Of a DNA stretch of 64,000 bases, positions 1 through 64,000 are shown in pieces (within the stretch, counting starts at the first letter, position 1; each line of letters starts with the position of its first letter). The DNA is taken from positions 1,178,001 to 1,242,000 of the forward strand of contig NZ_JAGKQQ010000001.1 of assembly GCF_017939745.1 (NCBI RefSeq). The letters run 5' to 3'. The notes below the pieces were generated by a model. The model made no database searches and was not told the DNA's origin. It saw only the letters and a program-made list of their open reading frames with translations. The position numbers and the translations under genes are program-made. The DNA is from Gemmata palustris. GTDB taxonomy: Bacteria > Planctomycetota > Planctomycetia > Gemmatales > Gemmataceae.

Positions 1-351
1 ATCCTGCCGCTGTTGTACGAGCGGCACCCGGACAGCCCGTTCCTGCTCCCGGCCTCGTTCGACGCGCTGACGGATGGGAGTTACGTGAAAAAGCCGATCC
101 ACGCCCGCGAGGGCGCGAACATCGAGGTCGTCATCGGCGGCCGGGTCGCGCACAGCACGGACGGGCCGTACCAGGGCGGGCCGTATGTGTACCAGGCGCT
201 CGCGAGCCAACTGAAGCCGCACGACGGGCGCTACCCGGTACTCGGGAGCTGGGTCGTGAACGGCGAAGCGTGCGGCATGGGCATCCGCGAAGACGAGTCG
301 CTCGTGACCGGTAACACGAGCCGCTTTCTCCCGCACCAGATGGTGGGGTAA
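1..351 (+). CDS. Glutathionylspermidine synthase-like protein, C-terminal fragment
   Basis: The gene is cut by the left edge: the frame is open from base 1 and ends at TAA 349-351. The visible 116 residues match the end of the glutathionylspermidine synthase / circularly permuted ATP-grasp family: KKPIHAREGANIEVV, then a YQAL strand, LGSWVV, EACGMGIRED and the terminal TGNTSRFLPH block, all of which help form the ATP/Mg site in this family. Family members ligate an amine to a carboxylate; the substrate in planctomycetes is unknown, so glutathionylspermidine itself should not be assumed. The N-terminal part and the real start lie outside the window. Confidence 0.85.
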   Translation: MLPLLYERHPDSPFLLPASFDALTDGSYVKKPIHAREGANIEVVIGGRVAHSTDGPYQGGPYVYQALASQLKPHDGRYPVLGSWVVNGEACGMGIREDESLVTGNTSRFLPHQMVG

Positions 352-527
352 TCGCACAATCGCACAGTCACAAGTCGTAAGGTCCGAAAGTCGTAAAGTC
401 GGACCCGGAACGCGACCCAATGTACGACTTCGACTTGAAGACCCCTTAGTTCGACCTTACGACTCGTGACGTTACGACTTGAGACTCGAGACTTTATCGC
501 GCGACTTGAGACTATCGGAGAGGCGGA
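352..527. repeat. Intergenic cluster of short AGTCGTAA-type direct and inverted repeats
   Basis: The gap between the first two genes is built from variants of a short word. AAGTCGTAA occurs at 372-380 and 388-396. A perfect 12-bp inverted pair lies at 373-384 and 453-464 (AGTCGTAAGGTC and its complement). Further GACTT/TACGACTT words occur at about 422-440, 472-494 and 505-513. No gene fits here. The Shine-Dalgarno-like GGAG at about 517-520 belongs to the next gene. Confidence 0.6.
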
Positions 528-2072
528 ATGTCCACGACGTTTATCTTCGAGGAACTCGACGACAGAACCCGCGAGTACCTGACCGCGGTCCGCGACAGTG
601 AGGGCGTCGGGTCGCCGGGCGTGTTCGTTCACACCACCGACCAGCTCCCCGGGTGCGGGTGCGTCGCCGGTCCGATCATCATCATCACCACGCTATTGTT
701 AACCCTCACGACGTGGCTCGGGATCATTTACAACGACCCCATCGGGGTCGCGTTCTTGCAAACCGCCGGGCTGCTCGTCGGCAGTTGGCTCCTGTTCGCG
801 AAGTTCCGCGGGCGGGGCGGGAAGAACGCCGGGACGTGGGTCTACGTCGATCCGCTCAACCTGTACGAGGCTTACCGCGAGCAGGTCACCGTCACGCCCG
901 TCGATGGTGTGGTCGATGCGAACTACACGCACAACTACGACAGCAACGGGAATTACCAGAACAGCGTTGTGAACGTGCTGCTGGGCGGGCGCCGGAGCGC
1001 CTCGGTTACGCTCAAACACGAGTCCCGCGCCGAGCACATGGTGACGTACCTGAACTACTTGGCGTGGGCGCGCAGCCCGGAAGGGGGGGCGCGAGGGGAG
1101 ATCGAACCGGCCGACCTCGGGGGGCTGGCGCGGTACGTGGCCAAGAACGGCGACGAGCCGAAGGACGCTGAGGGCAACGTCAATCTGAGGATCATCGAGC
1201 TCGACATCACTGAGGTACCCGATGCCCCGGCGCGCGAGGGCGGGTCGATGCCCTCGTTCTTGCCCTACGTCTTCATCTTCTTCGGTAGCGTCGTGTGCTT
1301 CTTCTTCATGGGGTTCGTCATCAACCCGGTGGTTCGGGACGACGCGCTCTACGATCTCGTCACGAAAGAAACGAGCCCGCCGTCGATCGAACCGCGGTTC
1401 CTGCGGACCTATCTCGTTGATTCGCGCAACACGCTCCACCGCAAGCAGGTGATCGAGAAACTCGGGCGGTTCTACGACCCCGCCGTCGCCCACGTCCAGA
1501 GGAACGCCGCGGACCGGCGGCTCGGTCAGGGGATGGCCGACGTGCTCAAGGGGCTCAGCAGTGCCGACCAACCGGTCGTATCACTGCGCATCACCGAAAC
1601 TCGGTCGCCCGCGGGCAAGGCGGATTCCAAGGGGACGCGCGAGAATACACTTCGCACGCAGTTCGCGGACGGCGTGAATACCACGTTCGCGGCGCAGTCT
1701 TGGGGCCACCCGATCCAACTCCCGCCCGGGTTCGTGGCCACGGAAACGCTCCCTCCAATCGGGTACCAACTGATCGCGTTCGTCGAACCGCCGGACGACG
1801 CGAAGGCGGTTCACTTCGATGTCGCCTACGCGGTGGAAGACGTGGGCAACGGGCAGTTCCAGGTCGTCGTGAACGTGACGCTGCGAGCGAACATTGAAGA
1901 CCCGGCCGAAGTGAGCGGCCAGTTCAAAGTACCCGGATCGTTTACTGCGGCCGACCTCGACGGGGCCGGGTTGAATCGCATCAAGGACGAATTGATCCGG
2001 AACCTCATCGGCCCCCCGGGTGCCATTGGGGTGCCCGGGATGGGCATCGTGCCTCAACCGGTCTTCCCGTAG
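528..2072 (+). CDS. Membrane protein of unknown function
   Basis: A 514-residue protein that I do not recognise. Two hydrophobic segments lie near the N-terminus (about residues 46-67 and 72-92) and a third at about 241-266 in a phenylalanine-rich stretch. The 145 residues between them are hydrophilic, and a roughly 250-residue soluble C-terminal part follows, ending in a proline/glycine-rich tail. This suggests an inner-membrane protein with one loop domain and a C-terminal domain on the other side or in the cytoplasm. The ATG is preceded by GGAG/AGGCGG at good spacing. A strong hairpin follows the stop, so it is probably monocistronic. No catalytic motif was seen. Confidence 0.8.
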   Translation: MSTTFIFEELDDRTREYLTAVRDSEGVGSPGVFVHTTDQLPGCGCVAGPIIIITTLLLTLTTWLGIIYNDPIGVAFLQTAGLLVGSWLLFAKFRGRGGKNAGTWVYVDPLNLYEAYREQVTVTPVDGVVDANYTHNYDSNGNYQNSVVNVLLGGRRSASVTLKHESRAEHMVTYLNYLAWARSPEGGARGEIEPADLGGLARYVAKNGDEPKDAEGNVNLRIIELDITEVPDAPAREGGSMPSFLPYVFIFFGSVVCFFFMGFVINPVVRDDALYDLVTKETSPPSIEPRFLRTYLVDSRNTLHRKQVIEKLGRFYDPAVAHVQRNAADRRLGQGMADVLKGLSSADQPVVSLRITETRSPAGKADSKGTRENTLRTQFADGVNTTFAAQSWGHPIQLPPGFVATETLPPIGYQLIAFVEPPDDAKAVHFDVAYAVEDVGNGQFQVVVNVTLRANIEDPAEVSGQFKVPGSFTAADLDGAGLNRIKDELIRNLIGPPGAIGVPGMGIVPQPVFP

Positions 2073-2077
2073 GAACG

Positions 2078-2135
2078 ATTCTGGGTGAGCCCGCCGGCAG
2101 AGAGAATCTCTTCCACCGGCGGGTTCACCCAGAAT
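2078..2135. terminator. Bidirectional terminator hairpin between convergent genes
   Basis: Arms 2078-2097 and 2116-2135 pair over 20 bp, with a single G-T wobble, around an 18-nt loop. The element starts 6 bp after the stop at 2072 and ends 19 bp before the stop of the convergent gene. There is no clear T-run, but position and stem strength suit a shared terminator. Confidence 0.75.
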
Positions 2136-2153
2136 TGCCTCACGGTTCTTCGC

Positions 2154-3035
2154 TTAGCCCTTCACCAGTTCGTCCCACAACTTCTTGTAACCCTTCAAGA
2201 ACGCGGTTCCTTTCTCGACGTCGTAGGCGGTGCCGACTTCGCACAGCGTGTAGCGGTCGTAGCCGGTGTCGCGAAGGAGTTTGAACAACTCACGGTACGG
2301 GTACGTGCCCTTCGCGTCGTTCGTCAAATCATTGATGTGACACGATTTGATGTACGGCTTGAGCATCTCGAACCCCGCCGCCACGGACTTGTTCGCGATG
2401 TCGGTCCCGTTCGAGTTCCACGTCACGCCGACCTGTTTGTGGCCGCACGCCTCCATGATGGTCTTCATGTTCTTGGGGAGTTGCGTGACGGCCCCGTGAA
2501 CCTCGACCCAGATTTCGACGCCGGCATCGTCGGCTGCTTTACCGCACTCCCGGAGCGCTTTGCCGATCTGCTCGAAGGTCTTTTGCTCGTCGCCGCCCTT
2601 TGGAATACCGTTAGGGCGCACCTTCACACCCGTGCCGCCGATGTCGTGAACGAGCTTCACAAACGCCTTACAATCCTCAACGTTCTTTTTCACCACAGAA
2701 GGGTCGGCGGAGTGAAACTCGCACACGGTACCACACCCCCAAAACACGACGCCCGCGTCCGCGAACTGTTTTTTGACGTCCTTTCGCTGGTCCGCTGTCA
2801 GTGAGCACTCGACGCCGTGTTTGTGCGTCGTGCGGCACTCGACCGCCGCGATTCCGACGTCCTTGCACACCTTCAGAATGGTCGGTAGATCCCAATCTTT
2901 TGGCACGTTGTACGTCACGAGCCCGAGTTTGAACTTTGCGGCATCCTCAGCACCGTTTGCGAGCGCGGGCCACAAACTGCTAGAGGTCGCGGCCGCCCCG
3001 GTCGCAAGAAACGCACGGCGGGAAAGGGTGCTCAT
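2154..3035 (-). CDS. Tat-exported sugar phosphate isomerase/epimerase-like TIM barrel protein
   Basis: A 293-residue protein with a twin-arginine leader (LSRRAFLATGAAA) followed by a small-residue stretch and an Ala-x-Ala-like end (ALANGA). The mature part resembles the xylose isomerase-like TIM barrel family (AP_endonuc_2): GLVTYNV at strand 1, VECRT, a WVEVHG strand, VGVTWNSNGTD, the SCHINDL metal-ligand-type motif and a terminal LCEVG. Family members isomerise or epimerise sugars using a divalent metal held by Glu/Asp/His; several of those residues are visible, but the substrate is unknown. Planctomycetes encode many Tat-exported proteins of this type, probably for carbohydrate catabolism in the periplasm. 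Confidence 0.88.
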   Translation of the reverse strand: MSTLSRRAFLATGAAATSSSLWPALANGAEDAAKFKLGLVTYNVPKDWDLPTILKVCKDVGIAAVECRTTHKHGVECSLTADQRKDVKKQFADAGVVFWGCGTVCEFHSADPSVVKKNVEDCKAFVKLVHDIGGTGVKVRPNGIPKGGDEQKTFEQIGKALRECGKAADDAGVEIWVEVHGAVTQLPKNMKTIMEACGHKQVGVTWNSNGTDIANKSVAAGFEMLKPYIKSCHINDLTNDAKGTYPYRELFKLLRDTGYDRYTLCEVGTAYDVEKGTAFLKGYKKLWDELVKG

Positions 3036-3210
3036 GTTCCGGTTCCGAAGAGAAAAGTGCGGATCGGAACTAATGATGCGCGTTGAAGATGCAACCGCAA
3101 GCGAAAAAAGTTCGGGAGCGCGGCAATAACCGCGGCGCGGCGCGCATCGGAAATGGTGAGCAGGGAGTTGTTTGGCAGCGTCTTCCTGCTCATGTGGGAG
3201 CGACTGTGTT

Positions 3211-3259
3211 GGGCCGGTAGGTTGAGGGGTTGGCAGCGTCCCCGAAAACTTACCGGCCC
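3211..3259 (-). terminator. Hairpin downstream of the sigma factor gene
   Basis: Arms 3211-3223 and 3247-3259 pair over 13 bp with one G-T wobble around a 23-nt loop. On the minus strand it begins 11 nt after the stop of the sigma factor gene. There is no T-run after it in that direction (the T-run at 3265-3270 is on the other side), so it may be a non-canonical terminator or an mRNA-stabilising stem. Confidence 0.45.
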
Positions 3260-3269
3260 GACCATTTTT

Positions 3270-5015
3270 TCATTTCTTGCTCTTCAACTCACGAACTTCT
3301 TTACGCAGTTCAGCAACTTCGCGAATCAGTAGGTCAAGTTTGGCTTCGGCTCCGTCCACCCGCGGTGCGGCAATTCCTTCGCGCTGAAGATTCAATCGTG
3401 TGATCTCGGCTTGCACCTTTCCGAGTGCGTCGCGCAATTCGACACAATCTGTCTCACATGCCCTTCGCATAGCGACAATGTCACGCGCACCGGCAAATGT
3501 TTCGTCGAGTGCTTTCGATACGGCGTCGCGTTTCGATTTCAGTGCCCCAAGGATTTCCTTTTGAATTTCGAGTTCTATCGACAATTTCGCAGCCCGCTCG
3601 CGCAGTGTTTGGAGGGCCTCGGCTTTGAGACGCGCAACAATCTCGGCCCGAACGACGCCCTGAAGGGCCGCACTGCGCTTTTCGAGTTCGGCGAGCTTCT
3701 CTTTTTGTTTTTGGATCGCGGGCGTCGTTTCACCGATGCCCAGCTCAACGGCCGTTCTCAACTCTTTCTGAGCAGACCGGAGTTCCGTTGACAAATCCTT
3801 GACCCGCGCGTCGAGGTTAATTTCCTGCTGAATCAAAGCGGCGTCGGGTTCGGGTGCGGGTTTCTCCGCACGCCTTTTGAGGACTGCAAATTCTGCTTCC
3901 ATTTTGAGAATTTCGCGACTCAATTTTTGATGTTCAGTCTCGATATCGTCGAACTGTTTTTGACCGACGGTACGCTGAGCTGTGTGCTTATCGATCACTT
4001 CCGCGAACTGTTCGATGCGATTTTCCAGCGCCCTGACTTGTTCTTTCAATTCACGAGCCTGCGATTCCAGCTTTTTCACCCGTTCGTCGCGAATCTTCTT
4101 ATCTTCATCGAGTGCTCCCGGTTCCGGCGGCTTGGGAGTTGTGTGGGCCGGTTCCGAGTTCGCGTTGGCGACGGGTGCAGCACCGTCTCCTACGGGTTCG
4201 GTCCTTGTGCCTTGCTGGGCCGCGACCCAACCGATCCCCGAAGCGAGTGCCACGGCAAGCAGGGTTCCGCTGAACGCGGTGAGTAGAGTACCACGATTCA
4301 TGGTTTGAATGACTCCTTCGGCGAGGTTAGTGGCAGGACCAGGGGTGTGCGAACCGAGTCGAAATCGGCGCGCGGTGGTAGTGGCCGAGGAAACGATGCG
4401 ACCGGTAAGACCGACGCCCGCGACCGAGATCGTTGCGGGTAAGGCGACCCCGTGGCGCGCGAGGCGCTCGGCCAGTCGCGTCCGCGCGGTTGCGAGGCGC
4501 GACAAGACCGTACCGCGCGGGCACCCGAGTTCGCGGGCCACGTCCTCGGTGGAGTGTCCGCCGAGGTAGCAGAGCACGACGGGCTTGCGGAGGCGCTCTG
4601 GGAGCCGGGCAACCTCTGCGTCGAGGAGGTTTGTGAGTTCCTGGCGCTCGACGGGATCGGGATTCGGTTCCGCGGCCGTTTCCGTTACGGGAAGGACCGG
4701 CCCGCGCCGCGAAGCAACCCGGGCCGAAACCCGGCGCGCGACTTTGAACAGCCAACCACCGAGGTTCCCGCGAACGCCCCCGGCTTTTCGTGCCAGTACG
4801 AGAAACACCGCTTGGAACGCATCCTCGGCGAGTTGTTCGTCGCGGATCGTGCGCCGGCACAATCCGAGAACCATCCCGCCGTGGCGCCAAACGAGTAACT
4901 CGAACGCCGCCTCGTCGCGGTCGCGGACGAACCGACGGAGCAACTCGGCGTCGGTCACACCCTGATCCGCGGCCCGACGGTGCCGGGCGAGCAATCGCTC
5001 CAAGAGTCCGCGCAT
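3270..5015 (-). CDS. ECF-type RNA polymerase sigma factor with membrane segment and coiled-coil tail
   Basis: The 581-residue product has three parts. Residues about 20-100 are sigma region 2 (LLRRFVRDRDEAAFELL; the DAFQAVFLVLAR recognition helix). Residues about 130-185 are sigma region 4 (LPERLRKPVVLCYLGG, then a helix-turn-helix with STEDVARELGCPRGTVLSRL). A basic Thr/Ser linker leads to one hydrophobic helix at about 240-262, and residues about 290-580 are almost continuous heptad-like coiled coil rich in Lys, Glu, Leu and Arg. Ordinary ECF factors are about 180-200 residues. Planctomycetes are known for ECF factors with long extensions, which may sense envelope signals in place of a separate anti-sigma factor. 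The N-terminal half should bind core RNA polymerase and a -35/-10 promoter; the role of the tail is inferred. No anti-sigma gene is adjacent. Confidence 0.9.
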   Translation of the reverse strand: MRGLLERLLARHRRAADQGVTDAELLRRFVRDRDEAAFELLVWRHGGMVLGLCRRTIRDEQLAEDAFQAVFLVLARKAGGVRGNLGGWLFKVARRVSARVASRRGPVLPVTETAAEPNPDPVERQELTNLLDAEVARLPERLRKPVVLCYLGGHSTEDVARELGCPRGTVLSRLATARTRLAERLARHGVALPATISVAGVGLTGRIVSSATTTARRFRLGSHTPGPATNLAEGVIQTMNRGTLLTAFSGTLLAVALASGIGWVAAQQGTRTEPVGDGAAPVANANSEPAHTTPKPPEPGALDEDKKIRDERVKKLESQARELKEQVRALENRIEQFAEVIDKHTAQRTVGQKQFDDIETEHQKLSREILKMEAEFAVLKRRAEKPAPEPDAALIQQEINLDARVKDLSTELRSAQKELRTAVELGIGETTPAIQKQKEKLAELEKRSAALQGVVRAEIVARLKAEALQTLRERAAKLSIELEIQKEILGALKSKRDAVSKALDETFAGARDIVAMRRACETDCVELRDALGKVQAEITRLNLQREGIAAPRVDGAEAKLDLLIREVAELRKEVRELKSKK

Positions 5016-5204
5016 GCAAACACCCCGATCATTTCCGGTTCAACAGAGAAGTGTCCACGAAGTGCGGAGCGATTCAAATTATTTTGCGGCGCGTCCGGTG
5101 GCCGCGGGTCACTCGTGCCGGGGTCTCTGTTCGGTCGGCGCGGGGACGGTTATTTTAAGCCCCACGCGCCGACACCAAACTCAGTGAGCGAGGACGGGAC
5201 AACC

Positions 5205-6254
5205 GTGACCATTGATCCAGAAGTCGCACGCATGGCGACGGCGGGGGCACTCGTCGCGGCAGTTGCGCTACCGGCCGGGTTAGTGGCTCGCGCGCTGCGG
5301 CCCGGGGGCGAACCGCTCCTCCCGCGGTGGAAGCCGTTTCCGGTGCCGTGGAGCGGTTTCGAGGTGACGGTCGCGGTCCTCGTGGTTTTGTTCGTCGTAC
5401 CGCCCGTGCTGTTTCAAGTATTGAACGAGAGCGGGTTCTATCAACTCGTCTACGGTGCCGAATTCCCGCCACTGGGAGCGAAGGACATTGATCCCGAGTT
5501 CAAGGCGGAAGCCGCCACGCTGCGGATGCTGTGGGCGGGTGTGCTCGCGCTGCCGCTTCAGCTCGGTGTGCTCGTGCTGACGCGCCACTCCCTTTACCCG
5601 ACGTGGCGGCCGCGGGCGAACGGGAGCGTCGCTGGGAAAGTTGCTCTCGCAGTCCTCGCCTGGAGCACCCTCACTCCGGTCGTGCTGCTACTGCACGCGG
5701 TCGTGAACACGGTCTCGCAGAACCTCGGTCTGCCCCCCGAGGAACACTCGCTCGCGAAGCTCGGAGGGCGCCCCCTACGCGATCAAGTTCTGCTCGTGTT
5801 GCAGGCGTGTGTGGGCGCTCCGTTGTGCGAAGAGATCATAGTTCGCGGCGTCATGCTCTGGTGGTGCGTGGGGCGCATGAAGTTTCCCGGTGCGGGCGTG
5901 TCACAGGTCACGAGTTTACGCCCGTGGATCATTATGTTCGTGGCCGCAGCGCTCGCGGCACAGAGCGGGAAATGGCAGCCGGTGGTCTGGGCGTGCGTGC
6001 TGGCCGCGGGGTTGGGCCTGCTGTGGCAGTTCACGCGAACCGGCGCGCGCCGGGCGCGAGCGGTGTACGCGACGGCCGCGTTCTTCGCGCTGATGCACTC
6101 CACCTGGCCGAATCCGATTCCGCTGTTCGTGTTGGGGCTCGGGTTGGGTTGGCTCGCGGTGCGCACCAACGGGCTCCTCGTGCCCGTACTCGTTCACGCG
6201 ATGTTCAACGCGGTGTCGGTGATCTTCGTGTTGCGCGGGGCACTGCCGGCGTGA
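5205..6254 (+). CDS. CPBP family intramembrane glutamic endopeptidase
   Basis: An integral membrane protein of about 349 residues with seven or eight hydrophobic helices and the three CPBP (CAAX protease/Abi) motifs: CEEIIVRG with the Glu pair at 209-210, FALMHS with His298, and HAMFN with His331. In this family these residues form the membrane-embedded active site that cleaves prenylated or other membrane proteins. The frame stays open upstream to 4980, overlapping the divergent sigma factor. I chose GTG 5205, preceded by AGGACGGGAC; GTG 5184 and ATG 5232 are alternatives. The sigma factor and this gene diverge and could share the roughly 190-bp control region. Substrate unknown. Confidence 0.88.
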   Translation: MTIDPEVARMATAGALVAAVALPAGLVARALRPGGEPLLPRWKPFPVPWSGFEVTVAVLVVLFVVPPVLFQVLNESGFYQLVYGAEFPPLGAKDIDPEFKAEAATLRMLWAGVLALPLQLGVLVLTRHSLYPTWRPRANGSVAGKVALAVLAWSTLTPVVLLLHAVVNTVSQNLGLPPEEHSLAKLGGRPLRDQVLLVLQACVGAPLCEEIIVRGVMLWWCVGRMKFPGAGVSQVTSLRPWIIMFVAAALAAQSGKWQPVVWACVLAAGLGLLWQFTRTGARRARAVYATAAFFALMHSTWPNPIPLFVLGLGLGWLAVRTNGLLVPVLVHAMFNAVSVIFVLRGALPA

Positions 6255-6269
6255 TGTGATTCTGTTTCT

Positions 6270-6350
6270 GCGCCACCGGCTTCCCGTTCAGGCAAATGCA
6301 GCGCTTGTCCGAAACCGGTGGCGCGAAACGAACCCGCGATACCCGCGGGT
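6270..6350. terminator. Hairpins between convergent CPBP protease and purQ genes
   Basis: GCGCCACCGG at 6270-6279 pairs with its exact complement at 6315-6324, and a second small stem (ACCCGCG 6332-6338 with CGCGGGT 6344-6350) abuts the purQ stop. They fill the space between two convergent stops, as expected for shared terminators. There is no T-run. Confidence 0.5.
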
Positions 6351-6355
6351 CCGCT

Positions 6356-7129
6356 TCACTCTTTGAAGAACTCCACCGCGTTCCGGAAAAGTTGCAGCCC
6401 GTCGCCCTCGGATTTCAGCCCGTGGCGCGTCCATTGCGGGTGCTGGGTCGGGAACAGGTGCCGGTCCGGGTGCGGCATGAGCCCCAGCGCGCGCCCGGTC
6501 GCGTCGCAGATGCCCGCAATGTCGTCCTGTGCGCCGTTCGGGTTGGTGGGGTAGCCACCGCGAGCACCGTTCGTATCCACGTAGCGCAGGGCCACCTGTC
6601 CGGCCTGTTCCAAACCCTTTGCGATCCACTCTTTTCGGCACACGAACTTGCCCTCACCGTGGCCGACCGGCATGGCCACGCGGTCGATGCCTTTAAGGAA
6701 GGGGCACTTCCCGGGCGTGGCTTGCAGGTGAATCCAGCGGTCCTCGTAATGGCCGCTGTCGTTGTTCGTGAGCGTCGCGAGCGGGCCGTCCTCATCCGGG
6801 GGCATGAGTAGTCCCGCTTTCAGCATCACCTGGAAGCCGTTGCAAATACCAAGAATCAGTTTCTCCTGGTCGCGGAACTTCCGCATCGCGTCCGCGAGGA
6901 AGTGCTGCATGTAAAGGGCCTGAACTTTGCCGGCCCCCACGTCGTCGCCGTAGGAGAAGCCGCCGGGGAGAACGAGTATCTGGTAGTCGCGGAGCTGCTT
7001 CGGGTTTTCGCGGAGCGCGTTCAGGTGCAGGCGCGTGCCGCGCCCGCCGACCATCTCGAACGCGGTCTGCACTTCGTGATCGCAATTGGTGCCGGGTGCT
7101 CGGAGAATCAAGGCCTGCGGTGTTGGCAT
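6356..7129 (-). CDS. purQ: Phosphoribosylformylglycinamidine synthase subunit PurQ
   Basis: A 257-residue class I glutamine amidotransferase that supplies ammonia to PurL in step four of purine synthesis (FGAR to FGAM, cytoplasm). Visible family features: the N-terminal LRAPGTNCDHE, LPGGFSYGDD, the nucleophile elbow GICNGFQVM with the catalytic Cys, VGHGEGKF, and the C-terminal MPHPDRH carrying the His of the triad. It is somewhat longer than the roughly 225-residue Bacillus-type PurQ. The frame extends upstream to 7174, but ATG 7129 begins the conserved MPTPQALILR. No purL or purS is adjacent, so it is an orphan purine gene, as often seen in planctomycetes. Confidence 0.95.
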   Translation of the reverse strand: MPTPQALILRAPGTNCDHEVQTAFEMVGGRGTRLHLNALRENPKQLRDYQILVLPGGFSYGDDVGAGKVQALYMQHFLADAMRKFRDQEKLILGICNGFQVMLKAGLLMPPDEDGPLATLTNNDSGHYEDRWIHLQATPGKCPFLKGIDRVAMPVGHGEGKFVCRKEWIAKGLEQAGQVALRYVDTNGARGGYPTNPNGAQDDIAGICDATGRALGLMPHPDRHLFPTQHPQWTRHGLKSEGDGLQLFRNAVEFFKE

Positions 7130-7402
7130 GGTGAACCGTTCGCGAATGGGAACCGTTGTGCTCGACCCGCACAATGGCCGGGGGCAAATTCGTTGTAACG
7201 CCCGCGTGTCCTCGGAGCTAGTATTGGGCGAGCATCTTTAGGTTTGGTCGCGCCCATAGGACCGTTGATCCGGTGCCGGACTGCGAACCAGATCCGGTCC
7301 AAATGCCGGGAGCGGAAAACGTGCGCGTCGTTCCCAAATACCCTTTTCGCCTCCACCGGAAGAGGCCGCGCACCACCCACAACATCAGTCCGAGGCGCGC
7401 CC

Positions 7403-7852
7403 ATGCTGCTGAAGCTGGCCCTACCCACCCTCCTGCTGGCGTTCGCGGTCGGCGTTACCGAGTGGGACCGGTACCACGGCATCCAGCGCCCGCTCTCGTT
7501 CGAGGAACTGGAAGCCCACCTGCGGAGCGAGTTCGACCTCCACGAACTGCAGCTCGCGCACTTACCGGACGGTCGATTTGAAGGGAACGGGACGGGCACC
7601 AACGGACGGAGCTACCAGTTCGAGATTTCGCAAACCAGCGAGAGCCGAACGATTCAAAGCAAGTGGAAGCGCGGGAACGAGCGCGAGTCGGGTGGGGGTA
7701 GCAAGTCGATTGTCTTTTCCGACCACACACACCTCTACTTGGTGCTCGTGTTCGGCTATCTCGTATGGGTCGGCAAGGTAATCCGCAATCACGGCCGGCG
7801 CCCGGGCTCCACCGCGCCGCGCCTGGACGCGCACACCGGCGCCACGAAGTAA
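7403..7852 (+). CDS. Small membrane protein of unknown function
   Basis: A 149-residue protein with a hydrophobic N-terminal segment (LLKLALPTLLLAFAVGV, residues 2-18) and a second one near residues 113-130 (LYLVLVFGYLVWVGKVI). Between them is a polar domain with SFEELEAHLRSEFDLHE and a glycine/serine-rich region. ATG 7403 is preceded by GAGG seven bases upstream; the frame is open to 7244, but that extension has no features. I do not recognise a family. It ends 29 bp before the next gene and may be cotranscribed with it. Confidence 0.65.
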   Translation: MLLKLALPTLLLAFAVGVTEWDRYHGIQRPLSFEELEAHLRSEFDLHELQLAHLPDGRFEGNGTGTNGRSYQFEISQTSESRTIQSKWKRGNERESGGGSKSIVFSDHTHLYLVLVFGYLVWVGKVIRNHGRRPGSTAPRLDAHTGATK

Positions 7853-7881
7853 GTTGACCACACCGATTCGGAGGGCGCGCG

Positions 7882-8574
7882 ATGACCGAAGCGGAATGGC
7901 TCGCGTGCGCCGACCTGAGCCCGATGTTCAAGACCGTCTGGCGCACGATGAGCGAGCGCAAATTGCGCCTCTTCACCTGCGGGTGCTGCCGACGGATCTG
8001 GTCCCTACTCTCGGACCAACTGACCCGCCCCGCCCTCGAACTCGCGGAGCGCTACGCGGACGGCGCGGCCAGCGACAGCGAATGGGACCGGATGTACTTC
8101 GCGCTGATCTCTCACAACGATTCCGGGAGCGGCCGGGAGTTCCTTCAGGTGAACGCCGCCATTGCCGCCACATGCTCGTACCTGCGCCGGGATTACCACC
8201 GCGTGATCGCGACCGGGCTCCGGTACGCGTGCCACGCCGTCGCGACCCTCAACCGCGAAACGGGCGCGCGGGAAAAGCGGCCCGACGCCCCGGAGCGAAT
8301 GGCCCGGGAAGAGGCCCGGCAAGCCGAACTGCTGCGCGACGTCATCGGGAACCCGTTCCGCGCCGTGACTGTTGACCCTTCGTGGCTCACGTCCACGGTG
8401 GTCGCGCTCGCCGAGGGCGCCTACAGGGACCGCGCCTTCGACCGGCTCCCGATCCTAGCCGACGCGCTCCAGGACGCCGGGTGCGACAACGACGACGTCC
8501 TGACCCACTGCCGGCACCCGGGCGAACACGTCCGCGGGTGCTGGGTCGTGGACCTGCTCACGGGCCGGAAATGA
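7882..8574 (+). CDS. MTEAEWL family protein, copy 1 (planctomycete paralogous family)
   Basis: A 230-residue protein of a family I know only as recurrent in Gemmata-type genomes, without established function. The N-terminus MTEAEWL, then RKLRLFTCGCCRRIW, and the C-terminus LPILADALQDAGCDNDD...HCR...HVRGCWVVDLL recur almost unchanged in the second copy at 25273. The middle is alanine/arginine-rich and variable, with REEARQAELLRDVIGNPFR before the conserved end. The GCC and the DAGC cysteines plus the last HCR could bind a metal, but that is inference. GGAGG precedes the ATG at good spacing. It is soluble with no signal peptide. Confidence 0.85.
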   Translation: MTEAEWLACADLSPMFKTVWRTMSERKLRLFTCGCCRRIWSLLSDQLTRPALELAERYADGAASDSEWDRMYFALISHNDSGSGREFLQVNAAIAATCSYLRRDYHRVIATGLRYACHAVATLNRETGAREKRPDAPERMAREEARQAELLRDVIGNPFRAVTVDPSWLTSTVVALAEGAYRDRAFDRLPILADALQDAGCDNDDVLTHCRHPGEHVRGCWVVDLLTGRK

Positions 8575-8669
8575 GCGAACGCTTTGCTGCGTCAGAGATT
8601 CTTATCACGCCTTGCTTCTTTTTTGCCGCTCCGTTACGCTCCCCACCCCAAGCCTCGTTCGGAGCTGCT

Positions 8670-9308
8670 ATGAAGCGCGCTTTGTTGTTTGCCAACCTGA
8701 TAGTCCTCGGCGCCGGTGCCGGCACCGCGACCGCCGGGCCGATCCAGTGGTCGTACACCGCGGAGGTCGAATACTCCCGCGACTACGGGAACGACTTCCT
8801 CTTGCAGTGGACCAACCAAACCGGAACGGTCACGTCCGAGGCCGGTGAGTACGTCGATCGCTCCCTGTTCACGACGACCGCGTACCCCGGCCCGCCCCGC
8901 GACGCCGACGCGAGCGGGCTCATCACGTACAACTTCGCGGTCCGGCTGACGCTGAAGGACACCGCGTCGGGCGAGTCCGCAGTGCTGGGATACAGCGGGT
9001 GGTACGCATCGCAGTGGGACAAGAAGGGGACCGGCGAAGACGAGAACGGGAACCCGACCTGGGACTGGGACTGGATTCACGAGAGCTCGGAGTTCGGCAA
9101 GCCGTCCAGTTGGGACTGGGTCACGCTCGGCGGGAACGTGTATACCCTGCGGGGCGAGGGCGGCGGGATGGGCACCAGCCCGAACGGGACGCTCGTGCTG
9201 TCCGCGTTGCCGACCGCGACCCCGGAACCGACCACGCTGGCCATCGCCGGCATCGGGTTGGGCGCACTGGGCATCGCCCGGCGCGTCCGAGGCCGAATTC
9301 TCGCCTGA
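8670..9308 (+). CDS. PEP-CTERM sorting-signal exported protein
   Basis: A 212-residue secreted protein. Residues 1-22 are a signal peptide (MKRALLFANLIVLGAGAG, cut near TATAG). The last 28 residues are a PEP-CTERM tail: TPEPTTLAIAGIG, a short hydrophobic helix, then RRVRGR. In species with an exosortase this tail is recognised and processed at the membrane, linking the protein to exopolysaccharide-associated surface layers. The mature part is rich in Trp, Asp, Tyr and Gly (for example TWDWDWIHESS) and probably beta-structured. ATG 8670 has GGAG five bases upstream. No exosortase gene is in the window. Confidence 0.85.
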   Translation: MKRALLFANLIVLGAGAGTATAGPIQWSYTAEVEYSRDYGNDFLLQWTNQTGTVTSEAGEYVDRSLFTTTAYPGPPRDADASGLITYNFAVRLTLKDTASGESAVLGYSGWYASQWDKKGTGEDENGNPTWDWDWIHESSEFGKPSSWDWVTLGGNVYTLRGEGGGMGTSPNGTLVLSALPTATPEPTTLAIAGIGLGALGIARRVRGRILA

Positions 9309-9385
9309 GTGCTACGTCCGATCGCTTACCCTGTTGGGAGTTGGGCTCGGGGTGTTTGCTCGCGCGTCAGCAACTGGGAGCAACG

Positions 9386-10492
9386 ATGTTCAGGATCTCG
9401 GCCCTCGTTCTGACCGCATCGGCCCTGTGGCTCGGCACTTCGGCACGCGCCGACAACGCCGAAGACAAGGCCGTCGCGTTCGTCAAGAAGCTCGGCGGGG
9501 TAGCAGTCCGCGACGAGAACGCGCCCGGTAAACCGGTTACAGAGCTTATTCTCCTCCACACGAAAGTAACGGACGCGGATCTCAAGGTACTGGCCGGGCT
9601 CAAGAGCATTACCAAACTCAACCTGTTTTGCCGGGTAACGGACACGGGGCTCAAAGAGATAGCCGCGTTCCAGAACCTCACCACACTCGACCTGCGCGCC
9701 GCCGCGATAACGGGCGCGGGGATCAAAGAGTTGGCCGCGCTTAAAAGCCTCACCACGCTCAGGCTAGACTGCTGGGAGATCACGGACGAGGGAATCAAGG
9801 AACTCGCCGCGCTCCGGAGCCTCAAAGCGCTCGACTTGGGTCGCACGGAAATGACCGCGGCGGGGCTCAAGGAACTGGCCGTAGCCCAGAACCTGAAGGA
9901 ACTCAAACTGACAGTCAAAGGGGCCAAGGCTGCTGGAATCAAGGAACTTGTCGCGCTCAAGAACCTGAAGGAACTCAAACTGAGGTTCCGGGGGGATACG
10001 GCTGCAGAACTCAAGGAACTGGCCCCACTCCAGAACCTCACCGCGCTGGATTTAAGCTTGACGAAAGTAACGAATGCGGGGCTCAAGGAACTGGCTCCAC
10101 TCCAGAACCTCAAGGAACTCGATTTGCGTTTCACGGGGGTGACGAACTCGGGGCTCAAGGAACTCGCCCCACTCCAGAACCTCAAGACGCTCTTACTGGC
10201 GGGCACAGGGGTCACGGGCGCGGGAATCAAAGAACTCGCCGTGCTCGAGAACCTCGCCACACTCCATCTGAGCGGCGCGGGAATAACGGACGCGGGACTC
10301 GAGGATCTTACCGCACTCAAGAGCCTCAAAGCGCTCGACCTGTGCTCCACCCAGGTAACGGACGCGGGAACCAAGGAACTGGCCGCGCTCAAAAACCTTA
10401 CCACGCTCAATCTGCGCAGCACCCCCAGGATAACGGCCACGGGGATCAGAGACCTCCAGTCGGCGCTACCAAACTGCAAAATCGCGGACTGA
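9386..10492 (+). CDS. Exported leucine-rich repeat protein
   Basis: A 368-residue protein with a signal peptide (MFRISALVLTASALWLG, cut near SARAD) and then about twelve leucine-rich repeats of roughly 24 residues. They follow the pattern VTDAGLKELAxLxNLxxLDLxxTx, starting near residue 48 and running to the C-terminus. Consecutive repeats are very similar (GLKELAPLQNL recurs several times), so the array probably grew by recent internal duplication. Such LRR proteins form a curved surface for protein binding; the partner is unknown. ATG 9386 has GGGAG at 9376-9380. The repeat codons also keep an antisense frame open for over 900 codons, which I regard as an artefact. Confidence 0.88.
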   Translation: MFRISALVLTASALWLGTSARADNAEDKAVAFVKKLGGVAVRDENAPGKPVTELILLHTKVTDADLKVLAGLKSITKLNLFCRVTDTGLKEIAAFQNLTTLDLRAAAITGAGIKELAALKSLTTLRLDCWEITDEGIKELAALRSLKALDLGRTEMTAAGLKELAVAQNLKELKLTVKGAKAAGIKELVALKNLKELKLRFRGDTAAELKELAPLQNLTALDLSLTKVTNAGLKELAPLQNLKELDLRFTGVTNSGLKELAPLQNLKTLLLAGTGVTGAGIKELAVLENLATLHLSGAGITDAGLEDLTALKSLKALDLCSTQVTDAGTKELAALKNLTTLNLRSTPRITATGIRDLQSALPNCKIAD

Positions 10493-10789
10493 CCGCGCAG
10501 CGCGTTGGTGGTTCGCCCGTTGCTCCCGAGCCGCGGGTGAACCCGTGCCGGTACCCCCAAGGGGTTAGACTCCTCAGCCCAGGGTCGATCGCGCAGCGAG
10601 CGCGCCCTGGGAACAAGCAGGGGGCCGCACCCCAAAAACAACCCGCGACCGCAATACGACAGCCCCCACAGCCACCGACCGGCGCGCCACGCCAGGGACC
10701 AAACGTGCCCCTCTGTCGCGTGATTGACGGCACCGCCCCCGGCGGCTATGGTCCCGTCCGGTGCAGCGCGATTCACGAGGGCCGGGCCG
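10493..10789. other. Intergenic segment with nested inverted repeats
   Basis: This 297-bp gap has no convincing gene. CCCAGGG and CCCTGGG bracket a GCGCAGCGAGCGCG core at about 10578-10611, followed by a C-rich/G-rich tract (GCAGGGGGCCGCACCCC). It may contain the terminator of the LRR gene. The structure resembles a decayed small repeat element, but I cannot assign one. Confidence 0.4.
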
Positions 10790-11092
10790 ATGATCGGATT
10801 GTTTGCAGCCGTGGCGATCGGGGTCGGGGGGCCGGCGGTGGTGGACGTCGAACCGCCCACCGACGCCCAGGTTCTCATCACGCTGCCGTTCGCCATACGC
10901 AACGACATCGCTATGGCGAAAGAGTTGCGCTCGACCAAAATCACCACCGCGACCGTCGACGGACAAACCACGGTCTGGTTCGTGCGCCGCTGGGAGTGCT
11001 TCGTGTCGTACACCGTAGGCCTGGGAGGTAATGGTGCGCCGCCGCCCCGGTTCCTGCACGTCACCACCGTCGAAACCGTCACCCGCAAATAG
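10790..11092 (+). CDS. Small protein of unknown function, possibly exported
   Basis: A 100-residue reading frame starting MIGLFAAVAIGVGGPAVV, which could be a short signal peptide or membrane anchor. The rest is PTDAQVLITLPFAIRNDIAMA, then a Thr/Val-rich beta-like region with WFVRRWECF. ATG 10790 follows GGGCCG; an upstream ATG at 10748 is in frame and would add 14 residues. Codon usage fits the neighbours (G or C at most third positions). No family recognised, and short enough to leave some doubt that it is translated. Confidence 0.55.
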   Translation: MIGLFAAVAIGVGGPAVVDVEPPTDAQVLITLPFAIRNDIAMAKELRSTKITTATVDGQTTVWFVRRWECFVSYTVGLGGNGAPPPRFLHVTTVETVTRK

Positions 11093-11196
11093 CACTGATC
11101 CGAAACCGCCGACCTCTCCCGGCGCCCCGATCGGCACATCGCACGAACCCTTCGCCACCTCACCGCGTAATGAATCTGTCTCAGTAAAAGCACCCC

Positions 11197-12015
11197 GTGC
11201 GGGGCACGTCTGTGAGCGCGTTCATCGGCCCGAATCTGTTTCTGGCGGCGCTGATCGCGCTCGTGTCGGCGGCCCCGGGCGCTCGCGCGGACGAATCGCT
11301 CCCGGCGCCGAAGAAGCCCGCGGAAGAGCGCCTCCTCGGGGCGCTCCAGTTCCAAAGCCGCGCGGCCGCCTTCACGGGAACCGACGTCGGGCGAGCGGGC
11401 AACGTGCGCAAGTACATCTCCGGCCACCCCAATTCGACCGAGCGCGCCGTCTGGGGCTTCGACACGCTCCCGCAGGGCGTGAAGTCGGCGCCCGGCGACG
11501 TCGTACCGGCGAAGCTCACGTGCTCGATCTTCCGCGTGGGTAAGAACACCCCGCCGGGCGTGCAAGTCACGGTCCGCGTGGTCAGCCACACGTGCCCGCA
11601 AGTGCCGGACCAACTGCGCGCCGAGTGGCAGTGGGCCGGCGACAAGGTCGACGCGCAGAAGAAAACCCTGAAGGAGCAGTACGACGAAGAGGTGGCCGCG
11701 TACCGGGCCAAGAAGGTCGACCCGGGCGCCGAGAGGCCCGACGCGGCGAGCTGGAAAGCCGCCAATGAACTCGCCGAGAAGTACGGCTACTACGAGGTCA
11801 CGGTGCCCAAGGTCTTCGACTTTGACGAAGCCACCATCGACCTCCCGGCCGGGCTGTTCCGCAACGCACTGAAGCACAAGCCCGAGGCCCACGCGAACGG
11901 CACGCCCAAGCGCCCGCTCGTGTCGGTGTACGTGAGGTGCGAAACGATCGGGGTGCTGATCGGAATGGCCGAAGCGGACCTGTACCTGACCCCGAAACCC
12001 GTGCTGAAGCGGTGA
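11197..12015 (+). CDS. Exported protein of unknown function
   Basis: A 272-residue protein with an N-terminal signal peptide (FIGPNLFLAALIALVSAAPGARA, cut before DESL). The mature part starts with Lys/Pro/Glu-rich residues, then shows a beta-rich region (VVPAKLTCSIFRVGK, GVQVTVRVVS) and a charged helical segment of about 40 residues (DKVDAQKKTLKEQYDEE). It ends with VSVYVRCETIGVLIGMAEADLYL. The start is GTG 11197 or GTG 11212; both leave the signal peptide intact. No conserved domain recognised. It ends 180 bp before the convergent RNA-binding protein gene. Confidence 0.7.
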   Translation: MRGTSVSAFIGPNLFLAALIALVSAAPGARADESLPAPKKPAEERLLGALQFQSRAAAFTGTDVGRAGNVRKYISGHPNSTERAVWGFDTLPQGVKSAPGDVVPAKLTCSIFRVGKNTPPGVQVTVRVVSHTCPQVPDQLRAEWQWAGDKVDAQKKTLKEQYDEEVAAYRAKKVDPGAERPDAASWKAANELAEKYGYYEVTVPKVFDFDEATIDLPAGLFRNALKHKPEAHANGTPKRPLVSVYVRCETIGVLIGMAEADLYLTPKPVLKR

Positions 12016-12194
12016 GCACGAGGCGATTACGGGCGGGCTATTTCTTAACTTCGTTAGGTGGCACGTCGATCGGAGTTGTTGCCGCCGAGTTCCGCGCTGG
12101 GAATTCATCGGCGGCCAGGAACTCAGTTCACTTGGCAGAGAGGCGAAGCCCCAAAAACAAGTTCTGGGGCAAATGCCTTCACAGCCACTGCGGA

Positions 12195-12500
12195 TCAGTA
12201 ACGGCCGCCCGATCCGCCCCGGCCGCCACCGCCCGAGCCCCCGGACCGCGCTTCCTTCGGCTTGGCCTCGTTCACCGTCAGCGCGCGGCCCTCGCTCATT
12301 TGCCCGTTCATCCCGGCAATGGCGGCTTGGGCCTCCTGGTCGGAGTTCATCTCGACGAACCCGAACCCCTTCGATCGGCCGGTGTCCCGGTCCATGATGA
12401 CCTGGGCCGTCTGAACGCTCCCGTAGGGGCCGAACATCCCGCGCAGTTGCTCGTCCGTCACACCGTACCCGAGGTTCCCGACGTACAATTTCTTACCCAC
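12195..12500 (-). CDS. RRM-domain RNA-binding protein
   Basis: A 101-residue protein made of one RNA recognition motif: RNP2 is KLYVGNL (residues 4-10), and RNP1 is RSKGFGFVEM (about 44-53) with the two stacking aromatic residues present. A glycine/serine-rich tail (GGSGGGGRGGSGG) follows. Small RRM proteins of this shape occur in cyanobacteria and planctomycetes, bind single-stranded RNA, and are often stress- or cold-responsive. The frame is open upstream to 12602, but the domain begins exactly at GTG 12500, which has AAGG about ten bases before it; I therefore use GTG. Confidence 0.9.
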   Translation of the reverse strand: MGKKLYVGNLGYGVTDEQLRGMFGPYGSVQTAQVIMDRDTGRSKGFGFVEMNSDQEAQAAIAGMNGQMSEGRALTVNEAKPKEARSGGSGGGGRGGSGGRY

Positions 12501-13139
12501 GGTCTCACACCTTGCTGGGCCGAGCGGCCCGGAATCGGAGGGCACGGAGCCGAGTGCTTCGTGCCGACGGGAGCGGACGGCCGGACGCGCCCGGACGGGC
12601 ACGCGGCTCCTCTGCGGCAGTGACGGTTTGGCGGTCTTGGGGGTCGAGAGGGATTAGCTCAGGAATAGAACCAAGAACAATCAAATCGAAGTGCGGCGGA
12701 AGCGGTCTACTCCTGTCGGGTGGTGCTCCCACCCAAAAACGATCATAACCGATCCGCTCTTACCTTGGACGAACCAATTCCGCCATTTGTGGAATTATTT
12801 ACGGCTCGCGCTCCAATCGGAACAACTTGCCCTTCGGCCCAGGTTCACGTCACCCACAAATTGAAGAGATTCCGCGTGATTCGAGCGAATGAAGTGGTCG
12901 CAAATTTCTGCGCGTGCGGGACGGGTGGCACTCCCCAAGCGCCCCGAATGTGAGCTTGGGGACGGTCCGTCGCGGTCGATTGGGAAACTTGCGTCCGCGT
13001 CGGGTCACGGTTCGAGGGGCGTTGTGCCGGGCTCGATTTGTGGCACCAAATTGGACATTCGCGCGCTACAATGATGGCAACGGGATCGGCCGGCATTCGC
13101 GCCGGCCCTCGATTCGAGACCGGCGGCGCCCGAATCGGA
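12501..13139. other. Intergenic region between the divergent RRM and kinase genes
   Basis: About 640 bp with no convincing gene; short open frames here lack family features and good start sites. It holds a GGGTGG/CCACCC stem at 12718-12734 and a lower-GC stretch at about 12740-12900 that probably carries the promoters of both flanking genes. No promoter could be fixed with confidence. Confidence 0.5.
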
Positions 13140-14603
13140 ATGCAATTGGAATCGGCCGAAGACCTGATCCAAGCTCTGCGGGCCAGCGGGCTGTTCACTC
13201 CCGAACAGCTCCGTGCGGTGTCCCGCGCCCTGAGCGCGTTCGGGACCGACCTGCAGGGCGGGATGCGGCACATCGTTCACCACGAACTCGTGACCCGGTA
13301 CCAACTCGGCAAGATTTTCCGCGGACGGGTCACGGACCTCGTCGTCGGCCCTTACGTCGTCCTCGACAAGATCGGCGAGGGCGGCATGGGGAAGGTGTTC
13401 CGCGCGCGCCACACCCGTTTGGACCGCACGGTCGCGCTGAAAGTGATTCGCCCGGGGCTGGTCACGAACCCCACCGTCCGCGGGCGGTACGCGCGCGAGG
13501 TGCAAGCTACCGGCAAACTGGACCACCCCAACATCGTGCGCGTGGACGACGCGGGCGAGGTCGATGGCAAGTTCTACCTCGCGATGGAGTTCGTGGACGG
13601 GCTCGATCTCGCCCGGATGATTCGCGATTACGGGGCGCTCGAAGTAACGGAAGTGTGCGAGTACGCGCGCCAGGCCGCGCTGGGCTTACAGAACGCCCAC
13701 GAACACGGCCTAGTCCACCGCGATATCAAGCCGAGCAACATTGTGGTGGCCGGCGAGCGCCACCTGCCGCAAGCGACCGAGCCGGCGGTGGTGAAGGTTC
13801 TCGACCTCGGGCTGGCCCGCGCGATCGACCCGGACGACATGGTTTCGCCCGACCTCACGCGCGACCACACGGTCGTCGGAACCCCCGACTACATGGCCCC
13901 CGAACAGGCCCGTAATTCCAAACTCGTGGACGCCCGGGCCGACCTCTACTCGCTCGGGTGTACGATCTATTTCCTGCTCACGGGGCACCCGCCGTTCCCG
14001 ACCGGGAACGCGATCGAAAAGCTGATCCAGCACCAGACCAACCGGCCGACGCCGCTCCAGGCGATTCGGCCCGCTGTTCCGGCGGCGGTTGCCGAACTCG
14101 TAGCTCGGTTGATGGCGAAGAAGCCGGACGATCGGTTCGCCACGGCCGGCGCGTTTGCTGCCGCGATCGAGCCGCACACACTCTATCCGGTCGGTTCGCC
14201 CGCGGTGCCCGTTGTCTCGGTTCAAGATCGGGTCAGTGTCGGAACGCCCTCGGGCGAAACGGTACCCCCCCGGAGCACGCTCCCGCCCCCGAGCGGCTCC
14301 TCCACCGGATCGGGACTGCTCCTCGATATCCCGCCCGAACCCGCTCCCGTACCGCAACCGATCGCCCCGTCCGACAAAACCCCGCGCCCGCCCGCCTTTG
14401 AGGATGCGTTCGCGGTTATCGAGCCTCTCCCTTCCCGTGCCGTAACCAGGTATCAACCCGCGATCAAACGAACCGCGCCCCGCCGCCCCCCTGTCGAGGC
14501 GCGGATGCCGCGCGCTCTCAAGTGGACCCTCATTGTCGTTGCGGTTGCGATTCTAGTGGCGCTGGCAGTGTGGGCGGCGACGCTCAACCCGGCAGCGGGG
14601 TGA
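13140..14603 (+). CDS. Hanks-type Ser/Thr protein kinase, single-pass membrane (kinase 1)
   Basis: A 487-residue kinase. After an N-terminal 70 residues (SAEDLIQALRASGLFTPEQL, a short helical region common before planctomycete kinases) comes the catalytic domain: glycine loop GEGGMGKV (79-86), VALKVI with Lys101, HRDIKPSN (193-200), DLG instead of DFG (222-224) and GTPDYMAPEQ (248-257). A Pro/Ser/Thr-rich linker follows, then one membrane helix near residues 458-482 and only a few residues outside. The kinase domain should be cytoplasmic. Starts at 13071/13074 are possible, but ATG 13140 opens the conserved MQLESAEDL. Substrates are unknown. Confidence 0.9.
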   Translation: MQLESAEDLIQALRASGLFTPEQLRAVSRALSAFGTDLQGGMRHIVHHELVTRYQLGKIFRGRVTDLVVGPYVVLDKIGEGGMGKVFRARHTRLDRTVALKVIRPGLVTNPTVRGRYAREVQATGKLDHPNIVRVDDAGEVDGKFYLAMEFVDGLDLARMIRDYGALEVTEVCEYARQAALGLQNAHEHGLVHRDIKPSNIVVAGERHLPQATEPAVVKVLDLGLARAIDPDDMVSPDLTRDHTVVGTPDYMAPEQARNSKLVDARADLYSLGCTIYFLLTGHPPFPTGNAIEKLIQHQTNRPTPLQAIRPAVPAAVAELVARLMAKKPDDRFATAGAFAAAIEPHTLYPVGSPAVPVVSVQDRVSVGTPSGETVPPRSTLPPPSGSSTGSGLLLDIPPEPAPVPQPIAPSDKTPRPPAFEDAFAVIEPLPSRAVTRYQPAIKRTAPRRPPVEARMPRALKWTLIVVAVAILVALAVWAATLNPAAG

Positions 14604-14609
14604 TGTGAT

Positions 14610-14633
14610 CTCGTCGCCGGGCGTTGCGACGAG
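14610..14633. terminator. Short hairpin between kinase 1 and the convergent gene
   Basis: CTCGTCGC (14610-14617) and GCGACGAG (14626-14633) form an 8-bp stem with an 8-nt loop in the 53-bp gap between two convergent stops. It is a plausible bidirectional terminator but lacks a T-run. Confidence 0.45.
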
Positions 14634-14656
14634 AATAAAGCGTCTCCGACGGACCG

Positions 14657-17023
14657 TCACTTCCCGATGCTGTGAATCGTGAGGAATACCGATCCCGCCA
14701 CCGGTTTGCCGTCGGCGGACTTCACGTTGTAGCCCACTTGCATCTGCATCACCGGTTTGAGCGCGTCGAAGGTGAGTTCCAGCGTGCGTCCGTCGGGCAG
14801 CAACTTCGCGCTCCGAACGGGCACCTCATCTTGCCCCTCCACGTTCGGGTCGGACACCTTCCATCGTTTCGAGCCGTACTCGCCGCTCCAGCGGTAGTTC
14901 CACCACGCACAGCGGTAGCTTTCGCTGGGAGTGACGGCCTTTGCATCGAGATCGCGGCTGAACGTCAAACGAACGGTGTTTCCCTTCACTTCCAGCGCGG
15001 TCGGGATGTCGAGCGGTTTGCCGGTGTACCGCACGCGCTGGAGGCACCCGTCCGCTTGCGCCGCAGTTTGCCAGCCATTCAGCCCGCAGGCGTAGAGGTG
15101 CCCGTCCGGGCCGAACCGCCCGCGGCAGACCCCCGAGAGGAACTGTACGCCCAGCGCCGCGGCCCCGCCTTGAACACCACCGTTGGGCAACTCCTGGCGG
15201 AGCAAGACGAACGGCCGGCAGCGCCCGTAGGAGAAGTGAATCGGCAGTCCCGCGAGCGGACCGAAGGTGTCCTTCGATACCCACGTCTGCCCGCCCGCGG
15301 AGTTGTCCACTTCGCGCGGGAGCCAGCACAGCGGCGGGTCGTAGGTCGTCGGCGCGGTGGTGCGGTGGTGGGCTCGCATGTCGCCGTAGAAGCCACCTTG
15401 CTTGTACTGATCGATGCGGGTGGCCGGCATCCAGTTCCCTTCCTGGTCCGCGCCGGTCAGGGTGCCGGTCGGCGACATGCCCATCCCGATCGGGTGCCGA
15501 AACCCGGTGCAGAACACTTCGGACTTCCGCCCGTCCTTGCTCACCTTGATCAAACTGCCGCCCGTGGGCGTGTCGGTGTCGCCGGTCTTGAAGAAGTAGA
15601 AGTTCCCCTGCGGGTCGGTTTCGAGGCAGGTGTCGTAGGAGTGCTCGCCGCCGCTACAGTGCCAGTCGTTGTTCACGCACTCGTAGAAGTCCGCTTCGCC
15701 GTCGTTGTTCAAATCGTGCAACCGTGTGAGCTGTCCGCGCTCGAGAACGATCACCTTGCCGTCCACCACTTTCAGTCCGAGTGAGTGGTAGAGACCGGTT
15801 GCGTACCGCTGCCAGGAGCAGGTGCCGGCCTTTTCGTCCACGGTGACGAGCCACACGTCTCCGTGACAAGTACACATTGCAACGCGACCGTCCGGCAGGA
15901 AATCGAGTCCCGTGCAGAAGAACAGTGCGTTGAACCGGTTCTTGTAGGGGATCGTGAGCGTGTCCACCGCGAACGGCCCGCTCTCGTTGCCGCGATCGAG
16001 CTTCGTGACGAGCGGTGCGCCCCAGCGCTTCGATCCGGCTTTCGTGAGCGTGCCGAGATCGGCCGTTCCGGGTAATTTCGCGAGCGTGGCGACGAGCTTG
16101 TCGACGTCCTTCGCCGCAACATCGGCCACGCCGACCGTGAAACGCAACGGCTTCTGGCTTGCTGCAACCGTGACACTGACGGCCGCGCCGACGTCCAGTG
16201 CGATTCCACCCGTGTGGCGCACCCACGCGAGCCGTACTCGCTCGCCGGTGCCCGAAATGATGACCGAAAGCCCCTTCACCTCAAGGGAGGTCGAGTTTCC
16301 GCCCACGAGGTCACAGAGAAATCGCTTCGCTTCCGTCGTGCCGGGGCCGACTTCGAGGGCCGAGGCCACAAACTGGTAGTCGCCCGCGGTCACCGACTCT
16401 GCGCTCTCGAGGACCGCACGCGGTCCGGCTGTGTACGCGAAGACCACGCGGTCATCGTGAACGTGCAGCCCGCAGTACTGGGCCCACTCGCGCGCGATCG
16501 GCGCGGTGAACCGCGGAACGCGGGCGTCCCATTTCCCCTGCGGGTCGGCCCAACCCGGCGCCGAGGTCGAAGCCGAGATCACCGGTCCCTTCGGGGTGGG
16601 AGTATTCAGTAGCCCGAACCGCCGGTCACTGTGGTTGAGGTGCCCACCGGTCCACGCGGCGTTCATTCGGAGGGTGTTGCGGTCGAAAACTGCGGCTGCG
16701 TCAGCCTTTCCGCCGAGCTTCACGACGGTCGCCTTGTAGACCATTTCGTGGCGCTTGTCGAGCGGGTAGCGCATCGTGCAGTTCAGGAACGGCCCGGTGT
16801 TCGTTTCGCGGAACCGGGCATCGATCCAGTCCTTGTCGGTCATCTTCTCCCACGGGGCCGCGTGCCCGGTGGCTGGCTTGGGGGTCCAGTCCGCGAGATC
16901 GGAGGCGACGACGGGAGGGACCGGACGCGGGGGAGGGGCAATTGGTGGTGCGTAATACGAAGAGATTAAAAACGTGAGCAGGAGCGGCATCTGACACCAG
17001 GGAGAAGCGAACAGGAGAAACAT
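14657..17023 (-). CDS. DUF6797-like exported beta-propeller protein
   Basis: An exported protein of about 788 residues. A hydrophobic leader is followed by a Pro-rich stretch (PPIAPPPRPVPP). The first half resembles the domain I know as DUF6797 of planctomycetes and verrucomicrobia (TDKDWIDARFRETNTGPFLNC, YKATVVKLGGK). The second half resembles a PQQ-dependent sugar dehydrogenase / sorbosone dehydrogenase-like propeller (FCTGLDFLPDGRVAMCTCHGDVWLV, RGQLTRLHDLNNDGEADFYE, GFRHPIGMGMSPTG). Such proteins probably oxidise or bind sugars outside the cytoplasm. No haem CxxCH motif is seen. Starts are uncertain: TTG 17065, ATG 17023 and ATG 16990 all precede the leader and none has a strong ribosome binding site. 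Confidence 0.82.
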   Translation of the reverse strand: MFLLFASPWCQMPLLLTFLISSYYAPPIAPPPRPVPPVVASDLADWTPKPATGHAAPWEKMTDKDWIDARFRETNTGPFLNCTMRYPLDKRHEMVYKATVVKLGGKADAAAVFDRNTLRMNAAWTGGHLNHSDRRFGLLNTPTPKGPVISASTSAPGWADPQGKWDARVPRFTAPIAREWAQYCGLHVHDDRVVFAYTAGPRAVLESAESVTAGDYQFVASALEVGPGTTEAKRFLCDLVGGNSTSLEVKGLSVIISGTGERVRLAWVRHTGGIALDVGAAVSVTVAASQKPLRFTVGVADVAAKDVDKLVATLAKLPGTADLGTLTKAGSKRWGAPLVTKLDRGNESGPFAVDTLTIPYKNRFNALFFCTGLDFLPDGRVAMCTCHGDVWLVTVDEKAGTCSWQRYATGLYHSLGLKVVDGKVIVLERGQLTRLHDLNNDGEADFYECVNNDWHCSGGEHSYDTCLETDPQGNFYFFKTGDTDTPTGGSLIKVSKDGRKSEVFCTGFRHPIGMGMSPTGTLTGADQEGNWMPATRIDQYKQGGFYGDMRAHHRTTAPTTYDPPLCWLPREVDNSAGGQTWVSKDTFGPLAGLPIHFSYGRCRPFVLLRQELPNGGVQGGAAALGVQFLSGVCRGRFGPDGHLYACGLNGWQTAAQADGCLQRVRYTGKPLDIPTALEVKGNTVRLTFSRDLDAKAVTPSESYRCAWWNYRWSGEYGSKRWKVSDPNVEGQDEVPVRSAKLLPDGRTLELTFDALKPVMQMQVGYNVKSADGKPVAGSVFLTIHSIGK

Positions 17024-17463
17024 CCGTACTTGCGACAGTGTGGATGTGACTGGGTAGGTTTTCAACCTGTTCTCAGCCTGGATTTACACGAATAAGCAAT
17101 GTTGCGATTCGGACCCGGTGCTTTAAAAATGGGCACTCTAGCCTAAATGCAGTGAAAGTCTTGCCGCGTGGTAGCCGAACCTTCAGGAACATCGCTTCAA
17201 GAAAATGTGTAATCTGTTATATTGGCCTTCGTCGTGCTCACTTTCATGTCATGAGAAGCCACGATATTACGAAATTATGATAATCAGGTGTATCGCTCAC
17301 TGTCGCCACGTTTCTTTCACTTGCCTTTAACTTCGTGTTAAACTAGAATAAGTAAAATTGCGATTTTCACCTTTGCTTTAAGAGCAATCTGCTCACGTGC
17401 AAGCTCGATTCGCGTCTTCATGGTCGTTCGATTTCTCCGTTCTTGTTTGAGGTACACACTTTT
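17024..17463. other. AT-rich intergenic region before a DUF1559 gene
   Basis: About 440 bp, clearly richer in A and T than the surrounding genes, especially 17200-17360. No gene is visible. It should hold the divergent promoters for the DUF6797-like gene and the DUF1559 gene; the best candidate is listed separately at 17321-17349. Confidence 0.6.
17321..17349 (+). promoter_or_regulatory. Candidate sigma-70-type promoter with internal palindrome
   Basis: TTGCCT (17321-17326), a 17-bp spacer, then TAGAAT (17344-17349) match -35 and -10 consensus at 4 of 6 and 5 of 6. The spacer region holds a perfect inverted repeat, TTTAAC (17326-17331) and GTTAAA (17337-17342), that could be an operator. It lies 115 bp upstream of the DUF1559 start. 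Confidence 0.45.
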
Positions 17464-18402
17464 ATGCGTCTCTCTCTCCCTCGCTCACAGCGTGCGTTTA
17501 CGCTGATCGAGTTGCTCGTCGTCATCGCGATCATTGCGATCTTGATTGGGCTGCTCTTGCCCGCAGTTCAGAAAGTGCGCGAAGCGGCCGCTCGCATGAG
17601 TTGCTCGAACAATTTGAAGCAAATCGGTCTTGCGTCGCACAACTACCACGACACGAGAGGGCGGCTCGCGCACAACGGCTCGAACCAAGCTAACGCGGCC
17701 AACAACAGCGCACCGCCCTTTAATACCGACTACCTCTGTTGGGGGTTCCACCTCCTGCCGGGGCTCGAGCAAGACAACCTGTACAAGGGGGTCAACACCC
17801 TCCTCAACGGGACCGCGACCGTGCCGGCCGCGCCGAACCTTCCGAATAATATGAGCGCCACTGCGGTGAAGACGTACCTGTGTCCGGCTCGGTCGCGGGG
17901 CGGATACTCGACGGGCGGCTCGAACAACATCGGGAACGCGCCCGGTTACAACGGCCCGTTCACCGACTACAAGATGAACTGGGAATCGTTCGACAATCGC
18001 TCGAACGGCGACCCGAATCGGCTGACGTTGACTGTGGTCACGTCGGGGAAGGGTACGAGCCAGACCATTTACGTGGGTGAAGGGTACCTGAATCCGAACG
18101 AGTACCGCCGCGACCACGGTAGCAACTGGGAAGAACTCATCTACTCCGGCGGGTACGGGGGCACCGGTCGCGGGTGCAACGGCGGCGATAAGAACAACAA
18201 CACGTGCTTCTTCGACATCCAACGGGATAATGTTTCCGTGGGTCAGGGCAACATGTGGGGCTCCACGCACACCAGCGGTGCGCTGTTCGTCTTCTGCGAC
18301 GGTAGCGTCCGCAGCGTGCCGTTCAGCCAACGCGGAACCAACACCACGGCCGCGTCCCAGCTCAATTACAAGGACAATCAGAGCTTGCCCGATAACTATT
18401 GA
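17464..18402 (+). CDS. DUF1559 domain protein (prepilin-like), copy 1
   Basis: A 312-residue protein with a type IV prepilin / pseudopilin N-terminus: a short basic leader, then [34 protein letters not shown], shown in parts as FTLIELLVV and [13 protein letters not shown], which is the hydrophobic assembly helix. The residue before the cleavage site is Ala rather than Gly. [15 protein letters not shown] follows, diagnostic of DUF1559, and the protein ends with the family's [14 protein letters not shown] block. These proteins are greatly expanded in planctomycetes; cleavage by prepilin peptidase and a pseudopilus or surface role are inferred. The mature domain is Asn/Gly-rich. ATG 17464 was chosen over an upstream in-frame TTG. 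Confidence 0.93.
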
Positions 18403-18506
18403 TCCGTTCTGATGTTCGAGAATACGGCAGTTCTCTCGCGTGCCTCCTCAACCAAGGGGAGGCACGTGTTCGTTCCCGTCCTCGCACTTTTCGGAGTCGT
18501 TTCGCA

Positions 18507-18950
18507 ATGCCTCGCACTCTCTCGCTCTCAAGAGTGACTGCCTCTCTTTCACTCGCCCTGATGCTCCTTGCGGGTTGCGGTTCTCCGGCGCCTGTTGCCG
18601 TCTCGGGCAAGATCACAATGCCCCCGAAGACGAAGCTGGTTGATACGGATATCGTTACACTCGTTTTCGAGCCGGAAGATAAGGAGTCTGGCAAGAGTGA
18701 AAATGCGACCGCGTCGCTGAAAGATCTATCGTTTACGGCGAAATTGGTTCCCGGAAAATATAAGATTGGTGTGACTGTTCAGGTCTACCCGGGGCAAGGT
18801 GGGCAAAAGGAGAGTGCCGACCGGAGCAGAGAGTTCCAGCAGCAGTTCGGCGGTTTCTCGATCAATTCAACACCTCTTCGGTTAGAGGTCACCAAGGACT
18901 CCGGCCAGACGATCACCGTCGATCTCGATAAGAAATCGGTCGGCAAGTAA
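18507..18950 (+). CDS. Small lipoprotein next to DUF1559 gene
   Basis: A 147-residue protein. The leader MPRTLSLSRVTASLSLALML ends in the lipobox LAGC, so the Cys near residue 23 should be acylated and the protein membrane-anchored. The mature part is a predicted beta-sandwich of the transthyretin / carboxypeptidase-regulatory kind (VSGKITMPPKTKLVD, LVPGKYKIGVTVQVYPG). Small lipoproteins of this kind often follow DUF1559 genes in planctomycetes, and the second DUF1559 locus here (52129) has one too. It lies 104 bp after the DUF1559 stop and is probably cotranscribed with it. Function unknown. Confidence 0.85.
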   Translation: MPRTLSLSRVTASLSLALMLLAGCGSPAPVAVSGKITMPPKTKLVDTDIVTLVFEPEDKESGKSENATASLKDLSFTAKLVPGKYKIGVTVQVYPGQGGQKESADRSREFQQQFGGFSINSTPLRLEVTKDSGQTITVDLDKKSVGK

Positions 18951-19027
18951 GGCAAAAATCCTGCGAGTGGTGCTTTCTGCGGTCGTCGCGCTCGGTTCAT
19001 ATCTCCACCTCTCTTTCGGAGTGCGGT

Positions 19028-20737
19028 ATGAGTAGGCGCCTCGCGCCGCTCGTGGGTTTGCTCGCGGCGTGCCTCGTCGTTGGTGTCCCGTCTTGTCAGA
19101 AGCCCTCCGGGGACCACCCGACAGCGCCCGAAAAGCCACCGCCCGGGTGGTTTCAAGACGTGACCGAGTCGTGTGGGTTGGACTTCACCCACGATCCCGG
19201 TCCGACGGGCACGTACTTCATGCCCCAATCAATGGGGTCGGGTGCGGCCGTTTTCGACTGCGACGGTGACGGCCTCCTCGATCTTTATGTCCTGAATTTC
19301 GGTGGCCCCGGCTCCCGTTCGGTGAACCGGCTGTACCGACAGGTCGCGCCGGGGAAATTTCAAGACGCCACTGAGGGCTCCGGCCTCGGGGTGCCCGGCC
19401 ACAATCACGGCGTGGCGGTGGGCGACGTTAATAACGACGGAAAGCCCGACGTTTTGCTCACGCAGTTCGGCAGTACCAAACTCTTCATCAATCTCGGTGG
19501 TGCGAAGTTCCGGGACGTCACCGAGGCCTCCGGCCTCGCGAACCTGTCGTGGGGCATGTCGGCCGCGTTTCTCGATTACGACCGCGACGGGTGGCTCGAT
19601 CTCGTCGTCGTGAACTACCTCGATTACGACAAGAAAGTCGAGTGCCGCTCCCCGGAAGGGGTTCTCGATTTCTGCGGTCCCAATTCGTTCGGTGGCGTGG
19701 GCAGCAAGCTCTTCCACAATCTCCGACAACCCGGCGGAAAGTTTGAAGACGCGAGCCTCGCGTCCGGAATCGGGGCGGTGCGCGGACCCGGTCTCGGCGT
19801 CTCGGTCGCGGATTTCGACGGTGACGGTTGGCCGGACATCTTCGTCGCGAACGACGGGCAACCGAACCGGCTGTGGGTGAACCAGAAGAACGGCACGTTC
19901 GCGGATGAGGCGCTCTCGCGCGGGGTCGCTCTTACCATCGCGGGGAAAGCGTTCGCGGGCATGGGGGTGGCCCTCGGCGACGTCAACAACGACGGCAAAC
20001 TGGACCTGTACGTCACCCACCTCGGCACCGAGATGAACAACCTCTGGTGCCAGGAGGCGCGCGGACAGTTCCGCGACCGCTCTCTCGAATCGGGTCTGAA
20101 TTCGCCCCGGTGGCGCGCGACCGGCTTCGGGACACTGATGGCCGATTTCAATAACGACGGTGCCCTGGACATTGCGGTCGTCAACGGCAAGGTCCACCGC
20201 GGCGGACCCGGGCGCGACACGGGCCTCGGGTTCTGGGAAACCTACGCGGAAAAGAACCAGTTGTTCGTCAACAACGGGACCGGAAAGTTCAGCGATGCTT
20301 CCGGCGAGAACGGCGTGTTCTGCGACTCATGGAACGTGGCCCGGGGACTGGTGTGCGCCGATTTCGACAACGACGGCGCGCCGGACCTGTTCGTGACGAC
20401 CATCGGCGGTCGGGCGCGACTGTTGCGCAACGTCGCGCCCGACCGCGGGAACTGGTTAAAAGTCCGCGCCTTCGACCCCGTCCGTAACCGTGACGCATAC
20501 GGGGCCGAGGTGCGCGTCCGGGCCGGCGGAAAAGAGTACCTGCGCGTCGTCAACCCGGCAGAGAGCTACCTGTGCAGCGGTTCTCCGGTCCTCCACTTCG
20601 GCATCGGGGGGGCGAGCGCGGTCGAGTGGGTGCGCGTCACCTGGCCGGACGGCGAGAAATTTCAGACGGAAGAGTTCGCCGGTGGGGGCGCGAACCAATT
20701 CTTGACACTCAAGCGCGGCGAGGGTAAGACGCGATGA
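19028..20737 (+). CDS. CRTAC1-like FG-GAP/VCBS repeat protein with ASPIC/UnbV C-terminus
   Basis: A 569-residue exported protein, probably a lipoprotein (leader to VGVPSC, Cys near 23). It contains at least seven calcium-type loops of FG-GAP/VCBS repeats: DCDGDGLLDLYV, DVNNDGKPDVLL, DYDRDGWLDLVV, DFDGDGWPDIFV, DVNNDGKLDLYV, DFNNDGALDIAV and DFDNDGAPDLFV. These should fold as an integrin-alpha-like propeller. The last 100 residues are the ASPIC/UnbV module (GAEVRVRAGGKEYLRVV, WPDGEKFQTEEF). Such proteins are common in planctomycetes, and their ligand is not established. The stop overlaps the start of the TPR gene by ATGA, so the two are translationally coupled. Confidence 0.92.
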   Translation: MSRRLAPLVGLLAACLVVGVPSCQKPSGDHPTAPEKPPPGWFQDVTESCGLDFTHDPGPTGTYFMPQSMGSGAAVFDCDGDGLLDLYVLNFGGPGSRSVNRLYRQVAPGKFQDATEGSGLGVPGHNHGVAVGDVNNDGKPDVLLTQFGSTKLFINLGGAKFRDVTEASGLANLSWGMSAAFLDYDRDGWLDLVVVNYLDYDKKVECRSPEGVLDFCGPNSFGGVGSKLFHNLRQPGGKFEDASLASGIGAVRGPGLGVSVADFDGDGWPDIFVANDGQPNRLWVNQKNGTFADEALSRGVALTIAGKAFAGMGVALGDVNNDGKLDLYVTHLGTEMNNLWCQEARGQFRDRSLESGLNSPRWRATGFGTLMADFNNDGALDIAVVNGKVHRGGPGRDTGLGFWETYAEKNQLFVNNGTGKFSDASGENGVFCDSWNVARGLVCADFDNDGAPDLFVTTIGGRARLLRNVAPDRGNWLKVRAFDPVRNRDAYGAEVRVRAGGKEYLRVVNPAESYLCSGSPVLHFGIGGASAVEWVRVTWPDGEKFQTEEFAGGGANQFLTLKRGEGKTR

Positions 20738-22161
20738 GGGCCAACCTTCCTCCCCCACCACCATCACCACTCCCGCCCCGCGCGCCGCAATCAAAGGCAC
20801 CGTTGGCGCCCAAAGTGCCGCGCATGGGGCGCCGGTGGAAGCGCGGCGGGGCCGTCGCCGTGGTCGCGCTCGTCATCGGTTCGGTCGTCTGGTGGCGAAC
20901 GAAAGACGCACCGCCCGAACCGCCGCTGCCCCCGGGCATCACCGACGCGGAAGTGAGTGCGGTCGTGGAGAAGTCCCGCGCGCGCGTCGTGGCGACCCCG
21001 CGCTCGGGCGAGGCTTGGGGCGATTACGGGACGATCCTCCTGGCCCACCTGTTCGATCGCGAAGCGGACCAGTGCTTCGTTGTGGCCGCGCGGCTCGATC
21101 CCCAAGACCCGCGCTGGCCCTACGCGCGGGGTCAGATCGCACTCAAGCGCGATCCCCCGAGTGCGATCGCCTTATTGACGACCGCGTCCGAGGCGGCGCG
21201 CGCGCAACCGAAATATCGCACCGCCTGTGTGCTGACACTTGCCGAGGCGCTGCTCGAGCACGGGGAGATCGATCGGGCGGCCGACCTGTTACAACAGGAA
21301 CTCGCTGTGGCGCCCGGCGAAGCGCGCGCGATTTTCGGTTTGGGGACGGTGGCCCTGCTGCGCGGCGACGATGCGACCGCGGCCGTTCGTTTCGCCGCTG
21401 TTCAGAACAACCCGTGCTGCCGGAAACAGGCGCGATCTCACCTGTCGCAACTCGCCCGTGTCCGCGGGGACGTGGCCGCGGCGAAACAGTACGAGTCCGA
21501 AGCGAACGCGCTGGACCCCGACCCGCCGTGGCCCGATCCCTATCTCGACAAGGTTGTTACACTTCAGGTCGGTGCGCGCGGGGACGATCGGCGGGTGGGG
21601 GTTTTGGAGCGCGACGGTCGGTTCCAAGAGGCCGCGCAGTTGTACCTGGCCCAAGCGCAACGGACCCCCACGAGTAAGGCACTCACGGGCGCCGGCGTGA
21701 ACTTGGCCCGGCTCCGCGATTACGATCGGGCCATCGACGCGCTCCGCCGGGCCGTGGAACTCGATCCGAACGATCCCAGAGCCCACTACACGTTGGCTCT
21801 GGTGTTGTTCAACAAGGCGGAGCGCGAGTGGGTACCCAACCCGAATTCCGCGGACGCGGCGAGTTGGTTCCGGGAGGTCGTCGAAGAGGCGAAACGGACG
21901 ATCGATCTGAAGCCCGATTACGCACAAGCGTATCTGTTCTGGGGGCTATCGCTGAAGCACTTGGGCGACCCGAGGGCGGCGATCGAACCGCTACGGAAGG
22001 GCTTGGTCATTCGCCCCGAGGAGTTTGAGATGCACCTCGCACTGGGACAGGCGCTCGCGGCGACGGGTGACCGCACCGGTGCGGAGCAGAGTCTTCGCAC
22101 CGCGCAGAAACTCAAACCGGATGACCCGCGCCCGGTTCAGGAACTCGCGAAATTCAAGTAG
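20734..22161 (+). CDS. Membrane-anchored tetratricopeptide repeat protein
   Basis: A 475-residue protein. The N-terminal 30 residues are proline-rich and basic, followed by one membrane helix (AVAVVALVIGSVVWW, about 45-60) and then TPR repeats to the end. Clear units are GEIDRAADLLQQELAVAP, YDRAIDALRRAVELDPNDPRAHYTLALVLF and DRTGAEQSLRTAQKLKPDDP. It starts at ATG 20734 inside the stop of the CRTAC1-like gene, a standard ATGA coupling, so both products are made together and probably act together, with the TPR part as a docking scaffold. TPR specificity cannot be read from sequence. Confidence 0.9.
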   Translation: MRANLPPPPPSPLPPRAPQSKAPLAPKVPRMGRRWKRGGAVAVVALVIGSVVWWRTKDAPPEPPLPPGITDAEVSAVVEKSRARVVATPRSGEAWGDYGTILLAHLFDREADQCFVVAARLDPQDPRWPYARGQIALKRDPPSAIALLTTASEAARAQPKYRTACVLTLAEALLEHGEIDRAADLLQQELAVAPGEARAIFGLGTVALLRGDDATAAVRFAAVQNNPCCRKQARSHLSQLARVRGDVAAAKQYESEANALDPDPPWPDPYLDKVVTLQVGARGDDRRVGVLERDGRFQEAAQLYLAQAQRTPTSKALTGAGVNLARLRDYDRAIDALRRAVELDPNDPRAHYTLALVLFNKAEREWVPNPNSADAASWFREVVEEAKRTIDLKPDYAQAYLFWGLSLKHLGDPRAAIEPLRKGLVIRPEEFEMHLALGQALAATGDRTGAEQSLRTAQKLKPDDPRPVQELAKFK

Positions 22162-23400
22162 TCACTCACGGGCCTTCGGGAGGCGCGCGAGCGCGGCCTT
22201 CGCGTCGGGGGCGATATCAAAGCCGAACTCGCCGTCGGCGACGCGCGCGAGGAGTTCGCGCGCCTTCTCCGTGTTCGCCCGCTCCAGCACCCGGACCGCC
22301 CGCGCCAGCCGACCCGACTGACTCACCGGCCCGTTCTCGCCGTTGAGTTTGCGCAGAATCAATCTAGTGCGATACCGAATCTCGTCGTTGGGGGCACTGT
22401 TCAGGAGCGCGCGGACCGCTTCGGTCGCGGGCGCGCCGAGTTTCACCAACTCGTCGGTCGCGCCGTCCCGCACATCGAAGGATTCCGCATCCAGTTCTTC
22501 GACCAACTTGCGAATGCGCGCGCGCTCGTTTTTATCAACAGAAAGCTTCCCGAGTTGCGTGTCAATGAACGCGACGTAGTTCGGCGCGGCCGCGAGGAAC
22601 GCTCGCTGCGCGGATGCCGCCTTGACTCGATCCGTTCCCATCAGGTTTTCCCAGTGGGTGTCGCGCTCTTGGTTCTCCATTGCTTTTGCGGGTTTCACTC
22701 GGCCGAGTGCCGCGTCGGTGGCTTTGTCCAAATCTGCGATCGAGCGCCCGAGGAGCATGTGATCGAAAAGGGCCGATGTGCCGTCGAGGGGCGCGAGCGC
22801 GAAGCCCGTAATGTTGATCGCGCCGAACTCTTTGAAGAGGTCGCGGGTGTGAACTTCCCACTCCTTCGCCGGTTTCGCTGCGAGTTGAACCGAGGGCGCC
22901 CAGCCGTACACGTTGCTCCCCGCGTGGAACCGGTGCCCCCAGCCCGTGGCCGGGTTGTGGAACTGGATCATCAACCCGCTGCCCCCAAACTTTTTCCACG
23001 CGAACCGGAGGTAGCGGAACTCGCCGGCATTCTTGGGCGTTTCGACGATCTTGAAGTTCCAGCCGGGGATGTTCGACCGGTACTTCTGCATCGGCGTGAC
23101 GCGGACCGCCTCGACGCCCGCGAACACGTCGCGGTCCTCGCGCACGGCGGTACCGGCTTCGCCCCCGCCGTCGTTAATGAGTACGGGGAGCAGTGGGTCC
23201 ACGCCCTCGTCGAGCAACTCGACGACCGCCCCGTCCGCCCTGGGTGCCTTGTAGTTCGCGTCGTTGGTCGGGTCGCCGCCCGGTCCGGGAAACGGAGGGG
23301 GAACCAGTCCCCCGAGCTGGATGACGTCTTCCCCCGCGAGCACAAACACGGGGATCGCCGCACAGAGTGACAACACCAAAACACACGCGAGCCAGCGCAT
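22162..23400 (-). CDS. Exported HEAT-like protein of unknown function
   Basis: A 412-residue exported protein (leader MRWLACVLVLSLCAAIPVFVLAG). The first half is beta-rich and resembles a carbohydrate-binding-like sandwich (YLRFAWKKFGGSGLMIQFH, YGWAPSVQL). The second half is alpha-helical and similar to HEAT-like or cadherin-neighbour repeats (LVKLGAPATEAVRALL, RTRLILRKLNG, AKELLARV-type helices). ATG 23400 has a GGAGGG site seven bases upstream; the frame runs back to 23790, but that part has no features. Its stop abuts the stop of the convergent TPR gene with no base between them. No enzyme motif seen. Confidence 0.78.
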   Translation of the reverse strand: MRWLACVLVLSLCAAIPVFVLAGEDVIQLGGLVPPPFPGPGGDPTNDANYKAPRADGAVVELLDEGVDPLLPVLINDGGGEAGTAVREDRDVFAGVEAVRVTPMQKYRSNIPGWNFKIVETPKNAGEFRYLRFAWKKFGGSGLMIQFHNPATGWGHRFHAGSNVYGWAPSVQLAAKPAKEWEVHTRDLFKEFGAINITGFALAPLDGTSALFDHMLLGRSIADLDKATDAALGRVKPAKAMENQERDTHWENLMGTDRVKAASAQRAFLAAAPNYVAFIDTQLGKLSVDKNERARIRKLVEELDAESFDVRDGATDELVKLGAPATEAVRALLNSAPNDEIRYRTRLILRKLNGENGPVSQSGRLARAVRVLERANTEKARELLARVADGEFGFDIAPDAKAALARLPKARE

Positions 23401-23635
23401 GAAATCCCTCCGCCGGATTGGGGCGAACCGATTATCTGTGAATAAGACGAGGCGGGGGAGGGGAATTCGCAGTACCCGAAATACCATGTTACATTCGGCC
23501 GCTGGACGATGGACGATTTTGGTCGCTTCTTGCACGGGCGCGAACCGATAGGTATATTGTCTCCGACCGGTGGGGTTGTGGCGCTCGCGTCGAGTGCCAG
23601 CGCTGCCGGAATCACCGAACACAAGGGTTCCTCTC

Positions 23636-23977
23636 ATGCTGCGCGCCGCGTTAGCACTCACGCTCGGGTTCGCTGTTGTCGTTGGGTTCGGCGGGAACGG
23701 CTTCACCGCGAAGGCCGAAGACAAGAAGGACGTCAAGAAGCTCGAAGGCAAGCTCACCTGCACCAAGTGCGCCCTGAGCGAAACCGACAAGTGCGGTCAC
23801 GCTCTGATCGTGAAGGAAGGCGGCAAGGACGTGAAGTACTACCTGGACGACAAGGGTGGCGCCGAGAAGTACCACGGCAAGTGCTGCAAGGCCGACGTGG
23901 ACGCGACCGTGACCGGCAAGATCGTCGAAAAGGACAAGAAGAAGCACATCGAAGAACCGAAGGTCGAAATCAAGTAA
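23636..23977 (+). CDS. Small exported cysteine-containing protein (probably DUF6370)
   Basis: A 113-residue protein with a signal peptide (MLRAALALTLGFAVVVG) and a Lys/Asp/Glu-rich mature part. It has a LTCTKCALSETDKCGHA block and a later GKCCK. This CxxC-x8-C pattern, with VKEGGKDVKYYL and VTGKIVEKDKKK, resembles a small planctomycete family I believe is catalogued as DUF6370. Five cysteines suggest metal or disulfide binding; the function is unknown. A strong terminator follows the stop, so it is probably transcribed alone. Confidence 0.8.
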   Translation: MLRAALALTLGFAVVVGFGGNGFTAKAEDKKDVKKLEGKLTCTKCALSETDKCGHALIVKEGGKDVKYYLDDKGGAEKYHGKCCKADVDATVTGKIVEKDKKKHIEEPKVEIK

Positions 23978-24004
23978 GTTAAGATTGCGGGAACCCTCGC
24001 ACGC

Positions 24005-24028
24005 AACGCCACCCAAATGGGTGGCGTT
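24005..24028 (+). terminator. Strong hairpin terminator after the small cysteine protein
   Basis: Arms 24005-24014 and 24019-24028 pair perfectly over 10 bp with a 4-nt AAAT loop, 27 bp after the stop at 23977. The downstream tract (TTTGGCGTTT) has interrupted Ts. Confidence 0.75.
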
Positions 24029-24050
24029 TGGCGTTTCAGGGAGCGAAGGC

Positions 24051-24222
24051 GACCTACCCCCCAACCCCCTCCCTGAAGGGAAGGGGACGGGGCGTCGAAG
24101 AACCTCTCCCCAACCCCTCCCCTAAAAAGGGAGGGGCTTAAATCGGAATCGGTGGTGGGGCTCTTCGGTTTTTGGTTTTTCTCCCCCTTCCTTTTTAGGG
24201 AAGGGGGCTGGGGGTTAGGTCC
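24051..24222. repeat. C-rich/G-rich inverted repeat element
   Basis: Three related blocks lie between the small protein and ispH: 24051-24085 (GACCTACCCCCCAAC then CCCTGAAGGGAAGGGG), 24101-24138 (CCCCAACCCCTCCC, AAAAAGGGAGGGG) and, in the opposite orientation, 24181-24222 (CTCCCCCTTCC, TTTAGGG, GGGGGTTAGGTCC). The outer blocks are imperfect inverted copies, giving a MITE-like element of about 170 bp with no coding capacity. Similar C-rich intergenic repeats are common in planctomycete genomes. Confidence 0.7.
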
Positions 24223-24294
24223 TTCGTGGCTCGGGTTGCTCTTCGACTTGTGTTACGGTTGGCGTACCATAACAACGCTCACAGGAGGTAACGC

Positions 24295-25230
24295 ATGAAG
24301 ATCATCCTCGCCAACCCGCGCGGGTTCTGCGCTGGCGTGAACATGGCGATCGAGGCGCTGGAGACGGCGCTGCGGCACTACGGCAGCCCGTTGTACGTCT
24401 ACCACGAGATCGTTCACAACCGGCCCATCGTCGAGAAGTTCCAGAAACTCGGCGTGGTGTTCGTGGACGATATCTCTGAAGTCCCCTTCGGCGGAACGGT
24501 GCTCTACAGTGCGCACGGCATCTCTCCGGTGATTCGCAAGCACTCCGAAGAACGGAACCTGCGGGCCATTGATGCGACGTGCCCGCTCGTGACCAAAGTT
24601 CACAAGGAAGCGATCAAGTTCGCGCGCGACGGGTTCACGATTGTGCTCGTCGGCCACGAGGGGCACGACGAGGTGATCGGCACGATGGGCGAAGCCCCCG
24701 CGAACATGGTCCTCGTCGAAGACGCGGCCGACGTGGAGGCGCTCACCCTTCCGGCGGATGCGAAGCTCGCGTTCCTCACGCAGACCACCCTGAGCGTGGA
24801 CGAAGCGAAGGTCGTTATCGACGCCCTCAAGCTGAAGTACCCGCAAATCGTGGGGCCGAACAAGGACGACATCTGCTATGCGACTCAAAACCGCCAGGAC
24901 GCGGTGAAGAAGCTCGTGGGCGAAGCCGACGCAGTTTTGGTGCTCGGAAGCCAGAACAGCTCGAACAGTCAACGATTGGCGGAACTCGCGCGCACCAACG
25001 GTAAGCCCGCGTACCTCATCGACCGCGTTTCGGAACTGAAGGACGAGTGGTTCCGCCCGAGCGACACCGTTCTCGTGACGGCGGGAGCCAGCGCGCCCGA
25101 AGAACACGTCCAGGACTGCATCAACTACCTCTGTGCGAAGTTCGGCGCGACCGTTGAACCGCGCGTCGTTCGCGAAGAAGACGTGAGCTTCCCGCTCCCG
25201 CGCGAACTGCGTGTCCTCACGAGCGCGTGA
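24295..25230 (+). CDS. ispH: 4-hydroxy-3-methylbut-2-enyl diphosphate reductase
   Basis: A 311-residue IspH (LytB), the last enzyme of the MEP isoprenoid pathway, which reduces HMBPP to IPP and DMAPP with a [4Fe-4S] cluster. The three cluster ligands are visible: Cys12 in ANPRGFCAGV, Cys96 in DATCPLVTK and Cys194 in DDICYAT. The active-site SAHGIS, HEGHDEVIGT, the TQTTLS block and GSQNSSNSQRL are all present. The length is that of ordinary bacterial IspH. AGGAGG lies directly upstream at ideal spacing, one of the best ribosome binding sites in the window. Cytoplasmic. The next gene starts 42 bp later and may be cotranscribed. Confidence 0.97.
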   Translation: MKIILANPRGFCAGVNMAIEALETALRHYGSPLYVYHEIVHNRPIVEKFQKLGVVFVDDISEVPFGGTVLYSAHGISPVIRKHSEERNLRAIDATCPLVTKVHKEAIKFARDGFTIVLVGHEGHDEVIGTMGEAPANMVLVEDAADVEALTLPADAKLAFLTQTTLSVDEAKVVIDALKLKYPQIVGPNKDDICYATQNRQDAVKKLVGEADAVLVLGSQNSSNSQRLAELARTNGKPAYLIDRVSELKDEWFRPSDTVLVTAGASAPEEHVQDCINYLCAKFGATVEPRVVREEDVSFPLPRELRVLTSA

Positions 25231-25272
25231 GCCAACAGTGGGCGCGGCTGACCGTAGCTCGGAGAGCGTGCG

Positions 25273-26019
25273 ATGACCGAAGCGGAATGGCTATCGGCGA
25301 CCGACCCGGCACCGATGCTTGACTTCCTCCGAGGCAAGGCGAGTGACCGGAAGTTGCGGCTATTCACTGTGGGTTGCTGCCGTAGACTTTGGCGGTATCT
25401 CGACGACAAACATTGGCGGCCTGCTCTCGAAGCCGCTGAGCAATGTGCTGACGGGGAACTGTCCGTCGAAGAACTCTCTGCCTGTTGGGGTGATGGTCGT
25501 TTGATGGACGACGACTTTGCAGCAAGGAATGGATTCAGCCTTCAAATAGTCCGTGCCGCATTCACGACCGTCTGGCGATCGTTGCACGTTACAGAGAAGG
25601 AGAAAAACACCGCGGCTTATGTTGCCCTGATAGCAGGAGCACAAGCATTGGGTCGCAAGGCCGATGAGTTCCTTCTCTACCATTTGCATTTCAGACTCGT
25701 AGAGCTGGACGAAGAAGAGCACCACAAAGCAGACCTTGTTGTCAGTGCTGAGAAGAGTGTCCTTGCAGCATTCTTGCGTGACATTTTCGGCAATCCCTTC
25801 CGCCGAACGATCAATTTCAAAGACACCTGGCGCACGAACACAGTGATTGCTCTTGCAAGGCAGATGTACGAAAATCGTGATTTTTCCCCGATGCCGATCC
25901 TGGCCGATGCCCTTCAGGATGCCGGTTGCGATGACGAGGACGTTCTGAGCCACTGCCGAGGCGACGGGCCGCACGTCCGGGGCTGCTGGGTCGTGGACTT
26001 GCTGTTGGGGAAGAAGTGA
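25273..26019 (+). CDS. MTEAEWL family protein, copy 2
   Basis: A 248-residue paralogue of the gene at 7882. MTEAEWL, RKLRLFTVGCCRRLWR and the C-terminal MPILADALQDAGCDDEDVLSHCR...HVRGCWVVDLLLGKK are shared. The middle 150 residues differ and are richer in Phe, His, Leu and Thr. The DNA of that middle part (about 25480-25900) uses many A/T third positions (for example caagcattgggtcgcaagg), unlike its two ends and its neighbours, so the gene may be a mosaic or a recent arrival. It is the first gene of a four-gene coupled operon; its TGA overlaps the next ATG (TGATG). Function unknown. Confidence 0.85.
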   Translation: MTEAEWLSATDPAPMLDFLRGKASDRKLRLFTVGCCRRLWRYLDDKHWRPALEAAEQCADGELSVEELSACWGDGRLMDDDFAARNGFSLQIVRAAFTTVWRSLHVTEKEKNTAAYVALIAGAQALGRKADEFLLYHLHFRLVELDEEEHHKADLVVSAEKSVLAAFLRDIFGNPFRRTINFKDTWRTNTVIALARQMYENRDFSPMPILADALQDAGCDDEDVLSHCRGDGPHVRGCWVVDLLLGKK

Positions 26020-27131
26020 TGTCAGCCTCTCCCGTTGTGGAACTGAACTACAAGCCGACACTCCCCCGCCGCCTGGATTGGCGGATCGGCTGCGTGGGGT
26101 CCGGGTTCATCATGAGGGACTGTCACCTCGTCGCGTACCGGAACGCCGGGTTCAATCCCTTCGCCATTGCTTCGCGGAACGAGACGACAGCACGGGAAGT
26201 CGCAACACAGCACAACATTTCGACCGTTCAGAGCATCGACGCGCTGCTCGCAAATCCCGAGGTCGAAATCCTTGATGTGGCCGTACCACCAGATGCACAA
26301 GCAGACTTGATTCGCCGGGCGGTGGAACTCGGGAAGGGCCGACTTCGAGGGATTCTCGCACAGAAGCCACTCGCGCTATCGATCACGGTCGCGAAGGAAC
26401 TCGTGAAGGCGTGTGCGGACGCGGGAATCGTGCTCGCGGTGAACCAGAACATGCGGTTCGACCAGTCGGTGCGCGCCGCCAAAGATGTGCTCAATCGCGG
26501 GTGGCTCGGTGAGATCGTGTTGGCCACGATCGACATGCGAGCGATTCCGCACTGGATGCCGTGGGCCGAAGGGTTGCCGTCGCTCTCCACGTTCGTGATG
26601 AGCATTCACCACCTGGATACTTTCCGCTACTGGCTCGGCACGCCGGAGCGAGTGCTCGCATCCACGCGGCCCGATCCGCGAACCAAATTCCCGCACCGGG
26701 ACGGCATTAATCTTTACATTCTGGAGTACGAGTCGGGCGCGCGGGCTTCGTCGTGGGACGACGTGTGGACCGGGCCGAGCAAGGAAGGCGCGGCCGGAGA
26801 CATCGGGATCAAGTGGCGCATTGAAGGCACAGAGGGTTTGATGCAAGGCACAATTGGTTGGCCCAAGTACCCGGCCCGCACACCGAGTACGCTGGAATAC
26901 AGCACGCGACAGCAGCCCGACACCTGGGTGCGCCCGAAGTGGGACGACGTGTGGTTCCCGGATGCGTTCGTGGGCACGATGGCGCAGCTCCTCGTTGCCG
27001 TGGAGAACGGCACCGAGGCGGAAATCAGTGGGCGCGATAACGTGGAAACGGTCGCACTCTGCGAGGCCGTTTTCGCCGCCGCGACCGAGCACCGCGTGGT
27101 CCGCATGGCCGATGTTTTGGGGTCCGCATGA
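26019..27131 (+). CDS. Gfo/Idh/MocA family oxidoreductase
   Basis: A 370-residue NAD(P)-dependent dehydrogenase-like protein. The Rossmann start is RIGCVGSGFIMRDCHLVAY near residue 21, then FAIASRN, ILDVAVPP, the family's lysine-proline motif as AQKPLA, and NQNMRFDQSV. The C-terminal alpha/beta domain holds the expected SIHHLDTFRYWLG. Members oxidise or epimerise sugars or cyclitols using bound NAD(P). There is no Tat leader, so this one is cytoplasmic, unlike many planctomycete homologues. It starts at ATG 26019 inside the previous stop and overlaps the next gene by ATGA. Substrate unknown. Confidence 0.92.
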   Translation: MSASPVVELNYKPTLPRRLDWRIGCVGSGFIMRDCHLVAYRNAGFNPFAIASRNETTAREVATQHNISTVQSIDALLANPEVEILDVAVPPDAQADLIRRAVELGKGRLRGILAQKPLALSITVAKELVKACADAGIVLAVNQNMRFDQSVRAAKDVLNRGWLGEIVLATIDMRAIPHWMPWAEGLPSLSTFVMSIHHLDTFRYWLGTPERVLASTRPDPRTKFPHRDGINLYILEYESGARASSWDDVWTGPSKEGAAGDIGIKWRIEGTEGLMQGTIGWPKYPARTPSTLEYSTRQQPDTWVRPKWDDVWFPDAFVGTMAQLLVAVENGTEAEISGRDNVETVALCEAVFAAATEHRVVRMADVLGSA

Positions 27132-27949
27132 CCCCCGACCTTCGTATTCAGCAGGCACTCGTTTTGGGCACGCGCGGCGTTCGGGTTGTTGCACAAACCG
27201 ATGAGTTCGACACCGCGGAAGCCGAGCGGATCGCGGTGCTGTTCGGCGCGCGCCCGAATGGGGTCGCGTGTCCGCGTGCGGACTTCGCCAGTCCCTTCGG
27301 GAAGAAGCACGTTGCAGTGGTGCGCGTCGAGGACCGGCCCGACGGCGCACTCGGGTTCCGTTTCCTGGTGCTGTCACGCGATCTCTACAAGCACCTGGGC
27401 GACCCCTTTGCGATCGCGGACCGTTACCCACCCGACTGGACCGCGACGGGCAAACTTGCCGACCTCGCGTGGCCGCTGGAAGTGCTTCCGGAACGCACAC
27501 TCGAAAACCTCGACGCGATCCTGAAGGCCGGCGACACGGCGCTTTTGCTAGGAAGCGTGCAGGCGCTTGTGGATGGAAATCGCGTGCTGCTGAAACGCGA
27601 CGAGCCGGCGCCGTTCATTCGCGACTTATGGCAGTTGCTCCCGGACCGCACGCGGTGCGACCTGTGGCCAGCGACCTTCGCGTTCTCGGACGAACTCGGA
27701 TTCCACGCCGCAGTGGGTCCGACGCTGCCGACGCCGCGTCACGGCGTGCAGGTTCTGGTAGAAGACGCGATCCGGGATTATCCGCAGAGCAGTTACGAAT
27801 TGGGCCTGCAGATCGCGATCGAATCCCGCGACCGGGTCGCGCTGCGAAAACTCCTCGCACGGCGCACGGCGGACGACACGATTCGGCTGGGGCTGTACAT
27901 TCTCGCCTTTGCGCTCATCGCTGCGGCGGTGCTGAAGTTCGTGTTCTGA
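27128..27949 (+). CDS. Protein of unknown function with C-terminal membrane anchor
   Basis: A 273-residue protein with no recognised family. It is mostly soluble alpha/beta (LVLGTRGVRVVAQTDEF, VAVVRVEDRPDGALGFRFLVL, LLGSVQALVDGNRVLL) and ends with a single hydrophobic helix (LGLYILAFALIAAAVLKFVF, about residues 253-272), so it is probably tail-anchored with its bulk in the cytoplasm. It starts at ATG 27128 within the stop of the oxidoreductase gene. The first third loosely recalls N-terminal domains of GTPase-associated proteins; I would not assign it. Confidence 0.75.
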   Translation: MTPDLRIQQALVLGTRGVRVVAQTDEFDTAEAERIAVLFGARPNGVACPRADFASPFGKKHVAVVRVEDRPDGALGFRFLVLSRDLYKHLGDPFAIADRYPPDWTATGKLADLAWPLEVLPERTLENLDAILKAGDTALLLGSVQALVDGNRVLLKRDEPAPFIRDLWQLLPDRTRCDLWPATFAFSDELGFHAAVGPTLPTPRHGVQVLVEDAIRDYPQSSYELGLQIAIESRDRVALRKLLARRTADDTIRLGLYILAFALIAAAVLKFVF

Positions 27950-27998
27950 GCAGCGATAGCACGTGCGTGTTGACCGCACTCAATGGATGGAGGCGCTC

Positions 27999-28607
27999 AT
28001 GCCGCTCGACGAGAAGGTGCTCGTGATCCCAACGGAGCAGTTCCGTGCTGCGGGTTATTTTCACGGGCTGCGCGCGGCAGACGATGCGTTTCGCGCGACC
28101 ATTCTCGATGCGACCGCGTTCCAGTTCCGTCCGCGTTATGAAGTCGAAACCGATCCGTCGTTCAAGCAACTCATCCCGTACATCGTGCTGAAGTGCGGCG
28201 ACCAACTGTTCCACTACCGACGCGGCGCTGCGGGTACTGAAAAGCGTCTGGAAGCACTGCGATCGATCGGCATCGGCGGCCACATCAGTGAAGCGGACGC
28301 CGTGGGTGGAGACGATCCTTACCAAACCGGCATGTTGCGCGAGTTGACGGAAGAGGTGGAACTCGGCTGCGGTTTTCGCGAGCGGTGCGTCGGGTTCATT
28401 AACGACGACCGTACCCCGGTGGGCAGCGTTCACCTCGGCGTGGTTCACGTCTTCGAGTTGGAATCGCCCGCAGCGCGCTCGCGCGAAGACGCGCTGGTGG
28501 ATTCAGGGTTCGCGCCGCTCGCGGAACTGCTCCGCGATGCGGAACATTTCGAGACATGGTCACAGTTCGCGCTAGAAGAACTGCGGAGCGATACGCAGAA
28601 ACTGTGA
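27999..28607 (+). CDS. Nudix-type phosphohydrolase-like protein
   Basis: A 202-residue protein with a Nudix-like core. GIGGHISEAD (91-100) and MLRELTEEVELG (112-123) are the two ends of the Nudix box, GGH...E...RELxEEV, which binds metal and hydrolyses nucleoside-diphosphate-linked substrates. The stretch between Glu98 and Arg114 is about eight residues longer than canonical, so the box is stretched. VGFINDDRTPVGSVHLGVVHVFE gives the usual later strand. ATG 27999 has GGAGG just upstream, which decides it over ATG 27987. It is the last gene of the coupled operon and ends 2 bp from the convergent ftsQ-like gene. Confidence 0.8.
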   Translation: MPLDEKVLVIPTEQFRAAGYFHGLRAADDAFRATILDATAFQFRPRYEVETDPSFKQLIPYIVLKCGDQLFHYRRGAAGTEKRLEALRSIGIGGHISEADAVGGDDPYQTGMLRELTEEVELGCGFRERCVGFINDDRTPVGSVHLGVVHVFELESPAARSREDALVDSGFAPLAELLRDAEHFETWSQFALEELRSDTQKL

Positions 28608-28609
28608 CT

Positions 28610-29278
28610 CTACTTCGCCACCATCAGTTTTTGGCCGCTGCGTTGGACGAGCTGCCAGCCCTGTGGGGTACTCTCGATCGTCTGCGGTTTGTACTCGGCC
28701 GCGACCGATGCCGCACGCACGACCAGATCACCAGGCCAAAACTGCCCGGCAACCGCGTCGGTGGGCAGTGCAGGGGCGTTGAGCAGTTCGGGTAAGCCGT
28801 CAGTTGGCGCGGAGGTCGGGAGCAGCACGCCTTTGGCGTCCACCGCGCGCTTGCCGGTGGGTTGCAGGACCGCCAACATCGGCTTGCGAAACGTCAGCAC
28901 CACCGTCACAACGTCGGGCGGTTCGACCGTTACTGCGTCGACACTCGCGACCCACGGGTGCGCGGTGAACGCCGTTGCCAACTTCTTCTTCAAATCGGGG
29001 TCGAGAACCTGGAACGTCGGTTCAACTTGTGCGCTGTATCGCACTTCCGTCAGGAACGTTTCGCGTGACGTGTTCGGCGGTGGTTCGCATCGGATGTCTG
29101 CGAACCGCGCTGCGTAGCGGTCGCGCGCGCCGATGTTCCGGCGCGCCTCGTCGCCCAGGCGCGACAGACCGAATAACAGTGCGCCCGCGGCGCCGAGCGT
29201 GAGCACGACCGCGACGATGGGCCGCGCGGTTCGTGGAGCTTTGGGGGGCGGGGCGGGCGCTTTCTTGGCTCGCTTCAC
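28610..29278 (-). CDS. FtsQ-like single-pass membrane protein
   Basis: A 222-residue protein with a basic, proline-rich cytoplasmic tail (KRAKKAPAPPPKAPR), one membrane helix (about 20-42) and a periplasmic domain. The segment HPWVASVDAVTVEPPDVVTVVLTFRKPMLAVLQPTG followed by DAKGVLLPTSA, cited here in pieces, resembles the POTRA/beta junction of FtsQ/DivIB: a Trp-Val strand, a Pro-rich turn, then 'D.kG.vlp'. Location supports this: it starts at GTG 29278 inside the murB stop (GTGA), and murB-ftsQ neighbours are typical of dcw clusters. Planctomycetes are reported to lack FtsZ, so a divisome-like role would be unusual. The call rests on partial motif and context. Confidence 0.68.
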   Translation of the reverse strand: MKRAKKAPAPPPKAPRTARPIVAVVLTLGAAGALLFGLSRLGDEARRNIGARDRYAARFADIRCEPPPNTSRETFLTEVRYSAQVEPTFQVLDPDLKKKLATAFTAHPWVASVDAVTVEPPDVVTVVLTFRKPMLAVLQPTGKRAVDAKGVLLPTSAPTDGLPELLNAPALPTDAVAGQFWPGDLVVRAASVAAEYKPQTIESTPQGWQLVQRSGQKLMVAK

Positions 29279-30153
29279 CAGACGTGTAACTCCCGTTCGA
29301 GCGCGACGCCGGTGCGCTCTTTCACCTTAACGCGGACGTGTTCCGTGAGCTGCAGAATGTCGCGCGCGGTTGTGCCGGGGTGCGCGACCGCGTAGTTCGA
29401 GTTCCGCTCGCTCAGTTCCGCGCCGCCGGCCCGGGCCTTTGTCATTTGCGCGCGGTCGATGAGGGTCGCGGCGGTGTGGCCCGGCGGGTTGCGGAACAAC
29501 CGGACGGACGCCTGGAAACTCAGCGGTTCGGCGGCTTTTCGTTGTATCCAGGCTTTCAGCATTCGCTTCATAACCGGGGCCGGGGCCTCGGGTTCGAGCT
29601 CGAACTCGACCGACAGAATCACCGGCTCGTCGAGGTCGCTGTGGTGCTCGCTGAACGTGAGCTCGTCGCGCCCGCGGACCTGCACTTTCCCGGCTTCCGT
29701 CAGCACAGTCACGTTGCGCACCGTTTGGCTGATTTCGCCGCTACGGTCGCCGACGTTGCACCGCACACTACCGCCGACCGTACCGCGAATGCCGACGAGC
29801 GTTTCCAACCCGCCGAGCCCGTGCTTCACGGTGAACGCGATGAGGTCGAACAGTTGACCGCCGCCCCCCGCGGTGACGCGCTTCCCGTCGCGCTGGAGGA
29901 ACGTGAACGCCTCCGCGGTGAGCCGGATCACCGCGCCCGGAACGGGGTCGTCCTGGATGAGCAGGTTGAACCCGCCCCCGAGCATCCGCACCGGGACGCG
30001 GTCGCGCTGGCACGCGGACAGGACGGCGTTGAGTTCGTCCAGTGAGCGCGGTTGGATGAGGAATTCGGCCGGGCCGCCGATCTTCAGGTGCGTGAACGGG
30101 GCGAGCGGCTGGTTCCGCTGAGTAATTTCTGGGAACTGGTCGGCAAGGGACAT
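29275..30153 (-). CDS. murB: UDP-N-acetylmuramate dehydrogenase
   Basis: A 292-residue flavoprotein reducing UDP-GlcNAc-enolpyruvate to UDP-MurNAc in the cytoplasm, the second committed step of peptidoglycan synthesis. FAD-binding features of MurB are visible: FTHLKIGGPAEFLI, VRMLGGGFNLLIQD and GLETLVGIRGTVGGSVRCNVG (in pieces). The C-terminal domain carries SFQASVRLFRNPPGHTAATLID and ends with a HVRVKVKERTG block. ATG 30153 has AAGGAGG at ideal spacing. It lies 73 bp after the lipoprotein gene and overlaps the ftsQ-like gene. Its presence agrees with the finding that planctomycetes make peptidoglycan. Confidence 0.95.
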   Translation of the reverse strand: MSLADQFPEITQRNQPLAPFTHLKIGGPAEFLIQPRSLDELNAVLSACQRDRVPVRMLGGGFNLLIQDDPVPGAVIRLTAEAFTFLQRDGKRVTAGGGGQLFDLIAFTVKHGLGGLETLVGIRGTVGGSVRCNVGDRSGEISQTVRNVTVLTEAGKVQVRGRDELTFSEHHSDLDEPVILSVEFELEPEAPAPVMKRMLKAWIQRKAAEPLSFQASVRLFRNPPGHTAATLIDRAQMTKARAGGAELSERNSNYAVAHPGTTARDILQLTEHVRVKVKERTGVALERELHVW

Positions 30154-30226
30154 TTCGCGGCCTCCTTACCGTTACTCTATCGCAACTTCCATTCCCCGCG
30201 TAGCCGCACCGCACAACGTGGGCCTT

Positions 30227-31852
30227 TCACGGCTTCGGCAGGTGCGGGATGCGCACGATAATGTCGTCGCCGGGCGGCTTGCTGTCTTTCCCGTGAGTAC
30301 CATCGTCCACGCCGTTGACTCCGACGCTATAAAGCAGGAAACCGTGCGCGTTGGGCCTGTAGATCAGCTCTTTACCGCTGAAGAGGTCGCCCGGAACCGC
30401 ACTCAGGTAAGTCGGTGCGAGTTTGGCGAGAGAATCGGGGTACCGGCCGTTGACCCGCTGGTACCACGCGAGTGCGTAGGCGACCATTGTTGTGTCGAAG
30501 CCTTGTTGGGCACGGTCTGCGGCGTCCGTGACTTTGTACGCTGCGGGTAGAAGTAAGCCGGCCAACACATCGCCGATTATTTGTCCCCTTGCTTGCGCAG
30601 CCTCCTTTCCGCCGAGGAGCAACTGGTTTAACCGATCCGGCTTCATTGTTTCGGCTTTCATGGCCTTGATGTCGGTTATGAACACGTCGAATTCTCTGAC
30701 GCGCGTGGCACGGCCCTTCGCGCGGGCCGCAGCGGACAGTTGATCGAACCACACGTTGCCGGCTTCCAGAGCCAAATCCCAATCGATCGTCTCGCGCATG
30801 AAATTCGCGAGCCGGTCTTGAACTTGCGTGTTGCCACCGATCGTTTGAAGGTATTCGAGCCCCCTGTGATTGATTTGCATGACGGTATCGAGGTACGCGA
30901 ATCGATCGTAGTCCAAATGCTCCGCGACCTCAGTCCGTGGGGGGAGCGCGCGGAGGTCTTCGAGACAGCGCTCCAACGATTTCGCGTCGGGCTTTGCGTG
31001 ATCCAGAAAGGCGACCTCCGCGCGGCACGCAATTTGTTCGATTGATGCACTAGCTAGATATTCAAACAGTGTTCCGCCATGACCCACGAGCCGGCCGAGG
31101 CGGTGGCACGCGAGTACGTCTTGCCACGCTTCGTTAACGTTTCCGTGACCCAAAAAGAGCATGGCACGCGCGGCGAAAGCCGCGGCCAGTTCACGACACA
31201 CCTGCACGGTTGGCAGGAGCGCGCTGTGCATTCCGTTCGAGCCTTTCTCGGTGCGTTCCGGGATGATCGGGTTGTAAAAATGAGTCCTTTTCACGGCTTC
31301 CCGGAGCGCGGTCAGCGGTTTCGCGTTCGCTTGGAGCCAGCCACTGCTAGTTGTGTTCTCGTCGGCGGTCCACGGCCGCGCGGAAAATTCCCTCACTGCG
31401 TCGAGCGCCGCGGGGCTCGTTCCCGCCCCAATCGTTTTCTCGGCATACTGTTTCACATCGATGAAGTAATCGCCGGTCTCGGGCGGTGGCGTCACCCCCA
31501 TCTTCTCGAAGAAGCCATTTGGAACCTTCCCGCTGCCGGGCGCGTTGGGGCCGATCACGTTCCAAATGGCGACGTTCGCGTTGTTCTCGGTGGTCACCCC
31601 TTTGCTCAGTCGGTCGTTGATGGCGGTGACGTAGTCGATGTGACCGGTGGAATCGATCGGCCCGAGCACGAACGTTGTGTTTTTACCGACGGTGAACGTG
31701 CCGCGCTTGCCCAACGCGAGAGGGGCTGGTTCGGGCACATTTGTCGGCGCGGTGCTCGCCTCCGACGGATCGGCTGGGGGCTCCGGGCGCTTCTTGCAGC
31801 CCGTGGCAATGCCAACCCCCAGCACGAGCAACACAGTGCAGGCCGTTTTCAT
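30227..31852 (-). CDS. Large lipoprotein of unknown function
   Basis: A 541-residue protein. The leader MKTACTVLLVLGVGIATGC ends in a lipobox (ATGC), so it should be a lipoprotein. A Pro/Ala/Ser-rich linker follows, then a mostly helical body (ALLPTVQVCRELAAAFAARAMLFLG, EAWQDVLACHRLGRLVG). Near the C-terminus is YALAWYQRVNGRYPDSLAKLAP...DLFSGKELIYR, a pattern frequent in planctomycete proteins annotated only as hypothetical, which recalls the C-terminal part of pseudopilin-like proteins. It ends GKDSKPPGDDIIVRIP. It begins 32 bp after the PQQ-like gene and probably shares its transcript. Confidence 0.8.
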   Translation of the reverse strand: MKTACTVLLVLGVGIATGCKKRPEPPADPSEASTAPTNVPEPAPLALGKRGTFTVGKNTTFVLGPIDSTGHIDYVTAINDRLSKGVTTENNANVAIWNVIGPNAPGSGKVPNGFFEKMGVTPPPETGDYFIDVKQYAEKTIGAGTSPAALDAVREFSARPWTADENTTSSGWLQANAKPLTALREAVKRTHFYNPIIPERTEKGSNGMHSALLPTVQVCRELAAAFAARAMLFLGHGNVNEAWQDVLACHRLGRLVGHGGTLFEYLASASIEQIACRAEVAFLDHAKPDAKSLERCLEDLRALPPRTEVAEHLDYDRFAYLDTVMQINHRGLEYLQTIGGNTQVQDRLANFMRETIDWDLALEAGNVWFDQLSAAARAKGRATRVREFDVFITDIKAMKAETMKPDRLNQLLLGGKEAAQARGQIIGDVLAGLLLPAAYKVTDAADRAQQGFDTTMVAYALAWYQRVNGRYPDSLAKLAPTYLSAVPGDLFSGKELIYRPNAHGFLLYSVGVNGVDDGTHGKDSKPPGDDIIVRIPHLPKP

Positions 31853-31884
31853 GGCGAATCTCGGAGCGCGTGAATCGGGCACGG

Positions 31885-33123
31885 TCACTTCTTTCCGCCG
31901 ATGCACCAGAGGTGCTTCGTTCCGCGGATAAAGATATCGCCGTCCGAGAACGCGGGGGAAGCGAACACGGGTTCGCCGAGCGGGTTTTTCGCCAACAGCT
32001 CGAACTCTTCGCCCGCTTTCAGAACGAATGTGATGCCTTCGCTGGACGTGAGGTAGATGCGCCCGTCGGCTGCGATTGCGGAAGCGTGGTGCTTCTTTCC
32101 GCTCAATCGCTCTTTCCAGAAAGGCTTTCCGGTCTTCACATCCCAACAACTCGCGACCCCCGAATCGTCCACGAGGAACAACTTCCCGTCGTGAGCGACG
32201 GGGGAGGGGACGTAGCCGCCCTCGCCTTTTTTCGACCACAGGACGTGCGTTTTCGTGACGTTGCCGGTGCCGTCTGGCTTGATTGCCATGATCCAGTGTT
32301 GCGGGAACCCCGCGGTGAGGAGCAGCACGCCATCGTGCATGACCATGCTCGAAACGAACTGCTCCGTCGGGCCGTCGATGATCCAGTTCTGCTTTCCGGT
32401 ATCCGGGGAGTAACTCGCGACGCACTTGCTCCCGGTCAACACGAGTTGCTTCTTGCCATCGGCTTCCACCACGACGGGCGGGCAGTACGACCGCAGTTTG
32501 TTCAGGCGGTCCGCGCGCCACTTCTCCTCACCCGTCTTCTTGTCGAGCGCGACGATGTACGCGCCTTTGTCCTTCGGCGCGTCCTGATCGCCGTTCACGA
32601 TCACCAGGTCGTTGTGAAGCACGGGCGGGCTACAGAAGCCGTGAACGGAATGGAACTCGCCCGGGATCTTTTCCCACAGCAGTTTGCCATCGAAATCGAA
32701 GCAAAAGACCCGCATTTGCGGCTTGTCGAAGAACGTGATGTAGACGCGCTCGCCGTCGGTCGCGGGGGTGGAACTGGCCCAACTGTTCTCACTGTGTTTG
32801 AACTCCAGACCGGAAACCACAGCGGACTTCGTCCACAACAGTTTGCCCGTAGCGCGGTCCGCGCAGTACAGCACGCGCGTTTTGTCGGCTTCCACGCACC
32901 CGGCGACGAACACCTTTCCTCGACTCACGACCGGCGACGAGTGCCCGGTTCCGGGGAGTTCGAGTTTCCACTTCACGTTCTCTTTCGAGTTCCAGGTGAG
33001 TGGAAACCCTTTATCCTTCACCGTCCCATCCGCACGCGGACCGCGCCACCCGGGCCAATCTTCGGCCGACGCCACACTCGTAACGAACAGCAAGCAGAGG
33101 GCAGCGCAGGCTCGCGGGGTCAT
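31885..33123 (-). CDS. Exported PQQ-like beta-propeller repeat protein
   Basis: A 412-residue exported protein (leader MTPRACAALCLLFVTSVASA, cut before EDWPGWRGP). DWPGWRGP is the hallmark start of the planctomycete 'PQQ-binding-like beta-propeller' family. Blades follow with ADRATGKLLWTKS, DFDGKLLWEKIPG, DKKTGEEKWRAD, SPDTGKQNWIIDG and DVKTGKPFWKERL, each carrying the tryptophan-docking-like TGxxxW pattern. These resemble outer-membrane BamB-like or quinoprotein propellers, but the calcium/PQQ ligands of true dehydrogenases are not evident, so it may be structural. ATG 33123 starts the leader; the frame continues to 33207 without features. Confidence 0.9.
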   Translation of the reverse strand: MTPRACAALCLLFVTSVASAEDWPGWRGPRADGTVKDKGFPLTWNSKENVKWKLELPGTGHSSPVVSRGKVFVAGCVEADKTRVLYCADRATGKLLWTKSAVVSGLEFKHSENSWASSTPATDGERVYITFFDKPQMRVFCFDFDGKLLWEKIPGEFHSVHGFCSPPVLHNDLVIVNGDQDAPKDKGAYIVALDKKTGEEKWRADRLNKLRSYCPPVVVEADGKKQLVLTGSKCVASYSPDTGKQNWIIDGPTEQFVSSMVMHDGVLLLTAGFPQHWIMAIKPDGTGNVTKTHVLWSKKGEGGYVPSPVAHDGKLFLVDDSGVASCWDVKTGKPFWKERLSGKKHHASAIAADGRIYLTSSEGITFVLKAGEEFELLAKNPLGEPVFASPAFSDGDIFIRGTKHLWCIGGKK

Positions 33124-33317
33124 CGGGGCGGTTCTCAGGGTGTGTTCGGATGTGGTAAGTAGGTGGGGCGGTGGGCGGCATTGGCGGGTTTGGAGAGATT
33201 TCACCATAAGAGGTGCGCCCGGGGAACGAAAATCCGCGTTCCCGCGTCGAACCGGTAGTTGAATCTCGTTGTAGTGTTGAACAGAGCCATGCGATCAAGT
33301 CCTTGCGGGAGATACTC

Positions 33318-33848
33318 ATGGGTTCCGCTCGGTTCGTGAAGGCCATGTGCGCCGTGGCGCTGTTCAACAGCGCGCTCTACCTGTGTGTCAGGGAAGAGGC
33401 GATTGCGGGCGAGAAGGACGACCTCGCGAAGAAGTACACGGATCAGCTCCGTAAGAGCAAGGACGTGAAGACGCGCGTCACCGCGCTCCAGGAACTCGGG
33501 ACGCTCGCGCAGATCAAGAAGTCGCTGGCAGCCGACGCGCTACCGGACATCTACAAGGCGACGGAAGACAAAGACGCGGGTGTCCGGGCCGCGGCCGCGG
33601 AAACACTCGGTAAGGCCGATGAGCCTTACGAAAAGGCGGGCGACATCCTTGTTAAGTTGCTGAAGAGCGACAAGGACGAGAGCGTGAAGATCGCGGCCGC
33701 AAAGGGGCTGTCCTCAATGGGCACCGCGGCGAAGGAAGCACTGCCCGCGGTCCGCGACGTCGTCAAAGCGAACGCGGGCGACAAGAAGAGTAAGCTCGGC
33801 CTCGCTGCAAAAGACGCCCTGAAATCGATCAGCGGTACGCGGAAGTAG
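33318..33848 (+). CDS. Exported HEAT-repeat protein
   Basis: A 176-residue protein. It has an N-terminal hydrophobic segment (FVKAMCAVALFNSALYLCV), then a Lys/Asp-rich all-helical domain with HEAT-type repeats: VKTRVTALQELGTLAQI, AGVRAAAAETLGKAD and ESVKIAAAKGLSSMGTAAKEALPAVRDVV. It probably works as a periplasmic or surface protein-binding solenoid; the partner is unknown. ATG 33318 is preceded by GGGAG. A canonical terminator follows, so the gene is probably monocistronic. Confidence 0.82.
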   Translation: MGSARFVKAMCAVALFNSALYLCVREEAIAGEKDDLAKKYTDQLRKSKDVKTRVTALQELGTLAQIKKSLAADALPDIYKATEDKDAGVRAAAAETLGKADEPYEKAGDILVKLLKSDKDESVKIAAAKGLSSMGTAAKEALPAVRDVVKANAGDKKSKLGLAAKDALKSISGTRK

Positions 33849-33872
33849 GTTCGGATTTGGCCGGTCGACGCG

Positions 33873-33906
33873 AACCCGGAGCCACTGCTCCGGGTTCTTT
33901 GTTTTT
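33873..33906 (+). terminator. Intrinsic terminator of the HEAT-repeat gene
   Basis: AACCCGGAGC (33873-33882) and its exact complement (33887-33896) enclose a 4-nt loop, followed by CTTTGTTTTT to 33906. Stem, loop and T-tract are all as expected for Rho-independent termination. Confidence 0.9.
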
Positions 33907-33959
33907 ACTATGCCGCGACCGGTGGGTACACTCGTGCGGTAACACCGCAGAGGACACTC

Positions 33960-35297
33960 ATGTTGCCGATCGACCGTCGCTCGTTTTTGGCCGCGTCCGC
34001 ATTCGCTGCTTCGGGCAACTGGTGCCCCTCGCTCGTTCTTGGCGCTGATTCGTTGAGGACCAAGCCGCCGAAACGCGCACAACCGGCGGCGAAGAAGGTC
34101 GCGGTCGTCTGTTCCATTTACAACTACCTTTCGCACGCCTACCACATCGCCGGGCGCTATCTTGATGGCTACATGAAGGGCGACGAGCACCACTTCCCGG
34201 AGTTCGGGATCGCGTCCGCGTATGTCGAGCAAGTGAAGGCGAACGACCTCAGCCGCGAACTCGCGAAAGAGCACAGCTTCCGCCTCTCGGAGAGCATTGA
34301 TGACGCACTCACGCTCGGCACCGGCAAGCTCGCGGTGGACGGCGTGCTGCTCATCTGCGAACACGGCGACTACAAGTACAACGAAAAGGGCCAGAAACTT
34401 TACCCGCGGTACGAGTTCTTCAAGAAGATCGCAGCCGTATTCGAGAAGACCGGCAAGAGCGTACCGGTATTCTGCGACAAACACCTCAGTTACGATCGCA
34501 CGAAGGCCGCGGAGATGGTCGCGACCGCGAAGAAATTGCGGTTCCCGCTGATGGCCGGGTCGTCACTTCCCGTGACGTGGCGCCGACCGGAACTGGAGTT
34601 CAAGCGCGGGACGAAGATTACTGAAGCGCTGGTCGCGTCGCGCGGCGAGCTAGAGATTTACGGTATCCACGCACTCGAAGCGTTGCAGTGCATGGCCGAG
34701 CGCAGGTTCTCCGGGGCCGATCCGAAGCCCGCGAACCAGGGCGTGAAAGCGGTGACGTGCTTACAAGGCGATGCGGTGTGGAAGGCCGGCGACGACGGGT
34801 TGTGGTCGTGGGAACTGCTCGAACACGCGCTCGGACACAGCACGTCGCGCAACGCCGGGGACATTCGCGCGAATTGTAGACGGTTCCCGCGCCCCGCGAC
34901 GTGGGGCAACTTCGTCAAAGGCCCGATCGCGTTCCTGGTCGAGTACGCGGACGGGTTGAAGGCGACCGTACTCCAACTCGACGGTCACATCGCGGACGAG
35001 ACGTTCGCGGCCCGCGTGGACGGCGAGAGGAAGCCGTCGTCGTGCTTGTTCTGGCTCCCGCCCCCTCCGGGAGCGGCGTTCCTCGAAGCGCTCGCGGGGC
35101 ACACCGAGACGTTTTTCGCAACGGGCAAGCCGCCGTACCCGGTGGAGCGCACACAACTCACCGGCGGCATCCTCGACTACGCGCTCGAATCGCGCGTGAA
35201 GGAGAAGCGGCTCGATACACCGGACCTCGACATCCGTTACGATCCCCCCGCGGACAGCGGATTCATGCGTGGCGACTACACGAAACCGGTGAAGTGA
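33960..35297 (+). CDS. Tat-exported protein of unknown function (planctomycete family)
   Basis: A 445-residue protein with a twin-arginine leader (DRRSFLAASAFAASG). The mature part begins with a Rossmann-like strand (KKVAVVCSIYNYLSHAYHIA), which with later features recalls the Gfo/Idh fold, though no GxGxxG loop is present. Other marks are DGVLLICEHGDY, VPVFCDKHLSYD and MAGSSLPVTWRRPELE. The C-terminal half is beta-rich (YADGLKATVLQLDGHIADETFA). I have seen similar proteins only as hypothetical in planctomycetes. GAGG precedes the ATG. It could act on a sugar or cofactor in the periplasm; that is inference. Confidence 0.8.
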   Translation: MLPIDRRSFLAASAFAASGNWCPSLVLGADSLRTKPPKRAQPAAKKVAVVCSIYNYLSHAYHIAGRYLDGYMKGDEHHFPEFGIASAYVEQVKANDLSRELAKEHSFRLSESIDDALTLGTGKLAVDGVLLICEHGDYKYNEKGQKLYPRYEFFKKIAAVFEKTGKSVPVFCDKHLSYDRTKAAEMVATAKKLRFPLMAGSSLPVTWRRPELEFKRGTKITEALVASRGELEIYGIHALEALQCMAERRFSGADPKPANQGVKAVTCLQGDAVWKAGDDGLWSWELLEHALGHSTSRNAGDIRANCRRFPRPATWGNFVKGPIAFLVEYADGLKATVLQLDGHIADETFAARVDGERKPSSCLFWLPPPPGAAFLEALAGHTETFFATGKPPYPVERTQLTGGILDYALESRVKEKRLDTPDLDIRYDPPADSGFMRGDYTKPVK

Positions 35298-35453
35298 GGG
35301 CACGTGTAAACAGGTTCCGCCCAGCGGTTTTTGTGGGCCTCGCGCGACTTTCACGGAGAATCTCAGCCCGGCCGTTGACGCTATTCGCGCCGCGGCATAC
35401 GATGGATTTTTCGATTTCTATCAAGTTGTTGCTCGAATCTGGGACCGTTGCGG

Positions 35454-36329
35454 ATGTCCGAGCCGAGCCTTACTGCCGAAACGTTCGCTGCCGCCGTTGA
35501 TCGGTTGACGGCGCACTGCGAACGTCCGGTCGTGGTGAAACTCGGCGGCAGCGCGATGGAAGATCCCGCCGCGACCGACGCCTGTCTGCGTTGCGTGGCA
35601 ACGCTCCACCACCTCCGCGTGCCGGTCGTACTCGTTCACGGGGGCGGTAAGCCGATCGATCGCGCGATGGCCGAGGCGGGCCTCACTCCGAAGAAGGTCG
35701 CGGGGCGCCGGTACACGGACGACGCCACGCTCTCGATCGTGGTGCGGGTACTTCACGAACTGAATCGCGACCTCGCGCATCGGCTGAACGCACTCGGGGT
35801 TCCCGCCGTCCCCACCACCGAAGCGGACGATTTTCCACTGATGGGCGAGCGCCTCCTGCTCCCAAGCCTCGATCTGCAACCGGTCGATCTGGGCCGCGTC
35901 GGGAAGGTGACGGGCGTTCGCACCGAACGGTTCGGGCAGGCGGTCGCGGACGGTGGACTTCTTGCGGTCATCCCGTCGCTGGCCATCGACACCGACGGCG
36001 GCTGGCTGAACGTCAACGCGGACACCGCAGCGTCTGCTGTCGCGGGCACACTGAAAGCCGACAAAGCGGTCTTCCTGACCGATACGCCGGGCGTCTTGCG
36101 CGACCGTGCGAATCCCCGATCGCTCATTTCCCAACTCACCGAGAGCGAGTGCCGCGCCCTCATCGCTTCCGGCGTGATCGATGGCGGCATGGTGCCGAAG
36201 GTCGAAGCGTGTTTTGAGGCGCTCGAAGCCGGCGCGAAATCCGCTCTCATCCTCGACGGCAGGGTGCCTTACTCCCTGCTGAACGTGTTCCTCCACGACA
36301 CGTTTACCGGCACCGTCATCACGCGGTAA
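35454..36329 (+). CDS. argB: Acetylglutamate kinase
   Basis: A 291-residue amino-acid kinase that phosphorylates N-acetylglutamate, step two of arginine synthesis. The family motifs are present: VVKLGGSAM (about 29-37), VLVHGGGKPID with the glycine-rich phosphate loop, RRYTDD for substrate binding, NVNADTAASAVAGTLKAD for ATP and the final GGMVPKVEAC. The length suits the arginine-insensitive or hexameric classes, which cannot be separated here. The first in-frame ATG is 35454; an upstream TTG at 35448 is less likely. It heads the cluster argB-argD-argF, with 77 and 104 bp gaps. Confidence 0.95.
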   Translation: MSEPSLTAETFAAAVDRLTAHCERPVVVKLGGSAMEDPAATDACLRCVATLHHLRVPVVLVHGGGKPIDRAMAEAGLTPKKVAGRRYTDDATLSIVVRVLHELNRDLAHRLNALGVPAVPTTEADDFPLMGERLLLPSLDLQPVDLGRVGKVTGVRTERFGQAVADGGLLAVIPSLAIDTDGGWLNVNADTAASAVAGTLKADKAVFLTDTPGVLRDRANPRSLISQLTESECRALIASGVIDGGMVPKVEACFEALEAGAKSALILDGRVPYSLLNVFLHDTFTGTVITR

Positions 36330-36406
36330 GCCGAACCTCCTCTTTGTGTTCTCTGTCCCACTGTACTCGGATTCGACCCATAATCCCTATTTCTCAACGC
36401 CGACCA

Positions 36407-37618
36407 ATGACAACCGAATTGCTTTCCAGCGAACAGATCATCGCCCTGGCGAAAAAACACCTGACCGGGAACTACACCCGGTACCCGGTGTGCCTGGTGC
36501 GGGGGAGCAATTCGTGGGTGTGGGACGCGGAAGGCAATAGGTACCTGGACTTCTTCCCGGGGTGGGGGTGCGGAATTCTCGGGCACTGCCCGCCGCGTGT
36601 GGTGCAGGCGGTTCAGGAGCAGGTCGCGACGCTCATTCACGTCCCGAACACGTGGTACACCGAGCCGCAAGCGCTGCTCGGCCAGGCGCTCGGTGAGCGC
36701 ACTGACTTCAACGGCGTGTCGTTCTTCTGCAACAGCGGGACCGAGGCGAACGAAGGCGCGATCAAGCTCGCGCGCCTCAACGGTAAGCCGAAGGGTAAGT
36801 ACAAGATCGTGACCCTCACGGGGAGCTTCCACGGCCGCACGATGGGGGCGCTTACCGCGACGGCTCAGCCGAAGTACCACACCGGCGTCGAGCCGATGCT
36901 GCCCGGCTTCAACTACGCTCAGTACGGCGATTTGGAGAGCGTCGCGAAGGCCATTGATGGCGAAACCTGCGCGATCATGCTCGAACCGATCCAGGGCGAG
37001 GGCGGCGTGAACGTTCCTCCCGCGGGCTTCCTTGAGGGGCTGCGCGAACTGTGCGACAAGCACGGGCTGCTTCTCATTCTCGACGAAGTGCAAACCGGGA
37101 TGGGGCGCACGGGTAAGTGGTTCGGGTACCAGCACTGGAACATCCGCCCGGACATCATGACGCTGGCCAAGGCGCTCGCGGGGGGCGTCGCGATGGGCGC
37201 GCTCGTCGCGACGCCGGAAGTCGCCGAGAAGCTCAAGCCCGGGACGCACGCGGCCACGTTCGGCGGCAACCCGCTCGCGGCGCGCGCCGCTCTCGCCACC
37301 ATTGAGACGATCGAGCAAGAGGGGCTGCTGGAGCGCGGCGTTCAGATCGGCTCGCGGTTCCAACAGCGGTTCCTCGAACTGAAGGAAAAGTGCCCGCTGA
37401 TTACCGAGGTTCGCGTGAAGGGCGCGATGATCGGCGTGGAACTGAACGTCGAGGGCGCGCCGGTGGTGCAGGGCTGTTTGGAGAAGGGACTGCTCATCAA
37501 CTGCACGCACCAGACCGTTCTGCGGTTGCTCCCTGCACTGACGCTATCGGACGAGCAACTCGAAGACGGCTGCGACATCATTTCGGAAGTGCTGCTGAAC
37601 TTCCGCCAATCGTCGTAA
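36407..37618 (+). CDS. argD: Acetylornithine aminotransferase
   Basis: A 403-residue PLP enzyme (class III aminotransferase, ArgD type) converting N-acetylglutamate semialdehyde to N-acetylornithine, with probable side activity in lysine synthesis. Visible features: CNSGTEANEGAIKLAR, TGSFHGRTMGALTAT, EPIQGEGGVNVP, ILDEVQTGMGRTG and the PLP-binding Lys255 in TLAKALAGGVAMGA. It ends with CTHQTVLRLLPALTLS, typical of ArgD. ATG 36407 gives the normal length. It sits between argB and argF, supporting an arginine rather than GABA role. Confidence 0.95.
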   Translation: MTTELLSSEQIIALAKKHLTGNYTRYPVCLVRGSNSWVWDAEGNRYLDFFPGWGCGILGHCPPRVVQAVQEQVATLIHVPNTWYTEPQALLGQALGERTDFNGVSFFCNSGTEANEGAIKLARLNGKPKGKYKIVTLTGSFHGRTMGALTATAQPKYHTGVEPMLPGFNYAQYGDLESVAKAIDGETCAIMLEPIQGEGGVNVPPAGFLEGLRELCDKHGLLLILDEVQTGMGRTGKWFGYQHWNIRPDIMTLAKALAGGVAMGALVATPEVAEKLKPGTHAATFGGNPLAARAALATIETIEQEGLLERGVQIGSRFQQRFLELKEKCPLITEVRVKGAMIGVELNVEGAPVVQGCLEKGLLINCTHQTVLRLLPALTLSDEQLEDGCDIISEVLLNFRQSS

Positions 37619-37722
37619 GGTCGAACGCGGAAGTCGATGACTCTCACATTGCGAGTCCTCGACTTCCCGGCGTCCGACACTGTGCCTTACTGACCGCCTC
37701 TACGACCACGACGCATCGAACA

Positions 37723-38634
37723 ATGAAACACTTCCTGAACCTCATCGACCTGACGACGGACGAGTTGAGCCACCTGCTCGCCGAGGCCGCGCGGCTCAAG
37801 GACGCGCACACCCGTCGCATCCCGTCGCACAGCCTGAGCGGGCGCGTGGTGGGGTTGGTGTTCGAGAAACCGTCGCTGCGCACGCGGGTGAGTTTCGAGA
37901 GCGGTATCGCGCAGCTCGGCGGGACGAGCCTGTACCTGCCCGGCAACGAGGTCGGGTTGGGGTGGCGCGAGAGCCTCGCGGATTTCGCCCGCACGATTTC
38001 CAACTACCTCGATGCCCTGGTACTCCGCGTGTACCGGCACGAGACACTCGACGGGATCGCGAGTACCGGCAGCATTCCCGTCATCAACGGGCTGTCGGAC
38101 TGGTCGCACCCGTGCCAGGGACTCGCCGACATCCTGACCGTGCGCGAACTGTTCGGCACCGAAACCGGGCGCACGATCGTGTTTGTCGGCGACGGCAACA
38201 ACGTGGCGCGCTCGCTCGCAGTGGGGTGCGGTCGGCTCGGTATGCGGTTCGTGCTCGCGTGCCCCATCGGGTACGGCTTCGACGATCGGTTTAAAGCCCA
38301 ATACACCGCGCGGGTGTCTCCCGATTTCCCGCGCGAAGTGAACGACCCGATCGCCGCCGTGAGGGGAGCGGACGTGATCTACACCGACGTGTGGACGAGC
38401 ATGGGCCAGGAAGCCGAGCGCGAGGAGCGCCTGCGCCGGTTCGAGTCGTTCCAGGTGAATGCGGATCTGCTCTCGAAAGCCCCTTCGCACTGCAAAGTGC
38501 TCCACTGCCTCCCCGCGCACCGCGGTGAGGAGATCACCGACGACGTGATGGACGGCCCCGCGTGCGCTGCGTTCCAGCAAGCCGGTAACCGGATGCACGC
38601 CCAGAAAGCTGTGCTGGAATGGCTACTGAAGTGA
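37723..38634 (+). CDS. argF: Ornithine carbamoyltransferase
   Basis: A 303-residue OTCase joining ornithine and carbamoyl phosphate to citrulline. Motifs: KPSLRTRVSFE (the carbamoyl-phosphate loop, SxRTR at 51-55), HPCQGLADILT (129-135), the ornithine loop as DVWTSMGQE, and HCLPAHRGEEI with the catalytic Cys. The length is the usual one for bacterial ArgF. The frame is open upstream to 37390 through the end of argD, but ATG 37723 begins the conserved MKHFLNLIDLT. It is the third gene of the arginine cluster. Confidence 0.96.
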   Translation: MKHFLNLIDLTTDELSHLLAEAARLKDAHTRRIPSHSLSGRVVGLVFEKPSLRTRVSFESGIAQLGGTSLYLPGNEVGLGWRESLADFARTISNYLDALVLRVYRHETLDGIASTGSIPVINGLSDWSHPCQGLADILTVRELFGTETGRTIVFVGDGNNVARSLAVGCGRLGMRFVLACPIGYGFDDRFKAQYTARVSPDFPREVNDPIAAVRGADVIYTDVWTSMGQEAEREERLRRFESFQVNADLLSKAPSHCKVLHCLPAHRGEEITDDVMDGPACAAFQQAGNRMHAQKAVLEWLLK

Positions 38635-38739
38635 AAGTTAGGTGGCTTGGGCGCCTTATTGAAAGTTTTACGAAGATGCTCGATTGGTGCTGCCGATATA
38701 GACAGTAGAAGCTCTGTTGGCACACCTTGAGATGCGTCG

Positions 38740-39075
38740 ATGAGTAAATCGTTTACAATCAACCTCGGTGGCGAGGGTGAAATTCCTGGTGTTATCAACC
38801 AACAAGGGCCGTGGGTTTTGTCGCCGAATTGGAGGTGCAGTCGCGATGGGCGAACACTTCAGGAACTCGTTGCCGATGGTCATGTCTTCATCATCAGCCC
38901 GAACGTGCCGCTGCCATTTCCTGATGACTCTGTTGATCTTGTCTACACCAACAGTGTTCCCATCGATATGAAGTCGCTCCTCGGAACGGGGGTGCAATCC
39001 TCCGAGATTTGCCGTATCCTGAAGCCGGGCGGAGAATGGCTCCGAGACGGGGTGTTGGAATGGACGAAGCCGTAA
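38740..39075 (+). CDS. Short methyltransferase-like protein
   Basis: A 111-residue protein. FIISPNVPLPFPDDSVDLVYTNSVP, then SSEICRILKPGGEWL, resembles strands 4-5 of class I SAM-dependent methyltransferases (a 'PFPDDSVDLVYTN' strand and an 'RILKPGGEW' strand). The N-terminal SAM-binding loop (GxGxG) is missing, so it is a degenerate or truncated member and probably not a methyltransferase by itself. The DNA of its first half has lower GC and more A/T at third positions than the arg genes before it. It overlaps the next gene by 16 bp, suggesting coexpression. Confidence 0.65.
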   Translation: MSKSFTINLGGEGEIPGVINQQGPWVLSPNWRCSRDGRTLQELVADGHVFIISPNVPLPFPDDSVDLVYTNSVPIDMKSLLGTGVQSSEICRILKPGGEWLRDGVLEWTKP

Positions 39076-39509
39076 CTTTCCGTGACCTGTCTTCGCGCGA
39101 CCCACAAGTGGCAGGGGCGTTGGCCGCGCGCGCGGGGCGATCCGCGCTCTCGTGGTTCCCGGATCGCGCCGAAACGAATGGCACGGGTCGGCGCCTGATT
39201 CTTGGCGTTGCGGTGTGGTCGATGTACGACCTGAAGCTGCTAGATCTCGTGAACGACGCGGTTGCAAGCGGCTCGCATCCCGGACTCCAAGTCGCAGTGT
39301 TCAACATCGATGAACTTGCATCACCAACCGAACTACAACGCATTTTCCCCGGTATTGGCGAAGTGCTTCAGTCGCCCGCCGTCGGTTATTGGGAAGCCGG
39401 TCAGTTGAAGGAAACTGCGACCGGTTTCCACGCCCGCCAACTGATCGGACGGGTGCTCGGTTTCGACCCCAATCTTGTTCTCGAATCGCCCACCGCGGCG
39501 GCCGGATAA
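39060..39509 (+). CDS. Protein of unknown function overlapping the methyltransferase-like gene
   Basis: A 149-residue soluble protein starting at ATG 39060 inside the preceding gene. No known family. The centre, [25 protein letters not shown]...[11 protein letters not shown], looks like an alpha/beta fold with a thioredoxin-like or Rossmann arrangement, and the C-terminus has [26 protein letters not shown]. It ends 7 bp before rph, so it probably lies in the same transcript as rph. The longer frame from 39009 would overlap more of the previous gene and has no better start. Confidence 0.7.
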
Positions 39510-39516
39510 ACACTCA

Positions 39517-40419
39517 ATGCCTCGACCCAACGACCGCGCTCTCTCTGCACTTCGTGAACTGAGTTTCCTGCGGGCCTTCACTAGACCGGCGCCGGGTTCG
39601 GTCCTTGTGAAGATGGGCCGCACCACCGTACTCTGCACGTGCTGTGTGGAGCCGAAGGTGCCGGACTTCCTGGTCGGGAAGGGGAAGGGCTGGCTCACTG
39701 CGGAATACGGCATGTTGCCCGGGTCCACCCACACGCGCAAGGCACGCGACAAAGCGGGCAAAGTGGACGGGCGCAGTGTCGAGATTCAGCGGCTCATCGG
39801 GCGCAGCTTGCGTGCGGTCGTGAACCTCGACAAACTCGGCGAGCGCACCCTCTGGATCGACTGTGACGTACTCGAAGCCGACGGCGGTACGCGGACCGCG
39901 AGCATTACGGGGGCGTTTGTCGCGGCCGTCGACGCGGTGAATTCGATCAAGGCGTTACTCACGATTCCCGTATCCGAAGTACTGACCGACAGCGTTGCGG
40001 CCGTGAGCGTGGGGCTCGTGGACGGCGAGGAGCGGCTCGACCTCGAATACGTCGAGGACCGCGACGCGGACGTGGACATGAACCTCGTGATGACCGGTAG
40101 CGGCAAGATCATCGAAGTGCAGGGCAGCGGCGAAGAAGCGACGTTTTCGCGCAAACAGCTCGATGCGCTCGTGGACTTGGGCGAAGCCGGCATCCGCGCG
40201 ATCACCGCGGAACAGAAGAAGGTGCTCGGCACCGCGTGGCCGTTTAGGCGAACCCCGCCCGCAAGGGCGGCGGGATTATCTTACTCCACCCGCCGCCCTT
40301 GCGGGCGGGGGCCACTATCTTCCCACCGCGTACATCAATTTCCCTTCGACCACTACCGCGTACTCCGGTTCCGGGATCGCGTTCGTCGGCACGAGACGCA
40401 CGGCGCGCACGTCGTGTAG
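39517..40419 (+). CDS. rph: Ribonuclease PH with an abnormal C-terminal extension
   Basis: A PH-type phosphorolytic 3'-exoribonuclease that trims tRNA ends. RNase PH signatures run through residues 1-243: [70 protein letters not shown] and [22 protein letters not shown]. Family length is about 240, but here the frame runs 57 residues further through an Arg/Pro-rich tail, a perfect inverted repeat and 105 bp of the convergent gene. Restoring one T to the TTT at 40243-40245 gives a TAG right after GTAWPF. A frameshift (or a sequencing error) is therefore likely, and the original stop was probably there. Confidence 0.9.
40253..40310. terminator. Perfect 22-bp inverted repeat downstream of rph
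   Basis: Arms 40253-40274 and 40289-40310 are exact complements over 22 bp (CCCCGCCCGC / GCGGGCGGGG ends) with a 14-nt spacer ATTATCTTACTCCA. It sits between the expected end of RNase PH and the stop of the convergent gene at 40315, as expected for a bidirectional terminator, and is now inside the extended rph frame. There is no T-run. Confidence 0.85.
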
Positions 40420-41112
40420 ACGCTTCACGCCGTCTTGAAATGCGGGCAATGACAATTCCGGGAAGCGCACACCGATCGCGTGGAACAGTTCGGGGAGCGG
40501 GCAATCGCCGCCCGCGCCGGATTCGGATCGCCTGTCCAAATACTCCAGTGCATCGATGGCCCACGGTACGACTCGGCCGACTGACTCCGTGACCGCCGGC
40601 CCACTCGTCTCCGCGCGCCGCAGTGCCGATTCGCAGCGCTTCGCGAGGTCGTCGAGGCGCGCGAGCATTGCGGACGCGCGTTCCTCGAAGTTCGCGGAGA
40701 GTGCGGCGAGTTCTGCTTTTGCTTCCGCCATGAATGAGGGTACGCCGGTGCGGGTCGCCTGAAGCACGTCCTTCAGCTCGCGCAGAATGGAGCGCGGCGA
40801 ATCGTGGTCGTGGATGTAGCCGACTGCCTTCGGCGTGGCGCATACCCATTCGGTAATCAGCTTGCCCTTCGCCTCGGTGCGGACCGTTTCGAGCAGCCCG
40901 GCGCGGAGTGCGTGGAGTGCGGCTTCGGCCGCGATTCCCGTGCGCGCGGGGAACAAGCCCGGCAGTTTGCCCGACTGGAACAACCGGTGCTCGCCGGCGT
41001 TGTGGATCGCGGTTTTCAGGGCTTCGAGGAGGCACTCGGTGTGGCGCGGGTCGTTCAACGCGACGAAGCCGCCGGGCGCGTGCGTATCGGAGATCGGGAA
41101 GGGGCCATCCAT
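40315..41112 (-). CDS. Protein of unknown function bracketed by inverted repeats
   Basis: A 265-residue soluble protein without a recognised family. The N-terminus is [20 protein letters not shown]. The middle is helical and Ala/Glu-rich ([30 protein letters not shown] in pieces), probably a coiled coil, and the C-terminal 70 residues ([29 protein letters not shown]) look like a winged-helix-type domain. One might guess a regulatory or scaffolding role. The longer frame starts at 41199, but ATG 41112 begins the ordered part. Perfect inverted repeats lie 5 bp beyond its stop and 73 bp before its start. Confidence 0.75.
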
Positions 41113-41184
41113 GCCGTGACCCGTGGTTTCGGGACCGAACCGGCCGTAATGTAACCGTGTCCGTGTCGATAAGAAAAGGCCAAG

Positions 41185-41248
41185 CAAAGTCGTCGGCACA
41201 CTCTGTGGCTGTTGCGGTTACGGCGCGCGGAGTGTGCCGACGACTTTG
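41185..41248. promoter_or_regulatory. Perfect 19-bp inverted repeat upstream of trpS
   Basis: Arms 41185-41203 and 41230-41248 (CAAAGTCGTCGG / CCGACGACTTTG ends) are exact complements with a 26-nt spacer. The element ends 22 bp before the trpS ATG; the GGGAG ribosome binding site at 41257-41261 lies just outside the stem. It could be a leader hairpin controlling trpS or a terminator-like barrier between divergent genes. It has no T-box features. Confidence 0.65.
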
Positions 41249-41270
41249 GCCGGGTTTGGGAGCTTCAGCG

Positions 41271-42350
41271 ATGAGTGTTACCGTCCGCCCGCGCATCCTC
41301 AGCGGCGTGCAGCCGTCGGGCAAGTTGCACCTCGGCAACTACTTCGGCGCGATCAAGCAGCACATCGAGCGGCAGGATTCGGGCGAGTGCCTGTACTTCA
41401 TCGCGGATTATCACTCCCTCACGTCACTGCGAGAGGCCGAAGAAAAAGAAGCCGGGCTCGCGTCAAAAAACAAATCGATCGTGGCTCGACCCGCACGGCA
41501 AATTCTCGCGGACAATGTGCGTGATGTGGCGCTCGACTACCTCGCGCTCGGGCTCGATCCCGCGAAAGCGAGTTTCTTCCGCCAGTCGGACGTGCCCGAA
41601 GTGTGCGAACTCGCGTGGTTCTTCTCCACGGTCACCGGGATGGGCCTGCTCGAACGCGCGCACTCGTACAAGGACAAGGTCGAGCGCGGCCTTACAGCAA
41701 CCGTGGGCCTTTTCACCTACCCCGTGCTGATGGCCGCGGACATCCTCATTTACCGCTCGCACCTCGTCCCGGTGGGTAAAGACCAGGAACAGCACCTCGA
41801 AATGACGCGCAACATCGCCGGGTCGTTCAATCACGCATTCGGCGAAATCTTCCCGTTGCCCGATGGCGTCTACAACGAAGCGGCCGTGGTGCCCGGGACC
41901 GATGGCCAGAAGATGAGCAAGAGCTACGGCAACACGATCGAGATCTTCGCCGAGGGGAAGGCGCTCAGGAACGCGGTGATGGGCGTCGTCACCGACTCGA
42001 CGCCGGTCGAGGAGCCGAAGAACCCGGAGACGTGCAACGCCTTCGCGCTGTACAAGCTCTTCTCGACCGCGGCCGAACAAGCGGAAATGGCCGACCTGTA
42101 CCGTAACCCGATGAAAGGCGCGGAATCCCGCGGCGGTCGGCCGTTCGGTTACGGCGATGCGAAAACGCAACTTCTCGCGAAGATCGAAGCCTACTTCGCA
42201 GCGGCCCGCGAGCGCCGTAAGCAACTCGCTCGCGATCCGGGGTACGTGGAAGAAGTGCTCGTTGCGGGCGCGAAGCGAGCGCGGGCGCTGGCTCAAATCA
42301 CGCTCCAGCTCGTTCGCAAGGCCGTGGGGATTCACCCCAGCCCGGTGTAG
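41271..42350 (+). CDS. trpS: Tryptophan-tRNA ligase
   Basis: A 359-residue class I aminoacyl-tRNA synthetase that charges tRNA-Trp. The HIGH-type motif is HLGN at 20-23 and the KMSKS loop is at 214-218. SGVQPSGKLHLGNYFG, LVPVGKDQEQHLEMTR and VPGTDGQKMSKSYGN are classic TrpS. Between the first helices is a stretch of about 24 residues (KEAGLASKNKSIVARPARQIL) longer than in most bacterial TrpS, possibly lineage-specific. ATG 41271 is well placed after GGGAG; the frame is open upstream to 40908, antisense to the neighbour, and that part is not protein-like. It ends 2 bp before the convergent kinase 2. Confidence 0.95.
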   Translation: MSVTVRPRILSGVQPSGKLHLGNYFGAIKQHIERQDSGECLYFIADYHSLTSLREAEEKEAGLASKNKSIVARPARQILADNVRDVALDYLALGLDPAKASFFRQSDVPEVCELAWFFSTVTGMGLLERAHSYKDKVERGLTATVGLFTYPVLMAADILIYRSHLVPVGKDQEQHLEMTRNIAGSFNHAFGEIFPLPDGVYNEAAVVPGTDGQKMSKSYGNTIEIFAEGKALRNAVMGVVTDSTPVEEPKNPETCNAFALYKLFSTAAEQAEMADLYRNPMKGAESRGGRPFGYGDAKTQLLAKIEAYFAAARERRKQLARDPGYVEEVLVAGAKRARALAQITLQLVRKAVGIHPSPV

Positions 42351-42352
42351 TG

Positions 42353-44872
42353 TTACGGCAGTGGCCAGAGCCGAATCGTCGCGTCCGCGCTGCCCGTGAG
42401 CACTCGTTTGCCCTCGGGTGAAATTGCGAGCGCATTTACCGGGCCGTCGTGCTTGAACCGGGCGATTTCTTTTCCGGTCTCCGTCAGCCACACGCGAACG
42501 GTGCCGTCCTCGCCCGCGGTGACCACACGAGCGCCGTCCGGAGTAAATTTCAACACGTTTACCTTGCTCTTGTGCCCTCTACCGACCGCTGTCGGTTCTT
42601 TCGTGCCCGTCCCCCAGAAGTAGACCGCCCCGTCAGCACATCCCGCAGTGAGGTGCTTACCGTTCGGAGCGACTGCGACGCTCTGAATGCTCGCGGTGGC
42701 CCCAGTAAACTCCGGCGCGATCGGCTTGCCGCTGTCCTGGTCGTAGAGCGCGAGCGCTGTGTCTTTTGCAACCAGCACTCGGTGCCCGCTCGGATCGAAG
42801 CAGGCGGTGTCGCCGGGGAAGAGCTTCGGTTCGCCGACTGTCATCGTGCGCGCGTCGGTGAATGTGACCGGGCACAGTTGAACCGTTCCAACCGGTTTGC
42901 CGCCGGGTTGCGTGACAAAGGACAGTAACAGGCGTGTGCCGTCCGCGGACGCGGTGAGCAGACTGGTGCGGTGCTTCTTGGTACTCGCGCCAGCGACCGT
43001 CGGCCCGTCGTTGGTCGGCGTTTCGCCGCTAGAAAGCGGTACGGCCCACCACCGGTACGCATCGCTCTTGAGATCCGCGTCCGGGAACTGGCACCCCACG
43101 ACCGCGCCGGCTTTGGGAAACAGCGCGACGCGACCGCTGCCGATCGTGTCCCAGCGCGAGAAGATTTCGTTCGTTTCGGTGGCGTACAGCGCCCCACTGA
43201 TTGTCAGCTCGTGAGCCTGCGGGCGCCGTAAGACGCCCGTCGGCCATTCCATGGAGACGAACTTCTTGCCGTCGGGGAGAAATACGAGATCCGAGACCGG
43301 TCCCAGCGCCTCCCAGCGCTTCGCCTCCCTCCCGTTCGTGATCGTGGCTGCTACCACTTCGGGTACAATCGGCCCCAGTGCGATGTCCCTGTTCGCACTT
43401 TCTGAAGTTACGTTGAACTCGCGCCGCTCGATGATTTCTCCGCCAATTCTCAGCGTGAGCCGGTACGTTCCCGGCGCGAGTTCGAGTGGGCGTTTGAGAT
43501 CGTCGCTGGTGCGCGCCTTCTCACTCTCACTGGTCGGGAGCGATGCGCCACTGAGGTAGACGACCGCTCCGGGTTCGCGCGCGGATGGCCAGTCGTCGAG
43601 CTTCACCGTGATTTGAACGGGGTGAACGCCGGGCGACTCGAGTGGGGTCGGTTTACGGATGGAAACTAATGCGATTATCACTGCAATCAACAGCCCGACA
43701 CCCGCAACCAGTCCGGCGGTTTTGCGGCGCGAAACTCGAGCATCGGGTTCGCGCCGACTCGGTTGCGGTTGTGGGAGGGAGTGCGCGGTGGGGCCGGCCG
43801 CGTTGTTGATCGTGGAATGGGGCGGCACCGCGAGAGCGCGAGCCGAGTTCGTCGCGATGCGGGCCGTTCTCTGGTCGCAGAACGGGGCGAGCGCTTCGGC
43901 AACTTCGAGGGGCAATTGGTAGCGCTCGTCCGGGCTCTTCGCCATCATCTTCTGGACCACGGCGGCTAACCCGGGAGCCAGATCGGGACGCACGATATCG
44001 AGTGGGGTCGGGGATTCGCTCGCGTGCGCGACCAGCTTCGCGAGCGCGCTACCGGCGGGGAAGGGCACTCGGCCCGTGAGGAACTGATAGAGCGTGCATC
44101 CGAGCGAGTACACGTCCGAGCGGATGTCCGCCGCGGCCGCGGAACTCGCTTGTTCCGGCGCAATGTAATCCGGTGTGCCCATCACCGCGCCGACCTCCGT
44201 CAACCGGCCGGCGCCGGAATCGCCCAAGTACGCGAGGCCGAAATCCGCGATCTTCACCGTTCCTTCCGCCGCGCTGAACAATAGGTTCGATGGCTTGATG
44301 TCGCGGTGTATCAAACCGTGTTCGTGGGCGTGCTGGAGCCCCAGCGCGGTTTGGTGCGCGTAGTGGCACGCCTCGCCCGCGGGGAACGGACCTCGGCGGG
44401 CCAGTTCGTGCCCCAAGTCGGAACCCGCGATCAACTCGGTCACCAGAAAGTGCCGGTCGTTGAACGCTCCCGTGTCGTAGGCGCGGACGATATTTGGGTG
44501 CGCGAGCCGGGCCGTGGCCCTCACCTCTTGCTCGAAGCGGCGAACTGCGGATTCGCTCCCGAACCGGTCGTCGCGTATCAGCTTTACCGCGACCACGCGG
44601 TCCATTGCGGTGTCGCGGGCTTTGAGTACCAGGCCCATTCCGCCTTCGCCAAGTTCATCGAGGATCGCGTAGCGCCCGATAGTGAGTTCGTCGGCGTGCC
44701 CGGAAAGGATCATTCGAGCTTGGTATTCAGTCAGGATCTCGCGCCGAATCAGCTCGCCGGGAAGTTCATCCGTTGCGGGCCGAGCGAGTGCTTCGGCCGC
44801 GGCCGCCGCTTGGCTGTTGGGGAGGGGCAGATTGCGAACAACGGTCGCGAACTGGTCGGCGGACAGTTTCAC
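42353..44872 (-). CDS. Ser/Thr protein kinase with membrane helix and WD40-like C-terminus (kinase 2)
   Basis: An 839-residue kinase. The catalytic domain is complete: GEGGMGLV (75-82), VAVKLI with Lys97, HRDIKPSN (189-196), DFG (210-212) and MGTPDYIAPEQ. A basic linker precedes one membrane helix (LVAGVGLLIAVIIALVSI, about 385-405), then a PEGA-like beta domain (YLSGASLPTSE, LELAPGTYRLTLRIGGE). The C-terminal 120 residues are WD40-like blades (LKFTPDGARVVTAGEDGTVRVW, ALAISPEGKRVLTGSADATIRLW). The kinase is cytoplasmic and the sensor half is outside. GTG 44872 has GGGAG at good spacing. The ligand is unknown. Confidence 0.92.
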   Translation of the reverse strand: MKLSADQFATVVRNLPLPNSQAAAAAEALARPATDELPGELIRREILTEYQARMILSGHADELTIGRYAILDELGEGGMGLVLKARDTAMDRVVAVKLIRDDRFGSESAVRRFEQEVRATARLAHPNIVRAYDTGAFNDRHFLVTELIAGSDLGHELARRGPFPAGEACHYAHQTALGLQHAHEHGLIHRDIKPSNLLFSAAEGTVKIADFGLAYLGDSGAGRLTEVGAVMGTPDYIAPEQASSAAAADIRSDVYSLGCTLYQFLTGRVPFPAGSALAKLVAHASESPTPLDIVRPDLAPGLAAVVQKMMAKSPDERYQLPLEVAEALAPFCDQRTARIATNSARALAVPPHSTINNAAGPTAHSLPQPQPSRREPDARVSRRKTAGLVAGVGLLIAVIIALVSIRKPTPLESPGVHPVQITVKLDDWPSAREPGAVVYLSGASLPTSESEKARTSDDLKRPLELAPGTYRLTLRIGGEIIERREFNVTSESANRDIALGPIVPEVVAATITNGREAKRWEALGPVSDLVFLPDGKKFVSMEWPTGVLRRPQAHELTISGALYATETNEIFSRWDTIGSGRVALFPKAGAVVGCQFPDADLKSDAYRWWAVPLSSGETPTNDGPTVAGASTKKHRTSLLTASADGTRLLLSFVTQPGGKPVGTVQLCPVTFTDARTMTVGEPKLFPGDTACFDPSGHRVLVAKDTALALYDQDSGKPIAPEFTGATASIQSVAVAPNGKHLTAGCADGAVYFWGTGTKEPTAVGRGHKSKVNVLKFTPDGARVVTAGEDGTVRVWLTETGKEIARFKHDGPVNALAISPEGKRVLTGSADATIRLWPLP

Positions 44873-45153
44873 ACCAATCTCCCGAGAGGGCGATCAAATT
44901 ATGCTACCCGCACTGCCCGGAGCGTGCCAGAAGCGGTTCGGCTTCGCTCACATCTGAATCCCGCGCACAATTTGGGAATCTCGTTTCCACTTTTCAGCCC
45001 GGCGCGCAAACCCAACCGAACGCGCACGTCCGAAACGCCGACCTATTCGGCGATTGTGACCTACGAATTCGGTGTGGCAGAACGCTCGGACTCCAATCGC
45101 ACCGTGCGCCTGCTTTCGCACTCCCCGCCCAACACGTAGCGAGGGTGCCCGCT

Positions 45154-47850
45154 GTGGCCATCGCCTGTCCGTATTGTGCCCACCGACTGAACCTGAAGTC
45201 CGCGAAGCCCGGCCGTTACCGGCCGAAGTGTCCCGCTTGCGCGCAGCCGTTCATCTTGTGCGTACCGGACGAACCCGGGAGCGCCTGCCAAATTCAGGGG
45301 CTTCCGAACGGCACGCAAGTTCGTGCGAATCACGAGCCGGCTTCGGCTTCCGCGGTAGGTGTCGAACTCGTGACCCCGCCACCTATGGAAGCACCTTCGG
45401 GCGTCTCATCGGGTGCGGGTACGCCGTTCCCGTCTTCGCACGTTTTCGGCTTCGCCAGCACCAATCCCGACCCCGATAAGCGCCACGCGACTCCCTACCC
45501 CGGTCCCAGTAGCGGTGGGGATGCGGACGATCTGCGTATCGCGCCGCGGACGGACGTGCGCGGGTACGCGATCGAGCGCGAACTCGGGCGCGGGGGCATG
45601 GGCACGGTGTACCTCGCGACGCAACTCTCGCTCGATCGACCAGTTGCGCTGAAGGTGATGAGTAAGCGCTGGGCCAACGACCCGGTGTTCGTGGCCCGGT
45701 TCACGCGCGAGGCGTTCGCCGCCGCCCAACTTTCGCACCCCAACATCGTTCAGATTCACGATATCGGTGAAGTCGACGGGGCGCGCTTCTTCAGCATGGA
45801 ATACGTCCGCGGGAAGTCACTCGCGGATCTCCTCAAGGTGCAGGGCAAGCTCGATCCAGAAACGGCGGTCGGTTACACCCTCCAGGCCGCACGCGGCCTG
45901 AAGCACGCACACGACCGCGGGATGATTCACCGTGACGTGAAGCCCGACAACCTGCTGCTCGATACGCAGGGCTTGGTGAAGGTTGCGGACCTGGGCCTGG
46001 TGAAGACGCCCGCGGTGTCGCGCGCGGACGACCGTCTCGCGGACGCGAGTTCGCGAAGTGGGCTGCTCTCCCTTCCCCCCGACATGACCGGCGCGCGGAT
46101 CGCGCTGGGAACGCCCGCGTACATGTCGCCCGAACAGTGCCGCGACGCCGCGACCGTCGATCACCGTGCGGACATCTACTCCCTGGGCTGCACGCTTTAC
46201 GTCCTCGTAACCGGCCGCCCGCCGTTTGATGGGACGACCGCCATCGAGCTGATGTCGAAGCACGCCTACGACCCACTCGTGCCGCCGGAACAGATCGTCG
46301 CCCGGGTTCCGAAGGAAGTCTCCGCGGTCATCCAGCGAATGATGGCGAAGAGCCGGGACGATCGTTACCAGGACATGAGCGAGGTGATTCGGACCCTCGA
46401 AGCGTGGCTCGGGGTCTATCACGCGGGCACGTTCTCGCCGCAAGAGGACCAGATTTCGCGGCTCGAGACCTCCGTCCTCCGGTTTAACACCTGCGGCACT
46501 GCGGTGTTGCGGGGGCGCCTCATTTCGGGGTTCTTTGGCACGATCGCGCTCGTGGCCGTGCTGCTCGCGTTCTTCGGGAAAATCGGCTGGGCGTTCGGCA
46601 CCTTCGGCCTGGCGCTCGAAGCCACGCTCGCGTACTTCCTGCTCGACGGGATCACCCGCAAGGGGCACCTCTTCAGTTGCACGCGGCGGTTCATCGCGGG
46701 TTTGGGGCGGGGCGACTGGATCGTGGGGCTGTCGGGCTTCGCGATGTTCTGCGTGCTGCTCGCGCTGCTGAAAGTGTTGTGGATCTGGATCGGCTTCGGG
46801 TTGATCGGGGTCGGGATCGCGTTCGCACTGCGCTACGGCATGGACCGCGCGCTGGCGGAGGAGCGCCGGGAAATTGTTGACGGGTGCGAGCGGCAACTTC
46901 GGCGGATGCGGGCACGCGGACTGGACGAAGAGGAACTGCGCCAGTTCGTGGCGAAGTTCGCCGGGCGCGACTGGGAAGAGTTCTTCGAGGCGCTGTTCGG
47001 TTACGAGGCGAAGTTGGCCGCGCGCGCCGTGTTGCTCCGCGGGGGGGCGGCCGGGGTGCGCGAGAAGCACGCGGCCTGGCGCGAACCGGTTCTCGCGACA
47101 ATGGAGCGGATCGAGAAGACCCGTAAGGAGGCCCGCGAACGGAAGTTACTTCTCGCGGTCGAGCGCGCGAACCTGCTCGCGGCCGGCGCGAGCGCCCAGA
47201 CCGCAGAGGATCAGGCCAGCGCCGCGGCCGATGCGATGGTTCGAGCCGCGCATGAAATTCGGCGAGCGGAAACGGCTTCCGGAGGGGCCGCTGCACACGC
47301 GCCCGCGAGCGTGCGAACACTGTTCCGTGCGGCCGAACAGCCGGACGACTTCGTCTTCGTACCGACGCGGAAACGTGACCCGATCGGGGCCGTGATCGCG
47401 CTGTTCGTCGGGCCGCACATTCGCGCGATCGGTGCGGCGGTGCTGCTCGCGGCGTGCGCGCTGTGGGCGCAGCAGAACGGTCTGCTCCCCGGCGCCGAAC
47501 TGCACGCCCAAGCCACGCAAGCGGTGGACAGCCAAGATTTGTCGGTTCTGCAACAACCGGTCGCGCTCGATGCGAACCGCGCAACGAGGCCGCTGGCACT
47601 CCCCGGCGTGCCGGCGCCCGCCCTCGCTTGGGTGGACGGTTTTAACGTCGGACTTGCGGGCCTGATGATGCTCGCATCACTTTTCTTCCGCGGGAACCTG
47701 ATGAGCGTGCTCGTGCTGATTGGGGCCGGGGTTGCGGCTGCCGGGCACCAGTTCGGCATCCACACGGTCCCGCCGTTCCGCGACTACCACGTGTCGCTCA
47801 TGCTCGGCTCATTGCTCACGCTGGTAGGCTTCCGCCTCGGTACGCGCTGA
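45154..47850 (+). CDS. Ser/Thr protein kinase with zinc ribbon and multi-pass membrane C-terminus (kinase 3)
   Basis: An 898-residue protein. A small zinc ribbon opens it (CPYC at 5-8, CPAC at 26-29). After a Pro/Ser-rich linker the kinase domain has GRGGMGTVYLA, PVALKVM, HRDVKPDNLLL, a DLG in ADLGLVK and LGTPAYMSPEQ, with an insert between DLG and APE rich in Asp/Ser. Downstream are several membrane helices (FFGTIALVAVLLAFFGKIGWAFG; WIVGLSGFAMFCVLLALLKVLWIWIGFG), a long basic helical region of about 170 residues, and two more hydrophobic segments at the end. GTG 45154 with GAGGG upstream begins the zinc ribbon; the longer frame from 44773 is antisense to kinase 2's 5' end. Confidence 0.9.
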   Translation: MAIACPYCAHRLNLKSAKPGRYRPKCPACAQPFILCVPDEPGSACQIQGLPNGTQVRANHEPASASAVGVELVTPPPMEAPSGVSSGAGTPFPSSHVFGFASTNPDPDKRHATPYPGPSSGGDADDLRIAPRTDVRGYAIERELGRGGMGTVYLATQLSLDRPVALKVMSKRWANDPVFVARFTREAFAAAQLSHPNIVQIHDIGEVDGARFFSMEYVRGKSLADLLKVQGKLDPETAVGYTLQAARGLKHAHDRGMIHRDVKPDNLLLDTQGLVKVADLGLVKTPAVSRADDRLADASSRSGLLSLPPDMTGARIALGTPAYMSPEQCRDAATVDHRADIYSLGCTLYVLVTGRPPFDGTTAIELMSKHAYDPLVPPEQIVARVPKEVSAVIQRMMAKSRDDRYQDMSEVIRTLEAWLGVYHAGTFSPQEDQISRLETSVLRFNTCGTAVLRGRLISGFFGTIALVAVLLAFFGKIGWAFGTFGLALEATLAYFLLDGITRKGHLFSCTRRFIAGLGRGDWIVGLSGFAMFCVLLALLKVLWIWIGFGLIGVGIAFALRYGMDRALAEERREIVDGCERQLRRMRARGLDEEELRQFVAKFAGRDWEEFFEALFGYEAKLAARAVLLRGGAAGVREKHAAWREPVLATMERIEKTRKEARERKLLLAVERANLLAAGASAQTAEDQASAAADAMVRAAHEIRRAETASGGAAAHAPASVRTLFRAAEQPDDFVFVPTRKRDPIGAVIALFVGPHIRAIGAAVLLAACALWAQQNGLLPGAELHAQATQAVDSQDLSVLQQPVALDANRATRPLALPGVPAPALAWVDGFNVGLAGLMMLASLFFRGNLMSVLVLIGAGVAAAGHQFGIHTVPPFRDYHVSLMLGSLLTLVGFRLGTR

Positions 47851-47880
47851 GTGCGTTCTGAAGTTCGCCTTTCACCCACC

Positions 47881-47932
47881 CGTTGGCACTCGCGGTTCGT
47901 TAAGAGCCATCAGCAAACCGCGAGTGCCAACG
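47881..47932. terminator. Perfect 17-bp inverted repeat after kinase 3
   Basis: Arms 47881-47897 and 47916-47932 (CGTTGGCACTCGCGGTT and its exact complement) enclose an 18-nt spacer between the convergent stops at 47850 and 47941. It is probably a shared terminator; no T-run. Confidence 0.75.
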
Positions 47933-47940
47933 AGTGGCGG

Positions 47941-48321
47941 TCAATCGTAATTGAGGAACCGCTCGGCCTTGAATTTCTTGTCCCCGGTCAGCGGGCACAC
48001 CTTCATTTCTGTAATCGACGGGATCACCGGGAGCGGGGCCTCGACACCGGGGAACTTGTACAGCTTGATCGTCTCGCCCGTGCGGTGGTCCCAAATACTT
48101 CCGGCCGGTTTCGGCTCAGCTTCGTCGCGGTTCCAGTCGAGGTAAACGAACTTCTTCGACGCGGGATCGAAGGCGGTCCACCGCTCGAACTTCCGCCCGC
48201 CACCGAAATCGACGTTGTAAGTCACGTCCTTGTCCCCGTCCTTTGCGGTGACCTTGTACCGGGCGCCCGCATCGGCGGTGGCTGCGGTGAGCGCCAGGAG
48301 TGCAACGGCGAGAACGCGCAT
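47941..48321 (-). CDS. Small exported protein of unknown function
   Basis: A 126-residue protein with a signal peptide (MRVLAVALLALTAATADAG). The mature part (about 107 residues) is beta-rich with Asp/Lys/Gly turns: YKVTAKDGDKDVTYNVDFGGG, KFVYLDWNRDEA, GSIWDHRTGETIKLYKFPG. ATG 48321 is preceded by GAGGG at six bases. No family recognised. The long upstream intergenic region holds its promoter. Confidence 0.75.
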   Translation of the reverse strand: MRVLAVALLALTAATADAGARYKVTAKDGDKDVTYNVDFGGGRKFERWTAFDPASKKFVYLDWNRDEAEPKPAGSIWDHRTGETIKLYKFPGVEAPLPVIPSITEMKVCPLTGDKKFKAERFLNYD

Positions 48322-48931
48322 GAGTAACCCTCGTGAGTTTGCGAGCCGAGGAAGTCTACGGAGGCGAATTCAGGACTGCAACGAAGTCGTTACACGCAGA
48401 GCGGCACAATCGCGGGGCGGGCAAACTGAGCCGCGTCGTTTCATTTTTTTCGACCGCGCGGCTAATTGTTACTGGCAATCTGTACACAAATCGATTATCA
48501 TGAGCGAACTTTGGCAACGACCCAGATTTGCATCGGTGCGGCGCACGATCTGAATGGCTGGTGGCTTTGCTGTTCATTACGACGCTAGCCTGTTTCGTTT
48601 GATTTGTAAGATATTGCTTAAATTGACGTTGCGGCAATTGGCTAACAATTGGGGAGGGCCGAAAATGTTAGTGATTGTTACCCACCGACTCAATAACTGA
48701 TTGATTTGTAAGTGTTTAATTATCATTTTGAAATGACTTTCTTTCGCAATGCGAATGAGGCGATGGGAATCGCGATTCTGGCGGCGCATTGTCCGGTGTT
48801 CATTGTGCCTGTGTGTGCGGGGCGCTGCCGAGAAGTGCCCACGGTGCTGCGCACCGCTCCGGGGTTCGAGCGCGTGGGCTTTTCGCGGCACCGTTCCTAT
48901 CAGTGACGGTACCCTTATTCGAGACGCCGCC
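48322..48931. other. AT-rich intergenic region with a 12-bp direct repeat
   Basis: About 610 bp between divergent genes with no convincing coding sequence and lower GC than the genes, especially 48450-48760. TTGATTTGTAAG occurs exactly at 48599-48610 and 48701-48712, and CAATTGG occurs at about 48635 and 48646. It should contain both promoters; none could be fixed. Confidence 0.6.
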
Positions 48932-50521
48932 ATGCCAACAAACACATATGACGCCATCATCATCGGGGCCGGACACAACGGACTCGTCACGGCCGCGTAC
49001 CTCGCGAAAGCCGGGTACAAAGTGCTGGTACTGGAGCGGCGCGAGATCGTCGGTGGGTGCTGTATTACCGAGGAACTGTGGCCCGGCTTCAAGGTGTCCA
49101 CCGCGGCCTACGTCAACAGCTTGTTGCGCCCCGAGATCATCCGCGATTTGGAATTGAAGAAGTACGGCTTCGAGATGCTCCCGCGCAGCCCGTCATCGTT
49201 CACGCCCTTTCCGGACGGCCGGTACCTGATGATGGGACCAGACAAGGAACTGACGTACCGCGAGATCGCGAAGTTCTCGAAGAAGGATGCGGAGGCGTAC
49301 CCGAAATACGAGGACATGCTCACGCGCGTCGCGGACTTCCTCGAACCGATGCTGACGCAGACCCCGCCCGACCCGTTCGGCGGGCTCGGGAGCCTCTGGA
49401 AGCTCGGCAAACTCGGGCTCGGCTTCCGCGGATTGGGGCGCACGACGGCGACAGAAGCCGTGGAGATTCTCACAGGGGCCGCGCGCCCGATCCTCGACCG
49501 CTGGTTCGAGTCGGAGGAACTGAAGGCGACGATCGCGACGGACGCGGTCATCGGCGCGTTCGCGCCGCCGTCACACCCCGGCACCGCGTATGTGCTGTTC
49601 CACCACGTCATGGGCGAGTGCAACGGTGTTCGCGGGGTGTGGGGCTACGTTCGCGGGGGAATGGGCACCATCTCGAACAGTATCGCGTCTGCGGCGAAGA
49701 GTTACGGGGTCGAGATCCGCACGAACGCGGACGTGGGCAAGATTCTGGTCGCCGACGAGCGCGTGATCGGTGTCGCGCTCAAAGACGGCACCGAGTTCCG
49801 CGCGAAGCGGGTGGCTTCTGGCGCGGACGCCAACGTCACGTTCCTGAAACTGATGGACGCGAAAGACCTGCCGCCGGAGTTCGTCACGCAGGTGAAGAAG
49901 ATCGACTACTCCAGCGCAACGGTGAAGATCAACGTGGCTCTGGACCGGCCACCGAACTGGAAGGCGCTGCCTTCAGACGGGAAGGTCGGTCCGCAGCACC
50001 ACGGCACGATGCACGTCTGCCCGGACCAGGACTACATCGAGCGCGCCTTCGACGACGCGAAGTACGGGCGCTGCGCACGCGACCCGATGCTCGAATGCAC
50101 GATGGCGACTGCGCTCGATAGCACGCTCGCACCGGAGGGGAAGCACATCCTCAGCATGTTCGTACAGTACGCGCCGTACACGTTGAAGGACTCGACCTGG
50201 GACGTCGAGAAGGACCGGTTCGCGGACCGGTGTTTCGACATCCTGGAGGAGTACGCGCCGGGCTTCAAATCGAGCGTTCTGCACCGGCTCGTGATCCCGC
50301 CGCCGGATATGGAGAAGGTGTGGGGCATCACGGGCGGGAACATCATGCAGGGCTCGATGAGCCTGTCGAGCATGTTCAGTTTCCGCCCCGTGGCCGGGTA
50401 CGCGAACTACCGCACCCCTGTGAAGGGTTTGTACATGTGCGGGGCTGCGGCGCACCCCGGCGGTGGCGTCATGGGTGCGTGCGGTCTGAACGCCGCCCGT
50501 GAGATTTTAAGGGACGGGTGA
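48932..50521 (+). CDS. FAD-dependent oxidoreductase (PYROXD2 / phytoene desaturase-like)
   Basis: A 529-residue flavoprotein. The N-terminal dinucleotide fold IIIGAGHNGLVTAAYLAKAGYKVLVLE, quoted in its core, with ERREIVGGCC, marks the phytoene-desaturase-like superfamily. The mid-section KSYGVEIRTNADVGKILV is the second nucleotide-binding strand, and the C-terminus GLYMCGAAAHPGGGVMGACGLNAA is the FAD-contacting motif. It is closer to PYROXD2/NAD(P)-FAD oxidoreductases than to carotenoid desaturases by its length and its SPSSFTPFPDGR segment; the substrate is unknown. No crtB-like neighbour exists. ATG 48932 starts the fold; the upstream open frame lacks features. Confidence 0.9.
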   Translation: MPTNTYDAIIIGAGHNGLVTAAYLAKAGYKVLVLERREIVGGCCITEELWPGFKVSTAAYVNSLLRPEIIRDLELKKYGFEMLPRSPSSFTPFPDGRYLMMGPDKELTYREIAKFSKKDAEAYPKYEDMLTRVADFLEPMLTQTPPDPFGGLGSLWKLGKLGLGFRGLGRTTATEAVEILTGAARPILDRWFESEELKATIATDAVIGAFAPPSHPGTAYVLFHHVMGECNGVRGVWGYVRGGMGTISNSIASAAKSYGVEIRTNADVGKILVADERVIGVALKDGTEFRAKRVASGADANVTFLKLMDAKDLPPEFVTQVKKIDYSSATVKINVALDRPPNWKALPSDGKVGPQHHGTMHVCPDQDYIERAFDDAKYGRCARDPMLECTMATALDSTLAPEGKHILSMFVQYAPYTLKDSTWDVEKDRFADRCFDILEEYAPGFKSSVLHRLVIPPPDMEKVWGITGGNIMQGSMSLSSMFSFRPVAGYANYRTPVKGLYMCGAAAHPGGGVMGACGLNAAREILRDG

Positions 50522-51109
50522 GCGCTAGCGATTAAGCGGGTTCGGTGTTGAGAACTTGCCAGTCGCTATGAGGTTGCTCGCGACTGGCACCATGTCGAAT
50601 TTTCTTTCACAATTTCGAGCTGCTTCCTTTCACAATTTGGCCCAATTCGGATGCACAAAATGCAACGGCTCTGGGCAGAATGCTCGTGTTTGTGACGGCA
50701 AGATCACGGGCGAAATCGCTGCAAACAAAGGCGATTTCGTCGCGATTAAACGCTGGAGACGGATGGCACGTACCTTGCTTTGAGTCAAAGGGGGTTAGTC
50801 GCGAGAGGACAGTTAATTTAAGATCGGGATAGAAATTGTGAAAATTGGTTGTTGACAACCCAAAACCGGTCGGCAATTATTTTTGGGTAGATTCAGATTC
50901 GCGTGATGGAACTGATAACTTCGCGGAGACCTCGCCCGCGAAGTTGTTTCATTTACGCGAATGCGGTTCGGGCGAGTTCTCTTCCCGGTGTCTCTCGGCT
51001 CGCCTCACCGTTCGACGCCCACTATTCGTTTCGTTCCGCTTCATTCAGTCAATGATCGACCGGCCCACGGTACGTGCTGCGCCGGACGATCGTCTCGGGG
51101 GTGCTTCAA
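50522..51109. other. AT-rich intergenic region upstream of the second DUF1559 locus
   Basis: About 590 bp with no gene. It is AT-richer than coding DNA between 50530 and 50900 and contains the promoter/palindrome candidate listed at 50847-50880. From 51000 it returns to high GC. Confidence 0.6.
50847..50880 (+). promoter_or_regulatory. Candidate promoter with overlapping palindrome
   Basis: GGTTGTTGACAACC (50847-50860) is a 14-bp palindrome containing a consensus -35 box, TTGACA (50852-50857). A 17-bp spacer leads to AATTAT (50875-50880; 4 of 6 to -10 consensus). A repressor bound to the palindrome would block the -35. It is 230 bp upstream of the DUF1559 gene at 51110. Confidence 0.5.
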
Positions 51110-52126
<1,017 letters not shown>

Positions 52127-52128
52127 AA

Positions 52129-52782
52129 ATGTGCGGAGGTCTGCCCGTGTTGGTGCGCACTGCCTCGTGTCTCGCGGCTTTCGTTCTTGGTGCCTCGCTT
52201 CTAGCGGGGTGCGGGACAAAGCCGCCCGAAGTAAAAACGAATCCGACGGACAAAGAACACCCAACCTTTGGAATCCCGATCGCCAAGGGTGGGACGTCTA
52301 CTGTCTCCGGCAAAGCGACGCTGAACGGTGAACCCCTCACTGTCGGTCGCGTGCTGCTATTTACGGCCGATGGTTTGGTCATGTCGATCGGCACAATCGA
52401 CGCGACGGGCAGCTACAAACTGACCGGCGCGCCGGACGGGCCGGCTTCGGCTGTCGTACTTTTGGACCCTGACGGGAAGATGCCGATCCCAACCGGTGGC
52501 AGTGCTTCCGCCGGTCCTACCACTAAGGGAGGACCACCCGGTGGTAAGGGCGGTCCAATGAAAGGGCCGCCCGGCGGCCCTCCAGGTGGTGGTCCGCCAC
52601 GGGTGAATGTCATCCAACCGTTCCCGGCCCCTTTTCTGGAGCAATTGAAGTTCACCGTCCCGGCCAAGGAACAAGCTAGGTACAAGGCGGCTCACGCCAA
52701 ATACGGCCAAAGTACCACGGCCAATCCCCTCAAACTCACGGTGTCCGGGGATACGACCTTCGATCTGATCCTCACGAACTGA
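52129..52782 (+). CDS. Lipoprotein with proline/glycine-rich insert
   Basis: A 217-residue lipoprotein: leader LVRTASCLAAFVLGASLLAGC with lipobox LAGC, Cys near 28. The mature part has a carboxypeptidase-regulatory/transthyretin-like beta segment (VSGKATLNGEPLTVGRVLLFT, GSYKLTGAPDGPA). Residues 125-165 are then an extreme Gly/Pro stretch (GGPPGGKGGPMKGPPGGPPGG), probably disordered. A final beta segment (LKLTVSGDTTFDLILT) ends it. It starts 2 bp after the copy 2 DUF1559 stop, so the two are surely cotranscribed, and it precedes copy 3. Its equivalent at the first locus is the lipoprotein at 18507. Confidence 0.85.
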   Translation: MCGGLPVLVRTASCLAAFVLGASLLAGCGTKPPEVKTNPTDKEHPTFGIPIAKGGTSTVSGKATLNGEPLTVGRVLLFTADGLVMSIGTIDATGSYKLTGAPDGPASAVVLLDPDGKMPIPTGGSASAGPTTKGGPPGGKGGPMKGPPGGPPGGGPPRVNVIQPFPAPFLEQLKFTVPAKEQARYKAAHAKYGQSTTANPLKLTVSGDTTFDLILTN

Positions 52783-52835
52783 TCCGAACTCCGCATTCAT
52801 AACTGCCGCGCTTGCGGCCCCACTCGGGAGACGCC

Positions 52836-53825
52836 ATGAGTCGGACACAAACCCGCGCCCGTGCCGGGTTCACCTTGATCGAGTTGCTAGTGGTGATCGC
52901 GATTATCGCGATCCTTATCGGGTTACTTCTACCCGCAGTTCAGAAGGTGCGCGAAGCCGCCGCGCGTACCCAGGGCCAGAATAACCTCAAGCAAATGACG
53001 CTCGCTGCGCACAACTATGAGAGCGCGAACAAGAGGCTGCCGAGCTCTTATGGAGACTCCTTGTACACCGGTAAGGATCCGTCCCAGACCTATTACTACA
53101 CCTACGGCGCCGGGTACGTGGGGAACGTGTTTTACGGATTGCTCCCATACGTCGAGCAGGACGCGCATTTCAAGTCCGGCTCCTATTCTGGGACCGGGAA
53201 CATTTACCAGCAGGGGAAGTACACTCTCGGATCGTTTACAGCCAACGTCGCGTGGAAAGCACCCGGAGGGAAGGTGAAGACGTACATCGCCCCGAACGAC
53301 CCGACCATCGACACGGACCCCAAGAACAACAGTCCCGTCAGCTACTTGCCGAACGGTTCGTCCCTGTCCTCCTCCAAGTCGCTCACGAAGTTCAACATCG
53401 GTACCTCGAACGTTGTGATGTTCACCGAGGGGTACACGGTCTGCCAAACCAAGTTCTCGTACTATTGGGACCCGAGCACGAAGTACAACTACATCCGGCA
53501 ACAGGCGTGGAACTTCGGGGACTATTACTCCAAGGGCGAGCCGTACACGCCGGACCCGTACTACACGATGACGCTCTACGTCAACGCGTACACCTACGAC
53601 TACTCGAACGACCAGTACTGGACGAAACCCCCGATCGGCCCGTTCCAAACACGGCCCGCGGCTGCCGACTGTCGGTACGATCTGGCACAGAGCTTCAGTG
53701 CCCTTGGGGTGCTTCAAGTCTCAATGAGCGATGGGAGCGTGCGCGGGGTTCGCCAGTCGGTCGACCAAAACGCATGGCAAGGTGCGATCTACGATTGGAA
53801 TTACGGCAGCACCAATCTCGATTGA
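52836..53825 (+). CDS. DUF1559 domain protein (prepilin-like), copy 3
   Basis: A 329-residue prepilin-like protein: [57 protein letters not shown], and the C-terminal [15 protein letters not shown]. The mature part is very Tyr-rich ([27 protein letters not shown]). It shares the GQNNLKQ and SDGSVRGVR details with copy 2 more than with copy 1, so copies 2 and 3 probably arose by local duplication. ATG 52836 has CGGGAG six bases before it. A strong intrinsic terminator 35 bp after the stop ends the cluster. Confidence 0.94.
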
Positions 53826-53859
53826 TCCGCGAACGCGGTGCTGAATAACCACCTGAAGG

Positions 53860-53892
53860 GCCGGCAGTCGCGACTGCCGGCTCGCTCTTTTT
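53860..53892 (+). terminator. Intrinsic terminator of the DUF1559 cluster
   Basis: GCCGGCAGTCG (53860-53870) is followed at once by its complement (53871-53881); with the centre unpaired as a loop this leaves a 9-bp stem. A CTCTTTTTCCC tract (53886-53896) follows, as expected for Rho-independent termination. Confidence 0.88.
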
Positions 53893-54019
53893 CCCACGTA
53901 CCAAAGTACCCTTCGCAATAGTGCTTCAGGGTGTGTTGTTCCGCGCATCGCGCCCGTCAACGTTTTCCTCTGGTCGGCATCGCTTCCTCGAACGAGAAGC
54001 GATAATTTGGACGACACAA

Positions 54020-54727
54020 TCAGGTGGTTTTCCGGGCGGTGAGAAGTTTTTTCCACCGGGGCGTTGGTTTTGCGTTTTTGGGTGATGGTAATGGTGGATC
54101 TGGTTCTTCCTCGGTATCCTCTTCGTCTTCTTCTTTCGGCTCGGTTGCTGGTTCCAGATCCTTCGTTGACACCGACTGGAGCAAGATGCCGAGCACGACC
54201 AACCCGACCACAACCCCGTTAAGAGCCGCGACGTTCCGCGTGACCCAATCGCCGGTATTAATGCTCCAGAATTGTTCGACCAACAGGGTACTCGCGTGCC
54301 CGGCGAGGAGCACTCCCATGAGACTCGTGAGGAGCATCGTCCAGAGGCGGTAGAGCAACAGCCCAAACAGTCCGCCACAGAGGAACACGGCCCAGAGTTC
54401 TTGGGCTTGAGGGAGCACCCACTGAACCGCGAGCCACGCCCCGCACCCGCCGGCCACGAACGCGAGCACTTTTGCTAATTCCAGTGCCAACAACCCTGCG
54501 GCGACCGCGAGCAAAATACCGACCGCCATCACCTGTGTGCCGCCGCTCGTGCGGCCCGCGTTCAAACCAATTAATCCGGCCGCGAGCGTGATTCCCGCAA
54601 CCACCCAAAACCGGTGCCAGCGCCAGCCGAACAGCCACAGCGCGAAGCCGAGCACGGTAATGGTCCCGGCCATCGCGCCGGTCATTCCGCGGGCTTCGGC
54701 CAGGATATCGGGAGCGATCAGTTGCAC
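54020..54727 (-). CDS. TMEM198/DUF4203-like multi-pass membrane protein
   Basis: A 235-residue protein with six or seven hydrophobic helices (residues about 15-185, for example GTITVLGFALWLFGW, WVVAGITLAAGLIGL, LLALELAKVLAFVAGG). A highly acidic then proline-rich tail follows (EPKEEDEEDTEEEPDPPLPS), ending basic (RWKKLLTARK). The topology and the Gly-rich helices resemble the TMEM198/DUF4203 family, whose role in bacteria is unknown. The start is GTG 54727 (MQLIAPDIL). It is on the opposite strand to its neighbours. Confidence 0.75.
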   Translation of the reverse strand: MQLIAPDILAEARGMTGAMAGTITVLGFALWLFGWRWHRFWVVAGITLAAGLIGLNAGRTSGGTQVMAVGILLAVAAGLLALELAKVLAFVAGGCGAWLAVQWVLPQAQELWAVFLCGGLFGLLLYRLWTMLLTSLMGVLLAGHASTLLVEQFWSINTGDWVTRNVAALNGVVVGLVVLGILLQSVSTKDLEPATEPKEEDEEDTEEEPDPPLPSPKNAKPTPRWKKLLTARKTT

Positions 54728-54941
54728 ATCGCACCGTTCGGAGCAAGAGGCCGTTCAAAAGGTCCGTGTTCAGGCTACGGTCGACCAGTGAAAGCTGTCA
54801 AGCGCCCTCCGGCCCAGCCCGGCCGGGATTCCGGTCGGCGCTAACCGATGTTTCCGGTTGTTTGCAGGTTCCTTTCTCGCGGGGTGCTACAAAGGAATCT
54901 AGCTCGCCATTACGTAGTTGTTCTCACGCCGAGGTATTTTC

Positions 54942-56069
54942 GTGCCCCCGATTCAGTTCGTTGTCGATCGCCGGGACGCCGGGCAGACGCTCGCTGCGGT
55001 GCTCAAATCGCGGTTCGGCATCCCGTGGGCGCAGGCCAAGCGCCTCGTCGCGGGTCGGCACGTCAAAGTGAGCGGTCAGGTCGAGACGGACGTCGCCCGC
55101 CGACTGAAACTCGGTAAGCGCGTCGAACTCGCCGCCGGTACCGTCGAGGTGAAGAAGGCGCCCGGGACCAAAGAGGGCAAAAAGCCGGCGGATCAGAAGG
55201 GAAGGGGTGAAGGGCCGAAGGGGAAAACCGGTGAGAAGCGCGCGGCACCTCTCGCACCCGGGCCACGCAAAGCCGCGCCCAAGGCGCCCGAGCGCAAGAC
55301 CGGTTCGGCTCCTTCGACCGGCCGTTCTCACCCCTCATCTCTCGATCTCGATGCGATCGTCTACGTTGACGACGCGGTGGTCGTCGTGAACAAGCCGATC
55401 GGCTTGACGACGATGCGGCACAAGGACGAGGTCGACGAGTTCGGCGCGCACGGCCAGCGGTTCCTGACGAAAACGCTCGCGGGCATGCTCCCGGCTTTGT
55501 TGGGCGCACCCGACAGGCCGGTGACCGCGGTCCACCGCCTCGACCGCGATACGTCCGGGCTGGTCGTGTTCGCGCGCACGAGCGCCGCCGCCGAGAACCT
55601 CACGAAGCAGTTCCGCAAACACACGACCGAGCGGCGCTACCTCGCGCTCACCCGCGGCGTTCCGAAGTCGGCGCGCATCGCGTCCGTGTTCGTGCCCGAT
55701 CGCGGCGACGGTCGGCGCGGGAGCACAACCGACCTGATCGCGGAGGACGGCAAGCGCGCCGTCACGCACGTTTTTGTGCCGGAGTCGTGGGGCGATTTCG
55801 CCCTTGTGGAATGTCGTTTGGAAACGGGGCGCACGCACCAGGTGCGCATCCATCTGGGGGAAGCGGGCGCGCCGTTGTGCGGGGAAACCGTGTACGACCG
55901 CCCGATTGACGGCAAACCGCGACCCGACGCGAGCGGCGCGAAGCGCCCGATGCTCCACGCGGTACACTTGGGATTCGCGCACCCGGATACGGGTGAGAAC
56001 GTGAACTGGGAAGTTGCGCCGCCGCAGGACTTTCGAGATTTATTGAGCAAACTGCGCGCGGCGAAGTGA
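54942..56069 (+). CDS. RluA-family pseudouridine synthase with S4 domain and basic linker
   Basis: A 375-residue enzyme that isomerises uridine to pseudouridine in rRNA or tRNA. Residues about 1-55 are an S4-like RNA-binding domain (GIPWAQAKRLVAGRHVKV, GKRVEL). The catalytic domain starts near 135 with DAIVYVDDAVVVVNKPIGL and carries HRLDRDTSG (198-206) with the catalytic Asp201, RRYLALTRG and the terminal ETGRTHQVRIHL. Between the two domains are about 70 residues of Lys/Pro/Gly/Ala linker (KGRGEGPKGKTGEKR), far longer than usual and probably disordered RNA-binding. GTG 54942, with GAGG upstream, is preferred to TTG 54918. Target uridine unknown. Confidence 0.92.
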   Translation: MPPIQFVVDRRDAGQTLAAVLKSRFGIPWAQAKRLVAGRHVKVSGQVETDVARRLKLGKRVELAAGTVEVKKAPGTKEGKKPADQKGRGEGPKGKTGEKRAAPLAPGPRKAAPKAPERKTGSAPSTGRSHPSSLDLDAIVYVDDAVVVVNKPIGLTTMRHKDEVDEFGAHGQRFLTKTLAGMLPALLGAPDRPVTAVHRLDRDTSGLVVFARTSAAAENLTKQFRKHTTERRYLALTRGVPKSARIASVFVPDRGDGRRGSTTDLIAEDGKRAVTHVFVPESWGDFALVECRLETGRTHQVRIHLGEAGAPLCGETVYDRPIDGKPRPDASGAKRPMLHAVHLGFAHPDTGENVNWEVAPPQDFRDLLSKLRAAK

Positions 56070-56096
56070 AAACGGTGATTGGACGCGCTGCGGAAC

Positions 56097-56408
56097 CTAC
56101 GACCGGGGCGGTAACTCGCCCTTCTTGATGAGTGCGGCCAGCGCTGCGATGTGCTTGCAGCGGTCCCAGCGCAAGAAGCCCATGCACTCGCACGCCGTGT
56201 CTTCGGGTCGGCCCACGCGGACGTGATACAAATCCCCCTGACCGAGCCGGTGGACCGCGAACCCGCGCCCACCGATGTCGCACCGGATCTCGAGAAACGT
56301 GTAGAACTGGCACGCCCCGTCAATTTCGAGGCAGAAGACGCCCACACCGTCCGCGTTCGGTGGGCGGACGATCCGAACGGTTCGCGCGGGTGCCTTCACT
56401 GTTCCCAT
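56097..56408 (-). CDS. SWIM zinc-finger protein
   Basis: A 103-residue protein ending in a SWIM-type zinc finger: C73-x-C75-x8-C84-x-H86 ([14 protein letters not shown]). The preceding region ([38 protein letters not shown]) is a small beta-rich domain. SWIM fingers bind zinc and often DNA or protein; stand-alone small SWIM proteins recur in planctomycetes. ATG 56408 begins the ordered part; the longer frame to 56552 would overlap dapF. It is divergent from dapF, with a CCCGACC/GGTCGGG inverted repeat (56430-56452) in the gap. Confidence 0.82.
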
Positions 56409-56520
56409 AACGGGTATTATTGTCGCGCGCCCGACCCTCTTGGTAGGTCGGGGAGCGGAGATAGCCTGTTCGGCGCGCCCCGGCACCTTACAATTGGGGA
56501 ATACATTCGGAGAACCCGCC

Positions 56521-57381
56521 ATGCGATTCACGAAGATGCACGGCATCGGCAACGACTACGTTTACGTCGATTGCGTGCGCCAGAAGCCGCCCGCGGACCC
56601 GGCGGGGCTGAGCCGCGCGGTCAGCGATCGGCACTTCGGCGTCGGGTCGGACGGACTCATTTTGATCTGCCCCAGCGAGCGCGCGGACGCCCGGATGCGG
56701 ATGTTCAACGCGGACGGGTCCGAGTCCGAGATGTGCGGCAACGGGCTGCGGTGCGTGGCGAAGTTCGTACACGACCACGGCATCGCGACGAAGCCCCGGC
56801 TCGCGATCGAGACCGGCCGCGGAGTGCTGACGGTCGATCTCGAAGTGCAATCGGGCAAGGCCGTTCGCGTGCGCGTGAACATGGGTGAACCGATCCTCGA
56901 GTCCGCCAAGATTCCGACCACACTCCCCGGCGACCCTCCCGTGAACGTGCCGATCACGTTCGACCACCCGCAGGGGCAACTCGAAGTGACCTGCGTGTCA
57001 ATGGGCAACCCGCACGCGGTCGCGTTCGTTGACGAAGAGTGGTTGCGCGCCGGGGACCGGGATCTCGTGGCGACCGTGGGGCCGAAAATCGAGAACCACG
57101 CGGCGTTCCCTCGGCGCATCAACGCACATTTCGTGAAGGTGCATTCGCCCAACGAAGTCACGATGCGAACGTGGGAGCGGGGCAGCGGGATCACGCTCGC
57201 GTGCGGTACCGGGGCGTGTTCGGTGTGCGTGGCCGGGGTGCTGACCGGGCTGACGGGCCGGAAGCTCCTCGCTCATTTGCCCGGCGGCGACCTCGAACTG
57301 GAATGGTCCGAGGCCGACAACTGTGTGTACATGACCGGCCCCGCCACCGAGGTGTTCACCGGTGAGTGGCCGACCGCGTGA
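56521..57381 (+). CDS. dapF: Diaminopimelate epimerase
   Basis: A 286-residue cofactor-independent racemase converting LL-DAP to meso-DAP, for lysine and for peptidoglycan. The two catalytic cysteines are present: Cys72 in EMCGNGLRC and Cys228 in [21 protein letters not shown] opens the fold and TYERGSG appears as TWERGSG. The length is normal. ATG 56521 has GGAG eight bases upstream. The last codon overlaps the start of the following glycosyltransferase gene (GTGA at 57378-57381). With murB in the same window, it fits a peptidoglycan-making planctomycete. Confidence 0.96.
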
Positions 57382-59225
57382 GTTCCTCCCTTCCTCCTGA
57401 GCCCGACCGCGGTTACGTCATCCCGGCCCGGTGGTGGTCGTGGATCGGCGCGCCGGAGGCGCGCGCCGCGCTCGTTTGGCTCGCCGTTCTGGTCACCAGC
57501 GCGGTGTTCACCTACCGTGCTTTCGTGTGGTTCGCGAACCCACCGGACGCCCCGCCCGAGCGCCAGCGCGCGGACGGGAGCGCCGGGCACGCGCAGGTCG
57601 ACTTCGGCGGGCAGTGGCTCATGGGGCGCATGATCGTCACCGGGAACGGGCGCGCGCTTTATCACCGGCAGCGGCAGTGGAGCGTGCTCCGCGCCGGGTA
57701 CCCGGACTCGGCCGAGGCGCCGGCCCAGCGCAACGGACCGACGCTCGCGCACCCGTTCGCGACTTCGGCGCGCCCGAACGAGACGATGGCGCACGACGCC
57801 GACAATTTGATGGGCTGGTTCATGGGGGTCGAAAACGACCCGGCGTGGGATTGGAAAACTGTGGGCGGGGCCGCGGTCGCGCCGCTCTCGCAACCGCTCA
57901 CGGGCAACCCGTTCGTCGCGGTCGCGCTGGAGAAGCAGGCGACCGATTCGGTTTCGCCGCGGATCGTTGAGGCCGTGAACAAGCCGTCCGTCGGGGGGCC
58001 GCTTTACCCGCCCGTTCACGCGCTCTTCTATGCGCCGCTCGGGTTGATCGAGAACCCGCAGCACGCGTACCGCACATTTCAGGCACTCAGCCTGTTCGTG
58101 ATTCTGCTGAGTGGTCTGGGCGTGAAGGTTCTTTCGCGCGGGCGCGTGTGGTGGTCGGTCGCGACCCTCTGCATCCTGTTTTTCCCGGGCACGCGGGGCG
58201 CGATCGACCTCGGCCAGAACCCGGCGCTGTCGCTGTGTACCCTCGTGTGGGGGTGGGCACTGACCAGTCGCGGGTACCCCGTGGCCGGCGGGATGGTCTG
58301 GGGGCTGTTGGCCTTCAAACCGGTTTGGGCGATGGCCTTCTTTCTGGTGCCGCTTCTGATGCGGAACTGGCGATTCTGTGTCGCGATGGTGCTCACCGGT
58401 GCGGCACTGGGCGCGATCACACTTCCCCTCGTTGGGCTGCAGAGTTGGTTCGAGTGGCTGGAGGTCGGGCGCTCCGCGTCCGAGCTTTACAAGGTCAACG
58501 ACAACTGGATTCACCTGAGCCGCGATCTGCACGGCATCCCGCGGCGCGTCCTGCACGACTTCAGCAAGCCGGAAAAGGAGCGCGAGACCGCACTGGCGAA
58601 CGGACTGGCCTGGGGCCTCTGGGCAGTCGTGTTCGGCGGGACCGCGCTGATCTACCTGACCCGCGGGGACCGAACGCGCGGAACCGGGCTGAGTGCCGGG
58701 TTTCTGTTTCTCGGCGCGTACCTGACGTGCTACCGCTTCATGTACTACGACGTGCTGCTCGGAGCGGTCGCGGTGGCGGTGCTACTTGCCGAACCGCGGC
58801 ACTTCCTGCGGACGAGCGCGTTCGGGCTCGTGCTCGGGAAGATCGATCCCGGGCTCCCAACGAAGCGCGAGTTGGTTCCACCCGCGCGCGCGTTGCAACC
58901 GTTTGGCGCGCGAATGCTCGGGTACGTGAACTCGTTCCCGTTCACGGTCTTGGTGCTGCTCTTCCTGTTAGAGAACTCGTTGAGCGGGATGAATCTGGAG
59001 GCGACCGTCGGGTTCGGCTACTTCGCAACCCCGCCAACGGAACCGGGAGGCGGAGCCACGCCACGACTGAAGGCCGACACGGGTGCGAAGTACCCCCTGG
59101 ACACATTTCTGCTGCTCGCGCTGTGGGCGTGGTGCGCTTGGCGCGTAATCCGGGGTGACGAGCGCAGCGAAAGTGGCACTTTCAGTGTTTCGGGAGTGAG
59201 CGCCCGCGACGGAGCCACGAACTGA
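57378..59225 (+). CDS. GT87 / DUF2029-like membrane glycosyltransferase
   Basis: A 615-residue membrane protein with about ten hydrophobic helices. The N-terminal loop carries the usual acidic/His patch after helix 1 ([20 protein letters not shown]), and the family pattern [19 protein letters not shown] precedes a helix; this is the GT87/DUF2029 signature. [17 protein letters not shown] and [18 protein letters not shown] follow. GT87 enzymes transfer sugars from polyprenyl-phosphate donors to lipids or glycans at the membrane. GTG 57378 overlaps the dapF stop, so translation is coupled; an in-frame GTG at 57366 also exists. The acceptor is unknown. Confidence 0.85.
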
Positions 59226-59269
59226 GCCGGCCCGGTACCTAGAGGTGGCTCCTGGGGCGATCAAGGGCA

Positions 59270-60052
59270 CTACTTTCCGCGCAGCGCGTCGAGCGCGGCT
59301 CCGATATCCTCGGCGCGCATAAGCGATTCGCCTACGAGTACCGCCCGCGCGCCGGCCGAGCCGAGCCGTACCAAGTCCGCGTGCGTCTTGATGCCGCTCT
59401 CGCTCACAACGACGCGATCAACGGGGATCTTCGGCAACAGTTCCAGTGTGTGTTCCAGGCGCGTCTGGAACGTGCGCAAGTCACGGTTGTTGATACCGAT
59501 GATCGCGGCGCCACAATCCAGAACGCGCGGCAACTGGTCCGCGTCGTGCAATTCCACGAGCGTGTGAAGCCCCAGCGCGGTGGCCTGCTTCTGGAGTTCC
59601 GCGAGCCGCTCCCCGGGCAGGCACTCCGCGATGAGTAGCACTGCGTCCGCACCGGCGCACCGGGCTTCGAGGAGCTGGTACCGATCGAGGATGAAGTCCT
59701 TCCGCAACACCGGGCACGCGACCGCTGCTTTCACGTCGGTGAGGTACTGTAACTGACCCTGGAAGTAGTCCCGATCGGTCAGCACGCTGATCGCCGCGGC
59801 GCCGTGCTGTTCGTAAGTGGTCGCGATGCGCACCGGGTCGAAGTCGGCACGGATCACACCCGCGGACGGCGACGCCTTTTTCACTTCCGCAATGAGGGTG
59901 ATGGACCCCAGTCGGCGGACCGCGCTCTTGAAGTCGCGGGTCGGTTCGGTGTCGAATGCGCGGCGCTCGAGTTCGATCTCAGGCACTGCGGCTTTCGCGG
60001 TCGCAATTTCGCTACGCTTTGTTTCAACAATTTGGTCGAGGATACTTGGCAT
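59270..60052 (-). CDS. trpC: Indole-3-glycerol phosphate synthase
   Basis: A 260-residue (beta/alpha)8 enzyme that closes CdRP to indole-3-glycerol phosphate in tryptophan synthesis. Signatures: LIAEVKKASPSAGVI with the catalytic Lys, VLTDRDYFQG, LRKDFILDRYQL with the second Lys, IGINNRDLRTF and VVSESGIKTHADL, then GESLMRAEDIGAAL. The length is standard. ATG 60052 begins MPSILDQIVETKRSEI, the normal N-terminus; the upstream frame to 60334 is not conserved. No other trp biosynthesis gene is adjacent, so trpC is an orphan here. Confidence 0.96.
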   Translation of the reverse strand: MPSILDQIVETKRSEIATAKAAVPEIELERRAFDTEPTRDFKSAVRRLGSITLIAEVKKASPSAGVIRADFDPVRIATTYEQHGAAAISVLTDRDYFQGQLQYLTDVKAAVACPVLRKDFILDRYQLLEARCAGADAVLLIAECLPGERLAELQKQATALGLHTLVELHDADQLPRVLDCGAAIIGINNRDLRTFQTRLEHTLELLPKIPVDRVVVSESGIKTHADLVRLGSAGARAVLVGESLMRAEDIGAALDALRGK

Positions 60053-60684
60053 AAGATGTATTTCCCCTGATTTTCCTGGTTTTGGCGGCTTAAAATGCTG
60101 TGGAATGCACGGTATCGGCACCGCTTCAACCGCGGTTTGAACATGAGCCATCCAAGCCGCATGTGATTCCGCGAGCAGACCCGTTGGTGGGTGACGACAA
60201 TCAACGATGCACAGGTTTGAAAAAGACGAGACGGCCGCTCGGCCCGTGTGGTCGGGTCCAGTTTTTGGCTTGTCCTGCACCCGTGTGTTGCATTCCCACC
60301 AACGAGATTCCACCCAACGGCTCGTCGTCAGCACCCTCGCGACAATACCGACGTTCGCGCGGAAAGCTGCTGGCGGCGCTCGATCACTTTCCGGTCGCGT
60401 TCTTTGATCCGTTCGGCACCGACCTCATGTCCGTCGCCGGACCGGACTCTCATTGATACCTATCCCGCCATCCGGACGGTGTCGGTTGTATCGCGGAACG
60501 GGGTTCACCGAGGGCTCGTTCAAGAACGGCCGGGGGCAGACGACTACGGGGGAATGTACGGATAAACTGAAGCATAATCTATGCGGTCGCACAGACAGCC
60601 AGGACTTATCTCGAGTGGAAATTGTGGGTCGTAAAATGACACAACCCCTGGTTTTAACCAGGGGTTGTGGGGGTCGCAGTCATG
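60053..60684. other. Intergenic region between trpC and tRNA-Pro
   Basis: About 630 bp. Short frames here (for example 60100-60456) have no family features and poor starts, so I do not annotate a gene. The region must contain the trpC promoter; the tRNA terminator hairpin is at 60641-60668. Confidence 0.5.
60641..60668 (-). terminator. Terminator hairpin downstream of tRNA-Pro
   Basis: ACAACCCCTGGTT (60641-60653) and its exact complement (60656-60668) form a near-continuous palindrome. On the minus strand it begins 16 nt after the tRNA 3' end and is followed by GTCATTTTACG, a short T-tract. Confidence 0.8.
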
Positions 60685-60759
<75 letters not shown>

Positions 60760-60776
60760 ATCCGTCCGACACCTGC

Positions 60777-60805
60777 TTTGTAATCCTTTGACCCCGAAAC
60801 GGCAA
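60777..60805 (-). promoter_or_regulatory. Promoter of tRNA-Pro
   Basis: On the minus strand TTGCCG (60805-60800), an exact 17-bp spacer and TACAAA (60782-60777) match -35 and -10 boxes at 4 of 6 each, ending 17 bp before the tRNA 5' end. The spacing is that expected for a housekeeping-sigma tRNA promoter. Confidence 0.6.
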
Positions 60806-60991
60806 CCGCATTGCGTCACTTGCCCGGTCCGGTCGCGCCGAACGGCCGGCGCCTTTGATTCGCGAAGGAGCCGGGCGCTCCCTTGCAACCCGCCAACCCG
60901 CTCGTTAGCCTGAAGAAGTTGCAACCAACGAGAACGCGCTCAGCACCGTTCTAGTCGTAGCCCATCACTACCTCACGGTTCGGGGAAACCG

Positions 60992-62434
60992 ATGACGCTC
61001 GCTCGTTACACCGCTTGGACACTGCTCGTTGGCGCCGGGTTCGCGCTCTGGTCCGCCCCCGCGCGCGCCCAGCAGCCCGCTATTCCCGTGCCCGACAGCA
61101 GCCTGTCGTCCGTCATCGTGGGGTACCGCGATATTCCCCGCGGCGGAATTACCAACGAAGATCTGAAGGCCGCGCGAGAGAACTTCGCCAAGTTCGCGAA
61201 ATACTACGCGGACGTAATCGCGCACCCCCTCGTGTACGCGATCCCGCAGGACTTCAAACCTCCCACTCCCACGACCCGGCACCTGGCCATTGACGGGCAG
61301 TACGGGCTCTTGCAAGATCTGAGCCGGTTCCTGAAAGAGCCGGGGCCGAGCGATCCGAAGGTCGGGCCGGACCAAGCCGTTTACATCCGCGAACTCGGGG
61401 CGGCGCTCGACGCGGAACTGAAGAAATTGATCGAGGGCAGTGACTCGGAACGGAGGATCGTCCGCGTCAACGCGGCGCGCGTCCTGGCCCATGTCTGCAA
61501 GGGGGGGGCACCGGCCCACTACGCAACTCTCACGAGCCTGTTGGGGAACGCGAACACTCCGACCGAGGTCAAGTACCACTTGTTCCACGCCGCCGGGAAC
61601 TTGCTCGCCGCCCACGACCCGAACTGGCTCAACAGCCGCACGCACGTCCGGCAGATCGACGAGCCGAACGTGGTCAGCGCCCTGGTGAAAGTGCTCCAGG
61701 ACTGCATCAACAACCCGGTCCTACTGTTCGCCGGTTTGCCCGAGAACAAGGTGGAAAAGGCCACCCCGGACCAACTCGCGGTGATCGGGCTCGTGCGCCG
61801 ACAGGCGATCAAGGCCCTGGCCCAGGTACGTTTTGTGGCCCTGCCCGGGGTTAACGGGGCGCCCCTTTACCCGGCGCACACGCTCGCGCGCGTCGCGCTA
61901 AGTGACCCGGCCCTGGTGCCCGCTCCCGGACCGGCCGACGCGGGTGAAGCCGTGATCGGGCTGTGCAACATGGCGCCCGTCGAACTCAAGAACGGGCGCG
62001 CGGTCCCCATGAAGTACAACGCGGACGCGGCCGTCGAAGCGATTACCGCGGGGCTCATCACGTTCGCCGAGCCGCGCGCGAGTGATGCGTTCGACCGCCG
62101 GCTCCCGTGGCGCTCGTATGGGCTCCGCATCGCAGAGGCGATGCGCAACTGGCGCCCGCTCTTCGACCCCGATTTCGATCCCACGCAGCCGAACAAATTC
62201 AACGCCAGCTCGGTACCGCCGGTCGTGGACGATTTGTTCAAAGACGTGGTCCCGAACGTCCTCGCCCCGATGGACAAAGTGGATAGCTCGGGGAAACCCG
62301 ACATCGGCTCGAAGGTGGACATTGAGGGCCTGCGAAGGCGCCTCTCGGCGATCCGCGAGAACCCGAAGCGCAGTACGACGCTGCTCCCTGACAACAAGCA
62401 AACGGCGATCGATTTCGCGCCCGTGAAAAAGTGA
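60992..62434 (+). CDS. Exported HEAT-like protein of unknown function
   Basis: A 480-residue exported protein (leader MTLARYTAWTLLVGAGFALWS, cut near ARAQQ). A helical repeat-like body follows: ERRIVRVNAARVLAHVC, HYATLTSLLGN, VKYHLFHAAGNLLAAHDP, VSALVKVLQDC and RRQAIKALAQVRFVAL read as HEAT/armadillo-like helices. The C-terminal 120 residues include LPWRSYGLRIAEAMRNW and a Lys/Arg-rich tail. No enzymatic motif. ATG 60992 precedes the leader. It ends 94 bp before the next exported protein and may be transcribed with it. Confidence 0.78.
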   Translation: MTLARYTAWTLLVGAGFALWSAPARAQQPAIPVPDSSLSSVIVGYRDIPRGGITNEDLKAARENFAKFAKYYADVIAHPLVYAIPQDFKPPTPTTRHLAIDGQYGLLQDLSRFLKEPGPSDPKVGPDQAVYIRELGAALDAELKKLIEGSDSERRIVRVNAARVLAHVCKGGAPAHYATLTSLLGNANTPTEVKYHLFHAAGNLLAAHDPNWLNSRTHVRQIDEPNVVSALVKVLQDCINNPVLLFAGLPENKVEKATPDQLAVIGLVRRQAIKALAQVRFVALPGVNGAPLYPAHTLARVALSDPALVPAPGPADAGEAVIGLCNMAPVELKNGRAVPMKYNADAAVEAITAGLITFAEPRASDAFDRRLPWRSYGLRIAEAMRNWRPLFDPDFDPTQPNKFNASSVPPVVDDLFKDVVPNVLAPMDKVDSSGKPDIGSKVDIEGLRRRLSAIRENPKRSTTLLPDNKQTAIDFAPVKK

Positions 62435-62528
62435 CGTAACGAGCCGCGCGTTTTGCGTTGCTTGCGGGCGCGCCGCGGGGGAGAATACACATCATTTTGC
62501 GGGCCGTACCCGCGTGGAGGGAAATTCG

Positions 62529-64000
62529 ATGAGACGATTCCTGTTGGCCGTTGCGGTGCTCCTCGCCGCAACGACGACGCCCACCTTCGCCGGGTACATC
62601 ATCATCCGCGTGCTGCTCGAGGGTAGCGGAGCTGGCCCCGGGGGCGACGGCGTTCCCGGCGGCGACGGCGGGCTCGGTACGGGCGGGTTGATGTTGCCCG
62701 GTGCCGGCCCTCCGGGCGGTTACATGGGCTCCAAGGGCGGTCCCTCGGCTGGCGGCTACATGGGCTCCAAGGGCGGCCCCTCGGCTGGCCCGCCCGGTGG
62801 GATGCCGATGATACCGGGCGGGGGGATGCCGGGTGGGCCACCGGGTTCGGCGAACAAAGGGGGCGTGGTCGAACACGATCCCACGCGCTCGATCGTGGTG
62901 GTGATTCCGCTCGAAACCGACATTCTCAGGGGCCGGCTGAACCCGGGGAAGAACCCGGGTCCGAACAACCCCGAGTTCAAAAAGTTCGTCCTCCAGTATT
63001 ACGGCGCCAAACTGACGGCCAATCTCTTCGTCGATAGCACCAGCATCCAGTTGTACGACGAGTTGCTCAGAACCCCCGCGCCGAGGAAGACGCGCGGCAC
63101 CGAGATGCGCGACAAGTACGAGGCCTGGACGCGCGGGAAGAGCGACCCGCGGCTCCTCTACGACGCGATGGAACTCGCGCTCCAGTCCGGTTTCATCAAG
63201 GAAGCGGTTTCTTATGCGAACGAGCTGGTCGCGGCCGCCGCGGACCAGAAACTCGAGCTCCCGGTGCGCGACGTGAAGCCCTTCGTGGCCGCGTGGGGCG
63301 CGATGCAGAAGGCGGTGACCGGTCCCGCGCCCCAGCCGAGCGACGCCGAGGACTGGAAGGCGCGCCTCGACTACCGAAACGTTCGGGTGGTGGACCACTA
63401 TGCGCTCGTGTACGCGGACAACACCGCCAGTGAGGTGACCCGCCGGGCCACGCAACTGAACGAGAACTTTGCGGCCTTCTACCTCTGGCACGCGACCCGC
63501 GGGGTCGTGCTCCCGGTGCCCGAAAAGCCACTCGTCGCGGTACTCGCCCCTCAGGGCGCAGCGCTCCGCGGGCTGCATCACATGCTCGACGGCCTCCCGA
63601 TGGCCGACGCCTTCTACGCCCCCGATCACAACCTGCTCGTTCTTTCGCCGGAGCGGATGGACGACGTCGGCCAGACCTTCCTGCGCCAGACCCAACAAGT
63701 GTTCGCTCAAGGTCTCAACCGCGACCAGCTCCTCGCCGACCAGGTACCCAAACTCGATCACACCGGCGAAAAGGGCAGCCGCCCCGACGACGTGGCCCGC
63801 GCGTCCACCCTCGCCGCGGTCGAGAAGCTGGCGATCAACGAAGCCGATATCGCCGCCGTGAGCCGCGAAGGAACGCGCCAGTTGATGTACACTACCGGCG
63901 TGTTGCCGAAACACGTTACGCTCCCGTCGTGGCTCACCAACGGCGCCGTGAATTTCTTCACCCGACCGCGCGGACCGGCCTACGTGACGGTCGGTGACAG
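62529..64000 (+). CDS. Exported protein, DUF1570-like, cut by the window edge
   Basis: The frame starts at ATG 62529 and stays open for 490 codons to the right edge, so the 3' end is missing. It has a signal peptide (MRRFLLAVAVLLAATTTPTFAG), then a Gly/Pro/Met-rich low-complexity segment (residues about 33-117) containing a 12-residue tandem repeat GGYMGSKGGPSA. The rest (NENFAAFYLWHATRGVVLPVPEK, APDHNLLVLSPERMDDVGQTF, EADIAAVSREGTRQLMYTTGVL, PSWLTNGAVNFFTRP) resembles planctomycete DUF1570-type proteins with a peptidase-like SxEGxxQL pattern, though no HExxH is visible in the part present. ATG 62529 follows GGAGGG at 62516-62521. Confidence 0.8.
   Translation, partial: MRRFLLAVAVLLAATTTPTFAGYIIIRVLLEGSGAGPGGDGVPGGDGGLGTGGLMLPGAGPPGGYMGSKGGPSAGGYMGSKGGPSAGPPGGMPMIPGGGMPGGPPGSANKGGVVEHDPTRSIVVVIPLETDILRGRLNPGKNPGPNNPEFKKFVLQYYGAKLTANLFVDSTSIQLYDELLRTPAPRKTRGTEMRDKYEAWTRGKSDPRLLYDAMELALQSGFIKEAVSYANELVAAAADQKLELPVRDVKPFVAAWGAMQKAVTGPAPQPSDAEDWKARLDYRNVRVVDHYALVYADNTASEVTRRATQLNENFAAFYLWHATRGVVLPVPEKPLVAVLAPQGAALRGLHHMLDGLPMADAFYAPDHNLLVLSPERMDDVGQTFLRQTQQVFAQGLNRDQLLADQVPKLDHTGEKGSRPDDVARASTLAAVEKLAINEADIAAVSREGTRQLMYTTGVLPKHVTLPSWLTNGAVNFFTRPRGPAYVTVGD
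62715..62786 (+). repeat. 36-bp tandem repeat, two copies, inside an exported-protein gene
   Basis: Copies 62715-62750 and 62751-62786 differ at only two silent positions and both encode GGYMGSKGGPSA. The repeat lies in the disordered Gly/Pro region of the gene at 62529, so copy number can change without affecting a folded domain. Confidence 0.9.

Follow-up and report, generated by a model that had tools for sequence, protein, structure and literature searches.

How is an ECF sigma factor controlled when it is joined in one polypeptide to a hydrophobic helix and a long helical C-terminus, and no anti-sigma gene accompanies it? The question is raised by a gene on the minus strand (3270..5015) of a 64,000-nucleotide stretch of Gemmata palustris DNA, the whole of which is here called the window. 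A preliminary description proposed that its product might be a one-protein envelope-sensing regulator, and overlooked both an internal ribosome-binding site with its start codon (4319-4299, minus strand) and the membership of the gene in a family of at least 75. 'One protein' now looks wrong, since two products are to be expected from the conserved internal start. As judged from sequence, a gene of this planctomycete family, which is ECF57-like, probably specifies both a membrane-tethered sigma factor and, in the same frame, a sigma-less protein with a signal-anchor or signal peptide.

The window protein and its neighbours

The full-length product has 581 residues and comprises an ECF sigma factor, a linker, a membrane helix and a helical C-terminus. 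Both sigma70 regions that define the core of an ECF sigma factor are present: region 2 (PF04542) at residues 42-98 (4722..4892, minus strand), with Cys53 at 4857-4859, and region 4 (PF08281, E 2.9e-12) at residues 130-181 (4473..4628, minus strand), with Cys149 at 4569-4571. The TIGR02937 match scores 60.2 bits against a cut-off of 42.9. The hydrophobic helix, residues 244-262 (4230..4286, minus strand), has a mean Kyte-Doolittle (KD) value of 1.76 and lies, in AlphaFold2 models, inside one continuous helix of about 227-269 (ten-residue pLDDT means in the full-length model of 82-94 to residue 260 and 62 for 261-270; 88-96 for the helix when residues 1-270 are modelled alone). The union of sigma factor and hydrophobic helix in one ORF, as preliminarily described, is thus borne out.

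Past the helix comes a Pro/Ala-rich, low-confidence stretch (residues 269-300; 4116..4211, minus strand; pLDDT <50 for 269-295), and then a C-terminus (residues 301-580; 3276..4115, minus strand) which is modelled as nearly all helix (301-384, 392-401, 403-424, 432-545 and 556-580). The 290-residue coiled coil formerly assigned here therefore stands as regards helix, and its coiled-coil nature is likely but unproven, since no Pfam family passes the cut-off (E 0.001), the sequence matches to SMC coiled coils are weak and under cut-off, and the 3.5-residue hydrophobic periodicity is only moderately above that of shuffles (the fraction of shuffles matching it is 0.007 for 301-384, 0.028 for 392-424 and 0.081 for 432-545).

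A Pfam search of the 581 residues at E <=0.01, which a divergent domain could escape, detected neither a zinc finger nor any other anti-sigma domain. A predicted helix of residues 205-220 (4356-4403) sits between region 4 and the membrane helix. Foldseek/VIA comparison with the PDB matches the sigma part of the model to ECF structures, and its sigma2/sigma4 arrangement superposes on RseA-bound sigmaE (1or7_A) with an rmsd of 5.9 over 157, as against 25.7 over 164 for holoenzyme sigmaE (6jbq_F); other anti-sigma complexes fit less well than 1or7_A (SigW 5wur_A, 10.1 over 153; SigK 4nqw_A, 11.3 over 144). The linker helix might be a built-in inhibitor of the sigma part, a suggestion of little weight for a model with a pTM of 0.68 and without PAE.

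As had been claimed, no anti-sigma gene is recognised beside the gene, which is flanked by a CPBP gene and by one for a TIM-barrel isomerase-like protein. The latter (xylose-isomerase-like; downstream, 2154..3035, minus strand) adjoins every orthologue examined (L091, L092, L093, L119 and L120). The former (CPBP, Rce1-like; PF02517, E 1.6e-12) diverges from the sigma gene and, given as its longest ORF, covers 4980..6254 on the plus strand; the actual start probably lies past the overlap, further downstream. The pairing is retained in the close orthologues L119/L091 and L092, but no CPBP gene was found upstream of L093 (1.5 kb) or of L120 (3.7 kb). Of the 8 CPBP genes in the genome, the window's alone has a family member closer than 15 kb; the other seven are more than 15 kb from any member on contig C1, and none is on C2. 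As it is near one member in 75 and was not found beside L093 or L120, CPBP was rejected as a general partner of these sigma factors, and the link suggested earlier to the protease is not supported. Matches to M50 (site-2 type) proteases number four on C1, each more than 17 kb from family genes; a further one, C2:818181-818453, is about 5 kb from the family sigma gene C2:812000-812881.

A family of fused sigma factors

Searching the 9.2 Mb genome gave 97 matches, the best 75 of which correspond to 75 distinct ORFs, including that in the window, of 417 to 1254 residues (one runs off its locus). The figure is a lower bound, as the 22 weakest matches were left out and 43 of 193 candidates were unscored. 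The members share 38-57% identity with the sigma domain of the window gene. Cys53 is present in 67 of the 75 and Cys149 in 73, and the conserved cysteines fit group ECF57, beside which the family is set by described features. Among named relatives that have the window gene, Gemmata sp. IIL30 is nearest, with 72% identity in the best-matching segment.

Lack of conservation of the helix had been set beforehand as a possible refutation of tethering. The strongest hydrophobic segment past the sigma domain reaches a KD of at least 1.6 in 73 of the 75, the remaining two having 1.43 and 1.48. Lysine and arginine are more frequent in the 15 residues before the helix than in the 15 after it in 58 members, less frequent in 6 and tied in 11, as expected for an N-in/C-out protein. 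The family is marked, as its sequences show, by a fused architecture, a conserved hydrophobic helix and an inside-positive flank. Prediction, from this charge bias and from exported-type C-termini in sister genes, supports the proposal that the helix tethers the sigma domain and that the C-terminus lies outside.

The C-termini form 34 BLAST clusters. WD40 repeats (PF00400) are found in 14 of the 75 and PD40 in 18 (Pfam, E 0.001), the window member having neither. Other domains, 40 of the 75 having been scanned individually, are HlyD (L041, L075), secretin (L053, L056, L083), DUF1559 (L006), LRR (L057), BSP peptidase (L046), F5/8C (L032) and DUF1549 (L042), and many C-termini match no family. 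In L041:1468-3408 and L075 (gene ending at 3600) the sigma factor is fused to a HlyD/RND-type periplasmic adaptor. By eye, no pump gene was recognised among the ORFs of at least 200 residues at these two loci, so that a place for such members in efflux operons was rejected and no partner system there indicates a role for a short form.

Several family genes lie in tandem or near one another: L039 holds three, L064 and L031 hold two each, and L056/L085 are an opposite-strand pair at C1:7.67 Mb. Such grouping suggests local duplication. Sigma-like matches with in-frame stops (C1:7661646-7662413, C1:7828227-7829087 and others) are possible decayed members. The genome also holds 134 protein-kinase (PF00069) matches, a very large signalling repertoire beside the 75 sigma factors.

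A Shine-Dalgarno sequence and ATG just before the helix

Before the helix the window DNA reads GAAGGAG TCATTCAAACC ATG (4319-4299, minus strand), in frame. The Shine-Dalgarno sequence GAAGGAG (4313..4319), within codons for Glu-Gly-Val, is 11 nt upstream of the ATG of Met239 (4299..4301), the predicted second translation start. The 11-nt gap from GGAG to ATG exceeds the textbook optimum. By eye, the gene's own start has none of the three Shine-Dalgarno 4-mers in the stretch used for the test. The product of the internal start (3270..4301, minus strand) would have 343 residues, with a short basic n-region, the hydrophobic helix and the C-terminal domain, and without the sigma domain.

The motif L-A-x-G-V-x-x-x-M precedes the helix in many members and is common to genes with unrelated C-termini. 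A Shine-Dalgarno 4-mer followed by ATG occurs just before the helix in 41 of the 75 genes; of the ATGs at other positions in these genes, 39 of 450 have such a 4-mer. When synonymous codons are shuffled with the protein fixed, the 41 among 60 ATG-bearing genes (the 15 without an ATG near the helix being excluded) compare with an expected 10.9 ± 2.7 and a maximum of 20 in 1000 shuffles; on these shuffles chance alone would make about one fifth to one quarter of ATG-bearing genes positive. The codon for the motif glycine is GGA in 40 of 52 cases (77%), compared with 0-25% at 14 other listed glycine columns of the same alignment.

Outside this genome, 121 distinct homologues were drawn from 103 loci, and 115 were long enough for scoring, 6 of fewer than 300 residues being left out. 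The helix (KD at least 1.6) is present in 112 of the 115, an ATG in the region in 95, and the Shine-Dalgarno sequence with ATG in 77. For the same 95, the 20 genes without an ATG near the helix again being excluded, synonymous shuffling leads to an expectation of 26.0 ± 3.6 and a maximum of 37. ATGs elsewhere in these homologues have a Shine-Dalgarno 4-mer in 102 of 799 cases. The spacing is 11 nt in 60 of the 77 and 8 nt in 9. Part of this set was drawn by six peptide patterns, and one of these includes the motif (EGVIQTMN); it may enrich for genes with the motif, though not for a particular codon. Family members and orthologues are, besides, non-independent samples. At the internal ATG the Shine-Dalgarno rate (41/60; 77/95) is no lower than at the chosen gene starts (43/75; 73/121). 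Among far members of the phylum the raw count, without a shuffle control, is 11 of 22 (7 of 29, of fewer than 300 residues, being left out). The window gene and its orthologues L119, L092, L093 and L120 all have GGAG, 11 nt and ATG (5/5), and the C-terminal coil of these orthologues is only 25-60% identical.

Where the motif glycine has become glutamate (e.g. L160, L162, L170, L198) the DNA reads CAGGAGGT, keeping GAGG/AGGAGG at the same distance, which points to pairing with the ribosome being kept while the residue changes. Consistent with a tie between the two elements, the motif glycine is encoded by GGA in 92 of 109 genes where the methionine is retained and in 8 of 31 where it is absent (Fisher p 1.5e-9), a comparison that leaves out the 72 of 212 genes without the glycine and in which some of the 31 are probably chance matches to the motif. 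When methionines with a Shine-Dalgarno 4-mer are counted over 190 genes in bins of 6 residues, from −240 to +179 relative to the helix, 84 and 41 fall in the 12 residues just before it, and other printed bins hold 0 to 14. The share of methionine itself is 10.5% and 5.0% in these two bins, and 1.26% overall. There is a second small bump about 138-156 residues before the helix, in the sigma2-sigma4 linker (30 cases in three bins), which may reflect Arg/Glu-rich codons. In a control from the same genome (the best 30 of the 134 kinase matches, less 5 without a predicted helix), none of the 25 Ser/Thr kinases has the Shine-Dalgarno sequence with ATG; only 7 have an ATG in the region, and the hydrophobic stretch of some is near the C-terminus, so that the layout is only roughly like that of the sigma family.

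The second start is not universal, as by the same test 34 of the 75 genes and 38 of the 115 homologues elsewhere lack it. The largest C-terminal cluster, to which propeller types belong, has it less often (7/26, as against 34/49 elsewhere), so that these types, e.g. L027 and L044, may work differently. On a FastTree phylogeny of 212 sigma domains its presence or absence changes 52 times (a raw count, without a shuffle test, in which gain and loss are not separable), and the label is accordingly scattered. No unfused sigma gene ending before the helix was found among the 6 homologues of fewer than 300 residues, 4 of which run off the end of their locus and 2 of which look like ordinary short ECFs. 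Taken at the level of codon choice, there is nucleotide-level selection for a Shine-Dalgarno sequence and ATG at one site.

Two products from one gene, and the alternatives

On the two-product reading, ribosomes would initiate at the internal ATG just before the helix. The full-length protein would be N-in and C-out with its sigma domain at the membrane; the internal product would consist of a few residues, nearly always with one basic (K/R in 115 of 118 motif-bearing genes, D/E in 1 of 118), then the helix as signal-anchor or signal peptide, and then the outer domain. Because of the internal start, each such gene could yield a sigma-bearing and a sigma-less form of one sensor. The sigma-less twin, with the same helix and outer domain, may share, dilute or compete with the full-length sensor and so set its sensitivity, tuning the long form via a shared place in the membrane, oligomers or ligand; in the case of the window twin the likely coiled coil could oligomerise. 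The sigma domain may reach RNA polymerase by proteolysis, or may act while tethered. It is possible that the sigma-less form has another role, for instance as a structural or secreted protein. We lean, if only slightly, towards the wider proposal that over half of the at least 75 one-gene envelope sensors are dual-coding in frame, as are relatives across several planctomycete families, each for a membrane-bound sigma factor and a sigma-less twin, with the ratio of two ribosome-binding sites setting the response and separate anti-sigma genes being unnecessary.

That the gene has a single product, a tethered ECF sigma factor whose outer coiled coil senses the envelope and whose sigma domain is freed by proteolysis, with the internal Shine-Dalgarno sequence and ATG functionless, is unlikely. 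The conserved helix and charge bias suit it; in the account of PMC8999054, activation of a fused sigma factor by proteolysis has been established by experiment for IutY and is expected for ECF48, ECF52 (SCO4117) and ECF53; an M50 match (C2:818181) is about 5 kb from one member; and ECF sigma factors of Tuwongella are reported from detergent fractions (PMC8567305), weak evidence since SigA was there too. However, it leaves unexplained the GGA codon bias, the drop of that bias without the methionine, and the change of glycine to glutamate that keeps the Shine-Dalgarno sequence, and the protease proposed for it is near one of the 75 members. A separate alternative, that the helix fails to cross the membrane and leaves the protein in the cytosol, draws on the moderate KD of the window helix (1.76) and is very doubtful in the face of a KD of at least 1.6 in 73 of 75 and 112 of 115 proteins, a charge bias of 58 to 6 and the exported-type C-termini of sister genes.

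Shine-Dalgarno-like sequences within genes can affect elongation, and GGAG might act in this way rather than for a start, by causing a pause before the helix or by stimulating a frameshift that releases a soluble sigma factor; one alternative frame does stop after a median of 5 codons. This is highly improbable, for methionine itself is enriched at the site (10.5% and 5.0% against 1.26%), GGA is tied to it, and helix-bearing kinases are without the element (0/25; 7 with ATG). Frameshifting in particular was rejected, as no conserved slippery run is seen by eye in the aligned bases. Least probable is that the element is an unused remnant of a once separate gene for an exported protein. The internal N-terminus does resemble a signal-anchor with a basic n-region, and the C-termini are diverse and often of exported type, as if swapped onto one sigma module. 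Such a fossil should have decayed, yet GGA is kept at 77% in the motif column, where other glycine columns have 0-25%, among members only 38-57% identical to the sigma domain of the window gene, and the motif L-A-x-G-V-x-x-x-M is common to genes with unrelated C-termini.

For the preferred reading, of two in-frame products, a conserved second start in more than half the genes of one ECF family would be a concrete control mechanism, a built-in sigma-less partner, and bears on how Gemmataceae ECFs without an anti-sigma gene are controlled. If the internal start is used, dozens of proteins in each genome escape annotation that allots a single protein to every gene.

Much of the setting is already known from the descriptions cited here: the C-terminal extensions of ECF57, membrane-fused sigma factors and the Tuwongella ECFs in detergent fractions. 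ECF57 is described, with an example from the planctomycete Singulisphaera, as combining an ECF core with a long C-terminal extension, which in some of the group carries WD40-like repeats, and with a pair of conserved cysteines that might join sigma2 to sigma4 (PMC8999054). By description, the present family is alike in its core, two conserved cysteines, C-terminal extensions and WD40 in some members; the window member differs in its helical, not WD40, C-terminus. That description mentions no membrane helix or internal start, and ECF classification papers may describe the helix. The fused sigma/anti-sigma proteins, IutY (ECF243; proteolysis shown), SCO4117 (ECF52), ECF48 and ECF53 (proteolysis expected), likewise have a sigma domain and membrane part in one polypeptide, the helix being predicted here, and their description (PMC8999054) mentions no internal start; unlike them, the window protein has no Pfam-detectable anti-sigma domain between sigma4 and the helix. 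Gemmataceae are reported to carry many recent paralogues of ECF sigma factors, and in Tuwongella immobilis of that family five ECF sigma factors were in Triton or SDS fractions, as was SigA in detergent fractions (PMC8567305). Titles and abstract openings on internal starts or start-site mapping, a scope outside which the main ECF classification papers fall, report no internal start in an ECF gene.

Among proteins other than sigma factors, a second product from within a gene has precedent, and the short form of CheA is the product of an internal in-frame start. The gene for Spa33 also has an internal in-frame start (PMC6925163), and the full-length CTP1L endolysin is described in complex with a truncated C-terminal product (PMC4777826). 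The arrangement predicted here from sequence resembles these three in that one gene would have two in-frame products; it differs from them, as so described, in that the element recurs over dozens of paralogues in a single genome and in other planctomycete families.
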